Origin: Nitrososphaerota archaeon
Lineage (GTDB): Archaea > Thermoproteota > EX4484-205 > JAAOZP01
Assembly: GCA_011605725.1 (NCBI GenBank)
Contig: JAAOZP010000011.1
Span: 62,001 to 126,000, forward strand
Direction of reading: 5' to 3'
Length of the DNA: 64,000 bases
Position numbers and translations under genes: made by a program. Shown piece by piece: positions 1-64,000 of this stretch (position 1 is the stretch's first letter; every line of letters begins with the position of its first letter). The notes beneath the pieces are model-generated. The model had not been told where the DNA came from. It saw only the letters and a list, made by a program, of their open reading frames with translations, and searched no databases.

Positions 1-103
1 TGAGACACCTCCCGCCTTCTTCAGCATTCCTCAGAATTGTTCCACCAGCTGTGATTTCAACATCTCCTGTGTGCGCGCTGAACGCGAGTATTTTAACACC
101 CAT
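1..103 (-). CDS. PIG-L/LmbE-family deacetylase-like protein, N-terminal fragment (runs off the window)
   Basis: Manual minus-strand translation from ATG at 103: MGVKILAFSAHTGDVEITAGGTILRNAEEGGRCL. It resembles the PIG-L N-terminus (AFSAHPDDxExxAGGTI) with a variant HTGD motif. Not in the supplied ORF track. Confidence 0.6.
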   Translation of the reverse strand, partial: MGVKILAFSAHTGDVEITAGGTILRNAEEGGRCL

Positions 104-108
104 TGCGG

Positions 109-1029
109 TCACTCTCCTCCGATGCTCTTGGCGAAAACTGCGAATCTGCGGGTTTCAGACATTCCGTTCCTAATGTAGAAACTATAGTTTCTCCCACCGC
201 CCCATGCAAGCCAAGCGTTTTTACCTCCGAGAGACTGAATTAGCCTTAAACACCTGTGAAACAGGACTGTCCCAACCCCCTTGTTCCTATGCTCCTCCGC
301 GACTCCAAACGGGCCGAAATGCTCTATTAAGCCATCAGTCGCTATTTGACAGTAGCCAACTATCTCCCCGTTGCGTAAAGCCAGTGTAAACCAGTCGAGA
401 CACCGAGGATATCTCTCCATAGTCCTCCTAGCGTCCTCATACCACCATGGGAACCTGGCTTTAAGAAAGAGGAGAAGCTCCAAAACATGTTCATCGTCAA
501 GCTGCTGGAACGAATACCCTTCTGCCGTAAGCTTTTTCTCAAGTTCTAAAACCTCTCTTGGAGTAGTATACCCCATGAGCGACATGCTCATTGAAACAGA
601 CTCCCTGTTTAACTCGCTGTAACCATTCTTAGTGAAAAAGCCTATAGCCCTAGAGTAAGCCTTAACGTCAACCCCGGGAACAAGGTATCTCGGGCCGCCT
701 GAGAAGACTATTCGCCTGATTCCTTTCTTACTTAGTTTCTCCTCAATGGTTGCAAGCATTCTAGATCCGATTCCCCTGCGTCTGAAACCCTGTTTTACAC
801 CAAGTATGTTGATGTAGCCTGTTTCACCCCTCGTCACGGAGTAAATGAATCCAACAACCTCTCCCTCGAGCTCGGAAACAATGCATAGCTCAGGATCATA
901 ATTCTCTTGCAGGAGAACCCTGTACCTGAAGGATTCTTCGTTAAGCCTGTCTAGAGGCATTGCGTCATTGATGATTTCCAGAACAGGCTTGAGATCCCTG
1001 CCTTTAAAACTTCTTTCCTCCAGGTTCAA
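109..1029 (-). CDS. GNAT acetyltransferase, two GNAT domains
   Basis: Acetyl-CoA-binding-like motifs twice: LGVKQGFRRRGIGSRML and FGVAEEHRNKGVGTVLFHRC. Confidence 0.8.
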   Translation of the reverse strand: MNLEERSFKGRDLKPVLEIINDAMPLDRLNEESFRYRVLLQENYDPELCIVSELEGEVVGFIYSVTRGETGYINILGVKQGFRRRGIGSRMLATIEEKLSKKGIRRIVFSGGPRYLVPGVDVKAYSRAIGFFTKNGYSELNRESVSMSMSLMGYTTPREVLELEKKLTAEGYSFQQLDDEHVLELLLFLKARFPWWYEDARRTMERYPRCLDWFTLALRNGEIVGYCQIATDGLIEHFGPFGVAEEHRNKGVGTVLFHRCLRLIQSLGGKNAWLAWGGGRNYSFYIRNGMSETRRFAVFAKSIGGE

Positions 1030-1112
1030 CGAAAAACTTGTTCAGAATGGAGACATATAAGTGTTTCTTTCAAGCTTAAGATTTATCATCAAGCGGGTTA
1101 ACAGATAGCGGG

Positions 1113-2108
1113 TTGAAGACTGCCTCAAGACTGGAGAGGATAGACGCCGAGTTTGAAAAACTGTTAACGGAGCATAGGAATCCTAGTACGGTTAAAATCG
1201 ACAGGGTTAGTATACCTGAGGCTTTGAAAATGATAAACAGGGAGGATAAGAAAGTAGCGAAGGCTGTTGAACTCGAGATACCGAAGATAGCGAAGGCTGT
1301 TGAAACAGTTGTCAAAGCATTCAAGAAGGGTGGTAGACTGATATATGTGGGTGCAGGCACGAGCGGCAGAATAGGGGTTATAGATGCTGCCGAATGTCCA
1401 CCTACCTTCGGCACAAGTCCAAGAATGGTTCAGGCGCTGATAGCTGGTGGAAGAAGAGCAATGTTTAGAGCTGTTGAGGGTGCGGAGGACGATATGAAGG
1501 CAGGTGTTAAAGATGTTAAGCGTCTGAGGGTTTCTGAGAGAGATGTTGTCATAGGTTTGAGCGCCTCAGGCAGGGCTCCCTATGTGGCTGGTGCTCTTAA
1601 AGAGGCTAGGCGGAGGGGCGCTGGAACAATCGTTGTTGCAACAGTACCAAACCCTCGAATAGGGCAGTACGCTGACATAGTGATAACGCCCATAGTGGGG
1701 CCAGAGGCGATAGCTGGATCCACGAGAATGAAGGCCGGTACTGCGGAGAAAATGGTGCTAAACATGATTTCAACAGTATCCATGGTGAGAATCGGAAAGG
1801 TGTATACGAACCTGATGATAGACATTAAGCCTTTAAGCGTGAAGCTTAGGTCACGAGCCAGGAGGCTACTGCGTTTCTTTTCAGGAGTGTCGAGCGAGGA
1901 AGCTGAGGAAATATACAGGAGGAGCAAGTATGATTTGAAGGTTGCCCTAGTAATGGCTTTAGCAAGGGTTGGGGCCCGCGAGGCTAGAAGAGCTTTGAAG
2001 GAGAGTCAAGGCCTAGTCTGGAAGGCGATAAGGCTGGTTGAGGAAGAAGGAGTTAAATCTGGTTTAAAACTCGAAAACAACCACGTCGTAAACCATCAAA
2101 CTGTCTAG
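1113..2108 (+). CDS. SIS-domain protein, N-acetylmuramic acid 6-phosphate etherase (MurQ)-like
   Basis: YVGAGTSGRIGVIDAAECPPTFGTSP...ALIAGGRRAMFRAVEGAEDD and AGSTRMKAGTAEKMVLNMIST are MurQ family signatures; TTG start. Confidence 0.85.
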   Translation: MKTASRLERIDAEFEKLLTEHRNPSTVKIDRVSIPEALKMINREDKKVAKAVELEIPKIAKAVETVVKAFKKGGRLIYVGAGTSGRIGVIDAAECPPTFGTSPRMVQALIAGGRRAMFRAVEGAEDDMKAGVKDVKRLRVSERDVVIGLSASGRAPYVAGALKEARRRGAGTIVVATVPNPRIGQYADIVITPIVGPEAIAGSTRMKAGTAEKMVLNMISTVSMVRIGKVYTNLMIDIKPLSVKLRSRARRLLRFFSGVSSEEAEEIYRRSKYDLKVALVMALARVGAREARRALKESQGLVWKAIRLVEEEGVKSGLKLENNHVVNHQTV

Positions 2109-4250
2109 AGTGTATTCGAAAAAGTCGGCATGCTCTCTGCCGGGCAGCATGTTTCTATCACTCAGCTTAAAAACTCTCCTAGGCCGGCTTCCCCTGGTTC
2201 TAATCTTGATGTTTTGCACACGGGTTATGCTTGAAACAGGTCTCTGCATGTCTCCCGTAACGTTGACGAGGTGGACAAGAATTCTTCCAGCGTTTTTCTG
2301 CTGCCTGACTTCAAACAGGACGGTTTCCGGAGCGTCAACCTCCACAATAGGAGGCCTACGCATTGCAAACCTGACGCAGTCAGCATAAACCTGCGAGATG
2401 TCTGGAATCCTGTATCTAGTGTAGAAATCTTCAATCAACGAGGAGAAGTATATTGTTCTGCTACCACCGTGACGCCTGCAGATGATTGCAGCATAGTTCG
2501 AAACCCCTTTGGGAGCCGAGTAATAAGCACCTATCGGATTCATGAAAAAGCATATGGCAGCAGCATCCTGCCTGCTTAAAGTTTTAAGACTGTACACTGG
2601 CCTAGGGATTAATGCGTGTCTAGGCATTGAGAAGATTTTCTCCTCGGACTCTGCAAGCCTCATGTATTCTTCACCCACTCTAGGAAGCATCATGCCGTCG
2701 CATTTTTCTATGCCTAGAATACTCCAGAGCGGGTTTTCAAGCCTACGATCCCCATACTCGTCGTAACAACCGGTTTCAAAGGAGCAGACCACGCTTCCCC
2801 CGTTTTCAATGAAGTTTCTAATACTGCGGATCTGTTCATCGCTCAAGCAGGCGGAGTTTGGAAGGATTAGCAGAGAGTATTTTTTCAACTCGCCTTTGGC
2901 AAGAGCATCATCCAGAACCACGTCATACGGGATATGAATACGGCTTAAAATGGTTGCAGCACCCAGTATAGAGTTAGTGTAGACCTCGTCACATACCGCC
3001 TTCCTCGCTTTCAGGTTTATTTTCATATTGCTAGCGCCATCCTCTATTTTAAGGTCCCTCTCAACACCTGTCCCAGGATCAACGTATAGTTCTCTGAGTT
3101 CAGACAAGTAGAACGTGGATGTTTGCGATGAGAGCAGTAGGGCGACCTCAGCCTTGGAAACGGTGTCAGTATAGTACTCTTCGTTCCTAGAGAGAAAGCC
3201 GAGAATGTTTCTCATAGGGGTTAAGGCATCCTCCAGCCTAGTGTCTAGAGCGTAGTTGAACACTGCAAACCATGGGTTTGCCCCGCAGGAGACGGTTTGC
3301 GCAACAGAGATCTCGGCCTCGAAACGTGGAAGCGGCACGTAATGCCAACTACCAAGTGCGTGATGGCTGAAGACAACCGCAGGCTTGCCTTTTGCAGCAA
3401 GATGCTTAGCCTCAAGCGTCCAGAAGACTATGGGAACATTCTGAGAACCAGGGTGGAAGAAAGCCTCTGCACCGTTGAAATCCTCGTATTCACTAAGCTT
3501 TTCAATGTTGCGGGCTACTCTCCAGCTGCCAGGCCACCAAGCACCACCATTAAGAAATATTACTCCCTCCTCATTCACCCTCTTGACGGCTTGGCGAGCA
3601 TCCCTGAGGAAATCGGTCATGGATTCTTCTCTGAACTCTATGAATCTCTTCCAGAGAGGGTTAGACCAGTCTTCCCAGCTGGGGATCTCGCTGCCATACT
3701 TGGCTGAAAACTTTTCCCGGCATGACTCGCAGTAGCAGCACTCTGGGAAGACGACCGGTCCATCCAGGAAAACCCCGTCAATCCCTGTTTTCATAGCCTC
3801 CTCTATGAGTTCGAAAGCCCAGTTTCTCCATCCTGAGTTTACGCAGAAAGTGGTTCCAGAGCCGTAAAGCGGATGTACGCTGCCATAGCTTCTTCCATCC
3901 TCAACACGTTGCTCCCAATCAGCATGCTTCCGTCCAAACTCGTACGAGTACCAGTGCATGTTTAAGTAGGCTAGGACCCTGATGCCATGTTTTCTAGCAT
4001 AAGGCAAGTATTCCCTTATTAGGTCGAAATCACCCAGATCAGGATACTTTTCAAACTTAGGCGTGTTGAAAGTCGTCAGGTAGCCGAGCCCAGGAGCCGT
4101 TCCCGGAGTCCCTATAACCCATTCGCAATTAATATTCCACTCCTCTTTTTTCCACCGGGCCAGCCTATCCATGTCTGACTCCGCCACCCTGTTTAAAGCG
4201 TCCAGATAGTCAAGCCTCATCATCCTGACTGGTTTTCTCCACCATTCCAA
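2064..4250 (-). CDS. putative glycoside hydrolase (TIM-barrel with beta-galactosidase-trimerisation-like C-terminal part)
   Basis: KHGIRVLAYLNMHWYSYEFG, GIDGVFLDGPVVFPECCYCESCREKF and a C-terminal IRNFIENGGSVVCSFETG region typical of GH-A clan/GATase-like domains. Confidence 0.6.
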   Translation of the reverse strand: MEWWRKPVRMMRLDYLDALNRVAESDMDRLARWKKEEWNINCEWVIGTPGTAPGLGYLTTFNTPKFEKYPDLGDFDLIREYLPYARKHGIRVLAYLNMHWYSYEFGRKHADWEQRVEDGRSYGSVHPLYGSGTTFCVNSGWRNWAFELIEEAMKTGIDGVFLDGPVVFPECCYCESCREKFSAKYGSEIPSWEDWSNPLWKRFIEFREESMTDFLRDARQAVKRVNEEGVIFLNGGAWWPGSWRVARNIEKLSEYEDFNGAEAFFHPGSQNVPIVFWTLEAKHLAAKGKPAVVFSHHALGSWHYVPLPRFEAEISVAQTVSCGANPWFAVFNYALDTRLEDALTPMRNILGFLSRNEEYYTDTVSKAEVALLLSSQTSTFYLSELRELYVDPGTGVERDLKIEDGASNMKINLKARKAVCDEVYTNSILGAATILSRIHIPYDVVLDDALAKGELKKYSLLILPNSACLSDEQIRSIRNFIENGGSVVCSFETGCYDEYGDRRLENPLWSILGIEKCDGMMLPRVGEEYMRLAESEEKIFSMPRHALIPRPVYSLKTLSRQDAAAICFFMNPIGAYYSAPKGVSNYAAIICRRHGGSRTIYFSSLIEDFYTRYRIPDISQVYADCVRFAMRRPPIVEVDAPETVLFEVRQQKNAGRILVHLVNVTGDMQRPVSSITRVQNIKIRTRGSRPRRVFKLSDRNMLPGREHADFFEYTLDSLMVYDVVVFEF

Positions 4251-4282
4251 GTTTTTTCGAAATACGGTTAACAGTAGGAGTT

Positions 4283-4307
4283 AAAAACGTTGAGGAGCAA
4301 CGTTTTT
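4283..4307. repeat. perfect inverted repeat AAAAACGTTG-AGGAG-CAACGTTTTT (terminator or operator candidate)
   Basis: Read directly: 10-bp perfect arms, 5-nt loop, between AMP phosphorylase 3' end and GH gene 5' end. Confidence 0.75.
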
Positions 4308-4338
4308 CAAAAAAGACGAGTGGCAGTGTTTAAAAACT

Positions 4339-5859
4339 CTAAGCAACCGTGTAATCCGGAACCCTTTTCAACAGCATTCCCCCTATCGGTATCGGCGTGA
4401 GCCTTTGCGCTAAAGCCTTTGCTCGCTCCAGCTTAACCATGCTGTCGGCATAAATCGTAAACAGCTTATCGCTCTTCTTAACTTGGCTGCCCATTTTCTG
4501 CCAGATCACCATGCCCGCCCCCTTATCCCTGGGAGCCCCAGCCGCACGACATATCTGTATCACAGCAGCATTGTTAACCATTTGAACATACCCGTCCTCC
4601 CAAGCGGTAAAGTCATAAGTGTACCGGCCCACCTTAATATCGTCGGAAGTTATTTCAGCGTTACCGCCTTGAGCAGCAATAATCTCCTTAAGCTTCGAGA
4701 GGGCTTTTCCACTTTTCAAGGTTTCCTCAGCAAGCTCCTTACCCTTCCCCCTTTCAACTACCCCCGCCATCTCCAGGAGGATTCCAGCTAGGACGCAGGA
4801 CTTCTCAACCAGGCTTCTAGGCGCATACTTGCCCTCTAAAGCCATCAATGCCTCTCTGGCTTCCAGCGCGGGACCAACAGCTCTTCCCAACGGTTGTGAA
4901 CCGTAGGTTATGGCGCATTCAACCCTTATGCCAACCCTTCTCCCGAGCTCTATGAAGTCTTGGGCTAGGCTCCTAGCCTCGTCCTCCGTCTCAACCTTAG
5001 CCCCTTTCCCCGTCGGGATGTCTATCAGGAGAAGCTCGACGCCAGCAGCCTTCTTCTTAGACATCACTGAAGCGAGAACCTGAGGCTTGGGGTCGAGAGA
5101 GAGTGGATACTCGGCTCTTATTATCTTGTCATCAGCGGGAGCAAGGTTAACACTGCCACCCCATGCCAAGGTGCCTCCGATGCTTTCAGCGATAAACTTT
5201 ATCTTTTGAGCCGTTAGAGACACTGGGGCAAGCACCTCCATGGTGTCAGCTATTCCAGATGGGCTGGTTATTGCTCTCGACGATGTTTTCGGTATTGTAA
5301 CCCCGTTGGCTGCAACTATTGGAACAGTTAGCAAGGCATACTTGTTGCCGGGAACCCCTCCAATACTGTGGACATCAACAATGGGCGATTTATCGAAAAC
5401 AATGGTTTCACCTGTTTCAACCATCGCTTTAACCATTTCCGTCACCTCATCCATATCCATGCCACGCATCTCGATCGAGCTCACGTATGCGGAGAGCTCA
5501 ATGTCTGAAAGATTGTTCTCCACGATATCTCTAATAATCACGCGTATCTCCTCTCCGGATAGCTTTTGCCCTTTCATCTTCTTCTTAATATAGGCTATGG
5601 ATTGGGGTCTCTCGCCTGGGACCACGTTAACCGTATCGCCGTCCTTCAACCCTAGAGCCTTAGCGACCTCCGTGAAGACTCCTATCTCACCCCTGTTTAA
5701 CAGGGTTGAAGTGATATTCGCCACAGCCGTCAGGGATCCTTTCTCACAGTATATCCTTACGTGGTCAAGCGGATGGACTCCAAGCTCTCCTGCATCATCC
5801 GCGTTTAGAAGAACCTCGTAGGAACCCTGCTCAATGTCTATGAACCTTGCTTTAAACAT
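4339..5859 (-). CDS. deoA: AMP phosphorylase (archaeal thymidine phosphorylase-family)
   Basis: VDVHSIGGVPGNKYALLTVPIVAANGVTIPKTSSRAITSPSGIADTMEVLAPV; ~500 aa archaeal form with an N-terminal extension. Confidence 0.92.
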   Translation of the reverse strand: MFKARFIDIEQGSYEVLLNADDAGELGVHPLDHVRIYCEKGSLTAVANITSTLLNRGEIGVFTEVAKALGLKDGDTVNVVPGERPQSIAYIKKKMKGQKLSGEEIRVIIRDIVENNLSDIELSAYVSSIEMRGMDMDEVTEMVKAMVETGETIVFDKSPIVDVHSIGGVPGNKYALLTVPIVAANGVTIPKTSSRAITSPSGIADTMEVLAPVSLTAQKIKFIAESIGGTLAWGGSVNLAPADDKIIRAEYPLSLDPKPQVLASVMSKKKAAGVELLLIDIPTGKGAKVETEDEARSLAQDFIELGRRVGIRVECAITYGSQPLGRAVGPALEAREALMALEGKYAPRSLVEKSCVLAGILLEMAGVVERGKGKELAEETLKSGKALSKLKEIIAAQGGNAEITSDDIKVGRYTYDFTAWEDGYVQMVNNAAVIQICRAAGAPRDKGAGMVIWQKMGSQVKKSDKLFTIYADSMVKLERAKALAQRLTPIPIGGMLLKRVPDYTVA

Positions 5860-5940
5860 TAAAAAATAGGGGTGAACGTGTGCTTTTAACCTTTAAGCTT
5901 GCGCGGCGAATAGTCTGAATATTCCAGCGTCTTTCAGACG

Positions 5941-7962
5941 CTAGCTGGGCGTCACAACCCTAAAGTCTAGTCCCGCAATTTTAAGCGAGCCACTTAGCCT
6001 ATCGCCGGAAACAAGGTCTCTGAAGACCCTTGTGCCAAGGCTTAGCTCAGAGACTTCCTCGCCATGATTCAACAGGAATAAGACCTCCTTCCCGCCTCCA
6101 CTCCTCCTAACAGCCTCGACTCCCTCTTGACTTGGAAAAACCTCTTCCACAACACCCATTCTTAGAAGACGGTTTATCAGCTCATCGTAAAACTCTGCGG
6201 TGGCGAAGGTTCCAACGTAGATGGCGACGCCCCTGCCGAGGTGCTTCATGGTTGCAACGGGCTTCCCAGCATACATGCCTGAGCTGTATTCAGCCATTAC
6301 TTCAGCATCCTCGACTTCAAGTTTTTCAGCCCAGTTTCGCGCCCTGAAGAACACTTTTCCCTCGAGAAACAACGCTTCATACGTCTCGCCTTCCGGCAGA
6401 CCTGTGTACTCCTCAACCCTTACCCCGAGAACGTCAGACAATTCTCCTGGGAGGGGTTTATCCACAATGTTATTGTTCCAATCCTTCGAACCAGTTCTAG
6501 GTGTCGCAATCAAAACCCCGCCTCTCTTAACGTATGACCTTAACGCGTCCCCAATCCTATCGTTCAGCAGCATCAGGGATGGTGCGAACAGAACACGGTA
6601 CTTGCCTAGATCCTCCGATGAAGGGTCTACGAAATCCACCGGGATGTTCCGCTTGTAGAGCACTCTGTAAACGTTTAGAACCGGCTCCCAAGCACCCATC
6701 CCATAGTAGTTCTTCCCACCGTAGCCGGTTTCAAGATCCCACGCCCAGAGATTATCGTAAACCAGAATGATGCCCGTGTTCGATTCGAAAAACGTGTCCT
6801 CCAGTTCAGGAGTAATCTTGAAGAGTTCTTCCGAAACCCTCTTGACCTCTGAAAACCTCCTCCTCGGTATGCCGTCGTGGTCCAGGATGCCGTGCCAATA
6901 CTCCTCAGCCCCGAATCTGCACGACCTCCACCTGAAGTATAGGACTCCGTTAGCACCCCTAGCAACCGACTGGACAGTCCAGAGCCGTATTTCCCCAGGC
7001 TTTGGAACTGGTGCGAGATGAGTCTTAACAGCGCCGCTCTGAAGCTCCATTATCAAGTATGGTTTCTTCTTCAGGCTTCTCATCAAGTCGTGCGCCATCG
7101 CGGAGGCGGCGTAGTCAACCTTAGAGGACCATCTTGGATAGTAGTCGAAAGAGACGAAGTCCAAGTCTTTTGCAAGCTTAAAATAGTCAAGCTCCTTGTA
7201 AAGCCCCATAAAGTTATGGGTTATAAAATGGTGGGGAGCATGTTTACGTATTATTTCTACCTGCAGCCTCTGGTAGTTAACCCAGGCATCGCTGGAGAAG
7301 CGGTGCCACTCTAAGCAGAGCGCTGGATTCTGCATGTCGAACGGCGGTCTAGGCGGCAGGATTTCTTCCCAAGAACCATACTCCTGACCCCAGAAGATGA
7401 GGCCGCACTCGGAGTTGAGCCTATCCAGACTGCCATATTTCTTTCTCAACCAGTCTCTGAAGGCAATTATAGAGTTTTCACAGTAACAGAGGTTCACGTC
7501 GAACTCGTTGTCAATCTGCCATCCGATAACATTCGGGTTATCCTTGTAGTGGAGGACAAGCTTTTCAACTATCTTTTTCGAATGCTCTATGTAGTTCGGG
7601 TTCACAGCGCAATAATTCTTCCTTGTACCCTCAGCCTTTCGTCTTCCTTCTCCATCAACCTGAAGAACGTCTGGATGAGCCCTTATAAGCCAAGGAGGAG
7701 GAGCTGCAGTAGGGGTTCCCAGTATTGCTTTAACACCATGCTTAGCAAGTGTTTCTAAAGCATCGTCCAACCAGTCGAAGTTGAACTCCCCTTCAGCAGG
7801 CTCAATCCTGCTCCAGGCGAATTCCGCTAGCCTAACTGTGTTAAACCGTAGTTCCGCCATCATCTTAGCGTCAGTGGCCCATCTTTCTCTCGGCCAATGT
7901 TCCGGATAGTAATCTGCGCCGAACCTGAAGGACAGGTTTTCCTTCTCCCTCAGATTCTTCAT
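5941..7962 (-). CDS. GH42-family beta-galactosidase
   Basis: FRFGADYYPEHWPRERWATDAKMMAELRFNTVRLAEFAWSRIEPAEGEFNF; IGWQIDNEF; Trp-rich C-terminal part. Start placed at ATG 7962; the ORF-track N-terminal extension to 8241 is antisense to the next gene and lacks domain similarity. Confidence 0.9.
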   Translation of the reverse strand: MKNLREKENLSFRFGADYYPEHWPRERWATDAKMMAELRFNTVRLAEFAWSRIEPAEGEFNFDWLDDALETLAKHGVKAILGTPTAAPPPWLIRAHPDVLQVDGEGRRKAEGTRKNYCAVNPNYIEHSKKIVEKLVLHYKDNPNVIGWQIDNEFDVNLCYCENSIIAFRDWLRKKYGSLDRLNSECGLIFWGQEYGSWEEILPPRPPFDMQNPALCLEWHRFSSDAWVNYQRLQVEIIRKHAPHHFITHNFMGLYKELDYFKLAKDLDFVSFDYYPRWSSKVDYAASAMAHDLMRSLKKKPYLIMELQSGAVKTHLAPVPKPGEIRLWTVQSVARGANGVLYFRWRSCRFGAEEYWHGILDHDGIPRRRFSEVKRVSEELFKITPELEDTFFESNTGIILVYDNLWAWDLETGYGGKNYYGMGAWEPVLNVYRVLYKRNIPVDFVDPSSEDLGKYRVLFAPSLMLLNDRIGDALRSYVKRGGVLIATPRTGSKDWNNNIVDKPLPGELSDVLGVRVEEYTGLPEGETYEALFLEGKVFFRARNWAEKLEVEDAEVMAEYSSGMYAGKPVATMKHLGRGVAIYVGTFATAEFYDELINRLLRMGVVEEVFPSQEGVEAVRRSGGGKEVLFLLNHGEEVSELSLGTRVFRDLVSGDRLSGSLKIAGLDFRVVTPS

Positions 7963-8085
7963 GAAAAATCTAAAACAGTTGAAAAAAATAAAGCTTTCCC
8001 CTGTCCGGAGAACGTCTAACCCGCTTTCCACATGCTCATCATCTTGGGAAAAATAAATATAGGGGGTTGTTTCTGCAATGGATGA

Positions 8086-8961
8086 ATGGTTGAAAAGGTT
8101 GATGAGGATGTTAAGAACAGGATTCTGGCTTTCCAGAGAAATGAGATAACTGAGCATATGGTTTACAATGCTCTCTCTAAAATGGCTAAAGGTGGGAATA
8201 AGCGGCTTTTGAAAAAGATTTCTGAGGATGAGTTGCGCCATTACGGTGAATGGAGAAGCTACACGAGTAGAGACGTCGCCCCCGACAGGCTTATTTTTTT
8301 CAAATACCTCCTCGTATCAAGGCTCTTCGGCTTAACTTTCGCGGTTAAGCTTATGGAGAAAGGCGAGAAGGAGGCGGAGGAGGTTTACGAGAAAATATCC
8401 CTCGTCTTCCCGAAGGCAAAGGAAATAGTGAGTGACGAGATCGAGCATGAGAAGACCTTGATAAGCATGATTGACGAGGAGAAGGTGAAGTATGTCGGTT
8501 CACTAGTGCTGGGTTTGAACGATGCGCTCGTCGAGCTTACTGGGGCCCTTGTCGGCCTAACCTTCACTCTTCAAAACAGTAAGCTGGTCGGGGTAGCGGG
8601 GCTCGTAACTGGCATAGCTGCCTCTCTCTCCATGTCCGCCTCAGAATACTTGTCCCAGAAATCGGAGAAGACTGAGAAAAACCCTTTGAAAGCATCTTTA
8701 TACACTGGTATCGCTTATTTAGCAACTGTCCTCATATTGTCAGCCCCGTATCTCCTACTCTCGGATTATCGTCTTTCTCTGGCAGTCATGTTTCTCAGCA
8801 TAAGCCTAATCGTGTACGTCTTCACCTTCTTCATCTCCATAACTAAGGAGACCTCGTTCAGAAGAATGTTTCTAGAAATGATTCTCATAAGTCTTGGAGT
8901 TGCTGCAGTATCCTTCGTGATAGGATGGTTTGCAAGAATCGTTTTCGGAATAGAGGTCTAA
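8086..8961 (+). CDS. ferritin-like domain fused to VIT1/CCC1-type iron/manganese transporter
   Basis: N-terminal ferritin-like ExxH motifs (EDELRHYG, DEIEHEK), then VIT1-like GLNDALVELTGALVGLTF and SMSASEYLSQKSE plus TM helices. Confidence 0.85.
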   Translation: MVEKVDEDVKNRILAFQRNEITEHMVYNALSKMAKGGNKRLLKKISEDELRHYGEWRSYTSRDVAPDRLIFFKYLLVSRLFGLTFAVKLMEKGEKEAEEVYEKISLVFPKAKEIVSDEIEHEKTLISMIDEEKVKYVGSLVLGLNDALVELTGALVGLTFTLQNSKLVGVAGLVTGIAASLSMSASEYLSQKSEKTEKNPLKASLYTGIAYLATVLILSAPYLLLSDYRLSLAVMFLSISLIVYVFTFFISITKETSFRRMFLEMILISLGVAAVSFVIGWFARIVFGIEV

Positions 8962-9050
8962 CCTGAAGCCGTGCAAGCAAGTCTTTCAGCAAATATAGAC
9001 CTGTATAAAGACTCGGAACATATGTATTAACGCTAGGCTTGAAAAAGGGA

Positions 9051-10043
9051 TTAACCTGGGATTCGGCCGGAGAACAGCCTTATGTATTCTTTGGCTTTCT
9101 CCTTAACCCTGTCTCTGGCTGCGGTGCCGAATTTCCTGAAGTCTTTTTCACTCGGGTTAGCCTGGTAGGCTTTTACGAAGCCTTCGATGAAAGCTATCGA
9201 CAAGGCGGTTGCAACATTAACCTTAGTCACGCCACCAGTCTTTATAGCGTCTAGAAGAGTGCCCTCGCCCTTCTGCAGGACAATCCCTTTTTCACGCGCA
9301 TCCTTCGGCGTCATAAGTATGCCTGAGGAGCCGTGAGAAACCAGGGGGATACGCATTCTCTCCTGAATGGCAATAAGCCTGTCGATGCGGACTGGCCATA
9401 TATCGTCCCAAATACCATGTATGGATCCGAAGGCGGCAGCCAGGAAGTCGCAACCCGTCTTCTTCACAAAGTACTCAACATCCTCCGGTTTAGCCATTAG
9501 CTCCTCTACGGATTTCCCTGCTTTCTCGCGAATAATCCTTACGGCTTCAGCCGGAGGAAGTGATCTTAAACGGGCTATTTCCGCCTGAGAGAAATAGTCT
9601 TCAATCTTCGGAATCTTCCCCAGCTCAGCCTCAACCGGCACTCCTTTCTCACGACACATTTCAACAACCTGCCGTGTAAGCCTAATGTTTTCTTCAAGCG
9701 GAAGGGAAGAACCGTCGAAAAGCACGGCTGTGAAGCCTGCGTCAAGAGCTTTCTTAACCTGCTCTATCTCAGTCGCATGGTCAAGGTTTAAAGCAATACG
9801 TATATTCGTCTCGGAAGCAGCGATCTTAACCATTCCCGCACCCAGTGCCCATCCTGCATACTTGCTTGCACCAGGGCTCAACTGGATTATCAGGTCTACA
9901 GGCTCCCCTATTTCCTTCGAAACTTCTTCAGCAGCCCATATGAATGCCTGTATCATCTCCATATTGTTAGCGTTGAAAGCACCTACAGCCCTGCCTTCTT
10001 TCAATGCTGGTAGAAGCAGGTCGCGTTCGTTAACTAGAGGCAT
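9051..10043 (-). CDS. class II fructose/tagatose-bisphosphate aldolase family protein
   Basis: AVGAFNANNMEMIQAFIWAAEE; IALNLDHATEIEQVKKALDAGFTAVLFDGSSLPLEENIRLTR; LVSHGSSGI. Confidence 0.85.
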   Translation of the reverse strand: MPLVNERDLLLPALKEGRAVGAFNANNMEMIQAFIWAAEEVSKEIGEPVDLIIQLSPGASKYAGWALGAGMVKIAASETNIRIALNLDHATEIEQVKKALDAGFTAVLFDGSSLPLEENIRLTRQVVEMCREKGVPVEAELGKIPKIEDYFSQAEIARLRSLPPAEAVRIIREKAGKSVEELMAKPEDVEYFVKKTGCDFLAAAFGSIHGIWDDIWPVRIDRLIAIQERMRIPLVSHGSSGILMTPKDAREKGIVLQKGEGTLLDAIKTGGVTKVNVATALSIAFIEGFVKAYQANPSEKDFRKFGTAARDRVKEKAKEYIRLFSGRIPG

Positions 10044-10183
10044 ATATTCTCCCTCCTTTTCCTCCTCTCTACGTGTAGGAAAGGTATAAAAGCTTTCTCA
10101 TGACGAAGCGGTTTCCTGCGGTTTCCTCCAGCCAGCCCACTGGTAAAGTTTAAAAGCTCTTTAATCATTCGACTGCAGAATTA

Positions 10184-11518
10184 TTGTTGTTGAAAATAAT
10201 GAATAAAAAGATGCTTTCAAAAAGCAAGTGGAGAGAAGATGTTTTGAAAATGCTTGAAGAAGGATTAGTGGCATCTGACCCGAAGAAATCAGTGGCTAAT
10301 GCTCTTGAGAAAATGAGTGGTGAAATTAAGGCTGCTGAAAGGGTTTTCGTAATCGGTTTTGGAAAAGCTTCTGCATCCATGGCTGAAGCGTGTGAGGAGA
10401 AAATCGGAGACAGAATTTCCGACGGTGCTATAATAGTCCCGGAGAATGTTGATGCAAAAAGTCTTAGGAGAATCAGGGTTTTCAAAGGGACGCATCCAAT
10501 TCCCTCTCAAGATAGTGTTGAATCCACTAGGAAGCTGATCTCTGTTTGCCAAGGTTTAACCCAAAGAGACCTCGTGATATGCCTAATCTCCGGCGGAGGG
10601 TCTTCTCTCTTAACTCTCCCCGCTGAAGGCATAACTCTAGAGGAGAAGAAAATGGCGACGGATATTCTGTTGAAATCGGGTGCGGAAATAAGAGAGATCA
10701 ACATAGTTAGAAAGCATATTTCAAGCGTTAAAGGAGGACAGTTGTTAAACTTCCTTAAGCCGGCGAGAGTGGTTTCGCTAATTCTTTCAGACATTGTGGG
10801 AGACCCTGTTGAATACATAGCTTCAGGGCCGACTTCACCAGACCCCTCAACATTCAAAGAAGCTTACAGCATAATTTTGAAGTATGGTTTGACCGGGAAA
10901 ATCCCGGGAAGTATTGTCGAAAGAATAGAAAAAGGGGTAAGAGGGGAGATCGCTGAAACCCCGAAGCCTGGGAGCGAGCTTTTCAAAAATGTTAACAACA
11001 TTATTGTTTCCAACAACATGAAGTCGTTAGTAGCGATGGAGAGAAAGGCAGCTGAACTCGGCTATAACACGCTGGTTTTAACCTCGTTCTCCCAGGGGGA
11101 GGCTCGTGAAGTCGGAAGGTTCCTGTGCGGAGTCTTAAAGCAAGTAGCAGTTTACGATTCTCCAGTTAAAAAGCCTGCCTGCTTGATAGTCGGCGGGGAG
11201 ACGACTGTAACCGTTAAGGGCAGGGGGAAAGGAGGTAGAAATCAAGAGTTAACACTATCCGTCTTAATTGGCTGCAGCGATTTAAGAAACTTTGTCTTCG
11301 CATCGATTGGAAGCGACGGTATTGACGGCTATACTGATGCAGCAGGAGCTATTGCAGATTTTTCTACGCTGGAGAGCGCGTGCAATAGTGGATTGGACCC
11401 GAAGATGTTTCTTGAGAATAATGATTCCTACAATTTCTTCAAGCAGACTGGCGATCTGATCTTTACTGGCCCAACAGGCACTAATGTGAACGATTTCACC
11501 CTGGCAGTGATATACTGA
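10184..11518 (+). CDS. gckA: glycerate 2-kinase (MOFRL family)
   Basis: VIGFGKASASMAEA, GTHPIPSQDSVESTRKL, LISGGGSSLLTLPAEGI, GGETTVTVKGRGKGGRNQELTLS, SIGSDGIDGYTDAAGA. Confidence 0.9.
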   Translation: MLLKIMNKKMLSKSKWREDVLKMLEEGLVASDPKKSVANALEKMSGEIKAAERVFVIGFGKASASMAEACEEKIGDRISDGAIIVPENVDAKSLRRIRVFKGTHPIPSQDSVESTRKLISVCQGLTQRDLVICLISGGGSSLLTLPAEGITLEEKKMATDILLKSGAEIREINIVRKHISSVKGGQLLNFLKPARVVSLILSDIVGDPVEYIASGPTSPDPSTFKEAYSIILKYGLTGKIPGSIVERIEKGVRGEIAETPKPGSELFKNVNNIIVSNNMKSLVAMERKAAELGYNTLVLTSFSQGEAREVGRFLCGVLKQVAVYDSPVKKPACLIVGGETTVTVKGRGKGGRNQELTLSVLIGCSDLRNFVFASIGSDGIDGYTDAAGAIADFSTLESACNSGLDPKMFLENNDSYNFFKQTGDLIFTGPTGTNVNDFTLAVIY

Positions 11519-11534
11519 CGAGTATACGCGTCAG
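11515..11534. terminator. hairpin CTGACG-AGTATACG-CGTCAG overlapping the glycerate kinase stop codon
   Basis: 6-bp perfect arms read directly at the 3' end of the gene. Confidence 0.4.
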
Positions 11535-11563
11535 CATGACGATACTCTCGCATTCATAATCCT

Positions 11564-12640
11564 TCAAACAAGGTATTTGGAAATGTATTTTCTGCCAGCA
11601 TATTCTTCAATCAGCTTCTCATCTATCGGGTACGTACCGTATTTCTCGGTTAACTTTATCATCAGCATGTAGTTGGAAGGCTTTACCGCCGGATGGATAC
11701 TGTTGCTTGAAGCCATAATGTGGCCTCCGCCGGGAGAAGCCTTCGCAATAGTCTCCTTAACAGCCTCCTCAACCTCCTTCTCGCTGCCAAACGGTAGAAC
11801 ATAGGAGCAGTCAACATTCCCGATTACAGCTATCCTCCCACCGTACTTCCTCTTAACCTCCCCTATATCCATCCCTGCAATCGGCTCTATCGGGTCGAGA
11901 GCATCGATTCCCGAGTTAACGATCATGTCGATTATCGGCCAAAGGTATCCATCGGTATGCTTTATGAATGGAGCTCCAAGCCTCTTAGCTGTTTGAACAA
12001 CCTTCTTCAAATATGGTAAGATAAACTCTTCGAATTGTCTCACCGTCATGAATGGCCCTTTTCTGTCAGCGTAATCATCCCCGGTTAAAACAACGTCAGC
12101 CCCCATTCTAACAGCTCTCTCAATAACCCTACATTTATACTCTGAAATGGTTTCGCTCAACCTATGGATGAAATCCCTATTCTTATGGTAGTGAAGGAAA
12201 AGACTCTGTAAGCCGCCGACTAAATAGTGTGAAAACTCGAACGTCTCATGGCTGAGCAGCACTATCGCACGCTCCCCTTTAAACCTGTCGACATATGTTT
12301 CAAGCGTTTTAAGCCTCCAGTCTGCATCCGGGTCTGGGGGAGAATACTTGCTCAAGTCGCTGGGATTCTTTATCGGGCCTTTAACAGGATAGTTTATACC
12401 AGCGTCAATCGGCTTCCACCCTATTCCCCATTCATCCACAAGGTATTCCCCATTCTTCTTAAACCTTTGATCCTCGCTTACACATATTCCGTCCAAACCT
12501 GCCCACTCGACGAAGTCGGCATAGGTCCCACCTGGAAGCAGGCTTTTTATAACGGGCTCGTTTATTATGAGCTCCCAGAGGGGAACCCTGTCAGGCTGCT
12601 GTCTGTTCAACGCCTTCAGAAACCTGTCTCGAGGCTTCAC
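11564..12640 (-). CDS. uroporphyrinogen decarboxylase (URO-D) family protein, likely not heme-biosynthetic
   Basis: MKPRDRFLKALNRQQPDRVPLWE; URO-D-like HTDGYLWPIIDMIVNSGIDALDPIEPIAGMDIGEVKRKYGGRIAVIGNVDC. Confidence 0.85.
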   Translation of the reverse strand: MKPRDRFLKALNRQQPDRVPLWELIINEPVIKSLLPGGTYADFVEWAGLDGICVSEDQRFKKNGEYLVDEWGIGWKPIDAGINYPVKGPIKNPSDLSKYSPPDPDADWRLKTLETYVDRFKGERAIVLLSHETFEFSHYLVGGLQSLFLHYHKNRDFIHRLSETISEYKCRVIERAVRMGADVVLTGDDYADRKGPFMTVRQFEEFILPYLKKVVQTAKRLGAPFIKHTDGYLWPIIDMIVNSGIDALDPIEPIAGMDIGEVKRKYGGRIAVIGNVDCSYVLPFGSEKEVEEAVKETIAKASPGGGHIMASSNSIHPAVKPSNYMLMIKLTEKYGTYPIDEKLIEEYAGRKYISKYLV

Positions 12641-12673
12641 GAAAAACGTGGACCCACCGTTATTTATAAATTT

Positions 12674-13477
12674 TCAAGACACGTTTGAAAACGACTTCGC
12701 CAGAACCTCCAGTGCGAATCTGAGCTCTTCCCTAGGGTCATCCGTAAACCTTGCCTCTATTGACACCGCATCCTTATAACCTATTTCGCGGAAACATTGG
12801 AAGAGCTTGGAGAAATCTATAATGCCTCTTCCAGGCACCCTGCTGTTGTTATCCGCAAGATGCATATGGATGATTCTTCTCCCAGCCTTTCTTAACGATT
12901 CCATCAGGTCTTGTTCTTCTCTTATCATGTGTCTGATGTCCGCCGTTATCCCGATAAACTCGGAGTTAATGTTCTCAATAAGTTTCAAGGCTTCTTCAAC
13001 CGTGTTCACGAAGTTCGTCTCATTCTTAGGCAGCGGCTCAATGCCGAACCTTACGTCAAACTCTTCCCCCGCCTTAGCAGCTGTCTTCAAAACCTCAAGG
13101 TTTCTTTCAAAACCCTTTTCGACCGACACATCTGAAGGTATGCTTCTAGCCTTTCCGGAGCCCCATACTAAAACGGGACACCCGATTTCCGACGCGGCTT
13201 CCGCAAGCCTGTAAGTATACTCTATGCTTCTCCTCCTCAAGCGGTCGGAGTTGGAGGTATGCGAGAAACCCGAGGGATAAATAATGTTTGAAGCCACTAT
13301 GCTGACTCCGTAAGAGTTGGAAAGCTCCCTCATCTTCCGCAAATCCTCCTTAGAAACCGTGAAAGGGTTGATCTGCAGCGACCCCGGGATTTCTATCGCT
13401 TTAATCCCGATTTCAGTAAGCATTTTCAAATTTTCCTCAGTAGCCTGCATACAGACCGCGATTCTCCAGTTCAACAT
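12674..13477 (-). CDS. sugar phosphate isomerase/epimerase (xylose isomerase-like TIM barrel)
   Basis: FGIEPLPKNETNFVNTVEEALKLIENINSEFIGITADIRHM; IIHMHLADNNSRVPGRGIIDF. Confidence 0.8.
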   Translation of the reverse strand: MLNWRIAVCMQATEENLKMLTEIGIKAIEIPGSLQINPFTVSKEDLRKMRELSNSYGVSIVASNIIYPSGFSHTSNSDRLRRRSIEYTYRLAEAASEIGCPVLVWGSGKARSIPSDVSVEKGFERNLEVLKTAAKAGEEFDVRFGIEPLPKNETNFVNTVEEALKLIENINSEFIGITADIRHMIREEQDLMESLRKAGRRIIHMHLADNNSRVPGRGIIDFSKLFQCFREIGYKDAVSIEARFTDDPREELRFALEVLAKSFSNVS

Positions 13478-13517
13478 TTTTTAAACATCATAAACATTAC
13501 TTAAGGTTAACCCTGCC

Positions 13518-15683
13518 TCATCCTGGTGACTTAAGTTCACCCATGAGTTTTACGACTTTTCTCCTGAACGATAAATAGGCTCCGGTAAATTCTTCCAAAG
13601 TCTTTAAGCAAGGCCCATAGTTCGGCCAGTCTGCTGTCCCAACTCCCCTGCTGCCATAATCCCCATCTACTCCTGCTTCTTTCAAAAGACTGTTTAACTC
13701 CGGAGAGGCTTCGTATGCTTTTACAAAATCTTCAACATCCATAAGGACTTTGAGAGCTTCATGATTTAAAGCCTTGATGATAGAATCCTCATAATCCTCT
13801 GCTCTGAAACCTTCTGTAAGAGCAGCCTTAACCACAGCCAACTGGTGATTCGGGAACTCGGTGTTCGTCACGTTTCTCCTTGAAAGGGTTAGAAAAGTAT
13901 CCTCAGGCTTGCGTTTAGAAGCAGGAAGCAGGTCTATCCTGTTAATGATTAATTCTGCCTGTTCACGCGAAACCCCGCATTTCCTTGCCAAGTATTCAAC
14001 CCATTTAGACCTGTTCACCGGTGAGAACAATATTTCGAAGACTCTTCGAGCAACATAAGTCCCGGACATTTTAACCGCATCTTCAAGGATCTTCAGCATG
14101 TCGAATACCTGCTCCTTGTCGCCGTAAGCTCCGGTTGAAACCAGAATTTCAGCAAACATCTTGTTAAGCAAGCTTCCGAGAAGCCTCCTGCTTGTAAGGT
14201 GCTCCACCTTACCCTTAAGGTCTTTAACACGGAATCCTTCCATCTCCTCCTCTCTTAATCTAAGTTCATGCGCCATCTTCTCAAGAAGGGCTTCTTTAAA
14301 GCTATTGCTCAACTTTTCAAGCGCATTAAGCAAAAGGCCAGTAGCAATGCTTTCTCTTAGATGATCCTCAAGCCGACCACCCATGTTTGTATCGTATGTT
14401 TGCGTCGGCACAATGCCCTTTCTAACCGCCATTGCCATCCCCTCCATGGCCGTCACCCCCAGTATTACTTCCTGTGATACTGTGTAGCTGAGCGTAATAT
14501 TCTGTCCTATCCCTGCTTCATTGATTTTCCTAACTATTTCTATAGAAGAAGGATAGGCGGCTGCAACCTTTATAACGAGGTTTGGTCTACCCTTTTCACG
14601 AGGCTCTCTGTAACCCCAGAATAAATGCTCATCGTACACCTTTAAATCGTTCTCAAGCTTCTCAGCGAAGCTTATTGCAGCAGCGATACTTTTATCAACG
14701 TCCCCGGAGATTAACGGGTTAAGCTGATAACTTACGAGGCCATCCTGGTATTTCGACAGTGCGAACGGTACTCTGAAGACGTAGAAGTTTTCAAGCAGAG
14801 CAAACCTTGTTGCCTCCATAGCTATATCGTCAGCATACCTATCGGGTTCCAAGAACCATTCCGGATACTGTTTTCGTAGGCTTTCCTCAGCATATTTTTT
14901 GAAAGACTCCCATAGATAGGGGTCGTCCTCATATGCTAGAGCTGCGAGCACAGGATTGGTTGAAACCTGAACGTAACCCAGGTGCCTCAACCATCTTAAG
15001 CCAAGAGCATAATCGTTTCCAAACTTGCATAAACCCTTTTTATAGGCTAGGTAGTAAAAATTGTTATTCAAAGTCTTCTCGACGGCATTAACATAGCTTT
15101 CCGTCAACGATTCTGTTTCAAGCTCCTTCTCTATTTCCTCCGCCATCCATGCAACAAGGCTATTGCCCTTGTTTACAAGCTTCATTCTCTCGAGTTGGCT
15201 TGCTATAGTGCATCTATAAACAATAGGCTTGCCGAGTTCTTCTTTTTCCATGTTCTCACACTTCTTCAAAAAGCCAGAGATTATTCTAATTGCCTCCGAT
15301 GCTTCGTAATCTGAGAAACCTACCCATGTTTTTTCAACACCAGTAAGATTCCAAATCGTTTCAAGTAGAGAATCGTAAACCCTATACCTTGCAACAATAA
15401 TCCTGTCGAGTTTTTCCCTGTCATGCTGTTCTCCAAAGTTGAATCTCGTTAAGACTGTTTCAAGCCTATCTGTTAAAGAGCTCGCGATTTCAACAAGTCT
15501 TCCCTTAATCTCTGGATGCAGCAAATGGTCTGAGGCGAGTTTAGTATGCCCATCTAAAGCAGTCTTGATAATATGATCCACATGGTCCACGCGAAACGGG
15601 ACAGGGAGGCTTAGTGGTAACTGATGCGTTCTTAATATGACACCTGACGCATAATCGCAAGAAACGCTCCTATTTGTTCCCAT
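13518..15683 (-). CDS. large transaldolase-like protein (about 720 aa)
   Basis: GYVQVSTNPVLAAL and RPNLVIKVAAAYPSSIEIVRKINEAGIGQNITLSYTVSQEVI match transaldolase strand/lysine signatures. Start placed at ATG 15683 (MGTNRSVSC...), ORF track start 15758. Confidence 0.6.
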   Translation of the reverse strand: MGTNRSVSCDYASGVILRTHQLPLSLPVPFRVDHVDHIIKTALDGHTKLASDHLLHPEIKGRLVEIASSLTDRLETVLTRFNFGEQHDREKLDRIIVARYRVYDSLLETIWNLTGVEKTWVGFSDYEASEAIRIISGFLKKCENMEKEELGKPIVYRCTIASQLERMKLVNKGNSLVAWMAEEIEKELETESLTESYVNAVEKTLNNNFYYLAYKKGLCKFGNDYALGLRWLRHLGYVQVSTNPVLAALAYEDDPYLWESFKKYAEESLRKQYPEWFLEPDRYADDIAMEATRFALLENFYVFRVPFALSKYQDGLVSYQLNPLISGDVDKSIAAAISFAEKLENDLKVYDEHLFWGYREPREKGRPNLVIKVAAAYPSSIEIVRKINEAGIGQNITLSYTVSQEVILGVTAMEGMAMAVRKGIVPTQTYDTNMGGRLEDHLRESIATGLLLNALEKLSNSFKEALLEKMAHELRLREEEMEGFRVKDLKGKVEHLTSRRLLGSLLNKMFAEILVSTGAYGDKEQVFDMLKILEDAVKMSGTYVARRVFEILFSPVNRSKWVEYLARKCGVSREQAELIINRIDLLPASKRKPEDTFLTLSRRNVTNTEFPNHQLAVVKAALTEGFRAEDYEDSIIKALNHEALKVLMDVEDFVKAYEASPELNSLLKEAGVDGDYGSRGVGTADWPNYGPCLKTLEEFTGAYLSFRRKVVKLMGELKSPG

Positions 15684-15914
15684 ACAACGTTTACCCGAAT
15701 CAAAGAGCTTATAAGTTTTTTGAAGAAACGGTCCAGTCAGAACGAAGCCTGAATTCAAGATATGAGAATAACATCCAGGTTTTTCGATTCATGATGCAGA
15801 CATGTGAGCAAGAATATACATGGCACCATGAATGTCATAATAGCCTTCTCCAACATATTCGTCCAATACGTCGAAAATTAATATCATACATGTTTAAATA
15901 ACAAATAATTTAAT

Positions 15915-16982
15915 TCATTTTAATGCAACCCTATAATTGTTTGCTGCCTCGTATAGGGTTAAAATGTTTTCAATCGGCGTGTTTCTGAGAATCGTGTGGC
16001 TCGGCCTTAGTGTATACCCTGTTGGCCCAAGAATTCTTATGGCTTCCTTAACTTCCTGCTCTATTTCCGTCCTGTTTTTAAAAGGGAGTGTTTGAACACC
16101 TATTCCACCTTCGAAACTTAGTTTCTCGCCGTACTTCTCCTTTATTTTCGCGATACTCATGCTCTCCGGTTGGAGTGGTTCTAAGACATCTACTCCTATT
16201 TCAACGAGATCCTGAATAATGGGTTCGATCCAACCGTCGCTGTGAAAATGAAAGAAAGCTCCCCCTTTATGTATTACTTCGGCAAGCCTCTTATATCTTG
16301 GTTTCAGAAACCTTCTCCACTGAGCGGGGGAAATCAGCATGGTTGTCTGCGCGCCAACATCATCACCATTATAAACCTGGTCTACACCTGCTTCAACGAG
16401 AAGACTAGCCTGCTTACAGGATAGTTCGAAAAGCCTATCTAGGACGTACTCCACTTTACTGGGCTCACTAACCATTAGTTTAAAAATCTCGTTGTATCCA
16501 AATAGTGCACAAGCAGTTTCAAAAGCTTGCAGAGTAAAACCTACAACACAGTAATCCTCGTATCCTCTTCTAAATTTTTCAACCTTTTCGAAATCTTCTT
16601 CCCTTATTTCTGGGAAAGGATAGTCCTTCACCTCCATATGTTTTAAAGGATGGTCAACGTAAAAACTGGTCAACTCGTTTCCTGAAACCATTGAAAGAAT
16701 GCCCCACTGGTTTCTCCGAAGAACCCTGCCTCGAGAGTCTTTAAAACTCTCCTCTTTAAAACCTCCTTTCAAACCAATCCCTATTGCATCGATCCCGACA
16801 TTCCCGCGGTAATCTATTTTTAGAAACTCGTACAGCTTCTCCGTATCCTCTAAACCAAGATGATTCATCAGGCTTCTTAAGGGTTCTGGAGAATCTATCC
16901 AAATATTGATGGGAATATAGTCTACTTCCTCTCTTTTAACCGTTCTCCAGCATCTTTCCCTTGAACTGTACTTCGCCCGCAT
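15915..16982 (-). CDS. uroporphyrinogen decarboxylase family protein
   Basis: RERCWRTVKREEVDYIPINIW; FHFHSDGWIEPIIQDLVEIGVDVLEPLQPESMSIAKIKEKYGEKLSFEGGIGVQ. Start placed at ATG 16982. Confidence 0.82.
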   Translation of the reverse strand: MRAKYSSRERCWRTVKREEVDYIPINIWIDSPEPLRSLMNHLGLEDTEKLYEFLKIDYRGNVGIDAIGIGLKGGFKEESFKDSRGRVLRRNQWGILSMVSGNELTSFYVDHPLKHMEVKDYPFPEIREEDFEKVEKFRRGYEDYCVVGFTLQAFETACALFGYNEIFKLMVSEPSKVEYVLDRLFELSCKQASLLVEAGVDQVYNGDDVGAQTTMLISPAQWRRFLKPRYKRLAEVIHKGGAFFHFHSDGWIEPIIQDLVEIGVDVLEPLQPESMSIAKIKEKYGEKLSFEGGIGVQTLPFKNRTEIEQEVKEAIRILGPTGYTLRPSHTILRNTPIENILTLYEAANNYRVALK

Positions 16983-17076
16983 CTCCGTCTGGGAAAATAC
17001 GCTTCGTTTTAAGTTTTTACTGCTTGAAAAGATTCGAACATTTGTTTTCAATTGTCATGCTAGCCCATCTGCAGCT

Positions 17077-18120
17077 TTACCGGATTAATGGGACCTGAAA
17101 CCCGCATTTAGTACACCTGCCTTCAGAAGACACGTTGATGCGTGAAACAGTGAAGCCTAGACGTTGAATCAGCAGTTCGCCACACATGGGGCACCAGGTG
17201 TTCTCGAATTTATGGCCCGGGACATTTCCAACATATGGGAACAGCACGCCTAATGATCGAGCTAGCTCCCTGGCTTTTTCCAGGGTTTTAACCGGAGTTG
17301 ATGGTGCTTTGAACATATACTCCGGATGATAGCGGGTAAAGTGGAGCGGCGTATCTGACCCAAGCATCTTGAGATGAGTCTCCACCAGTTGTCTTATGCA
17401 ATATTCATCATCATTAACCCCAGGGATCACTAGGTTAACTATCTCCACGTGGAGTCCAAGCTCTTTGGCTCTATGCGCATTCCTCCATACAATGCTTGCC
17501 TTAACTCCGCCGCAATACTTCTCGTAAACCTCCTCATCCCCTTTAACGTCGAACTTTATCGCATCCAGTCCTGCTTCAGCAAGGGCCTGGAGTGTTTTCA
17601 GCGTCATGTACCCGTTTGAAACAAAAGTGTTGTAAAGTCCTTTATTCCTGGCTAACGGGAAGAGGTCAAGACTGTATTCCAGTAGGAGAGTGGGCTCGTT
17701 AAAAGATATGGATGTTCCGTCGCACCCGCTTTTCAAAGCCACGTCTATAAGTTGCTCAGGACTTACATACTGTGCCCTCCTAGGATCCGGCCGGTTCTTA
17801 GATATGTCGAAATTCTGGCACCAAGGGCAGGAAAAATTGCAGCTCCATGTTCCAACAGTAAGCGCGTAGCTTCCAGGGTGGAAATGGAAAAAAGGTTTTT
17901 TCTCAATAGGGTTTGCTGAAATGGAGGATATGTCTCCATAGACAATCGTGTATAGTTTTCCCTCAACATTCACCCTAGTGCCGCAGAATCCTTGAGAACC
18001 CTCTTTAATTTTACACTGCCGCTCGCAAGCTAGACATACTGTCTCATCAATCCCTGTCTTCTCGTAAAACCTCGCCTCCCTAACTGTTGGGAACCGTGTG
18101 AGTTCAACCCCCTGCTTCAC
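17077..18120 (-). CDS. AmmeMemoRadiSam-type / PflA-like radical SAM protein
   Basis: CLACERQCKIKEGSQGFCGTRVN; CNFSCPWCQNFDIS (CxxxCxxC); ISFNEPTLLLEYSLDLFPLAR; C-terminal zinc-ribbon-like CPMCGE...CTKCGF. Confidence 0.88.
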   Translation of the reverse strand: MKQGVELTRFPTVREARFYEKTGIDETVCLACERQCKIKEGSQGFCGTRVNVEGKLYTIVYGDISSISANPIEKKPFFHFHPGSYALTVGTWSCNFSCPWCQNFDISKNRPDPRRAQYVSPEQLIDVALKSGCDGTSISFNEPTLLLEYSLDLFPLARNKGLYNTFVSNGYMTLKTLQALAEAGLDAIKFDVKGDEEVYEKYCGGVKASIVWRNAHRAKELGLHVEIVNLVIPGVNDDEYCIRQLVETHLKMLGSDTPLHFTRYHPEYMFKAPSTPVKTLEKARELARSLGVLFPYVGNVPGHKFENTWCPMCGELLIQRLGFTVSRINVSSEGRCTKCGFQVPLIR

Positions 18121-18510
18121 AGGTTTCTAAACGGCCTTCAGCGTAAAAGTCTTTCCATATCGATTTTTAGCCTAGAGTCTTTTATGGCTTGGAGAAAAAG
18201 GGGCGTAAGAAGAGGATAGTTAAGGTTTTTATGAAATCTGCTCAGGCATTCGGTGGATGGAAAGGAGGCGAGATCGTTGAGAAATGAGTGATGAGAGCAT
18301 AGTGGGCAGATGGTGGAATGAATACTCTCTTCCGAATCATGGAAGAAATACGGGCTTAACAAGACTAGTGTGCAACAAAGCAAACCATGAGCCTTCTGAA
18401 CAGTTTTTCAACACACCATGACAAGAATAGGCTTCACGAGGCTTATTGCAGGAAAAAGTTGGGGTTGAAAGCAGGCCCGCTGGCTTTAATGCATGACTTT
18501 AAAAAGGGAA

Positions 18511-20160
18511 CTACCTTAGCTTTGAGTCTATTCTCCCCGCAGCTCCCCAGAATCTTTCAACAACTTTCTCTAGCCCGTGTGGCTTCCGCTCAGAGAGCCA
18601 GAGCTTGCAATATTTGTTCGCAAGATAAATGAAGTCTGACGGTTTCACCTCGTTCTTTAGCCTTTTTAAACCCACTTCGATGCAACTCCTTATGAACTCC
18701 AGATCCTCTGGAAGGTTCACCATATGTTTCTCTTTCAAAAGTTTTTCCCAAGAGGTTTTCAAGGACTCTCCATTCGCTTCAGACATCCTGTAGTACCAGA
18801 AGTCCGCGAACAACACGTGTTTCAAGTTTTCTGAAACATCGGGCTGTCCAAAAGCTTTCCTCACTTCAACAATCTCCATGGGTTCTCCTGTTAAAGCACT
18901 CCACTTCTCCTCCCACCTGCCGTCTCCTTCAGCGTACTCGATACACGCTAAAATAAGCGGCTCAAGGAATGAGAAGAGGCATTCCTCACCATCGTCACCC
19001 CAGGCTGTTAAGAGGAATCCTGAAAGGCCCTCTGCCTTGGCTGCCAACAGAAAGCCCTTCATGTTTTCCAAGGCTGTTTTAAAATTCGGATAATACCTGT
19101 TCCAATTAGAGAGGCCTGGGCACACTATCTGCTTCATCTTTTTTTCACCAAACATGTTTATCTTGTTCCTGAAATACTTCTCATCACCAGGACTGTAATC
19201 CCAGTTTGCAATCACAACATCCTGCCAGATGGGGCTTTTTACAACCTCTGACCATTTAGCCTTCTCCTCCTCTCTCAAGTACATTCCAGTAAGCATGTCT
19301 CCCCATAGTATCGGGATCTTACCCTTTTCTTTAACAATGTTAACCATGTTTCTATGATGAGTCTCGTAGAGCTTTGGTCCTTCGAAAACTCCTGTTTTAT
19401 CAAGGCTTCTTCCTCTTCCCATGGCCCAAGTCTCGTCTCCACCTATGTGAATGTGTTTGGAAGGTGAGGCTTCAATCGCTTCCCTAAGAAGATCATACGC
19501 GAACTCCCTGGCCTTCTCGTTGCTAACATCCAAGCATCCTTCCCCTGGCCTATGCCACTCGCTGAACCCCCAGTATTCCGGAAGCGAAAGAATATGCTCC
19601 ATGTGGCCAGCTAGCTCCAGCGACGGGAAAACCTCTATTCCAAGCTCCCTCCCATAGTTCACTACTTCTGAATACTCTTCCCTGGAGAGCCTACCCCTAT
19701 GTATTCCTATGCTGGGATGTCTCTCCCAAGGGAAAAGGTCTTCAAAATAAATAGCGAAATAGTTGTATTTCAGGAGGAACAACCATCGCAAAATCTTTTT
19801 AAAAGTTTCAACAGTAGGGACTCCTCCACGCGCGATATCCAAGTGGTAACCTCGGAAAGAGAATTTAAGCTCCTCCTCAATACTCACTTCCGGAATATAT
19901 CCCGGGTTCTGCTTTAGAAGCTGGATTATCGTCGCATAACATATTTTCTCATCCCCCCAGATGATGATCTCTCTACTTTCCCCTTTCACCTCTAAACCGT
20001 TCCCGCTTCTCCAAGTCTTAACTATTCTCCAAGAACCTCTAGGAATGTTAAACTCCCTGCCTAGGAACTCTGGAAGGTTTAAACCGTCAAACTGGAACCA
20101 TTTTCCCGAGAAAACAAGTTTCCTCGGCTCTGGAACTATTTCAACAGCCTTCTTAACCAT
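18511..20160 (-). CDS. GH20-family beta-N-acetylhexosaminidase-like protein
   Basis: FRGYHLDIARGGVPTVETFKKILRWLFLLKYNYFAIYFED; HIHIGGDETWAMGRGRS (GH20 DE motif). Confidence 0.82.
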   Translation of the reverse strand: MVKKAVEIVPEPRKLVFSGKWFQFDGLNLPEFLGREFNIPRGSWRIVKTWRSGNGLEVKGESREIIIWGDEKICYATIIQLLKQNPGYIPEVSIEEELKFSFRGYHLDIARGGVPTVETFKKILRWLFLLKYNYFAIYFEDLFPWERHPSIGIHRGRLSREEYSEVVNYGRELGIEVFPSLELAGHMEHILSLPEYWGFSEWHRPGEGCLDVSNEKAREFAYDLLREAIEASPSKHIHIGGDETWAMGRGRSLDKTGVFEGPKLYETHHRNMVNIVKEKGKIPILWGDMLTGMYLREEEKAKWSEVVKSPIWQDVVIANWDYSPGDEKYFRNKINMFGEKKMKQIVCPGLSNWNRYYPNFKTALENMKGFLLAAKAEGLSGFLLTAWGDDGEECLFSFLEPLILACIEYAEGDGRWEEKWSALTGEPMEIVEVRKAFGQPDVSENLKHVLFADFWYYRMSEANGESLKTSWEKLLKEKHMVNLPEDLEFIRSCIEVGLKRLKNEVKPSDFIYLANKYCKLWLSERKPHGLEKVVERFWGAAGRIDSKLR

Positions 20161-20249
20161 TTTTTCCCCGGTTCTCCACGATGCGGAGACATATAAAGTT
20201 TAATATTTTTACGGAAAAATTTAATTCCCCAGTTAGAGTATGTTTATCG

Positions 20250-20630
20250 ATGAAGCAGGAGGTTTCGACAGACGATTCTCCCAAGCCGATAGGACCGTAT
20301 TCTCAAGCCGTGCGTTCCGGAAACCTCGTGTTTCTCTCTGGAATAATACCAGTAGACCCTGCTACAGGGGAAATAATAAGGGGGGACGTGAAAAAAGCAA
20401 CTGAACAAGTGTTTAAAAACGCTTCTTCAATACTTAAAGCTGCGGGCGCTTCCCTGGATGATGTGGTTAAGGTTACAGTGTTCATGAAAGATTTAGCATT
20501 TTTCAACGAGATGAACGAAGTCTATTCTAAATGGTTTAAAAAGCCATATCCTGCGAGAACAACAGTTCAGGTGGCAGCGTTACCCAGGGGTGCCGACTTG
20601 GAAATGGATTTTATCGCGGAAACCAGATGA
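20250..20630 (+). CDS. ridA: RidA-family (enamine/imine deaminase) protein
   Basis: PKPIGPYSQAVRSGNLVFLSGIIPVDPATGEI...ARTTVQVAALPRGADLEMDFIA. Start at ATG 20250. Confidence 0.92.
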   Translation: MKQEVSTDDSPKPIGPYSQAVRSGNLVFLSGIIPVDPATGEIIRGDVKKATEQVFKNASSILKAAGASLDDVVKVTVFMKDLAFFNEMNEVYSKWFKKPYPARTTVQVAALPRGADLEMDFIAETR

Positions 20631-20637
20631 TTCAGGG

Positions 20638-21855
20638 CTAAAATATCCTATAACTGAAGCCTTTTTGTTTCATGCATTTCCCCAATTCCTCCAGAGTCTC
20701 CCCTCTCGCGACCTCGACAACTATCTCCACGGTAGCCATCGCCGGAGGAATCCAAGGCTCGTTTCTTAAATGTATTAGGTCAACTATGTTCGCCTTAACA
20801 CTGGAAATGCATTCAAGCACCGTTCTCAGGCTTCCAGACCTGTCGGGGATTGTTACTATAAGCCTCACCATCCTGCCTTCCTGCCTGAGGCTTTGAGTAA
20901 TAATTCTGGCGAGCAGAAGCGGGTTAATGTTTCCACCGCTAATCACCACGCCAACTTTTCCTTGCTTCACATCCACCTTGTTGCACAGGACTGCAGCTAG
21001 GCTCGCAGCCCCAGCGGGCTCTGTAACCATCTTGGTCCTCTCAAGCAGGAGGAACATTGCGCGCATTATCTCCTCGTCGCTTACTGTCACGAAGTCGTCT
21101 ACGACTTCACAGGCTATTTTAAACGTCAGGTCGCCTGGCTTTTTCACCGATATGCCGTCGGCAATCGAGTAGCTCTTTGCAACGTCTACTATTCTCCCCT
21201 GCTTGAACGATTCGACGAAAGCAGGATAACTGTTAGTCTGAACGCCAATTATCTTTGTTTCCGGAGACAGTTTTTTAACAACCGTTCCGACTCCAGATAT
21301 CAAGCCTCCTCCTCCCACTGGAACGAAAAGGTAGTTCAATCCTTTGGTTTCACTGAGTATTTCGAAACCTATCGTCCCCTGTCCGCTCACAACATGCTTA
21401 TCATCGAAAGCATGAATCATCTTTACCTCTCTGGTTTTAGCGTACTCGAGCGCGTAGGCATAAGCATCGTCATAAGTCTCGCCGGCTAGAATCACGTTTG
21501 CACCATAGTTTCTTGTCGCCTCAATCTTATTCGGGTATGAAAACTCGGGCATGAATATCGTGCATTTCATCCCAAGCATTCTAGCGGCGAAAGCAACTCC
21601 TTGAGCATGGTTACCCGCGGAAGCAGCAACAACCTCTTTCACCCCCTCTTTCTTCGCAGCGATGCAAGCGTTAAGCGCCCCCCTAGCCTTGAAGGAACCT
21701 GTTTTCTGAAGGTTTTCAAGCTTAAGTAGAACCTCTGTCCCCACAATGTTGCTTATGGACTCGCTTCTCATGAAGGGCGTTTTATGAAGAAAGGAAGCTG
21801 TTGTTTCTAAAGCGTTTTTAGAAAGGTCGAAAATCTCATTTAAAAGCGAGCTCAT
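20638..21855 (-). CDS. ilvA: threonine ammonia-lyase with C-terminal ACT-like domain
   Basis: LKLENLQKTGSFKARGALNA; AASAGNHAQGVAFAA; PVGGGGLISGVGTVVK. Start at ATG 21855. Confidence 0.9.
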   Translation of the reverse strand: MSSLLNEIFDLSKNALETTASFLHKTPFMRSESISNIVGTEVLLKLENLQKTGSFKARGALNACIAAKKEGVKEVVAASAGNHAQGVAFAARMLGMKCTIFMPEFSYPNKIEATRNYGANVILAGETYDDAYAYALEYAKTREVKMIHAFDDKHVVSGQGTIGFEILSETKGLNYLFVPVGGGGLISGVGTVVKKLSPETKIIGVQTNSYPAFVESFKQGRIVDVAKSYSIADGISVKKPGDLTFKIACEVVDDFVTVSDEEIMRAMFLLLERTKMVTEPAGAASLAAVLCNKVDVKQGKVGVVISGGNINPLLLARIITQSLRQEGRMVRLIVTIPDRSGSLRTVLECISSVKANIVDLIHLRNEPWIPPAMATVEIVVEVARGETLEELGKCMKQKGFSYRIF

Positions 21856-22091
21856 GGTTTTTCCCACCAGGCTGTCCTGCTGAGCAGTCGTTTTCCAGCC
21901 ACGCGTAAAGCAGGAGTGTTTCCCCCCATGGTTCACATAGTTTCAGCATCCAGTGTTCCCATTAAGCTTTAAACATGCGTCTGTTTAAAAACTTTCATGG
22001 ATACTTGAAAACAGGCTTTCTGGAAGATTCTGACTACTGTTTTCCTGGAAAACTTTTTAACAGTATTGAAACACTCAAGATTTGAGAAGAA

Positions 22092-23006
22092 ATGAGGATG
22101 GTTGAGTTTGCCGAGGAGCTTTTTAACCAAGTGAGGCGTGTCGCAAACCTGAGCCTTTGTGAAGACACTATTACTGATTGGAGTTTAAGGAGAATAACCT
22201 TTGAAGACCCGAATTACAGTAGCAAGTATAACCTTGTTGCTTTAAAGAATGGTGATGTAGTAGGGTTCGTCCTCGCAGTTAGAAGGCTGAAGGAGCCTCC
22301 GGAAGTGGTTGAAGCCCAAAGAGATCTTGCATGGATAAAGCTTTTTGCTGTCAGGGAGGATTGTAGGAAAATGGGTGTTGCCACCGCGCTTTTTGACGAG
22401 CTTGAAAACAGGTTAAAGGAGGATGGTGTTAAAAGGATCCGCATCTCCGACTATCCGTTCTGGTATCTGTTCAGTGGCGTAGACCTGAAATACGAGGATG
22501 CGATAGACTTTCTGTCTCTAAGAGGATTCAGGAAGGCTGGTGAAACAGTGGATTACGAGATTGACCTTCTTAGGTTTCACATTCCTAAGAGGCTTGCAAG
22601 CATAAGCATTAGCCCGTTCACAATAAGGAGAGCCAAGCATGAGGATAGAGAGACAGTTTTCAAATGGATTAAGACGGAGTTCTCTGTTTTCTGGGCTTAT
22701 GAGGCTGATGCAAGCTTTAAGCATACTGATCCAAAGCTTTGGATAGCTGAGGAAAACGGTAAAATAATCGGCTTCGCAGTCTACGGTGCGCTTGAACCCC
22801 ACTGGTTCGGCCCAATCGGGGTTTCAACGGAAGCGAGGTCCAAAGGGATTGGCTCCATCCTACTGTTTAACTGTTTGAAAAGCATGAGGGAGGAGGGTCA
22901 AAGACACGCAGTAATACCTTGGACCAGCCACCTGTTCTTCTACACGCAGGTTCCTGGGATAACGAGAATCAGGCACTACTGGATTATGGAGAAGAAACTT
23001 TCATAA
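22092..23006 (+). CDS. GNAT acetyltransferase, two GNAT-like domains (paralogue of 109-1029)
   Basis: LFAVREDCRKMGVATALFDELE; IGVSTEARSKGIGSILLFNCLKSM; same length and layout as the first ORF. Confidence 0.8.
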   Translation: MRMVEFAEELFNQVRRVANLSLCEDTITDWSLRRITFEDPNYSSKYNLVALKNGDVVGFVLAVRRLKEPPEVVEAQRDLAWIKLFAVREDCRKMGVATALFDELENRLKEDGVKRIRISDYPFWYLFSGVDLKYEDAIDFLSLRGFRKAGETVDYEIDLLRFHIPKRLASISISPFTIRRAKHEDRETVFKWIKTEFSVFWAYEADASFKHTDPKLWIAEENGKIIGFAVYGALEPHWFGPIGVSTEARSKGIGSILLFNCLKSMREEGQRHAVIPWTSHLFFYTQVPGITRIRHYWIMEKKLS

Positions 23007-23022
23007 ACGATTCGATGTTCGC

Positions 23023-23041
23023 GCGCACCGAGGAGGTGCGC
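23023..23041. terminator. hairpin GCGCACC-GAGGA-GGTGCGC downstream of GNAT gene
   Basis: 7-bp perfect arms, 5-nt loop, 17 nt after the stop codon. Confidence 0.5.
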
Positions 23042-23083
23042 TGTAGAAGTATTGTTTAAAAGTTTTCAGGAAGATTTATAAAT

Positions 23084-23521
23084 GTGTTTAACCAATGCAT
23101 AGCCACAATGGCTGAGAAACCCACGGCAGCATTCATCCTGTCACTGATAGGGGCAATTCTAATAATTCTGAATGCTTTAACCGTTTTCTTTCTAACCGCC
23201 ATAGTGACACGCATGCTGAAGACGATGGACACGTTTATCCCTATTCTCGCACGTGCGCTCGGCGGTATGGTTTTCCTCATGGGCATTGCAGGACTGGCTA
23301 TTGGAGCAATCATCCTGGTCGGAGCCTTTATGATTAATTCGGAGAGTAAGAATAGAGTTTCTACAGGCTCGATAATAGTTTTAGTTTTCTCCATAATCAG
23401 CTTCCCCATTGGAGGAGGGTTTATAATCGGCTTAATACTATGCTTAGTCGGAAGCATTCTTGGATTAACATGGAGCCCGTCCCCAGCTCCACCACCTCCA
23501 CCCCATCCTACTAGCTCCTGA
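23084..23521 (+). CDS. small multi-pass membrane protein with proline-rich C-terminus
   Basis: Several hydrophobic helices, ends SPSPAPPPPPHPTSS; no family recognised. Confidence 0.55.
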   Translation: MFNQCIATMAEKPTAAFILSLIGAILIILNALTVFFLTAIVTRMLKTMDTFIPILARALGGMVFLMGIAGLAIGAIILVGAFMINSESKNRVSTGSIIVLVFSIISFPIGGGFIIGLILCLVGSILGLTWSPSPAPPPPPHPTSS

Positions 23522-23594
23522 GCGATTTTAAGAATAGTGGTGCGACTTAATTTCGGAAGACGTTTATATAACCCGTCTATAAGGTTATTCAGGA

Positions 23595-24809
23595 TTGGAG
23601 CATCTTAACGACGTGAGGAGCCTTATAAAGTATCACGGACAGGTGGAGAAAGAAGTTTATCTGGATTTAGAGAACTCGACACCTCTTCCCGACGAGGTTC
23701 TTCAAGAGATGCTGCCATACTTCACGAGTAAAGCGTACGGTAACCCTACTGTAACGCATAAGCAGGGCTGGGAAGCTTACGAGACAATCATGGACGCAGC
23801 TAGTTTCATCAGCAGGCTAATAGGAGGGTCTTCAGGCGAGGAGCTGTGCTTCACAAGCGGCGAGGCAGAGGCGAATAGTCTAGCTATCTTCGGAACAGTG
23901 GGGAAGAAAAACGGTAGAATAGTAGTCTCAGCCATAGACCCTTTGAACATCCTGCTGCCCGTTGAAAAGCTTGAGAAAAAAGGTTTCGAAGTGGTTAGGG
24001 TTCCAGTCGATTCCGAGGGCTTCATAAACCTTGAAGCTTTAGCTGAGGCTGTCAACAGGGATACCGTACTTGTCAGTACAAGCATTGTTAACAACGAGAT
24101 TGGTACGATTCAACCCTTCAGAGAAATTGTGAAGACTGTTAAAGAGGTGAATCCGGATGTAACTGTTCACATGGATGCTTCAGACGCCTACGGAAGAATC
24201 AGTTTCAACGTAAAGGATATGAATGTGGATCTGCTGAGCCTCAGCAGCTACAAGGTGATGGGCCCAAGGGGCGTGGCTGCGCTCTACGTGAAAAGCGGGG
24301 TTGAGGTTGAAAGAATAATCGAGGGCCCGATAGGGACCCAACCTCTCTGGCCAGGTGTTGAAAACACGCCGCTTATAGTTGGTTTTAAAAAGGCCTCTGA
24401 GCTAGCTTTTAAAGACTTTGAGGCGAACGTCAGCAGGATGAGAAGGCTTAGAGACATGTTGATGAACGGCCTCCTCAACATTGAGGATACTCTTCTAAAC
24501 GGTCCAGTCGGGGAGAAGAGGGCTCCGGACAACGTTAACATAAGTTTCCTGCACTGCGAGGGCGAGGCCCTCACCATAGAGCTAAGCTTTAAAGGAGTCT
24601 ATGTTTCAAGCGGAAGCGCTTGCACGAGGAGAATGCTCCAGCCGAGCCATGTTTTAACCGCGATCGGAAGGAAGTATGAGGCTGCTCACGGAAGCATCCT
24701 TATGAAGGTTTCCAGGTACCATAGTTTTGAAGACATAGAGTATGTTTTAAAATCTTTCAGGCCGTCGGTTGAAAGAATAAGGGCAATGAGCCCGACGAGG
24801 AGGATTTAG
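23595..24809 (+). CDS. cysteine desulfurase-like PLP enzyme (NifS/IscS family), divergent active site
   Basis: VYLDLENSTPLPDEVL; HMDASDAYGRISFNVKDMNVDLLSLSSYKVMGPRGVAALY (PLP Lys); YVSSGSACTRRMLQPSHVLTAIG (catalytic Cys loop). Confidence 0.85.
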   Translation: MEHLNDVRSLIKYHGQVEKEVYLDLENSTPLPDEVLQEMLPYFTSKAYGNPTVTHKQGWEAYETIMDAASFISRLIGGSSGEELCFTSGEAEANSLAIFGTVGKKNGRIVVSAIDPLNILLPVEKLEKKGFEVVRVPVDSEGFINLEALAEAVNRDTVLVSTSIVNNEIGTIQPFREIVKTVKEVNPDVTVHMDASDAYGRISFNVKDMNVDLLSLSSYKVMGPRGVAALYVKSGVEVERIIEGPIGTQPLWPGVENTPLIVGFKKASELAFKDFEANVSRMRRLRDMLMNGLLNIEDTLLNGPVGEKRAPDNVNISFLHCEGEALTIELSFKGVYVSSGSACTRRMLQPSHVLTAIGRKYEAAHGSILMKVSRYHSFEDIEYVLKSFRPSVERIRAMSPTRRI

Positions 24810-24811
24810 GG

Positions 24812-25315
24812 ATGTCAAGATCCCCACTGCCATACAGCCGGAAGATACTTGAGCTCTTCAGGAACCCTAGGAACCTTGGGAGGATGGAGGATGCTACTGT
24901 TTCAGCCACAGCGGGAAGCCCTGCGTGTGGAGACATGATAGCGTTCTACCTTAAGATTGATGAGAACAGTGTTATAACCCGTGCGAGCTTTGAAAGCTAC
25001 GGGTGTGCTGCGAACATAGCTACTGCCAGCATGCTTACGGAGATGGTGGAGGGTAAGAGTCTTGAGGAGGCCTGGAAGATAGGGTGGAAAGATGTTGCTG
25101 AAGAAGTGGGAGGACTGCCAGCGGTCAAGCTCCACTGCGGGGTCCTAGCGGTTGGCGCGCTTAGGAGAGCAATAAGAGAGTTTTTCAGAAGGAAAGGGTT
25201 TAAGCCGGAATGGATGCCGGAAAACGAGACTTTCGAGGAGAAACAGGCTTTGGAGGAAGAGGAGCTGGCAAAAATTATTTCCAGGAGAGTGAAGCTTGGA
25301 GAAGAGGGAAAATGA
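24812..25315 (+). CDS. iscU: IscU-type Fe-S cluster scaffold
   Basis: Three conserved Cys: GSPACGDMIAF, ESYGCAANIATASMLTE, AVKLHCGVLAVGALRRAI. Confidence 0.9.
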   Translation: MSRSPLPYSRKILELFRNPRNLGRMEDATVSATAGSPACGDMIAFYLKIDENSVITRASFESYGCAANIATASMLTEMVEGKSLEEAWKIGWKDVAEEVGGLPAVKLHCGVLAVGALRRAIREFFRRKGFKPEWMPENETFEEKQALEEEELAKIISRRVKLGEEGK

Positions 25316-25581
25316 TTCAGGAATATGTGAGTAGGATAGAGGAGGCTTGTGGAGCAGGCAAGACGAAGGATTACATCGTAATACTGAAACAGGATAAGAG
25401 GGAGGATGCTCTTAGGAGGATTCTTGAAAAAAGCAGGGTTTTAGCTGAGGTTCACGGGGTGGCTGTGAAAGCAAGCTTCAAGAATAGGGAGTTCACAGCC
25501 TTCACTAACGGTAGACTAATGTTTAAGGCTCTCAAAGATAGGGATGAGTTGAAGACCCTGCTTGAAGAGCTTTTAAAATAG
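25312..25581 (+). CDS. small conserved-looking protein, third gene of the ISC operon
   Basis: ATG 25312 overlaps the iscU stop (ATGA). Sequence VHGVAVKASFKNREFTAFTNGRLMFKALKDRDELKTLLEELL. Confidence 0.7.
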   Translation: MIQEYVSRIEEACGAGKTKDYIVILKQDKREDALRRILEKSRVLAEVHGVAVKASFKNREFTAFTNGRLMFKALKDRDELKTLLEELLK

Positions 25582-25613
25582 AGTGGTTCGCTTAATAAAG
25601 CTGAGGAAGAGCA

Positions 25614-26759
25614 TTATTCTCCGAATGCTCTCACATATATTTTCTTAATGTCGCCTGGAGTCAACGGGTTAGGATGCTTATCCAGGTTCCTCCCGTAAGA
25701 GAGCGCGTCTACAACCATAGCGTCAAGCTCAGAAGGCTTAACACCCAGTTTTAAAAGGCTTCTTGGAACACCTGTCCTCTGAGCAGCCTCCTCAATCTTT
25801 TCAACAAGGCTTATCCCTTTTCCAAAGCCAAGCTTAACCGCAGCATCCTCAAGCCTATCAAGGCCTCTGTCAAGCTCAAACCTTAAGACGTGGGGAAGAA
25901 GAACACCGTTTGCAAGACCATGGTGCACACCATGATAGTTTGTCAAATAGTATCCCATGCCGTGGACAGCCACGGTTCCGGCACAGTTTATCGCCACTCC
26001 TGCAAGCATACTGGCGTAAAGCATGTTCTCCCTGGCTTCAGCCACCCCTTTCGCTGCTTCAACAATATTGCCCAGTATTATCCGCGCCGCCTCTAGGGCG
26101 AAGAAGTCGGAGAAAGGCGTGGATTCTTTCGAGAGATATGCTTCTAAAGCATGGGAAAACGCGTCGAAACCCGTGTATGCAGTAAGCTCTTTCGAAAGAC
26201 TGTTGAGAAGGTTAGCGTCAGCTATCGCAAGGCTGGGTGTAAGAGGGTCTCCGATCAGGACCTCCTTCCTTTTTCTCCAGACGCTCGTTAACACAGCATA
26301 CTTAGTGACCTCGCTCCCTGTGCCGCACGTGGTTGGAACAGCCACTATGGGAAGTGCTTCAGCAACCTCTTTCGGAGCAAAGTTTTCCTCAAGTCTAGTC
26401 TTGCTTTTCAAAAGGAATGCGATGCCCTTTGCAGCATCCATTGCACTCCCGCCTCCCAGTGCCACTACAAGGTTGCAAGCGTTTTTCAAGCCTTCTTCAG
26501 CACCTTTGTAAACAGTTTCGGTTGAAGGATTGGGCTCAACGTTGTCGAACACTACGGCCTTTAAACCTGCTTCTTCAAGCATTTCAACAACGGTTTTTAA
26601 GTATCCGCTTCTCCTGGCGAAGCTTCTGCCTGTAACAAGTAGACACCTGTCTCCAAGCCTAGCTGCTTCAACACCGAGTCTGGTTAAGCTTCCCCTTCCG
26701 AAAACGATTCTCGTCCGCAGGTTGAACGCGAAGGGTTTCATAGATGGTTGGTTAGCCAT
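25614..26759 (-). CDS. iron-containing alcohol dehydrogenase
   Basis: RIVFGRGSLTRLG; VALGGGSAMDAAKGIAFL; VPTTCGTGSEVTKYAVLT; HGMGYYLTNYHGVHHGLANGVLLPHVLRF. Confidence 0.92.
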   Translation of the reverse strand: MANQPSMKPFAFNLRTRIVFGRGSLTRLGVEAARLGDRCLLVTGRSFARRSGYLKTVVEMLEEAGLKAVVFDNVEPNPSTETVYKGAEEGLKNACNLVVALGGGSAMDAAKGIAFLLKSKTRLEENFAPKEVAEALPIVAVPTTCGTGSEVTKYAVLTSVWRKRKEVLIGDPLTPSLAIADANLLNSLSKELTAYTGFDAFSHALEAYLSKESTPFSDFFALEAARIILGNIVEAAKGVAEARENMLYASMLAGVAINCAGTVAVHGMGYYLTNYHGVHHGLANGVLLPHVLRFELDRGLDRLEDAAVKLGFGKGISLVEKIEEAAQRTGVPRSLLKLGVKPSELDAMVVDALSYGRNLDKHPNPLTPGDIKKIYVRAFGE

Positions 26760-26884
26760 ATGAGTCTGGATACTTATTCTTTTTCGCCTGCTTACAGCTG
26801 CTCAAAGTTGCTTACAAAGGCTTTACACGTATTTTTATGCAAGGTTTTTAAAGCTTATTATAAGGATGCTTAAATAACCGTCCG

Positions 26885-28093
26885 ATGAAAACATTCCGCC
26901 TACTGGTTTCGCTTGACGAGGCGCTTAAACTGATCTACGGGAGGATAAGGCCGGTGGAGAGGGTTGAAGAGGTTGACCTAGATGATGCTGTGGGAAGGGT
27001 TTCTGCAGAGGATGTGAAGGCTCCTTTCGACGTTCCTTCTTTCAACAGGTCTGCGATGGATGGGTACTGCGTGAGGGCTGAGGATGTCTACGGTGCCAGC
27101 CAGTTTAACCCTGTCAGGCTCAGGGTTGTTGACGCTATTAGTGTTGACGAGAAGCCTAGGCGGCAGGTAGGAGCTGGAGAATGCATCCAGGTTGCTACGG
27201 GAAGCATTATTCCAGATGGTGGTGACGCAGTATTAATGTATGAGCATACTGAGCGTATCGATGGAGAAATCCTTGTGTATAGGCCTGTCTACCCTGGTGA
27301 GAACATTTCTAAGAAGGGGTCAGATATTCCTTGTGGAAAAGAGGTTGTTAAGAACGGAGATTACATTAATGCTTCTAAGATAGGTGTTTTAGCTGCTCTA
27401 GGGATAGCTAGAGTCAGGGTTTACGAGAAACCGAGGGTCCTTATAATCCCGACTGGAAGCGAGCTGGCTAAGGTTGGCGAGGATAAGTCAGCAATACAAA
27501 TATACGACATAAACTCTCATACTCTCGCCGCCGTGGTTAAGGCGAATGGGGGAATACCTGTTTTACACGAGATTGTTCCGGACGATGAAAAGGAGATTGA
27601 AAAAGCGTTGGAGAAAGGTGTTGAGAGTAGTCTTATCGTGATAACTGGGGGGAGCTCAGTCGGTGCGAAGGACATTATTTACGAGGTGCTTAGTAAAAAT
27701 GGAGAGGTACTTTTCCACGGTGTACAGGTTAAGCCTGGGAAACCTACTGTAGGAGCCGTCTTTAAAGACAGGGTTGTGCTAGCCATGCCTGGACACCCTA
27801 CTTCCTGTTTGAGCAACGCATACCTTTTTCTCAGACCTGTTTTGAGAAGGATTGCTAGGCTGCCGGACACAGGCTTGAAGACGGTTAGAGCTGTGCTCAG
27901 TAGAAGGGTTGTTTCAACCCTGGGGAGAAGGTTCTTCCTGACGGTTAGGCTGAGAAACGGTGAGGCTGAGCCTGTTTTCAAAGAGTCGTCGGCGATAACC
28001 AGCATGGCTGAGGCCGACGGGTATGTCGTGATACCTGAGAATGCTGACACGATTGAAAAAGGAGACTGGGTTGAAGTCTACTTGTTCGAGTAA
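26885..28093 (+). CDS. moeA: molybdopterin molybdotransferase
   Basis: SFNRSAMDGYCVRAEDVYGA; VLIIPTGSEL; IVITGGSSVGAKD; KPGKPTVGAVFKDRVVLAMPGHPTSCL. Confidence 0.93.
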   Translation: MKTFRLLVSLDEALKLIYGRIRPVERVEEVDLDDAVGRVSAEDVKAPFDVPSFNRSAMDGYCVRAEDVYGASQFNPVRLRVVDAISVDEKPRRQVGAGECIQVATGSIIPDGGDAVLMYEHTERIDGEILVYRPVYPGENISKKGSDIPCGKEVVKNGDYINASKIGVLAALGIARVRVYEKPRVLIIPTGSELAKVGEDKSAIQIYDINSHTLAAVVKANGGIPVLHEIVPDDEKEIEKALEKGVESSLIVITGGSSVGAKDIIYEVLSKNGEVLFHGVQVKPGKPTVGAVFKDRVVLAMPGHPTSCLSNAYLFLRPVLRRIARLPDTGLKTVRAVLSRRVVSTLGRRFFLTVRLRNGEAEPVFKESSAITSMAEADGYVVIPENADTIEKGDWVEVYLFE

Positions 28094-28138
28094 GCAGCCG
28101 CAGTTAGGTTTATATCCTCAGGGGCTGAGAAGAACAGA

Positions 28139-29407
28139 ATGGTCAGAAGTAGAGTCTGGAAGATTCCGGTCGTGATTGTTTTCATCATTGTTTCAACCGT
28201 GTGCTTGTTTGTTAATGCTGATGAAGTCAGGGTTAACTGGCTGGTTGAAAGCAATCCAGGCTTTCTTTTCGACGTTGCTTTCTCAACCTGTGAGAATGGC
28301 TTATACATTTATGTTGCCGGCTTCGACTCCTCTACTGAGAACGGTGTTTTACGGCCGCGGGTTGAAAAGAGGCTTAAAAGCGATGGCTCGCTGGTTAAAA
28401 ACTGGACATTCATGTCCTCAGAGTACGGTGGATTAATATATGATTGCGTAATATCTGGAGACAGGATTTATGCGGCTGGATCAGCATATTCAGCCAATGA
28501 AAGCACGTGGATAGTTCTCGTTCTGGATACAGACCTGAACCTGCTAAGCTTTGTAAACCTTACATCGATACGTGGAGCAGCGATTTCATCCTTTTGCGAC
28601 CAAGCTTTTCTCTATGTTGCCGGTGTAAACGTAAACGGTTCGAGTGCGGGAACACGTGTTATAAAAATGAGGCTTAGTGATCTGAGCCTAGTTGACGAGT
28701 ATGTTTCTAATCTTTCAGATGTGAATTATGCTTACGATATCTCCGTAAACCCGTTGAGCAGTCAGATATGGGTTGTGGGAAACGTTAACTCTGAAAAATG
28801 GAGGGTTGAAATCCTCGACATGGATCTGAACCCGGTTGAAGGCTTTGAGACAAGTATTGGTGCATCAGCGACTTCAATAGGTTTTGACGATGAAGGGTAC
28901 TCGTATGTTGCTGGGGACGGTGCTGTGATTAAGCTTAACAAGAATAGAGAAGAGGTTAAGAGATATGTTGAACCAGTGCTTTTCTCGAAAACCCTGTGGT
29001 TAAACAATCGTCTTTACGTTGCGGGCGGGGAGAGCATGGGCGGGAACAGTATGCAGGTTCTGTATGTGTTCGACCGGGAGCTTAATCTCTTGAACAAGAC
29101 GGTCATAAGCATGAGTATGGGTACGGATGCAATGTTCCTCATGGGTAAAATGGCTTCCGACGGTGAAAACATTTACGTGGCGGGCTTCGCGTACCTCGGC
29201 TACTATGATTACGAATGGGTCGTGTACTCGATAAAAGTCGACAGTTCTCAAGCACAGTGGTATGTGAAACACTGGCACATGATGATTTCTGCGGTACTCG
29301 TGTCTGTTTCAGCCTTACTTCTGCTGCTTATGAGGAGAAAAAGGAAGCTGCAGCGGGCTTCTCCTGAAGAACGCTCTTCAAAAACAGATGGGCAGCGGGT
29401 CCTATAA
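28139..29407 (+). CDS. secreted/membrane-anchored beta-propeller-like protein
   Basis: N-terminal signal-like helix; recurrent YVAG motifs (YVAGFDSS, YVAGVNVN, YVAGDGAV, YVAGGESM, YVAGFAYL); C-terminal TM followed by MRRKRK. Confidence 0.7.
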   Translation: MVRSRVWKIPVVIVFIIVSTVCLFVNADEVRVNWLVESNPGFLFDVAFSTCENGLYIYVAGFDSSTENGVLRPRVEKRLKSDGSLVKNWTFMSSEYGGLIYDCVISGDRIYAAGSAYSANESTWIVLVLDTDLNLLSFVNLTSIRGAAISSFCDQAFLYVAGVNVNGSSAGTRVIKMRLSDLSLVDEYVSNLSDVNYAYDISVNPLSSQIWVVGNVNSEKWRVEILDMDLNPVEGFETSIGASATSIGFDDEGYSYVAGDGAVIKLNKNREEVKRYVEPVLFSKTLWLNNRLYVAGGESMGGNSMQVLYVFDRELNLLNKTVISMSMGTDAMFLMGKMASDGENIYVAGFAYLGYYDYEWVVYSIKVDSSQAQWYVKHWHMMISAVLVSVSALLLLLMRRKRKLQRASPEERSSKTDGQRVL

Positions 29408-30403
29408 TTCTTCTATCGTTATTTCCCTATTCTCCTCAGCAGACTTTCTAGCTGAAAGAACTAGGTTCAGGCTTCTAGCACCCTCCTCAATAGGGTTCCT
29501 CGTTGAAGCATCTTTCTTTATGGCGTTGAGAAAATCCAGGTTTACGGCCTCTGAAAGGTTCTTTTTCGAAGCCACAGTAACCTGCTCCTCCCACGGCTTA
29601 TTCGTACGAGTGAAAACAGCGTTATTAGCATCGGTGAAGAAAACAGTCAGGTTTCTTGAAACGATGTTCAACTCGTGAAGCCACTTGTTGGGTATTGCGA
29701 AATTCGTAGCGGATATTGCTCCAAGTCCTCCATGCTTAAACCTTAAGATGGATATGCTGACATCCTCCACAGTATAGCCTTCAACATCCTTATGGAAAAG
29801 ATTATCCATCCTGCAGTATACGCTGTAAGGCTCTCCAGCCATAAACCTTGAGAGATCGTAAAGATGTATGATTTGCTCAACAACCTGTCCGCCACTCTTA
29901 GACTTGTCTCTCCACCAGGGCGAGTGCAGAGAATTACAGTAATACTTCGCTAAGAACAGGCCGACGGGCCCAGCCTCCCCGTGTTCAGCCATCTTCTTAA
30001 AATACTCGACAGCAGCTCCGAATCTCAGCTGGAATCCTACTTGCGTCTTTATGCTGTGCCTTCTTGCGGCGTCAACCATGCTTCTCGCCTTCACCATGTC
30101 TAAGGCTATGGGTTTCTCGATGAAAACGTGAACACCGTTTTCAGCCGCGATTTCAACCTCGTTTGAATGCGCGAATGGAGGTAGGCAGACATAGACAGCG
30201 TCGAGCTTCTCCCTCTCCAGCATTCTGGTGAAATCAGTATATACTGCAGCATTACCCTTTGCATATTTAGCATTGAACTCTCTAGCCTTATCCTCAACAA
30301 TATCGCAGAAAGAAACTAGTTGAACCTCATTCATGTTTGAGAGAACCTGCATATGCGCGTTCGCTATGCCTCCGCAACCTATTAAACCTATTCTGAGGAC
30401 CAT
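29402..30403 (-). CDS. Gfo/Idh/MocA-family oxidoreductase
   Basis: RIGLIGCGGIANAHMQVLS; VYVCLPPFAHSNEVEIAAENGVHVFIEKPIAL. Confidence 0.92.
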   Translation of the reverse strand: MVLRIGLIGCGGIANAHMQVLSNMNEVQLVSFCDIVEDKAREFNAKYAKGNAAVYTDFTRMLEREKLDAVYVCLPPFAHSNEVEIAAENGVHVFIEKPIALDMVKARSMVDAARRHSIKTQVGFQLRFGAAVEYFKKMAEHGEAGPVGLFLAKYYCNSLHSPWWRDKSKSGGQVVEQIIHLYDLSRFMAGEPYSVYCRMDNLFHKDVEGYTVEDVSISILRFKHGGLGAISATNFAIPNKWLHELNIVSRNLTVFFTDANNAVFTRTNKPWEEQVTVASKKNLSEAVNLDFLNAIKKDASTRNPIEEGARSLNLVLSARKSAEENREITIEEL

Positions 30404-30461
30404 GGCTCAACAGGTTTTTTAGAAGAGTAATAAACTTAACTCTGTAGACTCGTAGACACGG

Positions 30462-31508
30462 CTACCGATACCAGTCTAAACTATCCTCAACATAGGTAAT
30501 CATGCTGTAGAAGAAATCCTTCGCTTCACTATTCATACTTGTTTCAGCGATCAGTCTCCTAGCCTCCTCAGCATGCTTTTTAGAGGTTTTCTTAGCTTTT
30601 TCAAGACCACCGGTAAGCCTGACAAGGCTTCTAATCTTCTCAACCTCATCCCCGCTAAGATTTACCCTTCCTCTCAGGCTTTTCAAGAAGCAGGATACTT
30701 CAGGATCAGACGACTCTAAAGCATGGATTATGTGAAGAGGCTTCTTGCCCAGCCTTATGTCTCCGCAGGGAAGCCTACCATACTCATTTTCAGAAGCATA
30801 AGTGTCTATTATGTCGTCCTGAATGTCGAAAGCATAACCAATGTTTACAGCAGCCTCCTTAAGGAGGTGAAGATCCTTCGCTGGAGCATCCCCCAGAATC
30901 CCTCCAGTGAGCATTGTAACCTTGAAGAGGGATGCTGCCCTTTTAGACGCCATGACACGCCATTCCGCAGCATTCACATCCCGGTACTCGAAAAGGAGGT
31001 CAAGCATCTGGCTCTCGTTAACCTCCCTATAGCCTTGTGAAAGCAGGAGCAAAGCCTCAGCAGTCTTCTCAACAGGGAATCCTGAGGAAATTACTGTTTG
31101 AACAGCCAGCGAGTAAGCTATGTTTCCGATGAAAACAGCCACGGCTTCTCCAAGCCTTTCGTCGAACAAGTCTGAGAAAACCCTGTGGATTGTTTTCCCT
31201 CCTCTCCTGTTCTCCTCCTTATCTACGAGATCGTCGTGAACCAGGATGCTCTGCCTGTAAATCTCAATACCGGCACAGACGTTAAGTATTTTCTCATCGA
31301 CAGTGTCTACATAGCCCTTATACGTGGCGAGAGTGCTGCAGGAGGCTAGCCTCTTACCTTTTCGAAGAGTAAACTCCTTCAAGCAACTGTAAGCGTCTTT
31401 TACAAACAGATGATAGCTCTCAGCTTCCTCAATGGTTTTCGAGAAGATTCCTTCAACCTTTTTCTCAATCATCGTACTATACTCCTTGAGAGCTGCCTCC
31501 CAACCCAT
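30462..31508 (-). CDS. polyprenyl (geranylgeranyl-type) diphosphate synthase
   Basis: QSILVHDDLVDKEENRRGGKTIHR and AFDIQDDIIDTYASE (Asp-rich motifs). Confidence 0.88.
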   Translation of the reverse strand: MGWEAALKEYSTMIEKKVEGIFSKTIEEAESYHLFVKDAYSCLKEFTLRKGKRLASCSTLATYKGYVDTVDEKILNVCAGIEIYRQSILVHDDLVDKEENRRGGKTIHRVFSDLFDERLGEAVAVFIGNIAYSLAVQTVISSGFPVEKTAEALLLLSQGYREVNESQMLDLLFEYRDVNAAEWRVMASKRAASLFKVTMLTGGILGDAPAKDLHLLKEAAVNIGYAFDIQDDIIDTYASENEYGRLPCGDIRLGKKPLHIIHALESSDPEVSCFLKSLRGRVNLSGDEVEKIRSLVRLTGGLEKAKKTSKKHAEEARRLIAETSMNSEAKDFFYSMITYVEDSLDWYR

Positions 31509-31536
31509 ACTGGTTGAGAGACCGCTGTGAGCTCAT

Positions 31537-31550
31537 AAACCTTAAGGTTT
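31537..31550. promoter_or_regulatory. perfect palindrome AAACCTTAAGGTTT, operator candidate in divergent promoter
   Basis: 14-nt perfect palindrome between the divergently transcribed prenyl synthase and NrpR-like genes; TATA-like TTATATAAATA just downstream. Confidence 0.4.
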
Positions 31551-31610
31551 GAGTCCTGAACCCTGTGGTTTGAAAAATTATATAAATATCGAAGGAGGCG
31601 TTACGCTAGG

Positions 31611-32597
31611 ATGGTTAAGCACGCTCAGCGCGAAGAATCCTTTAAAATAGGCATACTCAGAATCCTGAGTGAGAGTAACGAGCCAGTGGGTTCAACAACT
31701 ATAAGCAGGGAACTTGTTAAAAGAGGCTTATTCACCAATGAGAGAACAGTGAGAAACTATTTGAAGACTCTTGAAGATAAGGGTCTTGTCCTTAGCCGTG
31801 GTAAGAATGGGCGTTTGATAACTGAAGCTGGGCTTAAAGAGCTAATCGATTCCCTTACGTATCAGCGTTTAGACTTTGTTCTTACACGCTATCTTTCACT
31901 CGCATACTTGGTAACATTCACGCCCAAGTCTAACAGGGGCAGGGTTGTCGCAAACGTAACTCTCATAGACAAGAATCATCTTGACAGGGCTCTTGAAGTC
32001 TTGCGGAGCCTTAACGACGCTAAGCTGCTTCTCGCACCCTTCCTCAAAATAATAGATGAGGGAGAAACGTATGAGAATATTTCTGTAGACAAGGACAGAG
32101 CTGCCCTTCTAACGGTATGCAACCTGACTGTCGACGGGATTCTCATAAGATCGGGAATACCATTGATCCTTAAGTACGGCGGGATACTGCAGTTTGTAAA
32201 CAAGAAGCCCATGAGATTCGTGGAGCTAATGTCTTACGAGGGCACAACCGTGCCTCCTCTTGAAGTCTTCACGTACAGAAATATGACTTCAATAACGGGT
32301 TTCTTGAAAACCGGGACTGGTTTAATACCTGCAAACTACAGGGAGATACCGAAGGAGGCGCGGGACAGGGTTGAGTCAATACTTTCAAACCTGTCTTTAA
32401 TAGGCTGGAACATTCTGTCAGTAATCGGCCTCCCGGAGGAGCCTATGCTAGGAGTACCTGTTGGAGCCGGCAGGTGCGGTGTCTCCATCATAAGCGGAGT
32501 AACCCCTACCGCAGCCTTGAAGGAGACAGGTTTGAACGTCGAGGTTTTCGCACCTCATTGCTTGACGAGGATTGAAGACATGAAGCCGATCGAATAA
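31611..32597 (+). CDS. NrpR-like transcriptional regulator (winged helix + one NrpR/DUF128 domain)
   Basis: wHTH: SNEPVGSTTISRELVKRGLFTNERTVRNYLKTLEDKGLV; DUF128-like GAGRCGVSIISGVTPTAALKETG. Confidence 0.8.
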   Translation: MVKHAQREESFKIGILRILSESNEPVGSTTISRELVKRGLFTNERTVRNYLKTLEDKGLVLSRGKNGRLITEAGLKELIDSLTYQRLDFVLTRYLSLAYLVTFTPKSNRGRVVANVTLIDKNHLDRALEVLRSLNDAKLLLAPFLKIIDEGETYENISVDKDRAALLTVCNLTVDGILIRSGIPLILKYGGILQFVNKKPMRFVELMSYEGTTVPPLEVFTYRNMTSITGFLKTGTGLIPANYREIPKEARDRVESILSNLSLIGWNILSVIGLPEEPMLGVPVGAGRCGVSIISGVTPTAALKETGLNVEVFAPHCLTRIEDMKPIE

Positions 32598-32693
32598 GTT
32601 GTTTCTTAATCAAAGAATCTTGAAAAAGAGTATTAGAAAAAAGGATCCGGGGCTAACTATTTTTCAAGCATTATGCACTTTCAACGTAGCGCG

Positions 32694-33659
32694 CTACCAC
32701 CAGGGCTTAACCTCAGGGGGCTCAACGCGCACCAGAGGCTTAAGGAAGAACAATGCCTGCTCAACACCGGAGTCCCTGCTGAAACACGGGTCTTCGTGTT
32801 CAACGCTTAAAACATAGTTGTAACCCGTTTCAAGCAGAGCTGTTATTACATTCCGCCAGGGAACCTGGCCCCAACCGACTGTCCTGAACCTCACTGGCCT
32901 CGCAACCCTGTTCCACGGTCCATATGCTAAAACCCCTGTTTTATCAGCCGTGTAGTGGACAACCTCAACATCTTTCGCGTGAACATGGAATATTCTGTCG
33001 TGAAGCTCATATATGAACGCAACGGGACTCATATGCTGCCAGATGAAGTGTGAAGGATCATAGTTGAAGCCGAGCGCCTTATGTCCTCCAGCAGACTCAA
33101 CCAGAGCCTTAGCCGTATCAAGATTATAGTTTAGCTCCATCGGGTGTGTTTCAAAAGCGATTTTAACCCCATGGTCGCTCGCGTAGTCAAGAATAGGAAG
33201 CCATCTTTCCCTGAATATTTTGAAGTAGTTATTCCAAATCTCCTCGTTCGTCGGTGGAAAGTTATACCATTTTCCCCACTCAGGTACGCCGGTGAAACCG
33301 CATACCACTGGCACGTTGAGTGTTTGCGCTGCCTCTATGGTTTTCTTCATCCTGCTGACGCCGTATTCGATTTTCTCCTTAGGTGTTCCTTTAAACCAGA
33401 TGTCTGTCGACTCGTCATGCGGTCCAAGTATAAGCTGGCTTTCAAGATGGTTGCTTAACGCGGATATTTGCATCCCAAACCTGGTTACGAGGCTTCTTAT
33501 TTCACCCGCCCCGCCTGAGGTGACATGTTCAATGTTGATATGGCTCGAGCCCTTCCAGCATGCCAGTTCAACAGCCTCGTAGCCCAGGGAAGAGACGTAT
33601 TCCAACGTTTTGTCAAGCGGCCGATCGTTGTACAGAACCGTGAAAATGCCTACCTTCAT
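32694..33659 (-). CDS. sugar phosphate isomerase/epimerase
   Basis: MKVGIFTVLYNDRPLDKTLEYVSSLGYEAVELACW; VKIAFETHPMELNYN; HVHAKDVEV. Confidence 0.88.
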   Translation of the reverse strand: MKVGIFTVLYNDRPLDKTLEYVSSLGYEAVELACWKGSSHINIEHVTSGGAGEIRSLVTRFGMQISALSNHLESQLILGPHDESTDIWFKGTPKEKIEYGVSRMKKTIEAAQTLNVPVVCGFTGVPEWGKWYNFPPTNEEIWNNYFKIFRERWLPILDYASDHGVKIAFETHPMELNYNLDTAKALVESAGGHKALGFNYDPSHFIWQHMSPVAFIYELHDRIFHVHAKDVEVVHYTADKTGVLAYGPWNRVARPVRFRTVGWGQVPWRNVITALLETGYNYVLSVEHEDPCFSRDSGVEQALFFLKPLVRVEPPEVKPWW

Positions 33660-33713
33660 GTCTCAACACCAAGTTTTAAATAACTATCTCGTGAATATAA
33701 ATGTATCACCCAG

Positions 33714-34283
33714 TTGAAAACCCGGTTTGACAAGGTTACGATCGAAGCATTAATAATCCTCATGGGGGATGTTAATTCAAGCGAGTTGGTATTCCTCCCA
33801 CCGGGTCTCTCCCAAGTTTTCAGCACGGTGCATTTCAATATGTATGAAGAGGCTCTCAGGCTGCCGGCCTACGCCTACGACAAGTCTAGGAGGCAGTATA
33901 ATTCTACACTCGTACTAGAGTACCTCACAATGTCCAAGCCCAGAGGCTACGTGAAGTGTCTCGGGGTTACGGATGCCGACCTTTACGCCGGAGAGTTGAA
34001 CTTCGCCTTCGGAGAGGCAATTCTAAACGGGGAGGATGCAATCGTCTCGCTGCACAGGCTTAGGCCAGAGTTCTACGGGGAGCCTCCTAACAGGAGGCTT
34101 TTCGAGGCGAGGGTTCTAAAGGAGGCTGTTCACGAGCTCGGCCACACCTTCGGCCTAACACACTGCGTGAACCCTGAGTGCGTGATGAGCTTCAGCAACT
34201 CCATAATAGACGTTGACTTTAAGAAGGCTCAGCCATGCTTAAAATGCCAGGTTAAACTCTTCAAGGTTTTCAGAAACATTTAA
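33714..34283 (+). CDS. amzA: archaemetzincin-family metalloprotease
   Basis: VHELGHTFGLTHCVNPECVMSFSNSIIDVDFKKAQPCLKC matches HExxHxxGxxxC-x4-CxM...CxxC. Confidence 0.93.
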   Translation: MKTRFDKVTIEALIILMGDVNSSELVFLPPGLSQVFSTVHFNMYEEALRLPAYAYDKSRRQYNSTLVLEYLTMSKPRGYVKCLGVTDADLYAGELNFAFGEAILNGEDAIVSLHRLRPEFYGEPPNRRLFEARVLKEAVHELGHTFGLTHCVNPECVMSFSNSIIDVDFKKAQPCLKCQVKLFKVFRNI

Positions 34284-34289
34284 TAGCGC

Positions 34290-35525
34290 GTGCACTACAG
34301 GAACACGCAGATGGGGAGGGTTTCCACCTATATTTGTGGAGACGCCGGCCCAGGAGACAAGTATAACCCTTTTAAAGTAACTCAGCAAGAACATGTGCCA
34401 GAAATCCTGTTCCTGTTAAACCTTGAGCCTCTTACAGTAGATGAGCTTTCAAAAAGGCTGGGCGTAAGCGTTGAGACCGTAAGCAAACTGCTTCAAGACC
34501 TCTTTAGGATTAACGCCGTTTTCGAGAGGGATGAGAAATGGCAAGTCTCATTCCCAATCTTTACTAAACAGGATATTCGCCTTGTATCTGAGAAAACAAG
34601 GAAACCCGCTTTGAGGCTTGCCGAAGAGATAATGAGGATGGGGTCTAGGCTAAAGGAACATTTAGCTAGGCTTTCCTGTGCTAAGCAAGTTGAAAACGAT
34701 AAGATAATGCTGGCTATTGTGGGCTGCTTCATCCTCGACTGGAAAGCCCTGGAAGTCCTGAACGAGAAGGACCTGACACTCTGTGGCAGGAAACAGCAAC
34801 CAGGCGGCCGTAAATACGTCTTGTTAGGGAGGGAAGAGGGTGCGGGAGAGGGCCTTTACGATAGGATGTATTGGGGTAGCCATAGTAATAAATTCGGCAG
34901 AATTATCTTCACAAGCTTCGGCGACCACACTGGTTGCCGATACGCCTTCCCAGACTTAGCATGGAATCTCTACGCGTTGACAAGAAGGAGGGAAAGCAGG
35001 ATGCCCGACTGGTTCTGGGTTAGGATAACGGAGACGCTTAACGTTTTCCAGACAAACTGTATGCTTGAACTCGGAAGAATTCTTTTACTTCTAAATAGTG
35101 AAGGACCAGTGAGCACTTCACTCTTGAGGGAGAAACTTATGATGGAGAGGGAGCAGGCCGAGAGCCTAGTCAAATTGTTGGCTAGCATGAAATACGTCTT
35201 TCTCAATGGAGAGAAAGTAAGGCTGAACTATCCTGTTTTCACAGCTGAGGATAAGAGGGTTATCGAGGATGTTTGGAAAACCGTGTCCGGTATAGTTGAG
35301 AAGGAGGCTTGCGAATACTTTAACTCTCTACAAACCGAGTTGGCCGAAATAACTCCAATCCGCAAGGGAATCGACCCGAGGGAGATCTACACAGATGTGT
35401 GGCACTGGGTCTTCGGATGTGCTAACCGGATCATGGCTGAGAGGGGATTCTTCTTCGACCCGCCTAAAGAAAGAGAGGGTGAGGGAAGGTATATCGCTTG
35501 GATAGAGGAGGATGCATCTCACTAG
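34290..35525 (+). CDS. duplicated winged-helix DNA-binding-like protein
   Basis: Two HTH-like units: LTVDELSKRLGVSVETVSKLLQDLFR...SFPIFTKQDIRLV and VSTSLLREKLMMEREQAESLVKLLAS...NYPVFTAEDKRVI. True start may be internal (ATG 34311). Confidence 0.6.
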   Translation: MHYRNTQMGRVSTYICGDAGPGDKYNPFKVTQQEHVPEILFLLNLEPLTVDELSKRLGVSVETVSKLLQDLFRINAVFERDEKWQVSFPIFTKQDIRLVSEKTRKPALRLAEEIMRMGSRLKEHLARLSCAKQVENDKIMLAIVGCFILDWKALEVLNEKDLTLCGRKQQPGGRKYVLLGREEGAGEGLYDRMYWGSHSNKFGRIIFTSFGDHTGCRYAFPDLAWNLYALTRRRESRMPDWFWVRITETLNVFQTNCMLELGRILLLLNSEGPVSTSLLREKLMMEREQAESLVKLLASMKYVFLNGEKVRLNYPVFTAEDKRVIEDVWKTVSGIVEKEACEYFNSLQTELAEITPIRKGIDPREIYTDVWHWVFGCANRIMAERGFFFDPPKEREGEGRYIAWIEEDASH

Positions 35526-36124
35526 CTTGAAAGAGATTTCCATGCTTGTTGTTGCCGAGTAATCCGGCTAAGGGCTTCATCATACTTTCCCCTGTATGCT
35601 TGAACGAGAAAATAAGTCGATAGCGCTATCCAGGGTATTGGCCAAGCCATGAAAAGCGCTATGAGAATCGCTTGGGTAACAATGTCCGGAGGAGGCTCAG
35701 CGCTTAAAAACACGAATGAGAAAAATAGCCCCCAAGAGAGCAAGAGCGTTAGGAGAGCTGAGAAAAGCATTATCCTCCGCCTAACCCTGAACTGCACGAT
35801 TAAAACCCCTAGGAAGTAATGGATCGAGGTTAACAGCAGGCTGCTGAGGAGCAGTATGCTGCTTAAAGTAGGACGCCCCAAGCATAGTCCTAGGGAAACA
35901 AGGGGAAACACTATGCTAACCCCTACGTACCAGGATGACAACATATACCCTCCATAAGGAAACCAGTAGCCTTTGTAAAGATTGCTAGACCTTCTTATAA
36001 TCCGTTTCTCAAACTCGGTGTAGCGGATGGTAGAACTTTTCTCAGGCTCCTCGTTCCCCCACATCCGAGAAGAAGATACTGTGCAGCTTAAAAATTTTTC
36101 CAAGTTAGCATACACTATAGGCAT
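35522..36124 (-). CDS. multi-pass membrane protein of unknown function
   Basis: Four to five hydrophobic segments; start may be internal (ATG 36064). Confidence 0.55.
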   Translation of the reverse strand: MPIVYANLEKFLSCTVSSSRMWGNEEPEKSSTIRYTEFEKRIIRRSSNLYKGYWFPYGGYMLSSWYVGVSIVFPLVSLGLCLGRPTLSSILLLSSLLLTSIHYFLGVLIVQFRVRRRIMLFSALLTLLLSWGLFFSFVFLSAEPPPDIVTQAILIALFMAWPIPWIALSTYFLVQAYRGKYDEALSRITRQQQAWKSLSS

Positions 36125-36510
36125 TCTAAAGGCTCTTTTCTTTTCACGTCCAAGTTGTCGAAATGTTTATCGTAGCTCACTATTGCCTCGGCCCCCAGTT
36201 TTTTAGCCAGATAGTATTGGATAGCGTCATCGAAATCAAGATTTATTTTATTCATAAGCATGGAAGCAGCCATCTCGTCCTCAATGCTTGTCTCATACAC
36301 GTTAAGCCCCAGCGAGCCTTGAACGTTTCTCAGGAAAGCAAGGATCAGCTCAGAGTTGTTGAGGATGGCTTCGATAGCGTGAATCGTGAATCTGGAGACA
36401 ACTGCTCTAAGCTCCCCGTCGGAGATTTTCTGCAGGAATTTTTCGCATTCCTCGGCCTTCTCCTGCCCGAGGAACAGTTCGAGAAAAATGTTAGTGTCCA
36501 CCAGAAGCAT
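36115..36510 (-). CDS. vapC: PIN-domain toxin, VapC family
   Basis: LLVDTNIFLELFLGQEKAEECEKFL; DFDDAIQYYLAKKLGAEAIVSYDKHFD. Confidence 0.9.
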   Translation of the reverse strand: MLLVDTNIFLELFLGQEKAEECEKFLQKISDGELRAVVSRFTIHAIEAILNNSELILAFLRNVQGSLGLNVYETSIEDEMAASMLMNKINLDFDDAIQYYLAKKLGAEAIVSYDKHFDNLDVKRKEPLECL

Positions 36511-36741
36511 TTAGTCCATGTTCCTCCAAGCCTTATGCTGAAGTTCTACTGATGTGGATTCTGACCTTATGCAACCCCTCAAAACTTTCCAGTCAACGTT
36601 GCTGGAAGAGATGAAACGTTTCATCGCATCCTCGAGAGCTGCTTTTACCGCACCCTTTTTGTAACCGTAGGTTTCCATAGCCTTTTTCCTGAATTTTTTG
36701 GCTAAGGCCTCTGGTATCTCGGCTTTGATAACTTCGGACAT
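36511..36741 (-). CDS. vapB: VapB-type antitoxin
   Basis: SEVIKAEIPEALAKKFRKKAMETYGYKKGAVKAALEDAMKRFI; immediately upstream of the PIN gene. Confidence 0.8.
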   Translation of the reverse strand: MSEVIKAEIPEALAKKFRKKAMETYGYKKGAVKAALEDAMKRFISSSNVDWKVLRGCIRSESTSVELQHKAWRNMD

Positions 36742-36970
36742 AAGTACATATGGTAAATAAGTCTCTTATAAACTTTTTATGCTGATAGTAAAATCCCTTC
36801 AAATCCGTAGAGCATGCTATAACCCTGTGTTCAAATGAAGCGTACGCAGATAATCTTTAGGCTAAATTTAGGCCCGTAGTCTCTGGAGAGCCATGCCTGG
36901 TGTATCAAGCCCCGCTTCTAGCCAAGCGTTAATCCGGGGTAAGAGCTCGAAGCCAGCTTACACGATAAAA

Positions 36971-36984
36971 GAGTTTTTAAACTC
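36971..36984. promoter_or_regulatory. palindrome GAGTTT-TT-AAACTC over a TATA-like box upstream of the epimerase gene
   Basis: Perfect 6-bp arms with 2-nt spacer, 16 nt upstream of the start codon. Confidence 0.4.
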
Positions 36985-36999
36985 CAGGGTTTTAAGAGG

Positions 37000-37917
37000 T
37001 TGATGATGAAGATACTGATTACTGGTGGAGCAGGGTTTATAGGTCACAACCTCGCTATCCGTCTAAAGAATAACGGTTTTGAAGTCAGTGTTTTGGACTC
37101 TCTTGAGAGGTCAACCGGGTTCGCTTTTGAAAGACTGAAGGAGGAAAACATCCCGGTAGTCAGAGCAGGAGTGGAAAACACGGACGTTGTTAAGAATGCT
37201 TTGAAGGGTGTTGACGCTGTTGTTCACGCCGCGGCCTATACGGATGTTGCGGAGTCGATGGAGAACCCTGTGCTCTACCTGGATAACAATGCTCTGGGAA
37301 CAGCACTGGTTGCAGAGGCTTCTTTAAAAACAGGGGTTAAGCTACTCATATACTTGAGCTCGGCGGCTGTCTACGGGGATCCCGTCAGGCTACCCATAGA
37401 TGAGAACCATCCAACCAACCCATTGTCCCCATACGGTTTGAGCAAGCTTATGGGCGAGGATGTTGTCAGGTTTTTCTCGAGGCTTGGACTTAATTATATT
37501 GTCCTCAGGCTTTTCAACGTTTACGGTCCCGGTCAGAATGCTGCATATGCTGGCGTAATAACGAGGTTCATGGAAAGAGTGCGCAAAGGGCTTCCTCCAG
37601 TAGTCTACGGGGATGGCGAGCAGACGCGTGACTTTATTCATGTCGAAGATGTTTCTCAGGCTGTTGAGCTCGCTGTTTCAGCACAATGTTTAAACCAAGT
37701 TTTCAACATAGGTGCAGGTAAACCCGTGAGGATCAGGGACCTCGCCATCCTGGTCATGAGGCTCCACGGGGTTTATGGCGAGCCTGTTTACGCTGAGAAG
37801 AGGCCGGGTGACATAAAGCATAGTTACGCGGATGTTTCCAAGGCGATGAGCCTTCTGGGGTTCAAGCCGAGGATAGGGCTGGATGAAGGGTTGAAGAAGC
37901 TTATGCAGGAGCCTTGA
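37000..37917 (+). CDS. NAD-dependent epimerase/dehydratase (UDP-glucose 4-epimerase-like)
   Basis: KILITGGAGFIGHNLAIRLKNNGFEV; SSAAVYGDP; SPYGLSKLMGE; RLFNVYGPGQ. Confidence 0.92.
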   Translation: MMMKILITGGAGFIGHNLAIRLKNNGFEVSVLDSLERSTGFAFERLKEENIPVVRAGVENTDVVKNALKGVDAVVHAAAYTDVAESMENPVLYLDNNALGTALVAEASLKTGVKLLIYLSSAAVYGDPVRLPIDENHPTNPLSPYGLSKLMGEDVVRFFSRLGLNYIVLRLFNVYGPGQNAAYAGVITRFMERVRKGLPPVVYGDGEQTRDFIHVEDVSQAVELAVSAQCLNQVFNIGAGKPVRIRDLAILVMRLHGVYGEPVYAEKRPGDIKHSYADVSKAMSLLGFKPRIGLDEGLKKLMQEP

Positions 37918-37991
37918 AGCTTCCGAAGCGTTTGAAGGCGCTTCTGCTTTTCAGCTTAAAATTTTAAAAACCCGGTTTCTCCTGAAACCTC

Positions 37992-39791
37992 ATGGGCCCG
38001 GCTGCTCGCACCGCAGCCTGTTTAACGCTGCTAGCCTGTTTAACACTGATGGTGGTAAAGGTTTATCCTGAGAAGACTCTTCAGACGAGCCTGCAGATAA
38101 TCGGTGGAGAGGATGACTACGTGGTTTTCAACGACCTGGTTGTTCTCGGCAACGCTGTCTACATCGGAGGCTGCTCAGGAAGCTTTGAAAACCATGTTTG
38201 GACGGTTTGGAAGATTAGTTTAGACGGCAAGCTGGTTTCATACGTTAGCGGGGAAAAAGGCTATGTTATGAGCATTGCTTCCGACGGCTTAAGAATATAT
38301 GTTGCAGGCCTACTGGAGCATGATGATTTTCCGAAGACGACAGGCTTCTTAGCAGCGTTTAACATGGATCTTGAAAAAACATGGGTGAAAGAATGGGTAG
38401 GGTCATCCCTTTTCAGCCATTTCGAAAGCATCGTTGCGCAGGATGGTGTGATCTATGTTGCCGGGGAGGCTCAATACTTTGGCGAGCGGGCTACTGACGT
38501 TGTCCTCCATAAATATAATGCTGATGGTTCACTCCTCTGGGAGAAAACTTTCGTTGAAGCCGGGTATCAGAAAGCGGATTCGATGGCTATGCGAAATGGG
38601 AAAATATTCATCGTGGGCACTACTACCCAATACGGTTCAAGCGTGAACGTGGACGGGCTGCTACTGGTGGTTGACGAGAATGGGAGCAAGGTTAACCGTG
38701 TCGGCTGGGACGGTGGGAAACGCGACTTCTTCTCAAGCGTCAAAGTGTGGGATGGAGTATACGTTTGCGGATACACGGATTCTTACGGCGAGGGGAACCT
38801 GGATGGGCTACTGCTTAAAATAGACTTTTCCGGCACGGTTTTATGGTGGAGAACATTCGGAGGACCTGGTGACGATTCTCTCGTAAGCCTCTGCATAGAT
38901 AACGGGAAGATACATGCGGTTGGCCACGTGACTAGCACCGTAGGGATGCTGCCCTTATACTTGCAGTACGGGTTAAACGGAACTCTTATCGGCAACTGGA
39001 CGCTTTCAATAGACTTACTATCATCCTGGACAGGGGTTTACCCTGCTGACGGCGTTATCCACATGGTTGGGAATAACGTGAGAAGCCTGTTTCGGAACAG
39101 AGGCATCTACGCTAAGTATGTAACATTCTACAGGTTAACCGTGAACTTTCCGGATGATGGTTTCTGGGCTTCTTTAGACGGTGAAAACAAGACTGGGAGA
39201 AGCGTCAGCTTTGAGGCCACTGGTGTGGAGCACAGGCTTGAAGCATCCCTTTACAAGACTATTGGGGAAACCAGAATGGCTTTCAGCATGTGGAGCGACG
39301 GTGCTGCCGATAATCCCCGCTTTATAAGGTTGAACAAGGATATTGCTCTCGAAGCCTTCTACAGGGTTGAGCATCATGTGGATGTGTCGAGCGAGCTTGG
39401 AGAAGCCTCTGGAGAAGGATGGTATGCCGAGGGCTCTACTGCAACAGTAACAGTAACGCCCAGCGTAATTCCTAAGGATTTTTTCACAAACCATGTTTTC
39501 GACGGATGGGTTGAGAACGGGAGGAAGGTATCGTCTTCAGCCGTTTACTCGTTCATCGTTACGAAGCCTGTTCGCCTCAAAGCAAGCTGGAGAACAGAGC
39601 CGAACCCAGTCATGCTAATCTTTATAGGACTAATAGCGGTTCTTCTCGCTGTTGCTTTTCTGCTGGCTTTTTTGACAAGTAGGAGGAGGAGAGTACCTAT
39701 CCCGCCTCCGCCACCTCCCCCACCAGATGCGCATTCGATAGGGTTCACATGGCTTGAAGCGCGCGCTCACAGGTGGCTAAAGCATGTTTAG
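37992..39791 (+). CDS. secreted beta-propeller (SBBP-like) protein with C-terminal surface module and TM anchor
   Basis: IYVAGEAQYFGERATDVVLHKYNADGSLLWEKTF, GLLLKIDFSGTVLWWRTFGGPGDDS; C-terminal FDGWVENGRKV...VRLKASWRTE; TM; RRRRVPIPPPPPPPP. Confidence 0.8.
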   Translation: MGPAARTAACLTLLACLTLMVVKVYPEKTLQTSLQIIGGEDDYVVFNDLVVLGNAVYIGGCSGSFENHVWTVWKISLDGKLVSYVSGEKGYVMSIASDGLRIYVAGLLEHDDFPKTTGFLAAFNMDLEKTWVKEWVGSSLFSHFESIVAQDGVIYVAGEAQYFGERATDVVLHKYNADGSLLWEKTFVEAGYQKADSMAMRNGKIFIVGTTTQYGSSVNVDGLLLVVDENGSKVNRVGWDGGKRDFFSSVKVWDGVYVCGYTDSYGEGNLDGLLLKIDFSGTVLWWRTFGGPGDDSLVSLCIDNGKIHAVGHVTSTVGMLPLYLQYGLNGTLIGNWTLSIDLLSSWTGVYPADGVIHMVGNNVRSLFRNRGIYAKYVTFYRLTVNFPDDGFWASLDGENKTGRSVSFEATGVEHRLEASLYKTIGETRMAFSMWSDGAADNPRFIRLNKDIALEAFYRVEHHVDVSSELGEASGEGWYAEGSTATVTVTPSVIPKDFFTNHVFDGWVENGRKVSSSAVYSFIVTKPVRLKASWRTEPNPVMLIFIGLIAVLLAVAFLLAFLTSRRRRVPIPPPPPPPPDAHSIGFTWLEARAHRWLKHV

Positions 39792-39896
39792 AGAGCAGGG
39801 TTGACGCTGCTGTACTATTTCTCTACGGCTCCACGCCGCCTGGAGTCTTGAAAAACACCAGTCTCAGGCTTTTTTTTAAAAAACTCGTGTAAACTC

Positions 39897-40274
39897 CTAT
39901 TCTATACCCCATTTAGCGGTGACTTTCATCATCAGGAAGATTACGAAGGCCACGGTCAGGAAAGTTATCAACGTTCCTGCGAAATGTCCTATTCTGAAGG
40001 GACCAGCCGTAATCTGCTCCCATGCAACGTCAGGCGTGGCAAACTCGATAATCGGCATTATCAGGTCGTTGACAAGTGCCTGCACTAATGCTCCGAGATA
40101 TAGGCCGAGTATGAAGGCGACAGCCATCCCCATAATCTTGTATTTCGAGATGAAGGCTTTAAACTCCTGCAGTAATCCTTTCGGCGCTGGCGGCGCGGGA
40201 GGAGCCGGTTTAGGCTCTAAAAGCTGTCTAATCTTCCTCAACTCCTCCACTATCTCATCCTCTCTAGACGTCAT
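39897..40274 (-). CDS. mscL: MscL-family large-conductance mechanosensitive channel
   Basis: FKAFISKYKIMGMAVAFILGLYLGALVQALVNDLIMPIIEF; second TM ITFLTVAFVIFLMMKV. Confidence 0.85.
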   Translation of the reverse strand: MTSREDEIVEELRKIRQLLEPKPAPPAPPAPKGLLQEFKAFISKYKIMGMAVAFILGLYLGALVQALVNDLIMPIIEFATPDVAWEQITAGPFRIGHFAGTLITFLTVAFVIFLMMKVTAKWGIE

Positions 40275-40375
40275 ACAGCATTATTGACTATTAAGAGTCC
40301 ATATAAGAATTTCCCGGGGATTATGGTTAAAGACGTTGAAACGCTTAAAAACAGATTCGGAGCCATGGTGACGGG

Positions 40376-41044
40376 TTGAAGATTGACCTGCATGTTCACA
40401 CTGTCTACTCAGATGGAAACGGAACTGTCAGGCAGGTTCTTGAGACTGCTAAAGCAAAGGGCTTAGACGGCTTAGCCATAACTGACCACGCTACTCTCCA
40501 AGGCTATTTTGAAGCTAAGAAATATTGTGGGGAAATACTTGTCCTACCGGGGTTTGAACTGAGCACGGATGCTGGCCACGTGCTGGTCATAGGCCTTGAA
40601 CATCTTCCACCTAGCAAGGATCGTTTAAACTACGAGTGGCTCGTTGAATGGGCTAGGGGTGAGGGTGGGTTAACTATTCTGGCTCATCCTGCTTTAAACA
40701 TAGGTAAGCTGGGAAGATGGGTTGATTGCAAAACTGATGCTGTTGAGGCTCTGAACGCTTCCTACCCTTTAAGCTTCTTCGTGAACAGGGGAGTGAAGAT
40801 CGCTAGTCGCCTTGGCATCCCAACAGTCGGAGGCAGCGACGCCCATTTTTCCATAAGCGTCGGAGACGCGCACACGGTTGTTGAAGCAGACAGCTTATGC
40901 TTCGAAGGTTTTTCAAGAGCTATTAGAAAAGGAAAAGTTGCTTTCGACGGCAGGCTTTCGCCATTCTCCTCCAGGGTAAGAATAGGGTTTAGATACTTGG
41001 CTTCGAGAACGTTTTTTAAAACCCTTTTTGAAAACAATCCTTAA
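40376..41044 (+). CDS. PHP-domain metal-dependent phosphoesterase
   Basis: KIDLHVHTVYSDGNGTVRQVLETAKAKGLDGLAITDHAT; VGGSDAHFS. Confidence 0.9.
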   Translation: MKIDLHVHTVYSDGNGTVRQVLETAKAKGLDGLAITDHATLQGYFEAKKYCGEILVLPGFELSTDAGHVLVIGLEHLPPSKDRLNYEWLVEWARGEGGLTILAHPALNIGKLGRWVDCKTDAVEALNASYPLSFFVNRGVKIASRLGIPTVGGSDAHFSISVGDAHTVVEADSLCFEGFSRAIRKGKVAFDGRLSPFSSRVRIGFRYLASRTFFKTLFENNP

Positions 41045-41064
41045 CCGTATTTTCGCATTGGTTA

Positions 41065-42702
41065 ATGCTTAATATGCTTCAGCAAGCTCTAATATGGAGC
41101 GTGACGATGAAGGGTTTCGCCCTGGTTAACGGATGCATATATGTTTCGTTCAAGCCTACTTTAAGAGTTGAAGCTGCCCTTATACTTGGGAACAGGGTTG
41201 CACACGTGGGGAGTGAAACCGAGGTTCTGAGCAGGTCTAGGATGCTTGGGCTTGATACTTTAGACCTGAGGGGGAAGATTGTTCTCCCAGGCTTCATAGA
41301 TGCACACATGCATCTTGACTCTCTAGGTTCCTTTTTAAACAATCTTGACCTCAGGGGGGTTAGAAGCATAAGGGAGCTTAAGACTAGGCTTAGAAACTAT
41401 GCTGAAAAATGTGTAGCGCATTGGATCTTGGGGCGGGGCTGGGATCAGGAAATGCTGGAGGAAAAGCGCTACCCAACTAGGTGGGATGTTGACGAGGCTG
41501 TGGATGACAAGCCTGTGGTTCTCAACAGGATATGCGGCCATGTTGCAGTGGTTAACTCTAAGGCTCTCGAGTTAACAGGATTGATAGGGGGAGGAGTAAC
41601 CGGTGTTTTGAAGGATGAGGCTGGTTCTCCAACCGGGGTCTTGGTTGGAGAAGCCTTGGAGATTGTCAGAAGCATGGTTGAAGAGCAGACGGGTTTCGAA
41701 GAGCGGAGAAAACGCTTGACGGATGCGCTTCTATACTCTGCTTCACAAGGCGTGACCACGGTAGGCTTCGTATCCTGTAGTCAAGAGAGCTTCAACACTC
41801 TAAGGGAGCTTGAGGCTGAGCTTGGACGCTTACCGGTTAGAGTAAGAGTATATTTGAATCCTATGGAGGCGAGGGGAAGGAGGTTTCAAGCTTTTAAACA
41901 TTTTTCACCATTCTTAAGGATTAACGGTTTCAAGCTTTTCGCCGACGGGTCCCTCGGGGCTAGGAGCGCGCTGCTTTCAAAACCGTACTCTGATTCTCCA
42001 GAAACCTCTGGCTGTGCAAGCATGGATGAGGCTTCGCTACGAATAATCGTTGAAGAAGCATGTGAAACAGGCATGCAAATTGTTGTTCACGCGATAGGCG
42101 ATAAGGCTGTGGAGAACACTCTTAATGCTTTTGAAGCAGTTGCCGAGTGCTCCAGGCGTCTGAGGCATCGGATTGACCATGCTTCAGTCTTGAGAAGCGA
42201 CCTTATAGAGAGGATGAGGAGGACAGGCGTAACAGTTGTTGTCCAGCCCCATTTCGTGATGACTGACTGGTGGGTTGTTAACAGGGTGGGAAGTGAAAGA
42301 GCAAGGTTTGTCTATCCTTTCAAGACCTTGGCTGAAAACGTTAAGCTTGGTTTAAGCACCGATTCTCCCGTGGAACCCCTAAACCCTTGGGAGACGGTTT
42401 ATGCTGCAATTACAAGAGGCAAGCATGAGGAGATTCCTCTCTACCAGCATACTGTCGACGAATGTTTAACGCTGGAGGATGCCCTCCACCTGTATACAGA
42501 GGGCTCTGCCTACGCTTTGCTTGAGGAGGGTGAATTGGGTTCTTTGAGGGAAGGCATGTTGGCTGACTTGATAATTGTTGATGAAGACCCTTTTAATGTT
42601 CCGCCGGAAGAGGTTAAGAAAATAAGGGTTCTTGCTACATTCGTCGACGGCTGCTGCGTGTTTAACGCTGGGGGCCTGAATCAGAAGGCTTTGAGGGAAT
42701 GA
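41065..42702 (+). CDS. amidohydrolase (YtcJ-like family)
   Basis: GKIVLPGFIDAHMHLDSLG; VVHAIGDKAVENTLNAFE; RIDHASVLRSDLIERMRRTGVTVVVQPHF; LSTDSPVEPLNPWETVYAAITR. Start may be ATG 41107. Confidence 0.9.
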   Translation: MLNMLQQALIWSVTMKGFALVNGCIYVSFKPTLRVEAALILGNRVAHVGSETEVLSRSRMLGLDTLDLRGKIVLPGFIDAHMHLDSLGSFLNNLDLRGVRSIRELKTRLRNYAEKCVAHWILGRGWDQEMLEEKRYPTRWDVDEAVDDKPVVLNRICGHVAVVNSKALELTGLIGGGVTGVLKDEAGSPTGVLVGEALEIVRSMVEEQTGFEERRKRLTDALLYSASQGVTTVGFVSCSQESFNTLRELEAELGRLPVRVRVYLNPMEARGRRFQAFKHFSPFLRINGFKLFADGSLGARSALLSKPYSDSPETSGCASMDEASLRIIVEEACETGMQIVVHAIGDKAVENTLNAFEAVAECSRRLRHRIDHASVLRSDLIERMRRTGVTVVVQPHFVMTDWWVVNRVGSERARFVYPFKTLAENVKLGLSTDSPVEPLNPWETVYAAITRGKHEEIPLYQHTVDECLTLEDALHLYTEGSAYALLEEGELGSLREGMLADLIIVDEDPFNVPPEEVKKIRVLATFVDGCCVFNAGGLNQKALRE

Positions 42703-42811
42703 GTTTGGAAAAGCTTTGAACATTTTTAAAAAAAAATCGTTTAGTTAGGCATGAGCGAAAATTTTTTAAGAAAACCGTGGTGAACAATGTTAAACTTAAG
42801 GAAGGTTTAAA

Positions 42812-42829
42812 AAACACCTTATGGTGTTT
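42812..42829. promoter_or_regulatory. inverted repeat AAACACC-TTAT-GGTGTTT, operator candidate
   Basis: Perfect 7-bp arms; lies between TATA-like GTTTAAAAAA and the start of the HicB-like ORF. Confidence 0.5.
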
Positions 42830-42846
42830 CAACGTGTGAGATACTG

Positions 42847-43098
42847 ATGAAACTGGTACAAGTGAAAATCTACAGGGGGGAAAGATACTATATTGCTGAA
42901 TGCGTTGATCTCCCACTATTTACTTACGGTAGGACTTTAGACGAGGTTGTCGAGAAAATGAGGGAGGCAGTGACCCCGCGCTTGAAAAACGATGGCTTGA
43001 ATGAGTGGGAGATGCCCCCTGACTTTTCAATACTGTTGAACCTGGAAATTCCATCTCCGGTTGAGAAACGGAGCACTGACCAGGCTCGGTTCAGCTAA
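42847..43098 (+). CDS. HicB-like antitoxin-family protein (orphan)
   Basis: VKIYRGERYYIAECVDLPLFTYGRTLDEVVEKMREAV; HicB-like partial RNase H fold signature. No HicA adjacent. Confidence 0.65.
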   Translation: MKLVQVKIYRGERYYIAECVDLPLFTYGRTLDEVVEKMREAVTPRLKNDGLNEWEMPPDFSILLNLEIPSPVEKRSTDQARFS

Positions 43099-43165
43099 AC
43101 TACCCGGGGATTTGGCTGTTTAAAAGTTTCCGATAAAACTATTTAAGGTTTTAAGAGTGTGATGC

Positions 43166-43852
43166 CTAGCCTTGATTCGAAAGCCTCATCCTTACTTCTT
43201 CAAGATCCTTAAGCGTGTCTACAGACTTCCAGTACGCATCAGCCTCAAAATATCTCCTTAACAATCCTTCCTCAGCCAGCTTTGGAAAAACCAGTTTCTC
43301 CACATCGCCCTCATTATGCTCCAGAAACCTGTGTTTAAGCCCCGCGTCAATCAGGTAGATGCCTGCGTTAATATAGTGTGGCAGCATGGGCTTCTCCTCG
43401 AAACCGGTTATCGTCTCCCCAGAGACCTGGACAATGCCGTATGGCGACCTGAGAAGCGTTAAGGCTATGCTTACTGTACCAGGCTTCCATTCAGAAATCA
43501 TCCTGGAAATATTTATGTCCGTGACGATGTCGCCGTTCATCACAAGATACAGGTCTGAATCAACATTTTTCAAAAGACTGTTTATAGCGTAGAGCGTACC
43601 TCTAGGCTTATCCTCAATAATATAATGGATATGAATATCCTGCCAGTTCTCACCATATCTTTTAACCAGCTTTTCATGCTGGTATCCCGCCAACAGGTAG
43701 ACTTCGAAGATTTTAGCGTGCTTCATCTGCATTATAAGCCTGTCCAGAATCGTGAAGTTTCTACCTATCTCCAGCAGCGGCTTCGGAACACTGTCCGTCA
43801 GAGGCCTAAGCCTCTTTCCAAGGCCTCCGCAGAGCACTCCGCCCACTATCAT
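43166..43852 (-). CDS. NDP-sugar nucleotidyltransferase
   Basis: GGVLCGGLGKRLRPLTDSVPKPLLEIGRNFTILDRLI; LVMNGDIVTDINI. Confidence 0.9.
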   Translation of the reverse strand: MIVGGVLCGGLGKRLRPLTDSVPKPLLEIGRNFTILDRLIMQMKHAKIFEVYLLAGYQHEKLVKRYGENWQDIHIHYIIEDKPRGTLYAINSLLKNVDSDLYLVMNGDIVTDINISRMISEWKPGTVSIALTLLRSPYGIVQVSGETITGFEEKPMLPHYINAGIYLIDAGLKHRFLEHNEGDVEKLVFPKLAEEGLLRRYFEADAYWKSVDTLKDLEEVRMRLSNQG

Positions 43853-44089
43853 TCTGAAGATTTGAGAGTGGGCGTGTGGTTAAAAACTTCTCTCCCCCGG
43901 ATTCTTGAAACCAGTGTTAGCTTCAGGCGAGCTGGACTCGCGTTCCGCGTTCTTAAAACCATATGTTTATAAGGATTCTGGATTTTAGAAACACATGCGT
44001 GGAGTGAGGGAAAACAGGAAGACAAGAATACTCTGCAACCATTTTGCTCGAAAGCAGGCTTACCCGGAGGATTCTCCTCCTGATCCCCT

Positions 44090-45508
44090 TTGACGAGCAC
44101 AGGGCCTGCTTTTAAACCTGGCTACGCTCTCCCAAGTGAGGTTTTGGAGAAGCTCAGGAATCTGCTTGGCGAGAGGTTTTCAACGGGAGATGCTGACCTT
44201 CTCTCCTACAGTCACGATTACTGGCCAATATCTCTGCAATGGGTGCTTAAAGGGAGCTTCCCCTGGGTGCCCAGCGCTGTCGCTTGGCCGGAGAACACGT
44301 TTGAAGTCCAAGAAATCGTTAAGACTGCTTACGGGAACAGTATTCCGGTCTACGCCTTCGGCGGGGGCTCAGGGGTTCTGGGCGGGACTGTTCCCGAGAA
44401 GGGAGGAATAGTTGTAGACTTGAAGAGGATGCGCTCAATCCGGCTCAACGAGGAAGACATGGTTGTCGAGGCCGAGGCTGGGGTTAACGGTTACTACTTG
44501 GAGAAGTATTTGAACAGCAAGGGTTACACGCTCGGCCATATTCCTCAATCCATCTATGTTTCAACCCTGGGAGGGTGGATTGCTACTAAAGCGACTGGAC
44601 AGTTCTCAACCAAGTACGGCGGCATAGAGGATATGGTTCTGGGGCTTGAGGCAGTCCTGCCTTGGGGGAGTGCAGTAACACTGCCGCCACATCCTAGAAC
44701 ATCAACCGGTCCGGATTTGAGAAGACTCTTCATAGGAAGTGAGGGTGTTCTAGGTATAGTTACCAGGGCCTGGCTTAAAACATGCATACTCCCGGAGGAA
44801 AGGGTTCTCCTCTCCTATGTTTCAGAAACCTTTGAAGAGGCTCTTGAATCCGTCAGGAGAATACTCAAGAGGGGTGCTAAGCCAGCTGTAGTGAGGGTTT
44901 ACGACGAGGCTGAGACTAAAAGACACTTCTACATGTTTGAAGAAGCATACGGCAGGATCATGACCGTGATCGTGGTGGAGGGGGACTCTGGAATTGCTGG
45001 GGCTGAGCGCAGGATTGTGGAGGAGGAGTTCAGAGGAAGGATGCTTGGAGAGGAGCCTGTGAAACACTGGCTTGAAACAAGGTTCATGGTTAAAGAGGCT
45101 TCCGAGTTTGCTCCGCTAGGGGTTGTTTTCGACACTATAGAGGTTTCAGTAGGCTGGAGCAGGGCTATGAGCCTCTACCGGAGCCTTGTTGAAGCGGTGC
45201 GGGCTGTTAAGGGGACGCTCTTCGCATCCGCGCATGCTTCACACTTCTATCCTCAGGGCGTCTGCTTCTACTTTACTTTCGCCGGAGTGCCTAGGGGCAA
45301 CCCGGAGAAGTATTACAACGACGTGTGGGAAGCCGCGATGAAGACTACTCTTGAAAACGGCGGGTCGATAAGCCACCACCACGGCGTCGGCAGGCAGAGG
45401 AGAAGCTGGCTTAAGAATGAGCTTGGACCTGCCTTCAACCTTCTCAAAAAGGTTAAGACTGCTCTAGACGATAAGGGTGTGATGAACCCGGGGAACATGG
45501 GGTTGTAA
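44090..45508 (+). CDS. FAD-linked oxidase, alkyldihydroxyacetonephosphate synthase (AGPS)-like
   Basis: AFGGGSGVLGGT; GWIATKATGQFSTKYGGIEDMVL; HPRTSTGPDLRRLFIGSEGVLGIVTRA; C-terminal SISHHHGVGRQRRSW (AGPS HHH motif). Confidence 0.85.
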   Translation: MTSTGPAFKPGYALPSEVLEKLRNLLGERFSTGDADLLSYSHDYWPISLQWVLKGSFPWVPSAVAWPENTFEVQEIVKTAYGNSIPVYAFGGGSGVLGGTVPEKGGIVVDLKRMRSIRLNEEDMVVEAEAGVNGYYLEKYLNSKGYTLGHIPQSIYVSTLGGWIATKATGQFSTKYGGIEDMVLGLEAVLPWGSAVTLPPHPRTSTGPDLRRLFIGSEGVLGIVTRAWLKTCILPEERVLLSYVSETFEEALESVRRILKRGAKPAVVRVYDEAETKRHFYMFEEAYGRIMTVIVVEGDSGIAGAERRIVEEEFRGRMLGEEPVKHWLETRFMVKEASEFAPLGVVFDTIEVSVGWSRAMSLYRSLVEAVRAVKGTLFASAHASHFYPQGVCFYFTFAGVPRGNPEKYYNDVWEAAMKTTLENGGSISHHHGVGRQRRSWLKNELGPAFNLLKKVKTALDDKGVMNPGNMGL

Positions 45509-45509
45509 A

Positions 45510-46655
45510 ATGCCTGGGAAATGGGACTGGCTTAAGGATGAGCTGCGCGCATCCGGATTGGCTGGAGCCACCCCCCTCGTCATCAGGTTTATCAGCGGGA
45601 GGCTACGGGGGCCTGACGACCTTGTGAAGTGTGCCCTATGTCCAAACATGTGTCGCCACGCCTGTCCAGTGGGCATAGTTGACGGGAGGGAGACGACCTC
45701 GCCGGCTGGAAAGACTAGGGCGGCTCTCCTCCTGAGGCAGGGGAGGCTGCAGCCGACGCTGGAGAACGTTTCTCCGCTTTACACCTGCCTCTCGTGCAAC
45801 GCGTGCAGCGTCTGGTGTCCTTTCGGTTTTTCAGTCGCAGACCTTGTTAGGCCAGTTAAGGAGAAGGCTGCCGGCGGCGGAAGCATCTTCAAAGAGTTTA
45901 GAGAGGTTTTTGAAAACCTTGAGAAACACGGGTATGTATATGGAGAGCCTAAGCGTGAGGATTCAGGCTTGCACGGCGACCTGCTCTACTTAAGAGGCTG
46001 CACGCTGAGGGAGAAGCAGCCGGGCGTAGCTGAGAAGGCTGAGCATGTTTTAGAGGAGCTTGGCTACAGGCCTTTCACGATTGACGAGGCGTGCTGCGGC
46101 ATACCTGCCTACAACCTTGGGAACACTAGGCTCTTCAAGAGGGTTGCGGAGAAGCAGGCTGAGAAGATAAACTCTAGCGGCGCTGGAATAATCGTAGCCT
46201 CATGCCCATCCTGCGTATACGCTTACCGAGTCCTCTACCCTAAGCACGGGGTTAAGATTAATGCTGAAGTCAATCATATTGCAGAGTTCCTAGAGGACAG
46301 GCTGAAGGGTTTTAAAGGAGAAGGCAGGGTTGTTATCCACAACCCTTGTAAGCTAGCCTTTGCACTAGGGAAGCCCAAGGCCCTTTACAACACGCTCTCC
46401 AGCGTCGAGGGGCTCACCGTCAGGGAGCCGAGGAGAAGCGGAGGCGAAACATTCTGCTGCGGGTACGGTGGGAGTGCTGTTCCTCGTCTCAACCCTCAGC
46501 TGGCCCGCAGAATAGCCTTGGAGAGGGGGGTTGAGCTTACGGAGGAGGCTGAAACCATTGTCACAGCGTGCCCAACATGCAAGCTAGCTTTAGAGTCAAA
46601 CGGTTTCAAGGTTCTCGACGTAATGGAGCTTCTCCACTCTTTCACCAGTGGTTAA
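45510..46655 (+). CDS. (Fe-S)-binding oxidoreductase, GlcF/GlpC-like with two CCG domains
   Basis: CALCPNMCRHACPVG; CLSCNACSVWCPFG; EACCGIPAYNLGNTRLFKRVAEKQ; FCCGYGGSAVPRLNPQLARRIA. Confidence 0.88.
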   Translation: MPGKWDWLKDELRASGLAGATPLVIRFISGRLRGPDDLVKCALCPNMCRHACPVGIVDGRETTSPAGKTRAALLLRQGRLQPTLENVSPLYTCLSCNACSVWCPFGFSVADLVRPVKEKAAGGGSIFKEFREVFENLEKHGYVYGEPKREDSGLHGDLLYLRGCTLREKQPGVAEKAEHVLEELGYRPFTIDEACCGIPAYNLGNTRLFKRVAEKQAEKINSSGAGIIVASCPSCVYAYRVLYPKHGVKINAEVNHIAEFLEDRLKGFKGEGRVVIHNPCKLAFALGKPKALYNTLSSVEGLTVREPRRSGGETFCCGYGGSAVPRLNPQLARRIALERGVELTEEAETIVTACPTCKLALESNGFKVLDVMELLHSFTSG

Positions 46656-46657
46656 CA

Positions 46658-48415
46658 ATGTTCACGCTAGACGATAAAGTAGCAAGCGTTTTAAAAAAGT
46701 ATCCTTACAATATTTCCTTCAGAGTAAGGGATAACATTGTTTTCCTCCAGGGAGAGGTTGACAGCCACATGGAGTGGGTTGAAATAGGGCTTTCCATAGG
46801 CAGGATAAGAGGGGTTGAGGGGGTTGTGAATAAGATAACGTGGAGAGGCGCCTCAGGGAAGGAGGCTAGAGAGGAGTGGAGAAGAAGGGTTTTCGAAGAA
46901 AAGAGGAACGCTGTGGTCGGAGAGTACGACGTGGTCATAATAGGCGGGGGAGTCGTCGGAGCAGCCCTAGCTAGAGAGCTCTCGAAATACGAGCTTAAAA
47001 CAGCTCTCCTGGAGAAGTCTACGGATATTGCTGCCGGAACCACTAAGGCGAACAACGGCATGATTCACGCGGGCGTGGAGCCCTCCAGGGGTACTCTGAA
47101 AAGAATGCTTAACGTAAGGGGGAACGCTATGTACGGTAAGCTTGCTGAGGAACTGGGTTTCAGGTTTAACCGGCTGGGCAGCCTCTGGCTGGTCACTCCA
47201 AGGACGCTGGCGTCGTACAGGAAGTATCTGCCGGGTCTGCTTTACAACCTGGTGTTGAAACACGTTTTTCCCTGGGTGGTTAAGATTAAAGGCTTGGTGA
47301 ACGGGGTTAGGAGCATTAAAATCATAAGGGGCCGAAGGATTTTCGAGCTCGAGCCGTTCGCAACCAGGGATGCTGTGGCTGCAGTCTACATTCCTTCCAC
47401 GGCTGTAGTCGACCCGTATGAGGTGGCTGTTGCCCTCGCGGAAAACGCTGAGGCTAACGGTGTTGAGATTCATCTAGAGACTGAGGCCGTCGGCTTCATC
47501 AAGGATGGTAGTGTCATCAGGGGAGTCGTAACCAATAAGGGGGTTTTCCTATGCAGATACGTCGTAAACTCCGCAGGGCTTTACGCTGACGAGGTTGCTG
47601 CACTAGCCGGCTCAGAGGAGTACACTATCCACCCGAGGAAAGGAGTACTCCTGGTTTTTCACAGGGACACCGGGGTTTTCACCCGCCACTGTCTGGCTGA
47701 GATCATTCTCCCTCAGGATCCATACACCAAGGGTGGGGGTATAAACCCTACTGTCCACGGGAACGTGCTCTGGGGGCCGACGGCGGTCGAGGTCCCGGAT
47801 AAGGAGGACACGTCCGTTACAAGGGAGGAGATAGAGCATGTCTTGAACAAGTACTCAGGCATAGTTCCCGGGTTTCCGAGGGACAAGGTGATAAGGTATT
47901 TCGCAGGCGTAAGGGCGGCGACATTCACAGAGGACTTCGTCATAAGGCCTGCCAAATGGGTTAGGAACCTCCTACACGTAGCCGGAATACAGTCGCCCGG
48001 GCTCGCCGCCTCACCAGCCATAGCGGAATACGCTGTCGAGAAGCTGAGGGGAATGGGGCTGAGGCTCAAGCCGAAGACGGGCTTCAACCCCAGAAGGAGG
48101 CCAATGCCGAGGGCAGCCGACATGAGCCTTGAGGAGCTTGAGGAGAAGATAAGGATGGACCCCGCGTGGGGCAGGATCGTGTGCACCTGCGAATTCGTCT
48201 CAGAAGCTGAGATCGTGGAGGCTGTTCGAAGAGGCGCTAAGACCCTCGACGCTGTGAAGAGGCGTACTAGGGCAGGGATGGGGGAGTGTCAAGGGAGCTT
48301 CTGCACGCTTGAAACAGCTCTCATCCTGTCTAGGGAGACAGGCGTGCCTTTGGACATGCTTCTTAAGGAGGAGGGTAGGCTGTTCAACGGCTACGTCAGG
48401 GGTGAGCAGCCGTGA
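46658..48415 (+). CDS. FAD-dependent glycerol-3-phosphate dehydrogenase-like oxidoreductase with N-terminal BON-like and C-terminal BFD-like [2Fe-2S] domains
   Basis: N-term FRVRDNIVFLQGEVDSHMEWVEIGLSIGRIRGVEGVVNKITW (BON-like); YDVVIIGGGVVGAALARELSKYELKTALLEKSTDIAAGTTKANNGMIHAG; C-term CTCEFVSEAEIVEAVRRGAKTLDAVKRRTRAGMGECQGSFC. Start ATG 46658. Confidence 0.88.
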   Translation: MFTLDDKVASVLKKYPYNISFRVRDNIVFLQGEVDSHMEWVEIGLSIGRIRGVEGVVNKITWRGASGKEAREEWRRRVFEEKRNAVVGEYDVVIIGGGVVGAALARELSKYELKTALLEKSTDIAAGTTKANNGMIHAGVEPSRGTLKRMLNVRGNAMYGKLAEELGFRFNRLGSLWLVTPRTLASYRKYLPGLLYNLVLKHVFPWVVKIKGLVNGVRSIKIIRGRRIFELEPFATRDAVAAVYIPSTAVVDPYEVAVALAENAEANGVEIHLETEAVGFIKDGSVIRGVVTNKGVFLCRYVVNSAGLYADEVAALAGSEEYTIHPRKGVLLVFHRDTGVFTRHCLAEIILPQDPYTKGGGINPTVHGNVLWGPTAVEVPDKEDTSVTREEIEHVLNKYSGIVPGFPRDKVIRYFAGVRAATFTEDFVIRPAKWVRNLLHVAGIQSPGLAASPAIAEYAVEKLRGMGLRLKPKTGFNPRRRPMPRAADMSLEELEEKIRMDPAWGRIVCTCEFVSEAEIVEAVRRGAKTLDAVKRRTRAGMGECQGSFCTLETALILSRETGVPLDMLLKEEGRLFNGYVRGEQP

Positions 48416-49653
48416 GGGACGCCACGGTGATAGGAGGGGGGCCTTCAGGTCTGGCTGCAGCCGTATGGCTTGCGGAGAAGGGTTACGACGTAGCGGTCGT
48501 CGAAGTGATGGGGGAGCTCGGCGGGATGTTGACGCAGTGCATTCACGATGGCTTTGGAACAAGGGTTTTCGGAGAAGCCCTTTCGGGGCCAGAGTTTTCA
48601 GAAAGGCTTGTGAAAAAGGCCCGGTTGCTCGGGCTCAGGACGTTTCTGAATACCTACGTGAAGGAGGTTAGGATCGGGAAGGAGTTTAAAGAGGTTGTTG
48701 CAGTCAGCCCGGCGGGGGTTCAGAGGCTTCAGACTAGGGTGATAGTCTACGCGATAGGCTGCAGAGAGAGGAACGGTTTTGAAATAAGGCTTGGCGGAGC
48801 AAGGCCGGCAGGGGTCTACACGGCTGGAATGGTTCAGAGGCTCGTAAACCTGTACGGGGTTCTCCCGGGGAGGAGGATCGTGATAATGGGCGGCGGCGAC
48901 GTCGGCATGATTGTAGCTAGACACCTCCACCTGGAGGGTGTGGAGAGCATCCTGATGGTTTTCCCAGAGGCTGGCTTCGCAGGGCTTCCGAGGAATGTTC
49001 AACAATGCATTCTAGACTTCGGAATCCCGTTCAGGCCCAGGACGGTTGTGAAAAAGGTAATCGGGAAAGAGAGGGTGGAAGGAGTCGTCTTAACCAGGGT
49101 TGATGAAAAGTGGAACCCTGTTGAGGGGACTGAGGAATTCCATGCTTGCGACACTGTTGTCCTCGCCCTAGGCTTAGTGCCCTACACCGGGGAGCTTAAG
49201 CTCGGGGTTAGAATGGATCCTGCAACCAGAGGCCCTGAGGTGAACGAGTTTTTCGAAACCAGTGTGCAAGGGGTTTTCGCCGTGGGGAACCTCGTCCAGG
49301 TTTTCGACTATGTTGACGACGCTTTTGAAACCGCATGCATAGCTGCCAGGGGTGTGGAAAAGTATTTGAACAGCGGGTTGAAGACGGCTCCGATAAGGCT
49401 TTCCCCAGGGGAAAACGTTAGGATGCTTACACCCCAGAGGGTTGAATGGGTTGACGATGCGGACGTGCCGGTGTTCCTGAGACCGGCTGTTGAGAAGGCT
49501 AATGTACGCATAGTGGTGAGGAACAGGGAGGGAAGGGTCCTCGGAGGATTCTTCAAGAGGTATGTTAGGCCTTCTACGCTTGAGAGAATAGAGGTTCCCA
49601 GAAGCATGCTAAGCAACCTGCAGGAGGTTTCGATAGATATTGCAGAGGATTGA
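48412..49653 (+). CDS. NAD(P)/FAD-dependent oxidoreductase
   Basis: ATVIGGGPSGLAAAVWLAEKGYDVAVVE; IVIMGGGDVGMIVARHLHLEGVE; GVFAVGNLVQVFDYVDDA. Confidence 0.88.
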   Translation: MRDATVIGGGPSGLAAAVWLAEKGYDVAVVEVMGELGGMLTQCIHDGFGTRVFGEALSGPEFSERLVKKARLLGLRTFLNTYVKEVRIGKEFKEVVAVSPAGVQRLQTRVIVYAIGCRERNGFEIRLGGARPAGVYTAGMVQRLVNLYGVLPGRRIVIMGGGDVGMIVARHLHLEGVESILMVFPEAGFAGLPRNVQQCILDFGIPFRPRTVVKKVIGKERVEGVVLTRVDEKWNPVEGTEEFHACDTVVLALGLVPYTGELKLGVRMDPATRGPEVNEFFETSVQGVFAVGNLVQVFDYVDDAFETACIAARGVEKYLNSGLKTAPIRLSPGENVRMLTPQRVEWVDDADVPVFLRPAVEKANVRIVVRNREGRVLGGFFKRYVRPSTLERIEVPRSMLSNLQEVSIDIAED

Positions 49654-50002
49654 GCTTCTCTGCACCCGGTGCCCCAGGGGCTGCCTTCTAAGGGTTACTG
49701 CAACAGGGAGCAGAGTGGCTGTGGAGGGTAACGAGTGTCCAGTTGGCGAGAAGCACGGGGCCGAGGAGGCTTTGAACCCTAGGCGGACCGTCTCGACAAC
49801 TGTTAGGATAATTGGCGCGAGGCTTCCACGCCTTCCAGTAAGGACTTCTGAGCCGGTGTTGAAGAATAGGGTGAGGGATGTTGTTGCTGCGCTTAAGAAC
49901 ATTGCAGTAGAGGCCCCGGTTAAGGCGGGTCAGGTAATTCTTAAAAACGTTGCTGACACTGGAGTAGACATCATAGCTGAGAGGGATATGGAGAGGGCTT
50001 AG
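49640..50002 (+). CDS. DUF1667 family protein
   Basis: LLCTRCPRGCLLRV...GNECPVGEKHGAEEALNPRRTVSTTVRI...VRTSEPVLK. Confidence 0.85.
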   Translation: MQRIELLCTRCPRGCLLRVTATGSRVAVEGNECPVGEKHGAEEALNPRRTVSTTVRIIGARLPRLPVRTSEPVLKNRVRDVVAALKNIAVEAPVKAGQVILKNVADTGVDIIAERDMERA

Positions 50003-50003
50003 C

Positions 50004-51506
50004 ATGAGCTATTTTCTCATACTGGATGTCGGAACCACCAACGTGAAGGCGCATGCTTTTTCGATTAATGGTGAAAACCTGCTTGAACTAGCGGAGAGGC
50101 TTCGGCCAAGCTATCCTAGGCCTGGATGGGTTGAAGAAGACCCGATGGACTTCATCATCAGGATTAGCAGACTCGTCGACATGTTTTTCGAAAAGCTTGG
50201 GAAACCGCTTGGAATAGGCTTGACAAACCAGCGGAGCAGCACCGTCTTATGGAGCAAGAAGTCTGGGGAGCCTCTTTACAACGCGATCACGTGGCAGGAC
50301 ACTAGGACCAAGGATATTGTAGAAGAGTTTTCCTCAAGGTTTCTAGTAAGCATGGGGAGGACACTGGGCAAGGCTTTCAACCTTCTCTCTAAGGCTTTTC
50401 CACCTTTAAAGGAGACAAGCAGGGGAGCCTACTTTGTTACACTTGCATACGTGTCGTTCGGAACAACACATTCCTCCATGCACCTAAGATGGCTCATCGA
50501 CAATGTTCCAGATGCGAGGCGCGCCGTTGAAAACGGTGAGGCTGTTTTCGGAACGATAGATTCATGGATCGCTTGGAACCTTACTGGCAGACATGTAACC
50601 GACTATACTAACGCGAGTGCCACAGGCCTGTTCGACTCTTTCAGCATGAAATGGAGCAGGAACATTTTAAGCATCGTAGGGGTTCCGAGAAGCATTCTTC
50701 CAACAATAGTTCCTAACGATGCTGCAATAGGCAGGGTTAAGGATTACGATGTTCCTCTTCTCACAATGATAGCTGACCAGCAGGCCTCACTTTACATGGC
50801 GGGTGTTTCCAAGGGTGTTGTGAAGATGACGAGCGGCACCGGAACATTCATAGATATGAATGTTGGGGAGAAGTGTATGGCTGGAGCGAGAGGACTCTAC
50901 CCGTTGATTGCACTCGCCACCAAGCGTAGAAACCTTTACCTGCTGGAGGGGAATGTTCTAACCTCAGGCTCAACGCTAGACTGGCTTATTGAAGTAGGGC
51001 TTATGAAAGACTATTCTGAGATACGTGAAGCCTTCGAGAAAACGGGGGAGGGCGGAATAGTGTTCATCCCCGCTCTCTCCGGGCTCGGAACACCCTATGT
51101 GAAGCCTGATGCAACAGGCATGATCCTTGGGATCACGAGGGGAACCAGGAGGGAAGACCTGATCCGAGGGGCTGTTGAGGGCGTGGCTATGCGCTGCGTG
51201 GAGATACTCGAGTATCTTGAGAAAACAACTGGAATAAGGGTACAGCGCGTAGTAGCCGACGGCGGGCTCTCTAAGAGCGACGACTTCCTCCGGACTGTTG
51301 CAAACTATTCTTCAAAGCTTGTCTTGAGACCAGTACACCTGAATGGCTCCGCCTACGGGACCTACATGCTGTGTAAGAACATATTGCTCGGAAAGGATCC
51401 TGTGGAAGCATGGGAAGAGCCTGCTGTCGAGAAGGCTTTCACCCCGGTTGAACCCAGGGGGGAGCTTATGGCACGCTGGACCAGAGCTTTGAGGAGGCTT
51501 CTTTAA
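50004..51506 (+). CDS. FGGY-family carbohydrate kinase (glycerol kinase-like)
   Basis: LILDVGTTNVKAHAF; GLTNQRSSTVLWSKKSGEPLYNAITWQDTRT; GTIDSWIAWNLTGRHVTDYTNASATGLF; VADGGLSKSDDFL. Confidence 0.88.
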   Translation: MSYFLILDVGTTNVKAHAFSINGENLLELAERLRPSYPRPGWVEEDPMDFIIRISRLVDMFFEKLGKPLGIGLTNQRSSTVLWSKKSGEPLYNAITWQDTRTKDIVEEFSSRFLVSMGRTLGKAFNLLSKAFPPLKETSRGAYFVTLAYVSFGTTHSSMHLRWLIDNVPDARRAVENGEAVFGTIDSWIAWNLTGRHVTDYTNASATGLFDSFSMKWSRNILSIVGVPRSILPTIVPNDAAIGRVKDYDVPLLTMIADQQASLYMAGVSKGVVKMTSGTGTFIDMNVGEKCMAGARGLYPLIALATKRRNLYLLEGNVLTSGSTLDWLIEVGLMKDYSEIREAFEKTGEGGIVFIPALSGLGTPYVKPDATGMILGITRGTRREDLIRGAVEGVAMRCVEILEYLEKTTGIRVQRVVADGGLSKSDDFLRTVANYSSKLVLRPVHLNGSAYGTYMLCKNILLGKDPVEAWEEPAVEKAFTPVEPRGELMARWTRALRRLL

Positions 51507-51507
51507 A

Positions 51508-52916
51508 TCAGTTTTCAGCATGTTTAAAGTAGACAGGGTTCGTCAAAGCGAAGACGGTGTCGTCCTCCCCAAGTTTGACGGAATACGGGTCTGAGTACCA
51601 GCCCAGCTCAGCCCTTATAAACATGCAGTTCTGCTTAACCCTGAGCTTCTTCACATGCTTGAAGGCTTTTCCATCAATACGGATTGTTTCCTCCACTCCT
51701 TGAGAAGTTATCAGTCTCAGCACGGCTCCTTCCCCGTCCTGGGCTTCAGCCGTGATTTCCACCTCCTCTTCACCGTTCACGTTAACCACGTCACCGGTTT
51801 CAAAGACTCGTGGACCAGAGTAAGCCTTCAACTCTAGAAGCGGCCCGTTTAGAGAATGAGATATGAATACCCTGCCCTGTTTAACGGAGCTTAATACACT
51901 CCTTATAGAGAGAGAGTTTACCCGTATCCACGTAGTCGGTTCGCTAAGCCTGATGAAAGAATTCTCCGCACCATGATAGTCGCTACCGCCTACGCTGTCA
52001 CCTTAAGACCCTCGCTCAGCAAGCTATGCCACCATGCAAGAGATTCCCAGTTCTTCAAAAACCATGGGCCGTTCCAAACTTCCACAGCGTCGAAACCCCT
52101 TACTTCTTTAAACTGGAAGTCGCAACCTATGCAGAGCTCTCCGAGGTCCCTAGGGTGGTCAACCGATACTAAGAGGCCTCTGCTGTGAGCCTCGTTGATC
52201 AGAGAAACAAAGTCCTCCCGCCTCCTCCTTCTGAAGTCAAACCAATCTCCTCCCCATATGTTTAAGTGCCCGCGGTACGTGGTTACTTCCACTCCAGGTA
52301 TTAAAAGGACAGGCGGGTCCTTGATTCCCAGAACCTCGTAAAACTGGCTTCGCGTATTGTGGTCAGTTATAGCTATGTAGTTCAGGTTCTGTTCAAGAGC
52401 CATGTCAACCAGTTCAGGGATACTCTGCTTCCCATCGCTATGATGGCTGTGAACATGTAAATCCCCCTTTATCCATCCTGAGGCTAAGGCTTGCTTCCGC
52501 TTGGGCCACTTTAGAGAGTGCTCTTCAAAACCGTGACCCGTGGAAACAGCTTCTCCAAGCCTAAAAGCACTCGCTAAAACCCTGTACTTGCATCCGTCGG
52601 GCGGTATTTTAGCCAGACCTAGGATTATTGACCATGCTCCAGGAGGGATCTCGCCGGCAACATACCCTGGGGTAGCTGCCTCAACGGATATTGTGAACTT
52701 AGGCTTGTTCGAGCCACTCCAACCCCTGAACAATCCTTTCGGGTCTATTATGCCTATGTCTAGGACACACTTCGGTCCTCCCTGGTATTCGTACGAGACC
52801 TCTATGGCGTCGCAGGCCTGGGGAAGGTTGAACGTTAAGTACTTGTAGTCATCTTCATCCTTGTCTCTGGGGGTTAACACTCCTTGAAACTCCCATCTTA
52901 GAACTTCCTTCCTCAA
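51508..52916 (-). pseudogene. PHP-domain (CehA/McbA-like) metallohydrolase gene interrupted by a single-base frameshift near 51993-51997
   Basis: ORF 51990-52916 ends ...GLKVTA*; a -1 shift gives GGSDYHGAENSFIRLSEPTTWIRVNSLSIRSVLSSVKQGRVFISHSLNGPLLEL, which runs in frame into ORF 51508-51831 (KAYSGPRVFETGD...). Confidence 0.85.
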
Positions 52917-53000
52917 GCTACTTAATTCCTGATGCAGGCTGGATTTAAACCCGCCTCCGCAAAAAACATTGTTAAATAGCTGGCAAAATTTCCCTGCTGG

Positions 53001-53789
53001 CTAATAAAGCTTGTTGAAGAGCCTCATGCTCTTCTCATGGGCTTCGACGGCAAGCCTTAAACCTTCCTCCGAGCAACCCAGCCTAAGCTTTGCTTCAGCC
53101 TCCTCCACTAAGCGTGCGAGTTCAACCGTCTGGTCGGCCGCTCCTTTTCTGAGCAATGCTTCAAGCGCAGACCTTGCGAGGTAGAGGATTTCATCCGTAA
53201 GCGTGTAACCCATGTACGGCAGCCTGCCGTATTCTAAAAGCCTAGTGTAAAGATCGCTCCGTCCCACGCTGAGTGTTTTCTCAACAAGCATCTCACCCCA
53301 GTGTCTAGCCCACTCCATGACTATGTCAAGATTATACCTTGTAACGGGCTCGGCCACAACAGGGTTGAAGCCTACCAGCATCATCCACCTACAGATCTCT
53401 TGAAGCGCTGTTACGCATCCCTTGCCTGTACCGCCTGCAACAGCCACTGCGACAGAAGGTCTAGCATCTTCACGATAGTTTCTCATCCTATCTATGAAGT
53501 TTTTCGCAAGACCGTTAACAGAGAGAAAGTAAACGGGTGCCGCGAAAACAAGCGCGTCGCACTCGTTGAAAAGCCGTCTCAACTCAAGCCCGTCATCCAC
53601 AACTATGCATTTCATGCTTTCCCAGCATTCGGCTTTTGCACATGCCAAGCAGGGTTGTAGCGTTTTACTGGACAGGTCGACAAGCTCTACGCTACCACCC
53701 TTGTCCTCAACCCCTTTGATTATTCTGTTTAAAATTTTTTTGCAAATCCCCTCCTTATGCGGAGAACCGTTAACAGCCAGGACTCGCAT
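53001..53789 (-). CDS. NADPH-dependent FMN reductase / flavodoxin-family protein
   Basis: MRVLAVNGSPHKEGICKKILNRIIKGVED; LVFAAPVYFLSVNGLAKNFIDRM. Confidence 0.87.
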   Translation of the reverse strand: MRVLAVNGSPHKEGICKKILNRIIKGVEDKGGSVELVDLSSKTLQPCLACAKAECWESMKCIVVDDGLELRRLFNECDALVFAAPVYFLSVNGLAKNFIDRMRNYREDARPSVAVAVAGGTGKGCVTALQEICRWMMLVGFNPVVAEPVTRYNLDIVMEWARHWGEMLVEKTLSVGRSDLYTRLLEYGRLPYMGYTLTDEILYLARSALEALLRKGAADQTVELARLVEEAEAKLRLGCSEEGLRLAVEAHEKSMRLFNKLY

Positions 53790-54019
53790 GATTAAGGCTC
53801 GTGAAGCCTTCTATTAAATATTATTGAATTTCTCCCTGACTGATGATATGCATGGACGCGCGCCACTGTAGCTCGAGTTTTTATTTTGATATTCGCGCGC
53901 TGCCCTCTCTAGGAGGTGTTGTTTTAAAAGACGAAAAATGGGTTAAAAATTTTTCATTAAAAGCTTCTATTATGCATTTTTTTAAAAAATGAGTTTAGGA
54001 ACTGTTATTTTTCGTGAAA

Positions 54020-54027
54020 AGTTTAAA
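54020..54027 (+). promoter_or_regulatory. putative TATA box (AGTTTAAA) for the giant surface protein gene
   Basis: GTGAAAAGTTTAAATG, about 33-40 nt upstream of ATG 54060, suggesting a short-leader or near-leaderless transcript. Confidence 0.4.
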
Positions 54028-54059
54028 TGTTGAACTGTTTGTAACATTTAGAACAGACA

Positions 54060-57000
54060 ATGATGATATTAAACACATGCCGCATATTCGTTAGGCGTTT
54101 TGGAAAAACATGGGCAGGAGTACTGCTCGTAAGCATGATGCTCCTAGTCGTGCTCTCAATGTTGCCAACATCCCTGCATACTAGTGCAGTACCCCCCAGC
54201 AGACAACCCCCCAGTATTACGATTAATACTGTTACTCAGGACGGTAATCTTTTTACCGTCAAAGGGGTTGCTAGCTTCAGCGTCCCTGCTGGCCAGACGA
54301 GTCAATACCATGTTCAAGTGGTCTGGGAGCATAACGGTAGTGTTGTCTTTCAAAACGATTATGCAGAGATCCCCCCGTTGAAAGACCTGGGTGAAGAAAG
54401 ATACGAGTATGATTTTGCTGATTCTAGAACGCTGAATACTGGCGGGGAATGGACAATCAGGGCTAGACTCTACCATGTGAAACCTCCCGGGAACGATAAT
54501 CAGGCAGATGCTTCTACGAAGATCATTTTCACAACTTTTATGGTGACCATTACCACTAAGCCGGAAGGATTAAAAATAGCTGTGGACGGGGAAGTCTACA
54601 CGTCTCCGCAAACCTTTGCTTGGCTAAACGGCTCTAAGCACACTATCGGCACCTTCTCCCCGCAGTCTGAAGGAGACACGATTTACACGTGGGTTTCTTG
54701 GAGCGACGGCGGTGAAATAAGCCACATGGTGACAGCAGTAGGCGACGCCATCTACACAGCATTCTTCAAGAAGCAGTATCTTGTGTGCTTCAACCAAACG
54801 GGTCTTGACAGTTCTGCAACCGGGGTTATTGTAACGGTTAATGGTTCATCTAAAAGCTATGACAAACTGCCTTTCAGCAACTGGTATGATGAGAACGATT
54901 GGATCAGCTATAGTTATGCTGAAACAGTGAATAGCTCTCAAACAGGGAAAAGGTTCAAGCTTAACTATGTCACTGGACCAGCCTCGCCTTTCCAAGTCTC
55001 TTCATTCACGCTAGTGATTGGCAGCTACACGCCTCAATACCTTCTGACTGTTGAAACCGAGCCTGACGGCTTAACAATTATTCCTGGTGGCGGATGGTAT
55101 GATGCAAACTCGTTAATCATTTTAACAGCGCCGGGAACAATACCGGTTTCACAAGGAATCCAATACAGGTTCAGCCACTGGAGCATAGACGGGGTTTCTC
55201 AAGGCATGGGGGTCAACCCTATTACGGTGAGCATGAACACGACTCATACTGCAACAGCCCACTATGTTCTTCAATACTATCTGACGGTGGAATCTCCATA
55301 CGGGGCACCAAGCCCGGGCAGCGGATGGTTTGACGCTGGAACAAGTATAACAGCATCAGTCACCTCACCCTGGCCTCCTGACTCTGCAGACACCCGGAGT
55401 GTTTGCACAGGATGGGTAGGCACAGGAAGTGCCCCGTCCTCTGGAACCAATACTGAAGTGTCTTTCACTATTAATGCGCCCTCAAGCATAACCTGGAGCT
55501 GGAAAACCCAGTACCGCGTCGCTTTCATCCAGACAGGTGTTGACGTCGACTTCACCGGGGTAGTGATGACTATTGACGGTATCGGCCACGGTAGGGAGGG
55601 TCACGCCGCCTGGTATGATGTTGGAGCAAGCATCGACTTCAACTTCACGGGACTCCTGGTTGTTGCAGTCAACCAGAAACGATACGTGTTGACTAGCGTC
55701 AACGCTTCCACACCCTTGATTGTTACAGGCCCGCTTACCGTCATGGGCAGCTATAGGACACAGTATTACTTGACGATGATCACGAGCCACGGTACAGTAA
55801 GCCCCGGCGACGGGTGGTTTGACGCTGGTTCAACCGTGGAGATAACCGCTGCCCTGCCTCCGGTTGTCCAGGGTGAACGCTATGTTTGGATGGGATGGAC
55901 AGGGACAGGAAGCGGGTCATACACCGGTATGCAGAACCCGGCTCAAATAACCGTTAACAGCCCGATTAAAGAGTCAGCCTCATGGAAGCATCAATACTAT
56001 CTGGCTGTGAACACGCCATACGGCACTGCTGGCGGCGAAGACTGGTATGATGAGGGTTCAGCCGCTTACGCTACAGTAGCCCCGCTAACGGTTGACGGGC
56101 CGGATGGCGTAAGGTATGTCTTTTCACACTGGAGTGGAGATGCTTCAGGGACTGCTTCAACTTCAGACCCGATTACGATGAATGCGCCGAAGACGGCGAT
56201 TGCCATCTGGAAGACTCAGTACCGAGTTGTGTTCAACCAGAACGGTTTAGATGAAACAGCTGTTGGAACCGTTGTCACTGTCAACGGCTCAGAACATATG
56301 CAGAGCAACCTGCCTTTCACAACATGGGTGGACAGCGGTGCTTCAATCAACTATGGCTTTGAAAGCATTGTTTTAACCAGCGACCCCGGTAAGAGGTTTA
56401 GGCTAAACAATGTGACTGGGCCTGAAACACCGTTTACTGTTACTGGTCCCGTAACGGTTGCTGGAAACTATGTCACTCAATGGCGGGTCGTGTTCACTGT
56501 AGATCCACCCGGTTCAGGAACAACCGTGCCCTCTGGAGCCGGCTGGTATGACGCAGGGATACGGTTCAGCATATCTGCTGAGGCTAATCCTGGGTTCTCG
56601 TTTTCAGAGTGGACTGTGAACACCTCATCCATAAATATCGCCGACACTTCGTCGCAGCAGACCAGTGTGACAGTAAATGGTCAAGGAACCGTCACAGCAT
56701 GCTTCACCATTTTCTACACCGTCTCTTTCACTCAAATAGGCTTGCCAACCGGGGTTGAGTGGAGCGTTACTTTCAACGGGGTGACGAAATCCTCTACGTC
56801 GAACACTATTGTTTTCAGCAATGTTCAAACCGGAGACTACGCTTGGAGCACGCTAACGCTTATTCAATTAGATTCTGGAACAAGATACTTAGCGTCACCC
56901 TCATTCGGAACACTAAGCGTGCCGTCGCAGCTGACGCAAACGATAAGCTACACTGCCCAGTATAGGGTTGAAATATCATGGTCTGGGCTTGATGCTGAAG

Positions 57001-60000
57001 CCAGCGGCGGGAAAGTGGTCATCATCACGGTAGGCGGCACGGTTTTCAGCAGGAATGTGGAAGACGCTTTCTACGAGGAGTGGGTTAATGCTGGAGCAAC
57101 AGTAAGCTATGCTTTCGAGGAAACCTTGTCTACAGCAATGTCGGGGAAAAGGTTTAGCCTCCACCATGTATCAGGCACTTCGGCAAGCTTCTCCAACGAC
57201 TTCGGTCCCATTTCAGGACCAGTATATGAAACAGCATACTATAAAGCTCAATACTATATTACTGTAATCAGTGACTACGGCAGCCCAACTTCCTCAACAT
57301 GGGTTGACGAGGGGACCAGTTTCACCGCCTCGGTGACAAGCCCGGCTGAAACCATGGTCAACCAGCACCAATGGGTCTGCACAGGCTTCAAGGTAGATGA
57401 GAATCCTGTTCAAGAGGGTTCGAGCTACACGTTTGTAAACGTGCAGACGCCGCACACCATAGTGTTTTACTGGAAGAAACAGTTCTGGATCCAGGTTAAC
57501 AGCAACCATGGTTCTCCAACACCCTCCCAATGGGTGGATCAGGGTGGAAGCCTTATGGTGAGCGTAACCTCTCCAACCGACGAGTCTGAAGGAGTAAGGT
57601 ATAGGTGTAAAGGCTACACTATAGATAGCAACCCGCCTGTTGAAGACGGGAGCACAAGCCACTTTTTCAGTGACGTTCAGAGTGCTCACACGATTACTTT
57701 CAACTGGATCGCCCAGTACAAGGTTACTTTCTACACTAATCCTGTTCAGGGGACTGTAACGGTTCGGGGAGTAGTTAAGAATAATGGTGAAAGCGAGTTT
57801 TACGATGATGGGGAATCAATCCCGATTACTGCGAACCCTCCCTCTGGCTACTGGTTCTCACGCTGGACAGTAACCGGCGGAGTCGCTGTAGACAACTATG
57901 GGAGTCAAACGGCAATTATGATGGTGAGCAGACCAGGCAGTCTTTCAGCAATATTCGTCATAAACGCTGTCTCAATAACAATCACTTCCAGCCCTGTTAC
58001 TGGAGTAGGCTTCATCAAGGTTGACGGCGTGCCCTACAATACTCCGGTAACTTTCACATGGGTAACTGGGACGACCCACGTGCTGGAGGCGGTTTCAATC
58101 GTGCCTGGGGCAACAGGCATTAGGTATGTATGGAAAAGCTGGAGTGACAGCGGGGCTCAGATGCATGTCTACACTGTCCCCAGCATGTCTGAGACAGTGA
58201 CAGCATGCTTCTCAACCCAGTATTATCTGACGGTGATTTCACCGCACGATACTCCAGGAGGCTCAGGATGGTATGAGGAGGGCTCAATCGCGTATGCAAC
58301 GCTTGAGACCAGAATTGTTGTCGAGAACGGTGTGCAATACGTGTTTACAGGCTGGAGTGGAGACGCTTCCGGAACAAGCCTTACGAGTAACCCGATAATG
58401 ATGAACGGTCCGAAAACCGCTGTGGCGAACTGGGCAACTTCAGCATACACGGTGACTCTCGACAAGAGCCCGAGGCAAGGAGTGATCACAGTTGACGGTG
58501 TTGTTTACACGAGTCTTCCGGTAGTGCTCAACTGGGTTCCAGGATCTTCTCACACGGTTATGGTTCCCAGTATTGAAGAGGCGGGAGGCACAAGGTATGT
58601 TTTCAGAGAATGGTCAGACGGCTCGACACAGGCTAGTAGAATAATCGTCGCTGAGAAAACTGGAGCAGTCTATGTCGCCTACTACAACGTGCAGCATAGG
58701 CTAACGGTCTACTCTGACCACGGGCTGACCACGGGCTCAGGATGGTATGACGAGGGTGTTGAAGCAGTTTTCTCCGTAACACCAACCATAGTGAGAGACG
58801 AGACAGAGGGAGTGGAGTACACGTTTAAAGGCTGGGTTGGAAGCGGGGCTGGAAAACACTACACCGGGCCGGATAATCCTGCGCGAGTCATAATGACTGG
58901 GCCTGTTGAGGAGAAAGCAGAATGGGAGCCTTCAATGTACTGTTTAAAAGTTGTCAGCGAGTATGGAGACCCGTATGGAAGCGGCTGGTATCCTGTAAAC
59001 TCTGAAGCACGGTTCGGAGTAAACACGCCTGTTAACCATGGTAACGGCACGATGAGAGTCTTCTTAAACTGGTTTGGAGACATAAGTCTCAGGGAGCCTG
59101 TTGGAACCCTGATTATGGTTAGGCCGTATACTGTAATAGCCAACTGGGACACTCAATACTTAGTGGTTTACAATACGACTGCTCCAAACGGTGTTTTACT
59201 ATCTGTGCCAGGAGTGCCTCAAACATTGGCACCGGGCTTCAACGTTTACGCGCAGTATTACTCAGCAGGAAGCAGGGTTAAAATCGGGCCGGCGCCCGGA
59301 ACCGTGTACGCGACTGAGGATACAAGGTATTGTTTCGAAGGCTGGATGATAAATGGGGAACCGGTCTCTTCCGATTCGAACCTAGACTTTACTGTGAATA
59401 AGCCTCTGCACATATCCATGACATATGGAACCGAGATACTCTTGACTGTAAACGTGGTAGGGGCGAATCGCAACTTCACTGTGAAACTTACGGTGGAGAA
59501 GAGCCCAGCCTACGTGCTTGACATCACGCCCTTATCTCCCTTTAAAGAATGGGTGAAGAAAGACACTGGCTTAACCCTCACCGTTTCCAGCCCGAACAAG
59601 ATAGGCCGTGGAGAGTGGGCTGTTTTCAGAGAATGGTCTGGAGACGCTCAGGGAAGTCAGAGAATAATCTCGTTGAAAGCTTCGAGACCAATAACGGTGA
59701 ACGCAGTGTTCTTCGCGGTCAACCCGGTTGCAGAATCAATACCCTACTCGCTGTTAACGGGCATAGTGTCGATAGTTCTTTCACGTTTAATACGGAGAAA
59801 ACGTGCAGAAGAACCCTTGGAACACCGGAGCTATTCGCCAACCCTGGGAATAGTGTCGCTGACTGCTGTGTTAACCGTATCAATAATAGTGAGCATCAGC
59901 GTAGCCATGGGCTACGGGATAAACGTTGCTGAGCTTCCAGACTTAGAAAACTGGGCCGTATTGTTCACCGGGGTTGAGGCAATCTTCTTCCTGGTCGCGA

Positions 60001-60077
60001 CACTGCTTGTTACAAGGCGTTCTTACCCGAGGAAGATGGAGATCCCAGTCATCTATCCGAACCCCTACGGGATTTAA
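54060..60077 (+). CDS. giant multi-modular surface protein (2005 aa) with signal-like N-terminus and C-terminal TM segments
   Basis: N-terminal hydrophobic helix TWAGVLLVSMMLLVVLSML; about 21 modules of roughly 75-95 aa ending in TQY/KQY/AQY; C-terminal TM helices followed by TRRSYPRKME. Confidence 0.9.
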   Translation: MMILNTCRIFVRRFGKTWAGVLLVSMMLLVVLSMLPTSLHTSAVPPSRQPPSITINTVTQDGNLFTVKGVASFSVPAGQTSQYHVQVVWEHNGSVVFQNDYAEIPPLKDLGEERYEYDFADSRTLNTGGEWTIRARLYHVKPPGNDNQADASTKIIFTTFMVTITTKPEGLKIAVDGEVYTSPQTFAWLNGSKHTIGTFSPQSEGDTIYTWVSWSDGGEISHMVTAVGDAIYTAFFKKQYLVCFNQTGLDSSATGVIVTVNGSSKSYDKLPFSNWYDENDWISYSYAETVNSSQTGKRFKLNYVTGPASPFQVSSFTLVIGSYTPQYLLTVETEPDGLTIIPGGGWYDANSLIILTAPGTIPVSQGIQYRFSHWSIDGVSQGMGVNPITVSMNTTHTATAHYVLQYYLTVESPYGAPSPGSGWFDAGTSITASVTSPWPPDSADTRSVCTGWVGTGSAPSSGTNTEVSFTINAPSSITWSWKTQYRVAFIQTGVDVDFTGVVMTIDGIGHGREGHAAWYDVGASIDFNFTGLLVVAVNQKRYVLTSVNASTPLIVTGPLTVMGSYRTQYYLTMITSHGTVSPGDGWFDAGSTVEITAALPPVVQGERYVWMGWTGTGSGSYTGMQNPAQITVNSPIKESASWKHQYYLAVNTPYGTAGGEDWYDEGSAAYATVAPLTVDGPDGVRYVFSHWSGDASGTASTSDPITMNAPKTAIAIWKTQYRVVFNQNGLDETAVGTVVTVNGSEHMQSNLPFTTWVDSGASINYGFESIVLTSDPGKRFRLNNVTGPETPFTVTGPVTVAGNYVTQWRVVFTVDPPGSGTTVPSGAGWYDAGIRFSISAEANPGFSFSEWTVNTSSINIADTSSQQTSVTVNGQGTVTACFTIFYTVSFTQIGLPTGVEWSVTFNGVTKSSTSNTIVFSNVQTGDYAWSTLTLIQLDSGTRYLASPSFGTLSVPSQLTQTISYTAQYRVEISWSGLDAEASGGKVVIITVGGTVFSRNVEDAFYEEWVNAGATVSYAFEETLSTAMSGKRFSLHHVSGTSASFSNDFGPISGPVYETAYYKAQYYITVISDYGSPTSSTWVDEGTSFTASVTSPAETMVNQHQWVCTGFKVDENPVQEGSSYTFVNVQTPHTIVFYWKKQFWIQVNSNHGSPTPSQWVDQGGSLMVSVTSPTDESEGVRYRCKGYTIDSNPPVEDGSTSHFFSDVQSAHTITFNWIAQYKVTFYTNPVQGTVTVRGVVKNNGESEFYDDGESIPITANPPSGYWFSRWTVTGGVAVDNYGSQTAIMMVSRPGSLSAIFVINAVSITITSSPVTGVGFIKVDGVPYNTPVTFTWVTGTTHVLEAVSIVPGATGIRYVWKSWSDSGAQMHVYTVPSMSETVTACFSTQYYLTVISPHDTPGGSGWYEEGSIAYATLETRIVVENGVQYVFTGWSGDASGTSLTSNPIMMNGPKTAVANWATSAYTVTLDKSPRQGVITVDGVVYTSLPVVLNWVPGSSHTVMVPSIEEAGGTRYVFREWSDGSTQASRIIVAEKTGAVYVAYYNVQHRLTVYSDHGLTTGSGWYDEGVEAVFSVTPTIVRDETEGVEYTFKGWVGSGAGKHYTGPDNPARVIMTGPVEEKAEWEPSMYCLKVVSEYGDPYGSGWYPVNSEARFGVNTPVNHGNGTMRVFLNWFGDISLREPVGTLIMVRPYTVIANWDTQYLVVYNTTAPNGVLLSVPGVPQTLAPGFNVYAQYYSAGSRVKIGPAPGTVYATEDTRYCFEGWMINGEPVSSDSNLDFTVNKPLHISMTYGTEILLTVNVVGANRNFTVKLTVEKSPAYVLDITPLSPFKEWVKKDTGLTLTVSSPNKIGRGEWAVFREWSGDAQGSQRIISLKASRPITVNAVFFAVNPVAESIPYSLLTGIVSIVLSRLIRRKRAEEPLEHRSYSPTLGIVSLTAVLTVSIIVSISVAMGYGINVAELPDLENWAVLFTGVEAIFFLVATLLVTRRSYPRKMEIPVIYPNPYGI
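54540..59720 (+). repeat. tandem degenerate protein-coding repeat array (several module subtypes)
   Basis: By-eye segmentation at (T/K/A)QY junctions; recurring GSGWYDEG, WSGDASGTS.TSNPI.MN.PKTA.A.W, and FNQ.GLD..A.G.V.TVNG signatures. Confidence 0.85.
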
Positions 60078-60154
60078 GATGGGAGTTAGACAACTTATGA
60101 ACAAACAATGTCTTTATAGCTTCGTTGAAAATATTTTAAAGGAATGATGGTAAA

Positions 60155-61258
60155 ATGAAAGAGTTGAAAGAATTGAGGGAGGAGCATGTTCATCTTCTAA
60201 GACAACCTTACGGCTCGTTCTACTCGATGGACAGCCTCGACTTGAAAATCATCGAGGAAGTCCGCAAGCGTGGTCCAAGTAACATTTCTGAAATATCAAG
60301 AGTTTTAAACGTTGCTCCATCAACAGTATCCAGAAGGCTGGAGAAAATGGCTGCGACTCTTAAGCTTAGAATATTGACGAACCTGGCTTACCATAAGATT
60401 GGCATTAGAAGAGCAATTGTTGAAATAGAGCCTGAAGCCGGGGCTGAGGCAGAGCTGATGGAGAAAATCCTATCCTTAAGCTACTGGTTTCAATCCTACA
60501 GGATTCTTGGGAGCTTCGGCTACCTTGTTGGCTTTAAAATACCTTATGCCTTCTACAATGCTTACGAGTCAATGCTCAACAGTCTTAAGGAAGAATATAG
60601 GGTGAAGCATCTCGCTATCCACCCTCTTGGCGAAATAGTTGGCGTCGGACCCTGTTTCCGAAACTATGACGCAGAGGTTAAAAGATGGAGGATTGACTGG
60701 AGCGATATAAGAAGAAGCTTGACGGAGTCTAGCCCAATAATTCTTGAAGACCCTCCCGGATACAGCATGGAGGCAGATCCTCTGGATGTTCGAATAATGC
60801 TTATTCTTGAGAGTGATGCGCAGACCTCAATGTCTGATATAGCAAAGATTACAGGTGTCTCGGTTCCAACAGTGTCGAACAGGATTAAGAAGCTGACGGC
60901 GAACGGATTAATCCTCGGCTACGTTGCAAACATTCTTCCATTTCCATTGGAGGATTCTCGGCTCCTCCAGCTGATGGTGGAGTTTCCAGGGAAAACAGAG
61001 ATGCAGACATTCGCCTCAGGCCTATTGCAAACACCTTTTCTCCTGAGTTTTCAGAAAGAAATTGTGAAGCCGACGCTCTTCGCAAGGCTGTACCTGCCAA
61101 ACCGGGAGTATCCCTCGCTATCTGATCTTCTGAGAAGCCTGGTGAGAGAGGGGTTCGTGAAAGGATTCTCCGTGGTTGAACTAGACATTACTAGTGAACA
61201 GTCTAGAAAAATATCCGTTGGATTACTGGATTCGAAGGGCCAGTGGCAATTCGGATGA
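60155..61258 (+). CDS. Lrp/AsnC-like transcriptional regulator with two HTH domains
   Basis: NISEISRVLNVAPSTVSRRLEKMA and SMSDIAKITGVSVPTVSNRIKKLTANGLILGYV. Confidence 0.8.
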   Translation: MKELKELREEHVHLLRQPYGSFYSMDSLDLKIIEEVRKRGPSNISEISRVLNVAPSTVSRRLEKMAATLKLRILTNLAYHKIGIRRAIVEIEPEAGAEAELMEKILSLSYWFQSYRILGSFGYLVGFKIPYAFYNAYESMLNSLKEEYRVKHLAIHPLGEIVGVGPCFRNYDAEVKRWRIDWSDIRRSLTESSPIILEDPPGYSMEADPLDVRIMLILESDAQTSMSDIAKITGVSVPTVSNRIKKLTANGLILGYVANILPFPLEDSRLLQLMVEFPGKTEMQTFASGLLQTPFLLSFQKEIVKPTLFARLYLPNREYPSLSDLLRSLVREGFVKGFSVVELDITSEQSRKISVGLLDSKGQWQFG

Positions 61259-61443
61259 TCCGAGAATAACCGTTTAAACCACAGCCTTGATTCGCTTACT
61301 CTCACCAACATAGGCGCCTTCTTCAGATAAAAGCAGGGCCTCGATTTTTCGAGGCTTGTCTGTATTTTTCAGTGCAGACAATAAATGTTTGTATTTTTTG
61401 AATCAAACTGAGCCATAAGTATAGACAGTTCTTCATTTTCCTT

Positions 61444-62772
61444 GTGGCGAATTCCAGCAGAGCGGGTAAAAACCTTGTGCTTATCCTATTGATGGTTATG
61501 ATCCTTTTCACAGGATGCTCGCATTTTAATCAAGCTATAGGAGAGGCATCTGGGGAGTATGATCTGCTCGTCATCGGGCCAGAATCCTATCGGAGAATCC
61601 TGCAATGTTTTCTAGACTTTAAGGCAACACAGGGTATTAAGGCCAAGTTTCACCCGATCGAGCTGATCAGCATGAACATAACAGAGCCAAGTATTATTGC
61701 TGAAAAACTCCACGAGTTCATTGCTGGAGAATACTTTAAGTCAAGCATTAAATATCTGATTCTAGTAGGAACATATGAGCATGTGCCCACGAAATACGTT
61801 TACTCGCCGGGCGACGAGCTTGGGATGGCTGACTTCAACTATAAACCGTCTGACTGGTATTACGGTGTTCCAGACTGGAATGACTCTGAAATCGGCCTCT
61901 TGGGCGGAAACATTCCGAGGATTGCTGTCGGAAGACTGCCTGTGAAGAATGAAGAGGAGCTGGACCGTTTGATCAAGAAGATTATCCGTGTGGAAGCAGG
62001 TTTTCAACCAGGCCTGTTTCTCATACTGAGGGATCAATCTGTTAACGTTGATCAGCTGCTTAACGTGCTGCACTTCTCCAGTCCAATACGTGTAAACACG
62101 ACTCCCAGCACCCTGGATTCCTCCTTCTTTAAAAACGTAACCTTCTTGGTGACGATAACTCACGGCAGTTGGAATACGCTTTTCACGAGAACGCCGGAGG
62201 GAGAGTTAAAACCGCTAGTAACCTCTAATGAGGTTAGCAGGATAACGGAGAACTATGCTCTTCACTACATGGCTGCCTGCTTCGCGGGGGCACTTGACTC
62301 GGAGGGTGAATGCCTAGCACGTGTCCTTATTACTTCAGCCGGAGGGCCAGCTCTAGTGATCGCAAGTTCTAGAACAGAATGGTCTGAAAACCCTATTCTG
62401 CCAGTGTTCTGGAAGCGTTTTCTCGCCACGGGGGACGTGGGCGGATCATTCATAGAGGCTGTTGAAACATACCTTCTGGACGCAAATGTTTTCTCAGCGT
62501 CTAAGCCATCGTTCAGCCAGTATAATTTCTACCTTACCAAAGTAATATATGGAGACGTGTCTTGGAGAGTTGAAAACCCTGTGGGCAGCATGATGAATAG
62601 AGACGCATCGCCTAATTCAAGCAGCCGTATGGAAAACAGTTTAAAAGGTCTTTTAAACACGAATATTGTCGAGAAGGAGGCTAAACCCGCCTGGATCATC
62701 ATCCTGCTGCTTGCAACAGTTTTTCCAAGCTGTATTCTCGTTTTTCAAAAACAGTGGAAGAGTTTTCGCTGA
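61444..62772 (+). CDS. C25 (gingipain)-like cysteine peptidase, membrane anchored
   Basis: Signal/lipobox-like LILLMVMILFTGCS; GRLPVKNEEELDRLIKKI; VTITHGSWNTL (His) and YMAACFAGALDSEGECLARVLITS (Cys); C-terminal TM. Confidence 0.78.
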   Translation: MANSSRAGKNLVLILLMVMILFTGCSHFNQAIGEASGEYDLLVIGPESYRRILQCFLDFKATQGIKAKFHPIELISMNITEPSIIAEKLHEFIAGEYFKSSIKYLILVGTYEHVPTKYVYSPGDELGMADFNYKPSDWYYGVPDWNDSEIGLLGGNIPRIAVGRLPVKNEEELDRLIKKIIRVEAGFQPGLFLILRDQSVNVDQLLNVLHFSSPIRVNTTPSTLDSSFFKNVTFLVTITHGSWNTLFTRTPEGELKPLVTSNEVSRITENYALHYMAACFAGALDSEGECLARVLITSAGGPALVIASSRTEWSENPILPVFWKRFLATGDVGGSFIEAVETYLLDANVFSASKPSFSQYNFYLTKVIYGDVSWRVENPVGSMMNRDASPNSSSRMENSLKGLLNTNIVEKEAKPAWIIILLLATVFPSCILVFQKQWKSFR

Positions 62773-62807
62773 AAGTTTAAAAACGACGATTATCCTTTTG
62801 AATCGGC

Positions 62808-63842
62808 TTGCCTGATGCTAAGCTTATCGTAGGAATGGTTTTAACCCTGATCGGAGCCAGCCTAGTATTGGGCTTCCTGCCTGTTAAAACAGAGTATTCC
62901 CAGGAAGACCATGGCGGTGCTTCGAGAGAGGTTCGGGTGGAGTATGTGGAGAAACACAACTACACCTATTTTCTGAGCCAATGCTTTCTACTTAGAAACC
63001 CTTCCAACAATACTGTAGTGGATCTGGTTTACATGTGGCTTCCAGTTAACGCGAGCAACCAGTTAGTGAGGCTCTTGGAGACAAACCGTGAACCATTATA
63101 CAGGAAAAACAGTGAAGACGGTGCTGTAATACTTGTCTACAACTTGAGCCTAATGGGTGGAGAAACCACGTGGATCAACGCCACGCTTCAAGTGACTGTT
63201 GAAAAATACAGGCTCATCATGGAGAACCTTCCCTGGATGAATTATTCTCAGGTTGAGAAGAACACGGGTGGTAAAAGATACTGGGCGGTTGAAAACCAGA
63301 CGTACGTTTCAATAGCTCAGAGCATAGGTCTAGATGCTAGGGATCCTGTTGAAGCCTGCAGCAGGATCGGGAAATGGATACTTGCCAGGCTCAACTACCA
63401 GCCAACTTGGAGAAGAGGTGCGGAACACGCGTTGATTCTGAAAGACGGTAAGCTGGCTGTCTCAGGGGACTGCGAAGAGGTTGCCGACGTTTTCGTAACG
63501 CTTGCAAGAATACTTGGAATACGTTCAAGAGTAGCGCACGGCATCTACCTGCTTGAGGATAAGGATGTCGTAACAATGTGGATGAGGAGGACTGAAACTG
63601 GCTACGATCTTTCAGACAACTGGGGTGGGCACGCTTGGCCGCAGATATATGTCCCGCAAGCAGGATGGGTTGATGTTGAGCTGCTTGAAGGAGGAACTGT
63701 TAAAATAGGCGACTTCTCCCAGTACCATATTAAATACGGCTTTGAAGAAAAAAGCTTCATGGGTTCGACAATGCTCTACTGTCAGGCGATGTATTTGGAG
63801 ACAGATTTTTTCCACTTCACTTTCAGGAGGGTTCAGCCATGA
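62808..63842 (+). CDS. transglutaminase-like domain protein, membrane associated
   Basis: SGDCEEVADVFVTLARILGIRSRVAHG ... NWGGHAWPQIYVPQAGWVDVE; N-terminal TM-like segment. Confidence 0.82.
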   Translation: MPDAKLIVGMVLTLIGASLVLGFLPVKTEYSQEDHGGASREVRVEYVEKHNYTYFLSQCFLLRNPSNNTVVDLVYMWLPVNASNQLVRLLETNREPLYRKNSEDGAVILVYNLSLMGGETTWINATLQVTVEKYRLIMENLPWMNYSQVEKNTGGKRYWAVENQTYVSIAQSIGLDARDPVEACSRIGKWILARLNYQPTWRRGAEHALILKDGKLAVSGDCEEVADVFVTLARILGIRSRVAHGIYLLEDKDVVTMWMRRTETGYDLSDNWGGHAWPQIYVPQAGWVDVELLEGGTVKIGDFSQYHIKYGFEEKSFMGSTMLYCQAMYLETDFFHFTFRRVQP

Positions 63843-64000
63843 GGCTTTCAAGGATAGCATTAACAATCCTGGTTGTTATCGTTTTAACGAAACTCGTAGC
63901 AATTCCTGCTAAACCTCAGCTAAACTATCTGATTGGTCTCAACATGGAGGTGGAGATCATGGATAACGGGGTTGCAAGAGTAACTTTAAAACAGCACCCG
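63839..64000 (+). CDS. secreted/membrane protein, N-terminal fragment (runs off the window)
   Basis: ATGA overlap with the previous stop; translation MRLSRIALTILVVIVLTKLVAIPAKPQLNYLIGLNMEVEIMDNGVARVTLKQHP with a signal-like helix. Not in the ORF track. Confidence 0.65.
   Translation, partial: MRLSRIALTILVVIVLTKLVAIPAKPQLNYLIGLNMEVEIMDNGVARVTLKQHP

Follow-up and report, generated by a model that had tools for sequence, protein, structure and literature searches.

The window, a stretch of 64,000 nucleotides, is part of a 180-kb contig in an assembly of 2.2 Mb (20 contigs, 93% complete). On its minus strand, at 51508-52916, lies a gene of the PHP metallohydrolase type whose two halves are in different frames. 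Starting from the TTG at 52916, the first frame encodes 308 amino acids, ending in ...LSEGLKVTA, and stops at a TAG (51992-51990); across the break the minus strand reads ...GGT CTT AAG GTG ACA GCG TAG GCG GTA GCG.... One base back, the frame continues as VGGSDYHG... and is open as far as a TGA (51510-51508). Compared with intact orthologues (see below), the Ala codon of VTA/VGGSDYHG is one base short, the gap falling after C51994 and before G51993, and this brings the TAG into frame. The features of the gene are:

51990..52916, minus strand: N-terminal half, with the N-terminal beta domain and the PHP motifs HVHSHHSDG, TDH, GVEVT and DHP (Pfam PHP, PF02811)
51993..51994, minus strand: one-base deficit relative to orthologues, from the DNA alignment; the Ala GCN codon keeps two of its three bases
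51508..51993, minus strand: C-terminal half in the -1 frame, with VGGSDYHG (the last PHP metal-binding motif) and the C-terminal beta domain, up to the TGA at 51510-51508
52003..52005, minus strand: TAA of the downstream (-1) frame, which together with the TAG at 51992-51990 confines any frameshift to 10 nt (GGTGACAGCG)
52944..52951, minus strand: TATA-like box TTTAAATC upstream of the TTG at 52916, read by eye; putative promoter element

The start at TTG 52916 is matched by a TTG at the equivalent place in the orthologues, and boxes comparable to TTTAAATC could be read by eye upstream of the gene in all three of them. The original prediction had placed VGGSDYHG in the other frame, open to 51508, and this holds; the open reading frame at 51508-51831, through which it had followed this frame, begins past the motif. 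The first ATG, GTG or TTG of the downstream frame is the TTG at 51831, 3' of VGGSDYHG. With no standard start ahead of the motif in that frame, neither of the two conventional ORFs encodes it.

The gene faces a plus-strand glycerol-kinase-like gene (50004-51506), the two stop codons being one base apart. This kinase, of the FGGY type, is the last of six plus-strand genes (44084-51506), after an FAD-linked oxidase, a CCG/4Fe-4S protein, a DAO protein with a BFD [2Fe-2S] domain, a pyridine nucleotide-disulphide oxidoreductase and a DUF1667 protein. Its best match is glycerol kinase, with 346 bits where the curated cut-off is 590, and the cluster looks like a glycerol-3-phosphate-type oxidation operon. 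On the other side, 54060-60077 encodes a repeat protein of 2005 aa that carries a putative membrane anchor towards its end; next come a winged-helix protein, a peptidase of family C25 (gingipain-type) and a transglutaminase-like protein, and the block is kept in the related genome G004.

Family membership and the last metal-binding motif

An intact orthologue from the same genus spans the whole of the NCBIfam model NF038032 (CehA/McbA family metallohydrolase) with 216 bits (cut-off 80), whereas the window copy is interrupted. Its N-terminal half aligns with positions 1-172 of 315 (148.6 bits, cut-off 80) and its C-terminal half with positions 173-315 of 315 (60.1 bits, by itself below the cut-off of 80). 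These matches tile the model end to end, and the halves are those of one CehA/McbA-type PHP metallohydrolase. The tiling, together with a DNA alignment against three congeneric orthologues, bears out the original prediction of a PHP-domain metallohydrolase split by a one-nucleotide frameshift, and adds a family name to it: judged by sequence, the gene is a member of CehA/McbA (NF038032). Characterised members of this family hydrolyse carbamates, e.g. carbaryl and carbofuran (PMC8292978), but nothing at the window supports such a substrate.

All the PHP metal motifs (HxH, TDH, E, H and SDxH) are present in the window DNA, and the orthologues carry all five in one polypeptide. In the window the SDYH lies past the TAG in another frame, which makes the gene a broken member of the family and not a working one. 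Histidines important for catalysis have been reported for both CehA and McbA (PMC8292978). In the orthologue, D326 and H328 both lie 3' of the break and are invariant in 34 sequences. Its AlphaFold model (mean pLDDT 87.9, pTM 0.87) resembles the solved PHP proteins 3e38, 2anu and 7ug9, with E values from 1e-11 to 7e-7. As the break falls inside strand 320-324 of this model, ahead of D326 and H328, the truncated product would end before the final conserved motif of the PHP site, and from what is known of PHP enzymology the truncation should abolish activity. A second, distant PHP gene (PHP + PHP_C) at 40349-41041 adjoins an amidohydrolase and is kept in the same three congeners.

Intact orthologues at the same locus

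In three genomes of the same genus (G003, G004 and G006) the gene is one uninterrupted frame of 480-487 codons, in which the junction reads ...RVTAVGGSDYHG... (RITAVGG in G006). The DNA alignment with these orthologues (mean column identity 88%) has a single gap in the window sequence at the junction. The orthologue codons there are GCT, GCG and GCT, against GC in the window, so that the base said earlier to be missing from a GCN codon is indeed the one that the relatives have. Identity to one 487-codon open frame is 73% over 305 residues and 73% over 156, on either side of the break, and such a match of both halves to a single frame is far beyond chance; over the congeneric orthologues it is 70–73% for the N-terminal half and 73–76% for the C-terminal half. 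The orthologue records, with identities measured against the G004 protein as query, are two Candidatus Brockarchaeota archaeon MAGs (100% and 87%) and one Crenarchaeota MAG (85%).

Gene order is also kept in G004 and G003, where an FMN-reductase-like gene, the PHP gene, the convergent glycerol-kinase-like gene and the redox genes upstream of the latter follow one another. In G006 a frame of only 42 codons matching the C-terminal part of the kinase (L028, G006:C123, 3900-3995) lies beside the intact PHP gene, and the kinase thus seems to have been lost there. No orthologue of the PHP gene was found in two other congeners, G005 and G007 (each about 92% complete), and the enzyme therefore seems dispensable and its loss tolerated in the genus; the flanking genes are likewise without close orthologues in these two genomes.

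The wider family is equally uniform. An alignment-based search gave 487 relatives, and 80 of these were retained. In 40 of 40 family members looked at, among them the three congeners, Ignisphaera, Anaerolineae and Paenibacillus, GGSDxH is in frame with HxH. Such stops as occur within the tblastn-joined spans of relatives are 3' of GGSDxH, near the protein end. Orthologues ending naturally at KVTA ahead of a separate downstream gene had been named at the outset as the observation that would tell against a frameshift; all three congeners and all 40 relatives are continuous here. With every relative checked whole, the most likely account is a gene broken only recently, or an error of one base in the assembly, rather than a novel way of reading a gene. 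A search seeded with the single window protein gave no confirmed match in the genome contigs; the window's own genome yielded distant PHP paralogues but no second intact full-length copy, and the exact junction DNA was not found in the viral contigs searched.

Translation across the break

Whether the break was an error, a recent pseudogene or recoding had been left open. Mutation and error remain only partly separable, but recoding is now unlikely on account of the frame overlap, the RNA folding and the relatives. Programmed -1 ribosomal frameshifting (or +2 hopping) would yield the full-length enzyme, and the continued conservation of both frames speaks for it. It has been demonstrated for one archaeal cellular gene, fucA1 of Saccharolobus solfataricus (PMC8211752), which resembles the present case in that an archaeal enzyme is encoded in two frames offset by -1 and has full-length homologues elsewhere. 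However, the fucA1 frames overlap by 40 bases, and the gene has rare codons, a slippery heptamer and a putative stem-loop (PMC8211752); at the window site the overlap is 10 nt, without a heptamer, and the RNA structure is unremarkable.

Within this overlap, GGTGACAGCG before the TAG, no heptamer of the form X-XXY-YYZ occurs, which agrees with the remark made originally that no slippery site is evident; the only ones in the ORF are GGGTTTC, about 100 nt upstream, and AAAGGGG, about 480 nt upstream, both outside the overlap. A -1 shift would need GTG, ACA and GCG to re-pair with GGT, GAC and AGC, and none of these codon pairs re-pairs well. In pseudoknot-free folding, neither the RNA around the site nor that following it is more stably folded than shuffled sequences (z of 0.60 and -0.06). 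No relative shares the frameshift (one frame in all three congeners and in all 40 relatives), and we regard programmed frameshifting at this site as very improbable. The same very low probability attaches to the idea that the full-length enzyme arises by a -1 shift of a non-canonical kind, at a stop codon that lacks a classic slippery site, which would be a second type of archaeal frameshift recoding.

Conservation of the C-terminal half would also be expected if the enzyme worked as two separately translated parts. The half has no ATG, GTG or TTG before 51831, which would leave the last metal motif untranslated, and none of the 40 relatives examined is split, so that a functional two-gene enzyme is, if anything, a shade less probable than frameshifting. 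Lowest of all we place read-through of the stop, e.g. by pyrrolysine, for which TAG is the archaeal codon. Translation continuing past this TAG keeps to the wrong frame and meets the next stop 23 codons on; the halves cannot be joined in this manner, and read-through was rejected as a source of the full protein.

Selection, assembly quality and the origin of the lesion

Compared pairwise with the orthologues, the window gene has a dN/dS of 0.16–0.21 for the N-terminal half and 0.19–0.24 for the C-terminal half; the intact orthologues among themselves give 0.12–0.25. On the window branch it is 0.17 (0.11–0.25) for the N-terminal half, against 0.18 between intact orthologues, and 0.26 (0.14–0.48) for the C-terminal half, against 0.14 (0.09–0.22) in orthologues, with overlapping intervals. 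By these ratios both halves still show purifying selection, with any relaxation at most recent. The share f of the branch spent neutrally by the C-terminal half comes to about 0.1 from the point values and about 0.37 from the upper end of the interval, by our own arithmetic with the constrained value set at 0.17; with so small an f the lesion must be young, or else the living cell does not have it. For synonymous changes, divergence along the window branch (gene 51511-52916) is 0.42 for the C-terminal half and 0.95 for the N-terminal half, a difference of about half that may be noise.

The second of these alternatives, that the contig lacks one base through a sequencing or assembly error while the gene of the living cell is intact, is a serious possibility, although the less probable one. 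Such an error would yield an identical picture in the assembled sequence: both halves look fully constrained, without clear relaxation in the C-terminal one, and there is no second lesion elsewhere in the gene. In a metagenome assembly, especially a polished long-read one, an indel left over in about every 320 kb is plausible. Against an error, the break does not lie in a homopolymer, a mild point in favour of a real mutation, and among 284 genes of contigs C3 and C7 that could be compared with relatives (322.6 kb, one hit per locus) the PHP gene has the only frameshift, so that indels are not common in this assembly. A real genome may ordinarily have one gene in about 300 broken.

The reverse comparison, over 320.9 kb of G004, gave three candidate frameshifts, one of them clear on base-level inspection; that a related assembly has between one and three frameshifts over a similar length lends the error some weight. 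The clear case is a one-base frameshift in G004 itself (L157, G004:C15, about 5576-5582), the counterpart of which (C3:158516, 329 aa) is intact in the window's genome. A first, looser survey had given 13 candidate queries; those inspected other than the PHP gene resembled antisense shadow ORFs, a divergent N-terminus or a boundary between two genes, and were set aside.

The explanation that we favour, and hold to be probable, is that a one-base deletion recently inactivated the CehA/McbA-type PHP metallohydrolase gene of this hot-spring archaeon of the Brockarchaeota group. The missing base puts the TAG in frame after residue 308. The protein would then break off within one of the late strands of the PHP domain, directly ahead of the invariant SD-x-H that completes the metal site. 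This truncated protein would be inactive and may not fold, and the downstream part would not be translated as a functional unit. With selection on both halves until recently and the gene absent in some congeners, a dispensable enzyme may have been lost only a short time ago. At the locus there is a disrupting lesion, with intact orthologues at the syntenic position, as in a pseudogene. The phenomenon is an ordinary one: one copy of a hydrolase from a known family is interrupted, and nothing points to recoding.

A close parallel is the chitinase of Pyrococcus furiosus (PF1234/PF1233), also an archaeal enzyme split by a one-nucleotide indel and encoded by a single gene in Thermococcus kodakarensis (PMC3575233). 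There, however, the change is an insertion, confirmed by resequencing and with its effect shown genetically (PMC3575233), whereas the change described here is a deficit, read from the assembled sequence. A real deletion would mean that a dispensable hydrolase was lost very recently; an error would allow a rough estimate of the assembly's indel rate. For annotation some caution is due, as gene callers will list a truncated PHP protein of 308 aa and perhaps a hypothetical one of 107 aa where the lineage had one CehA/McbA-type enzyme.
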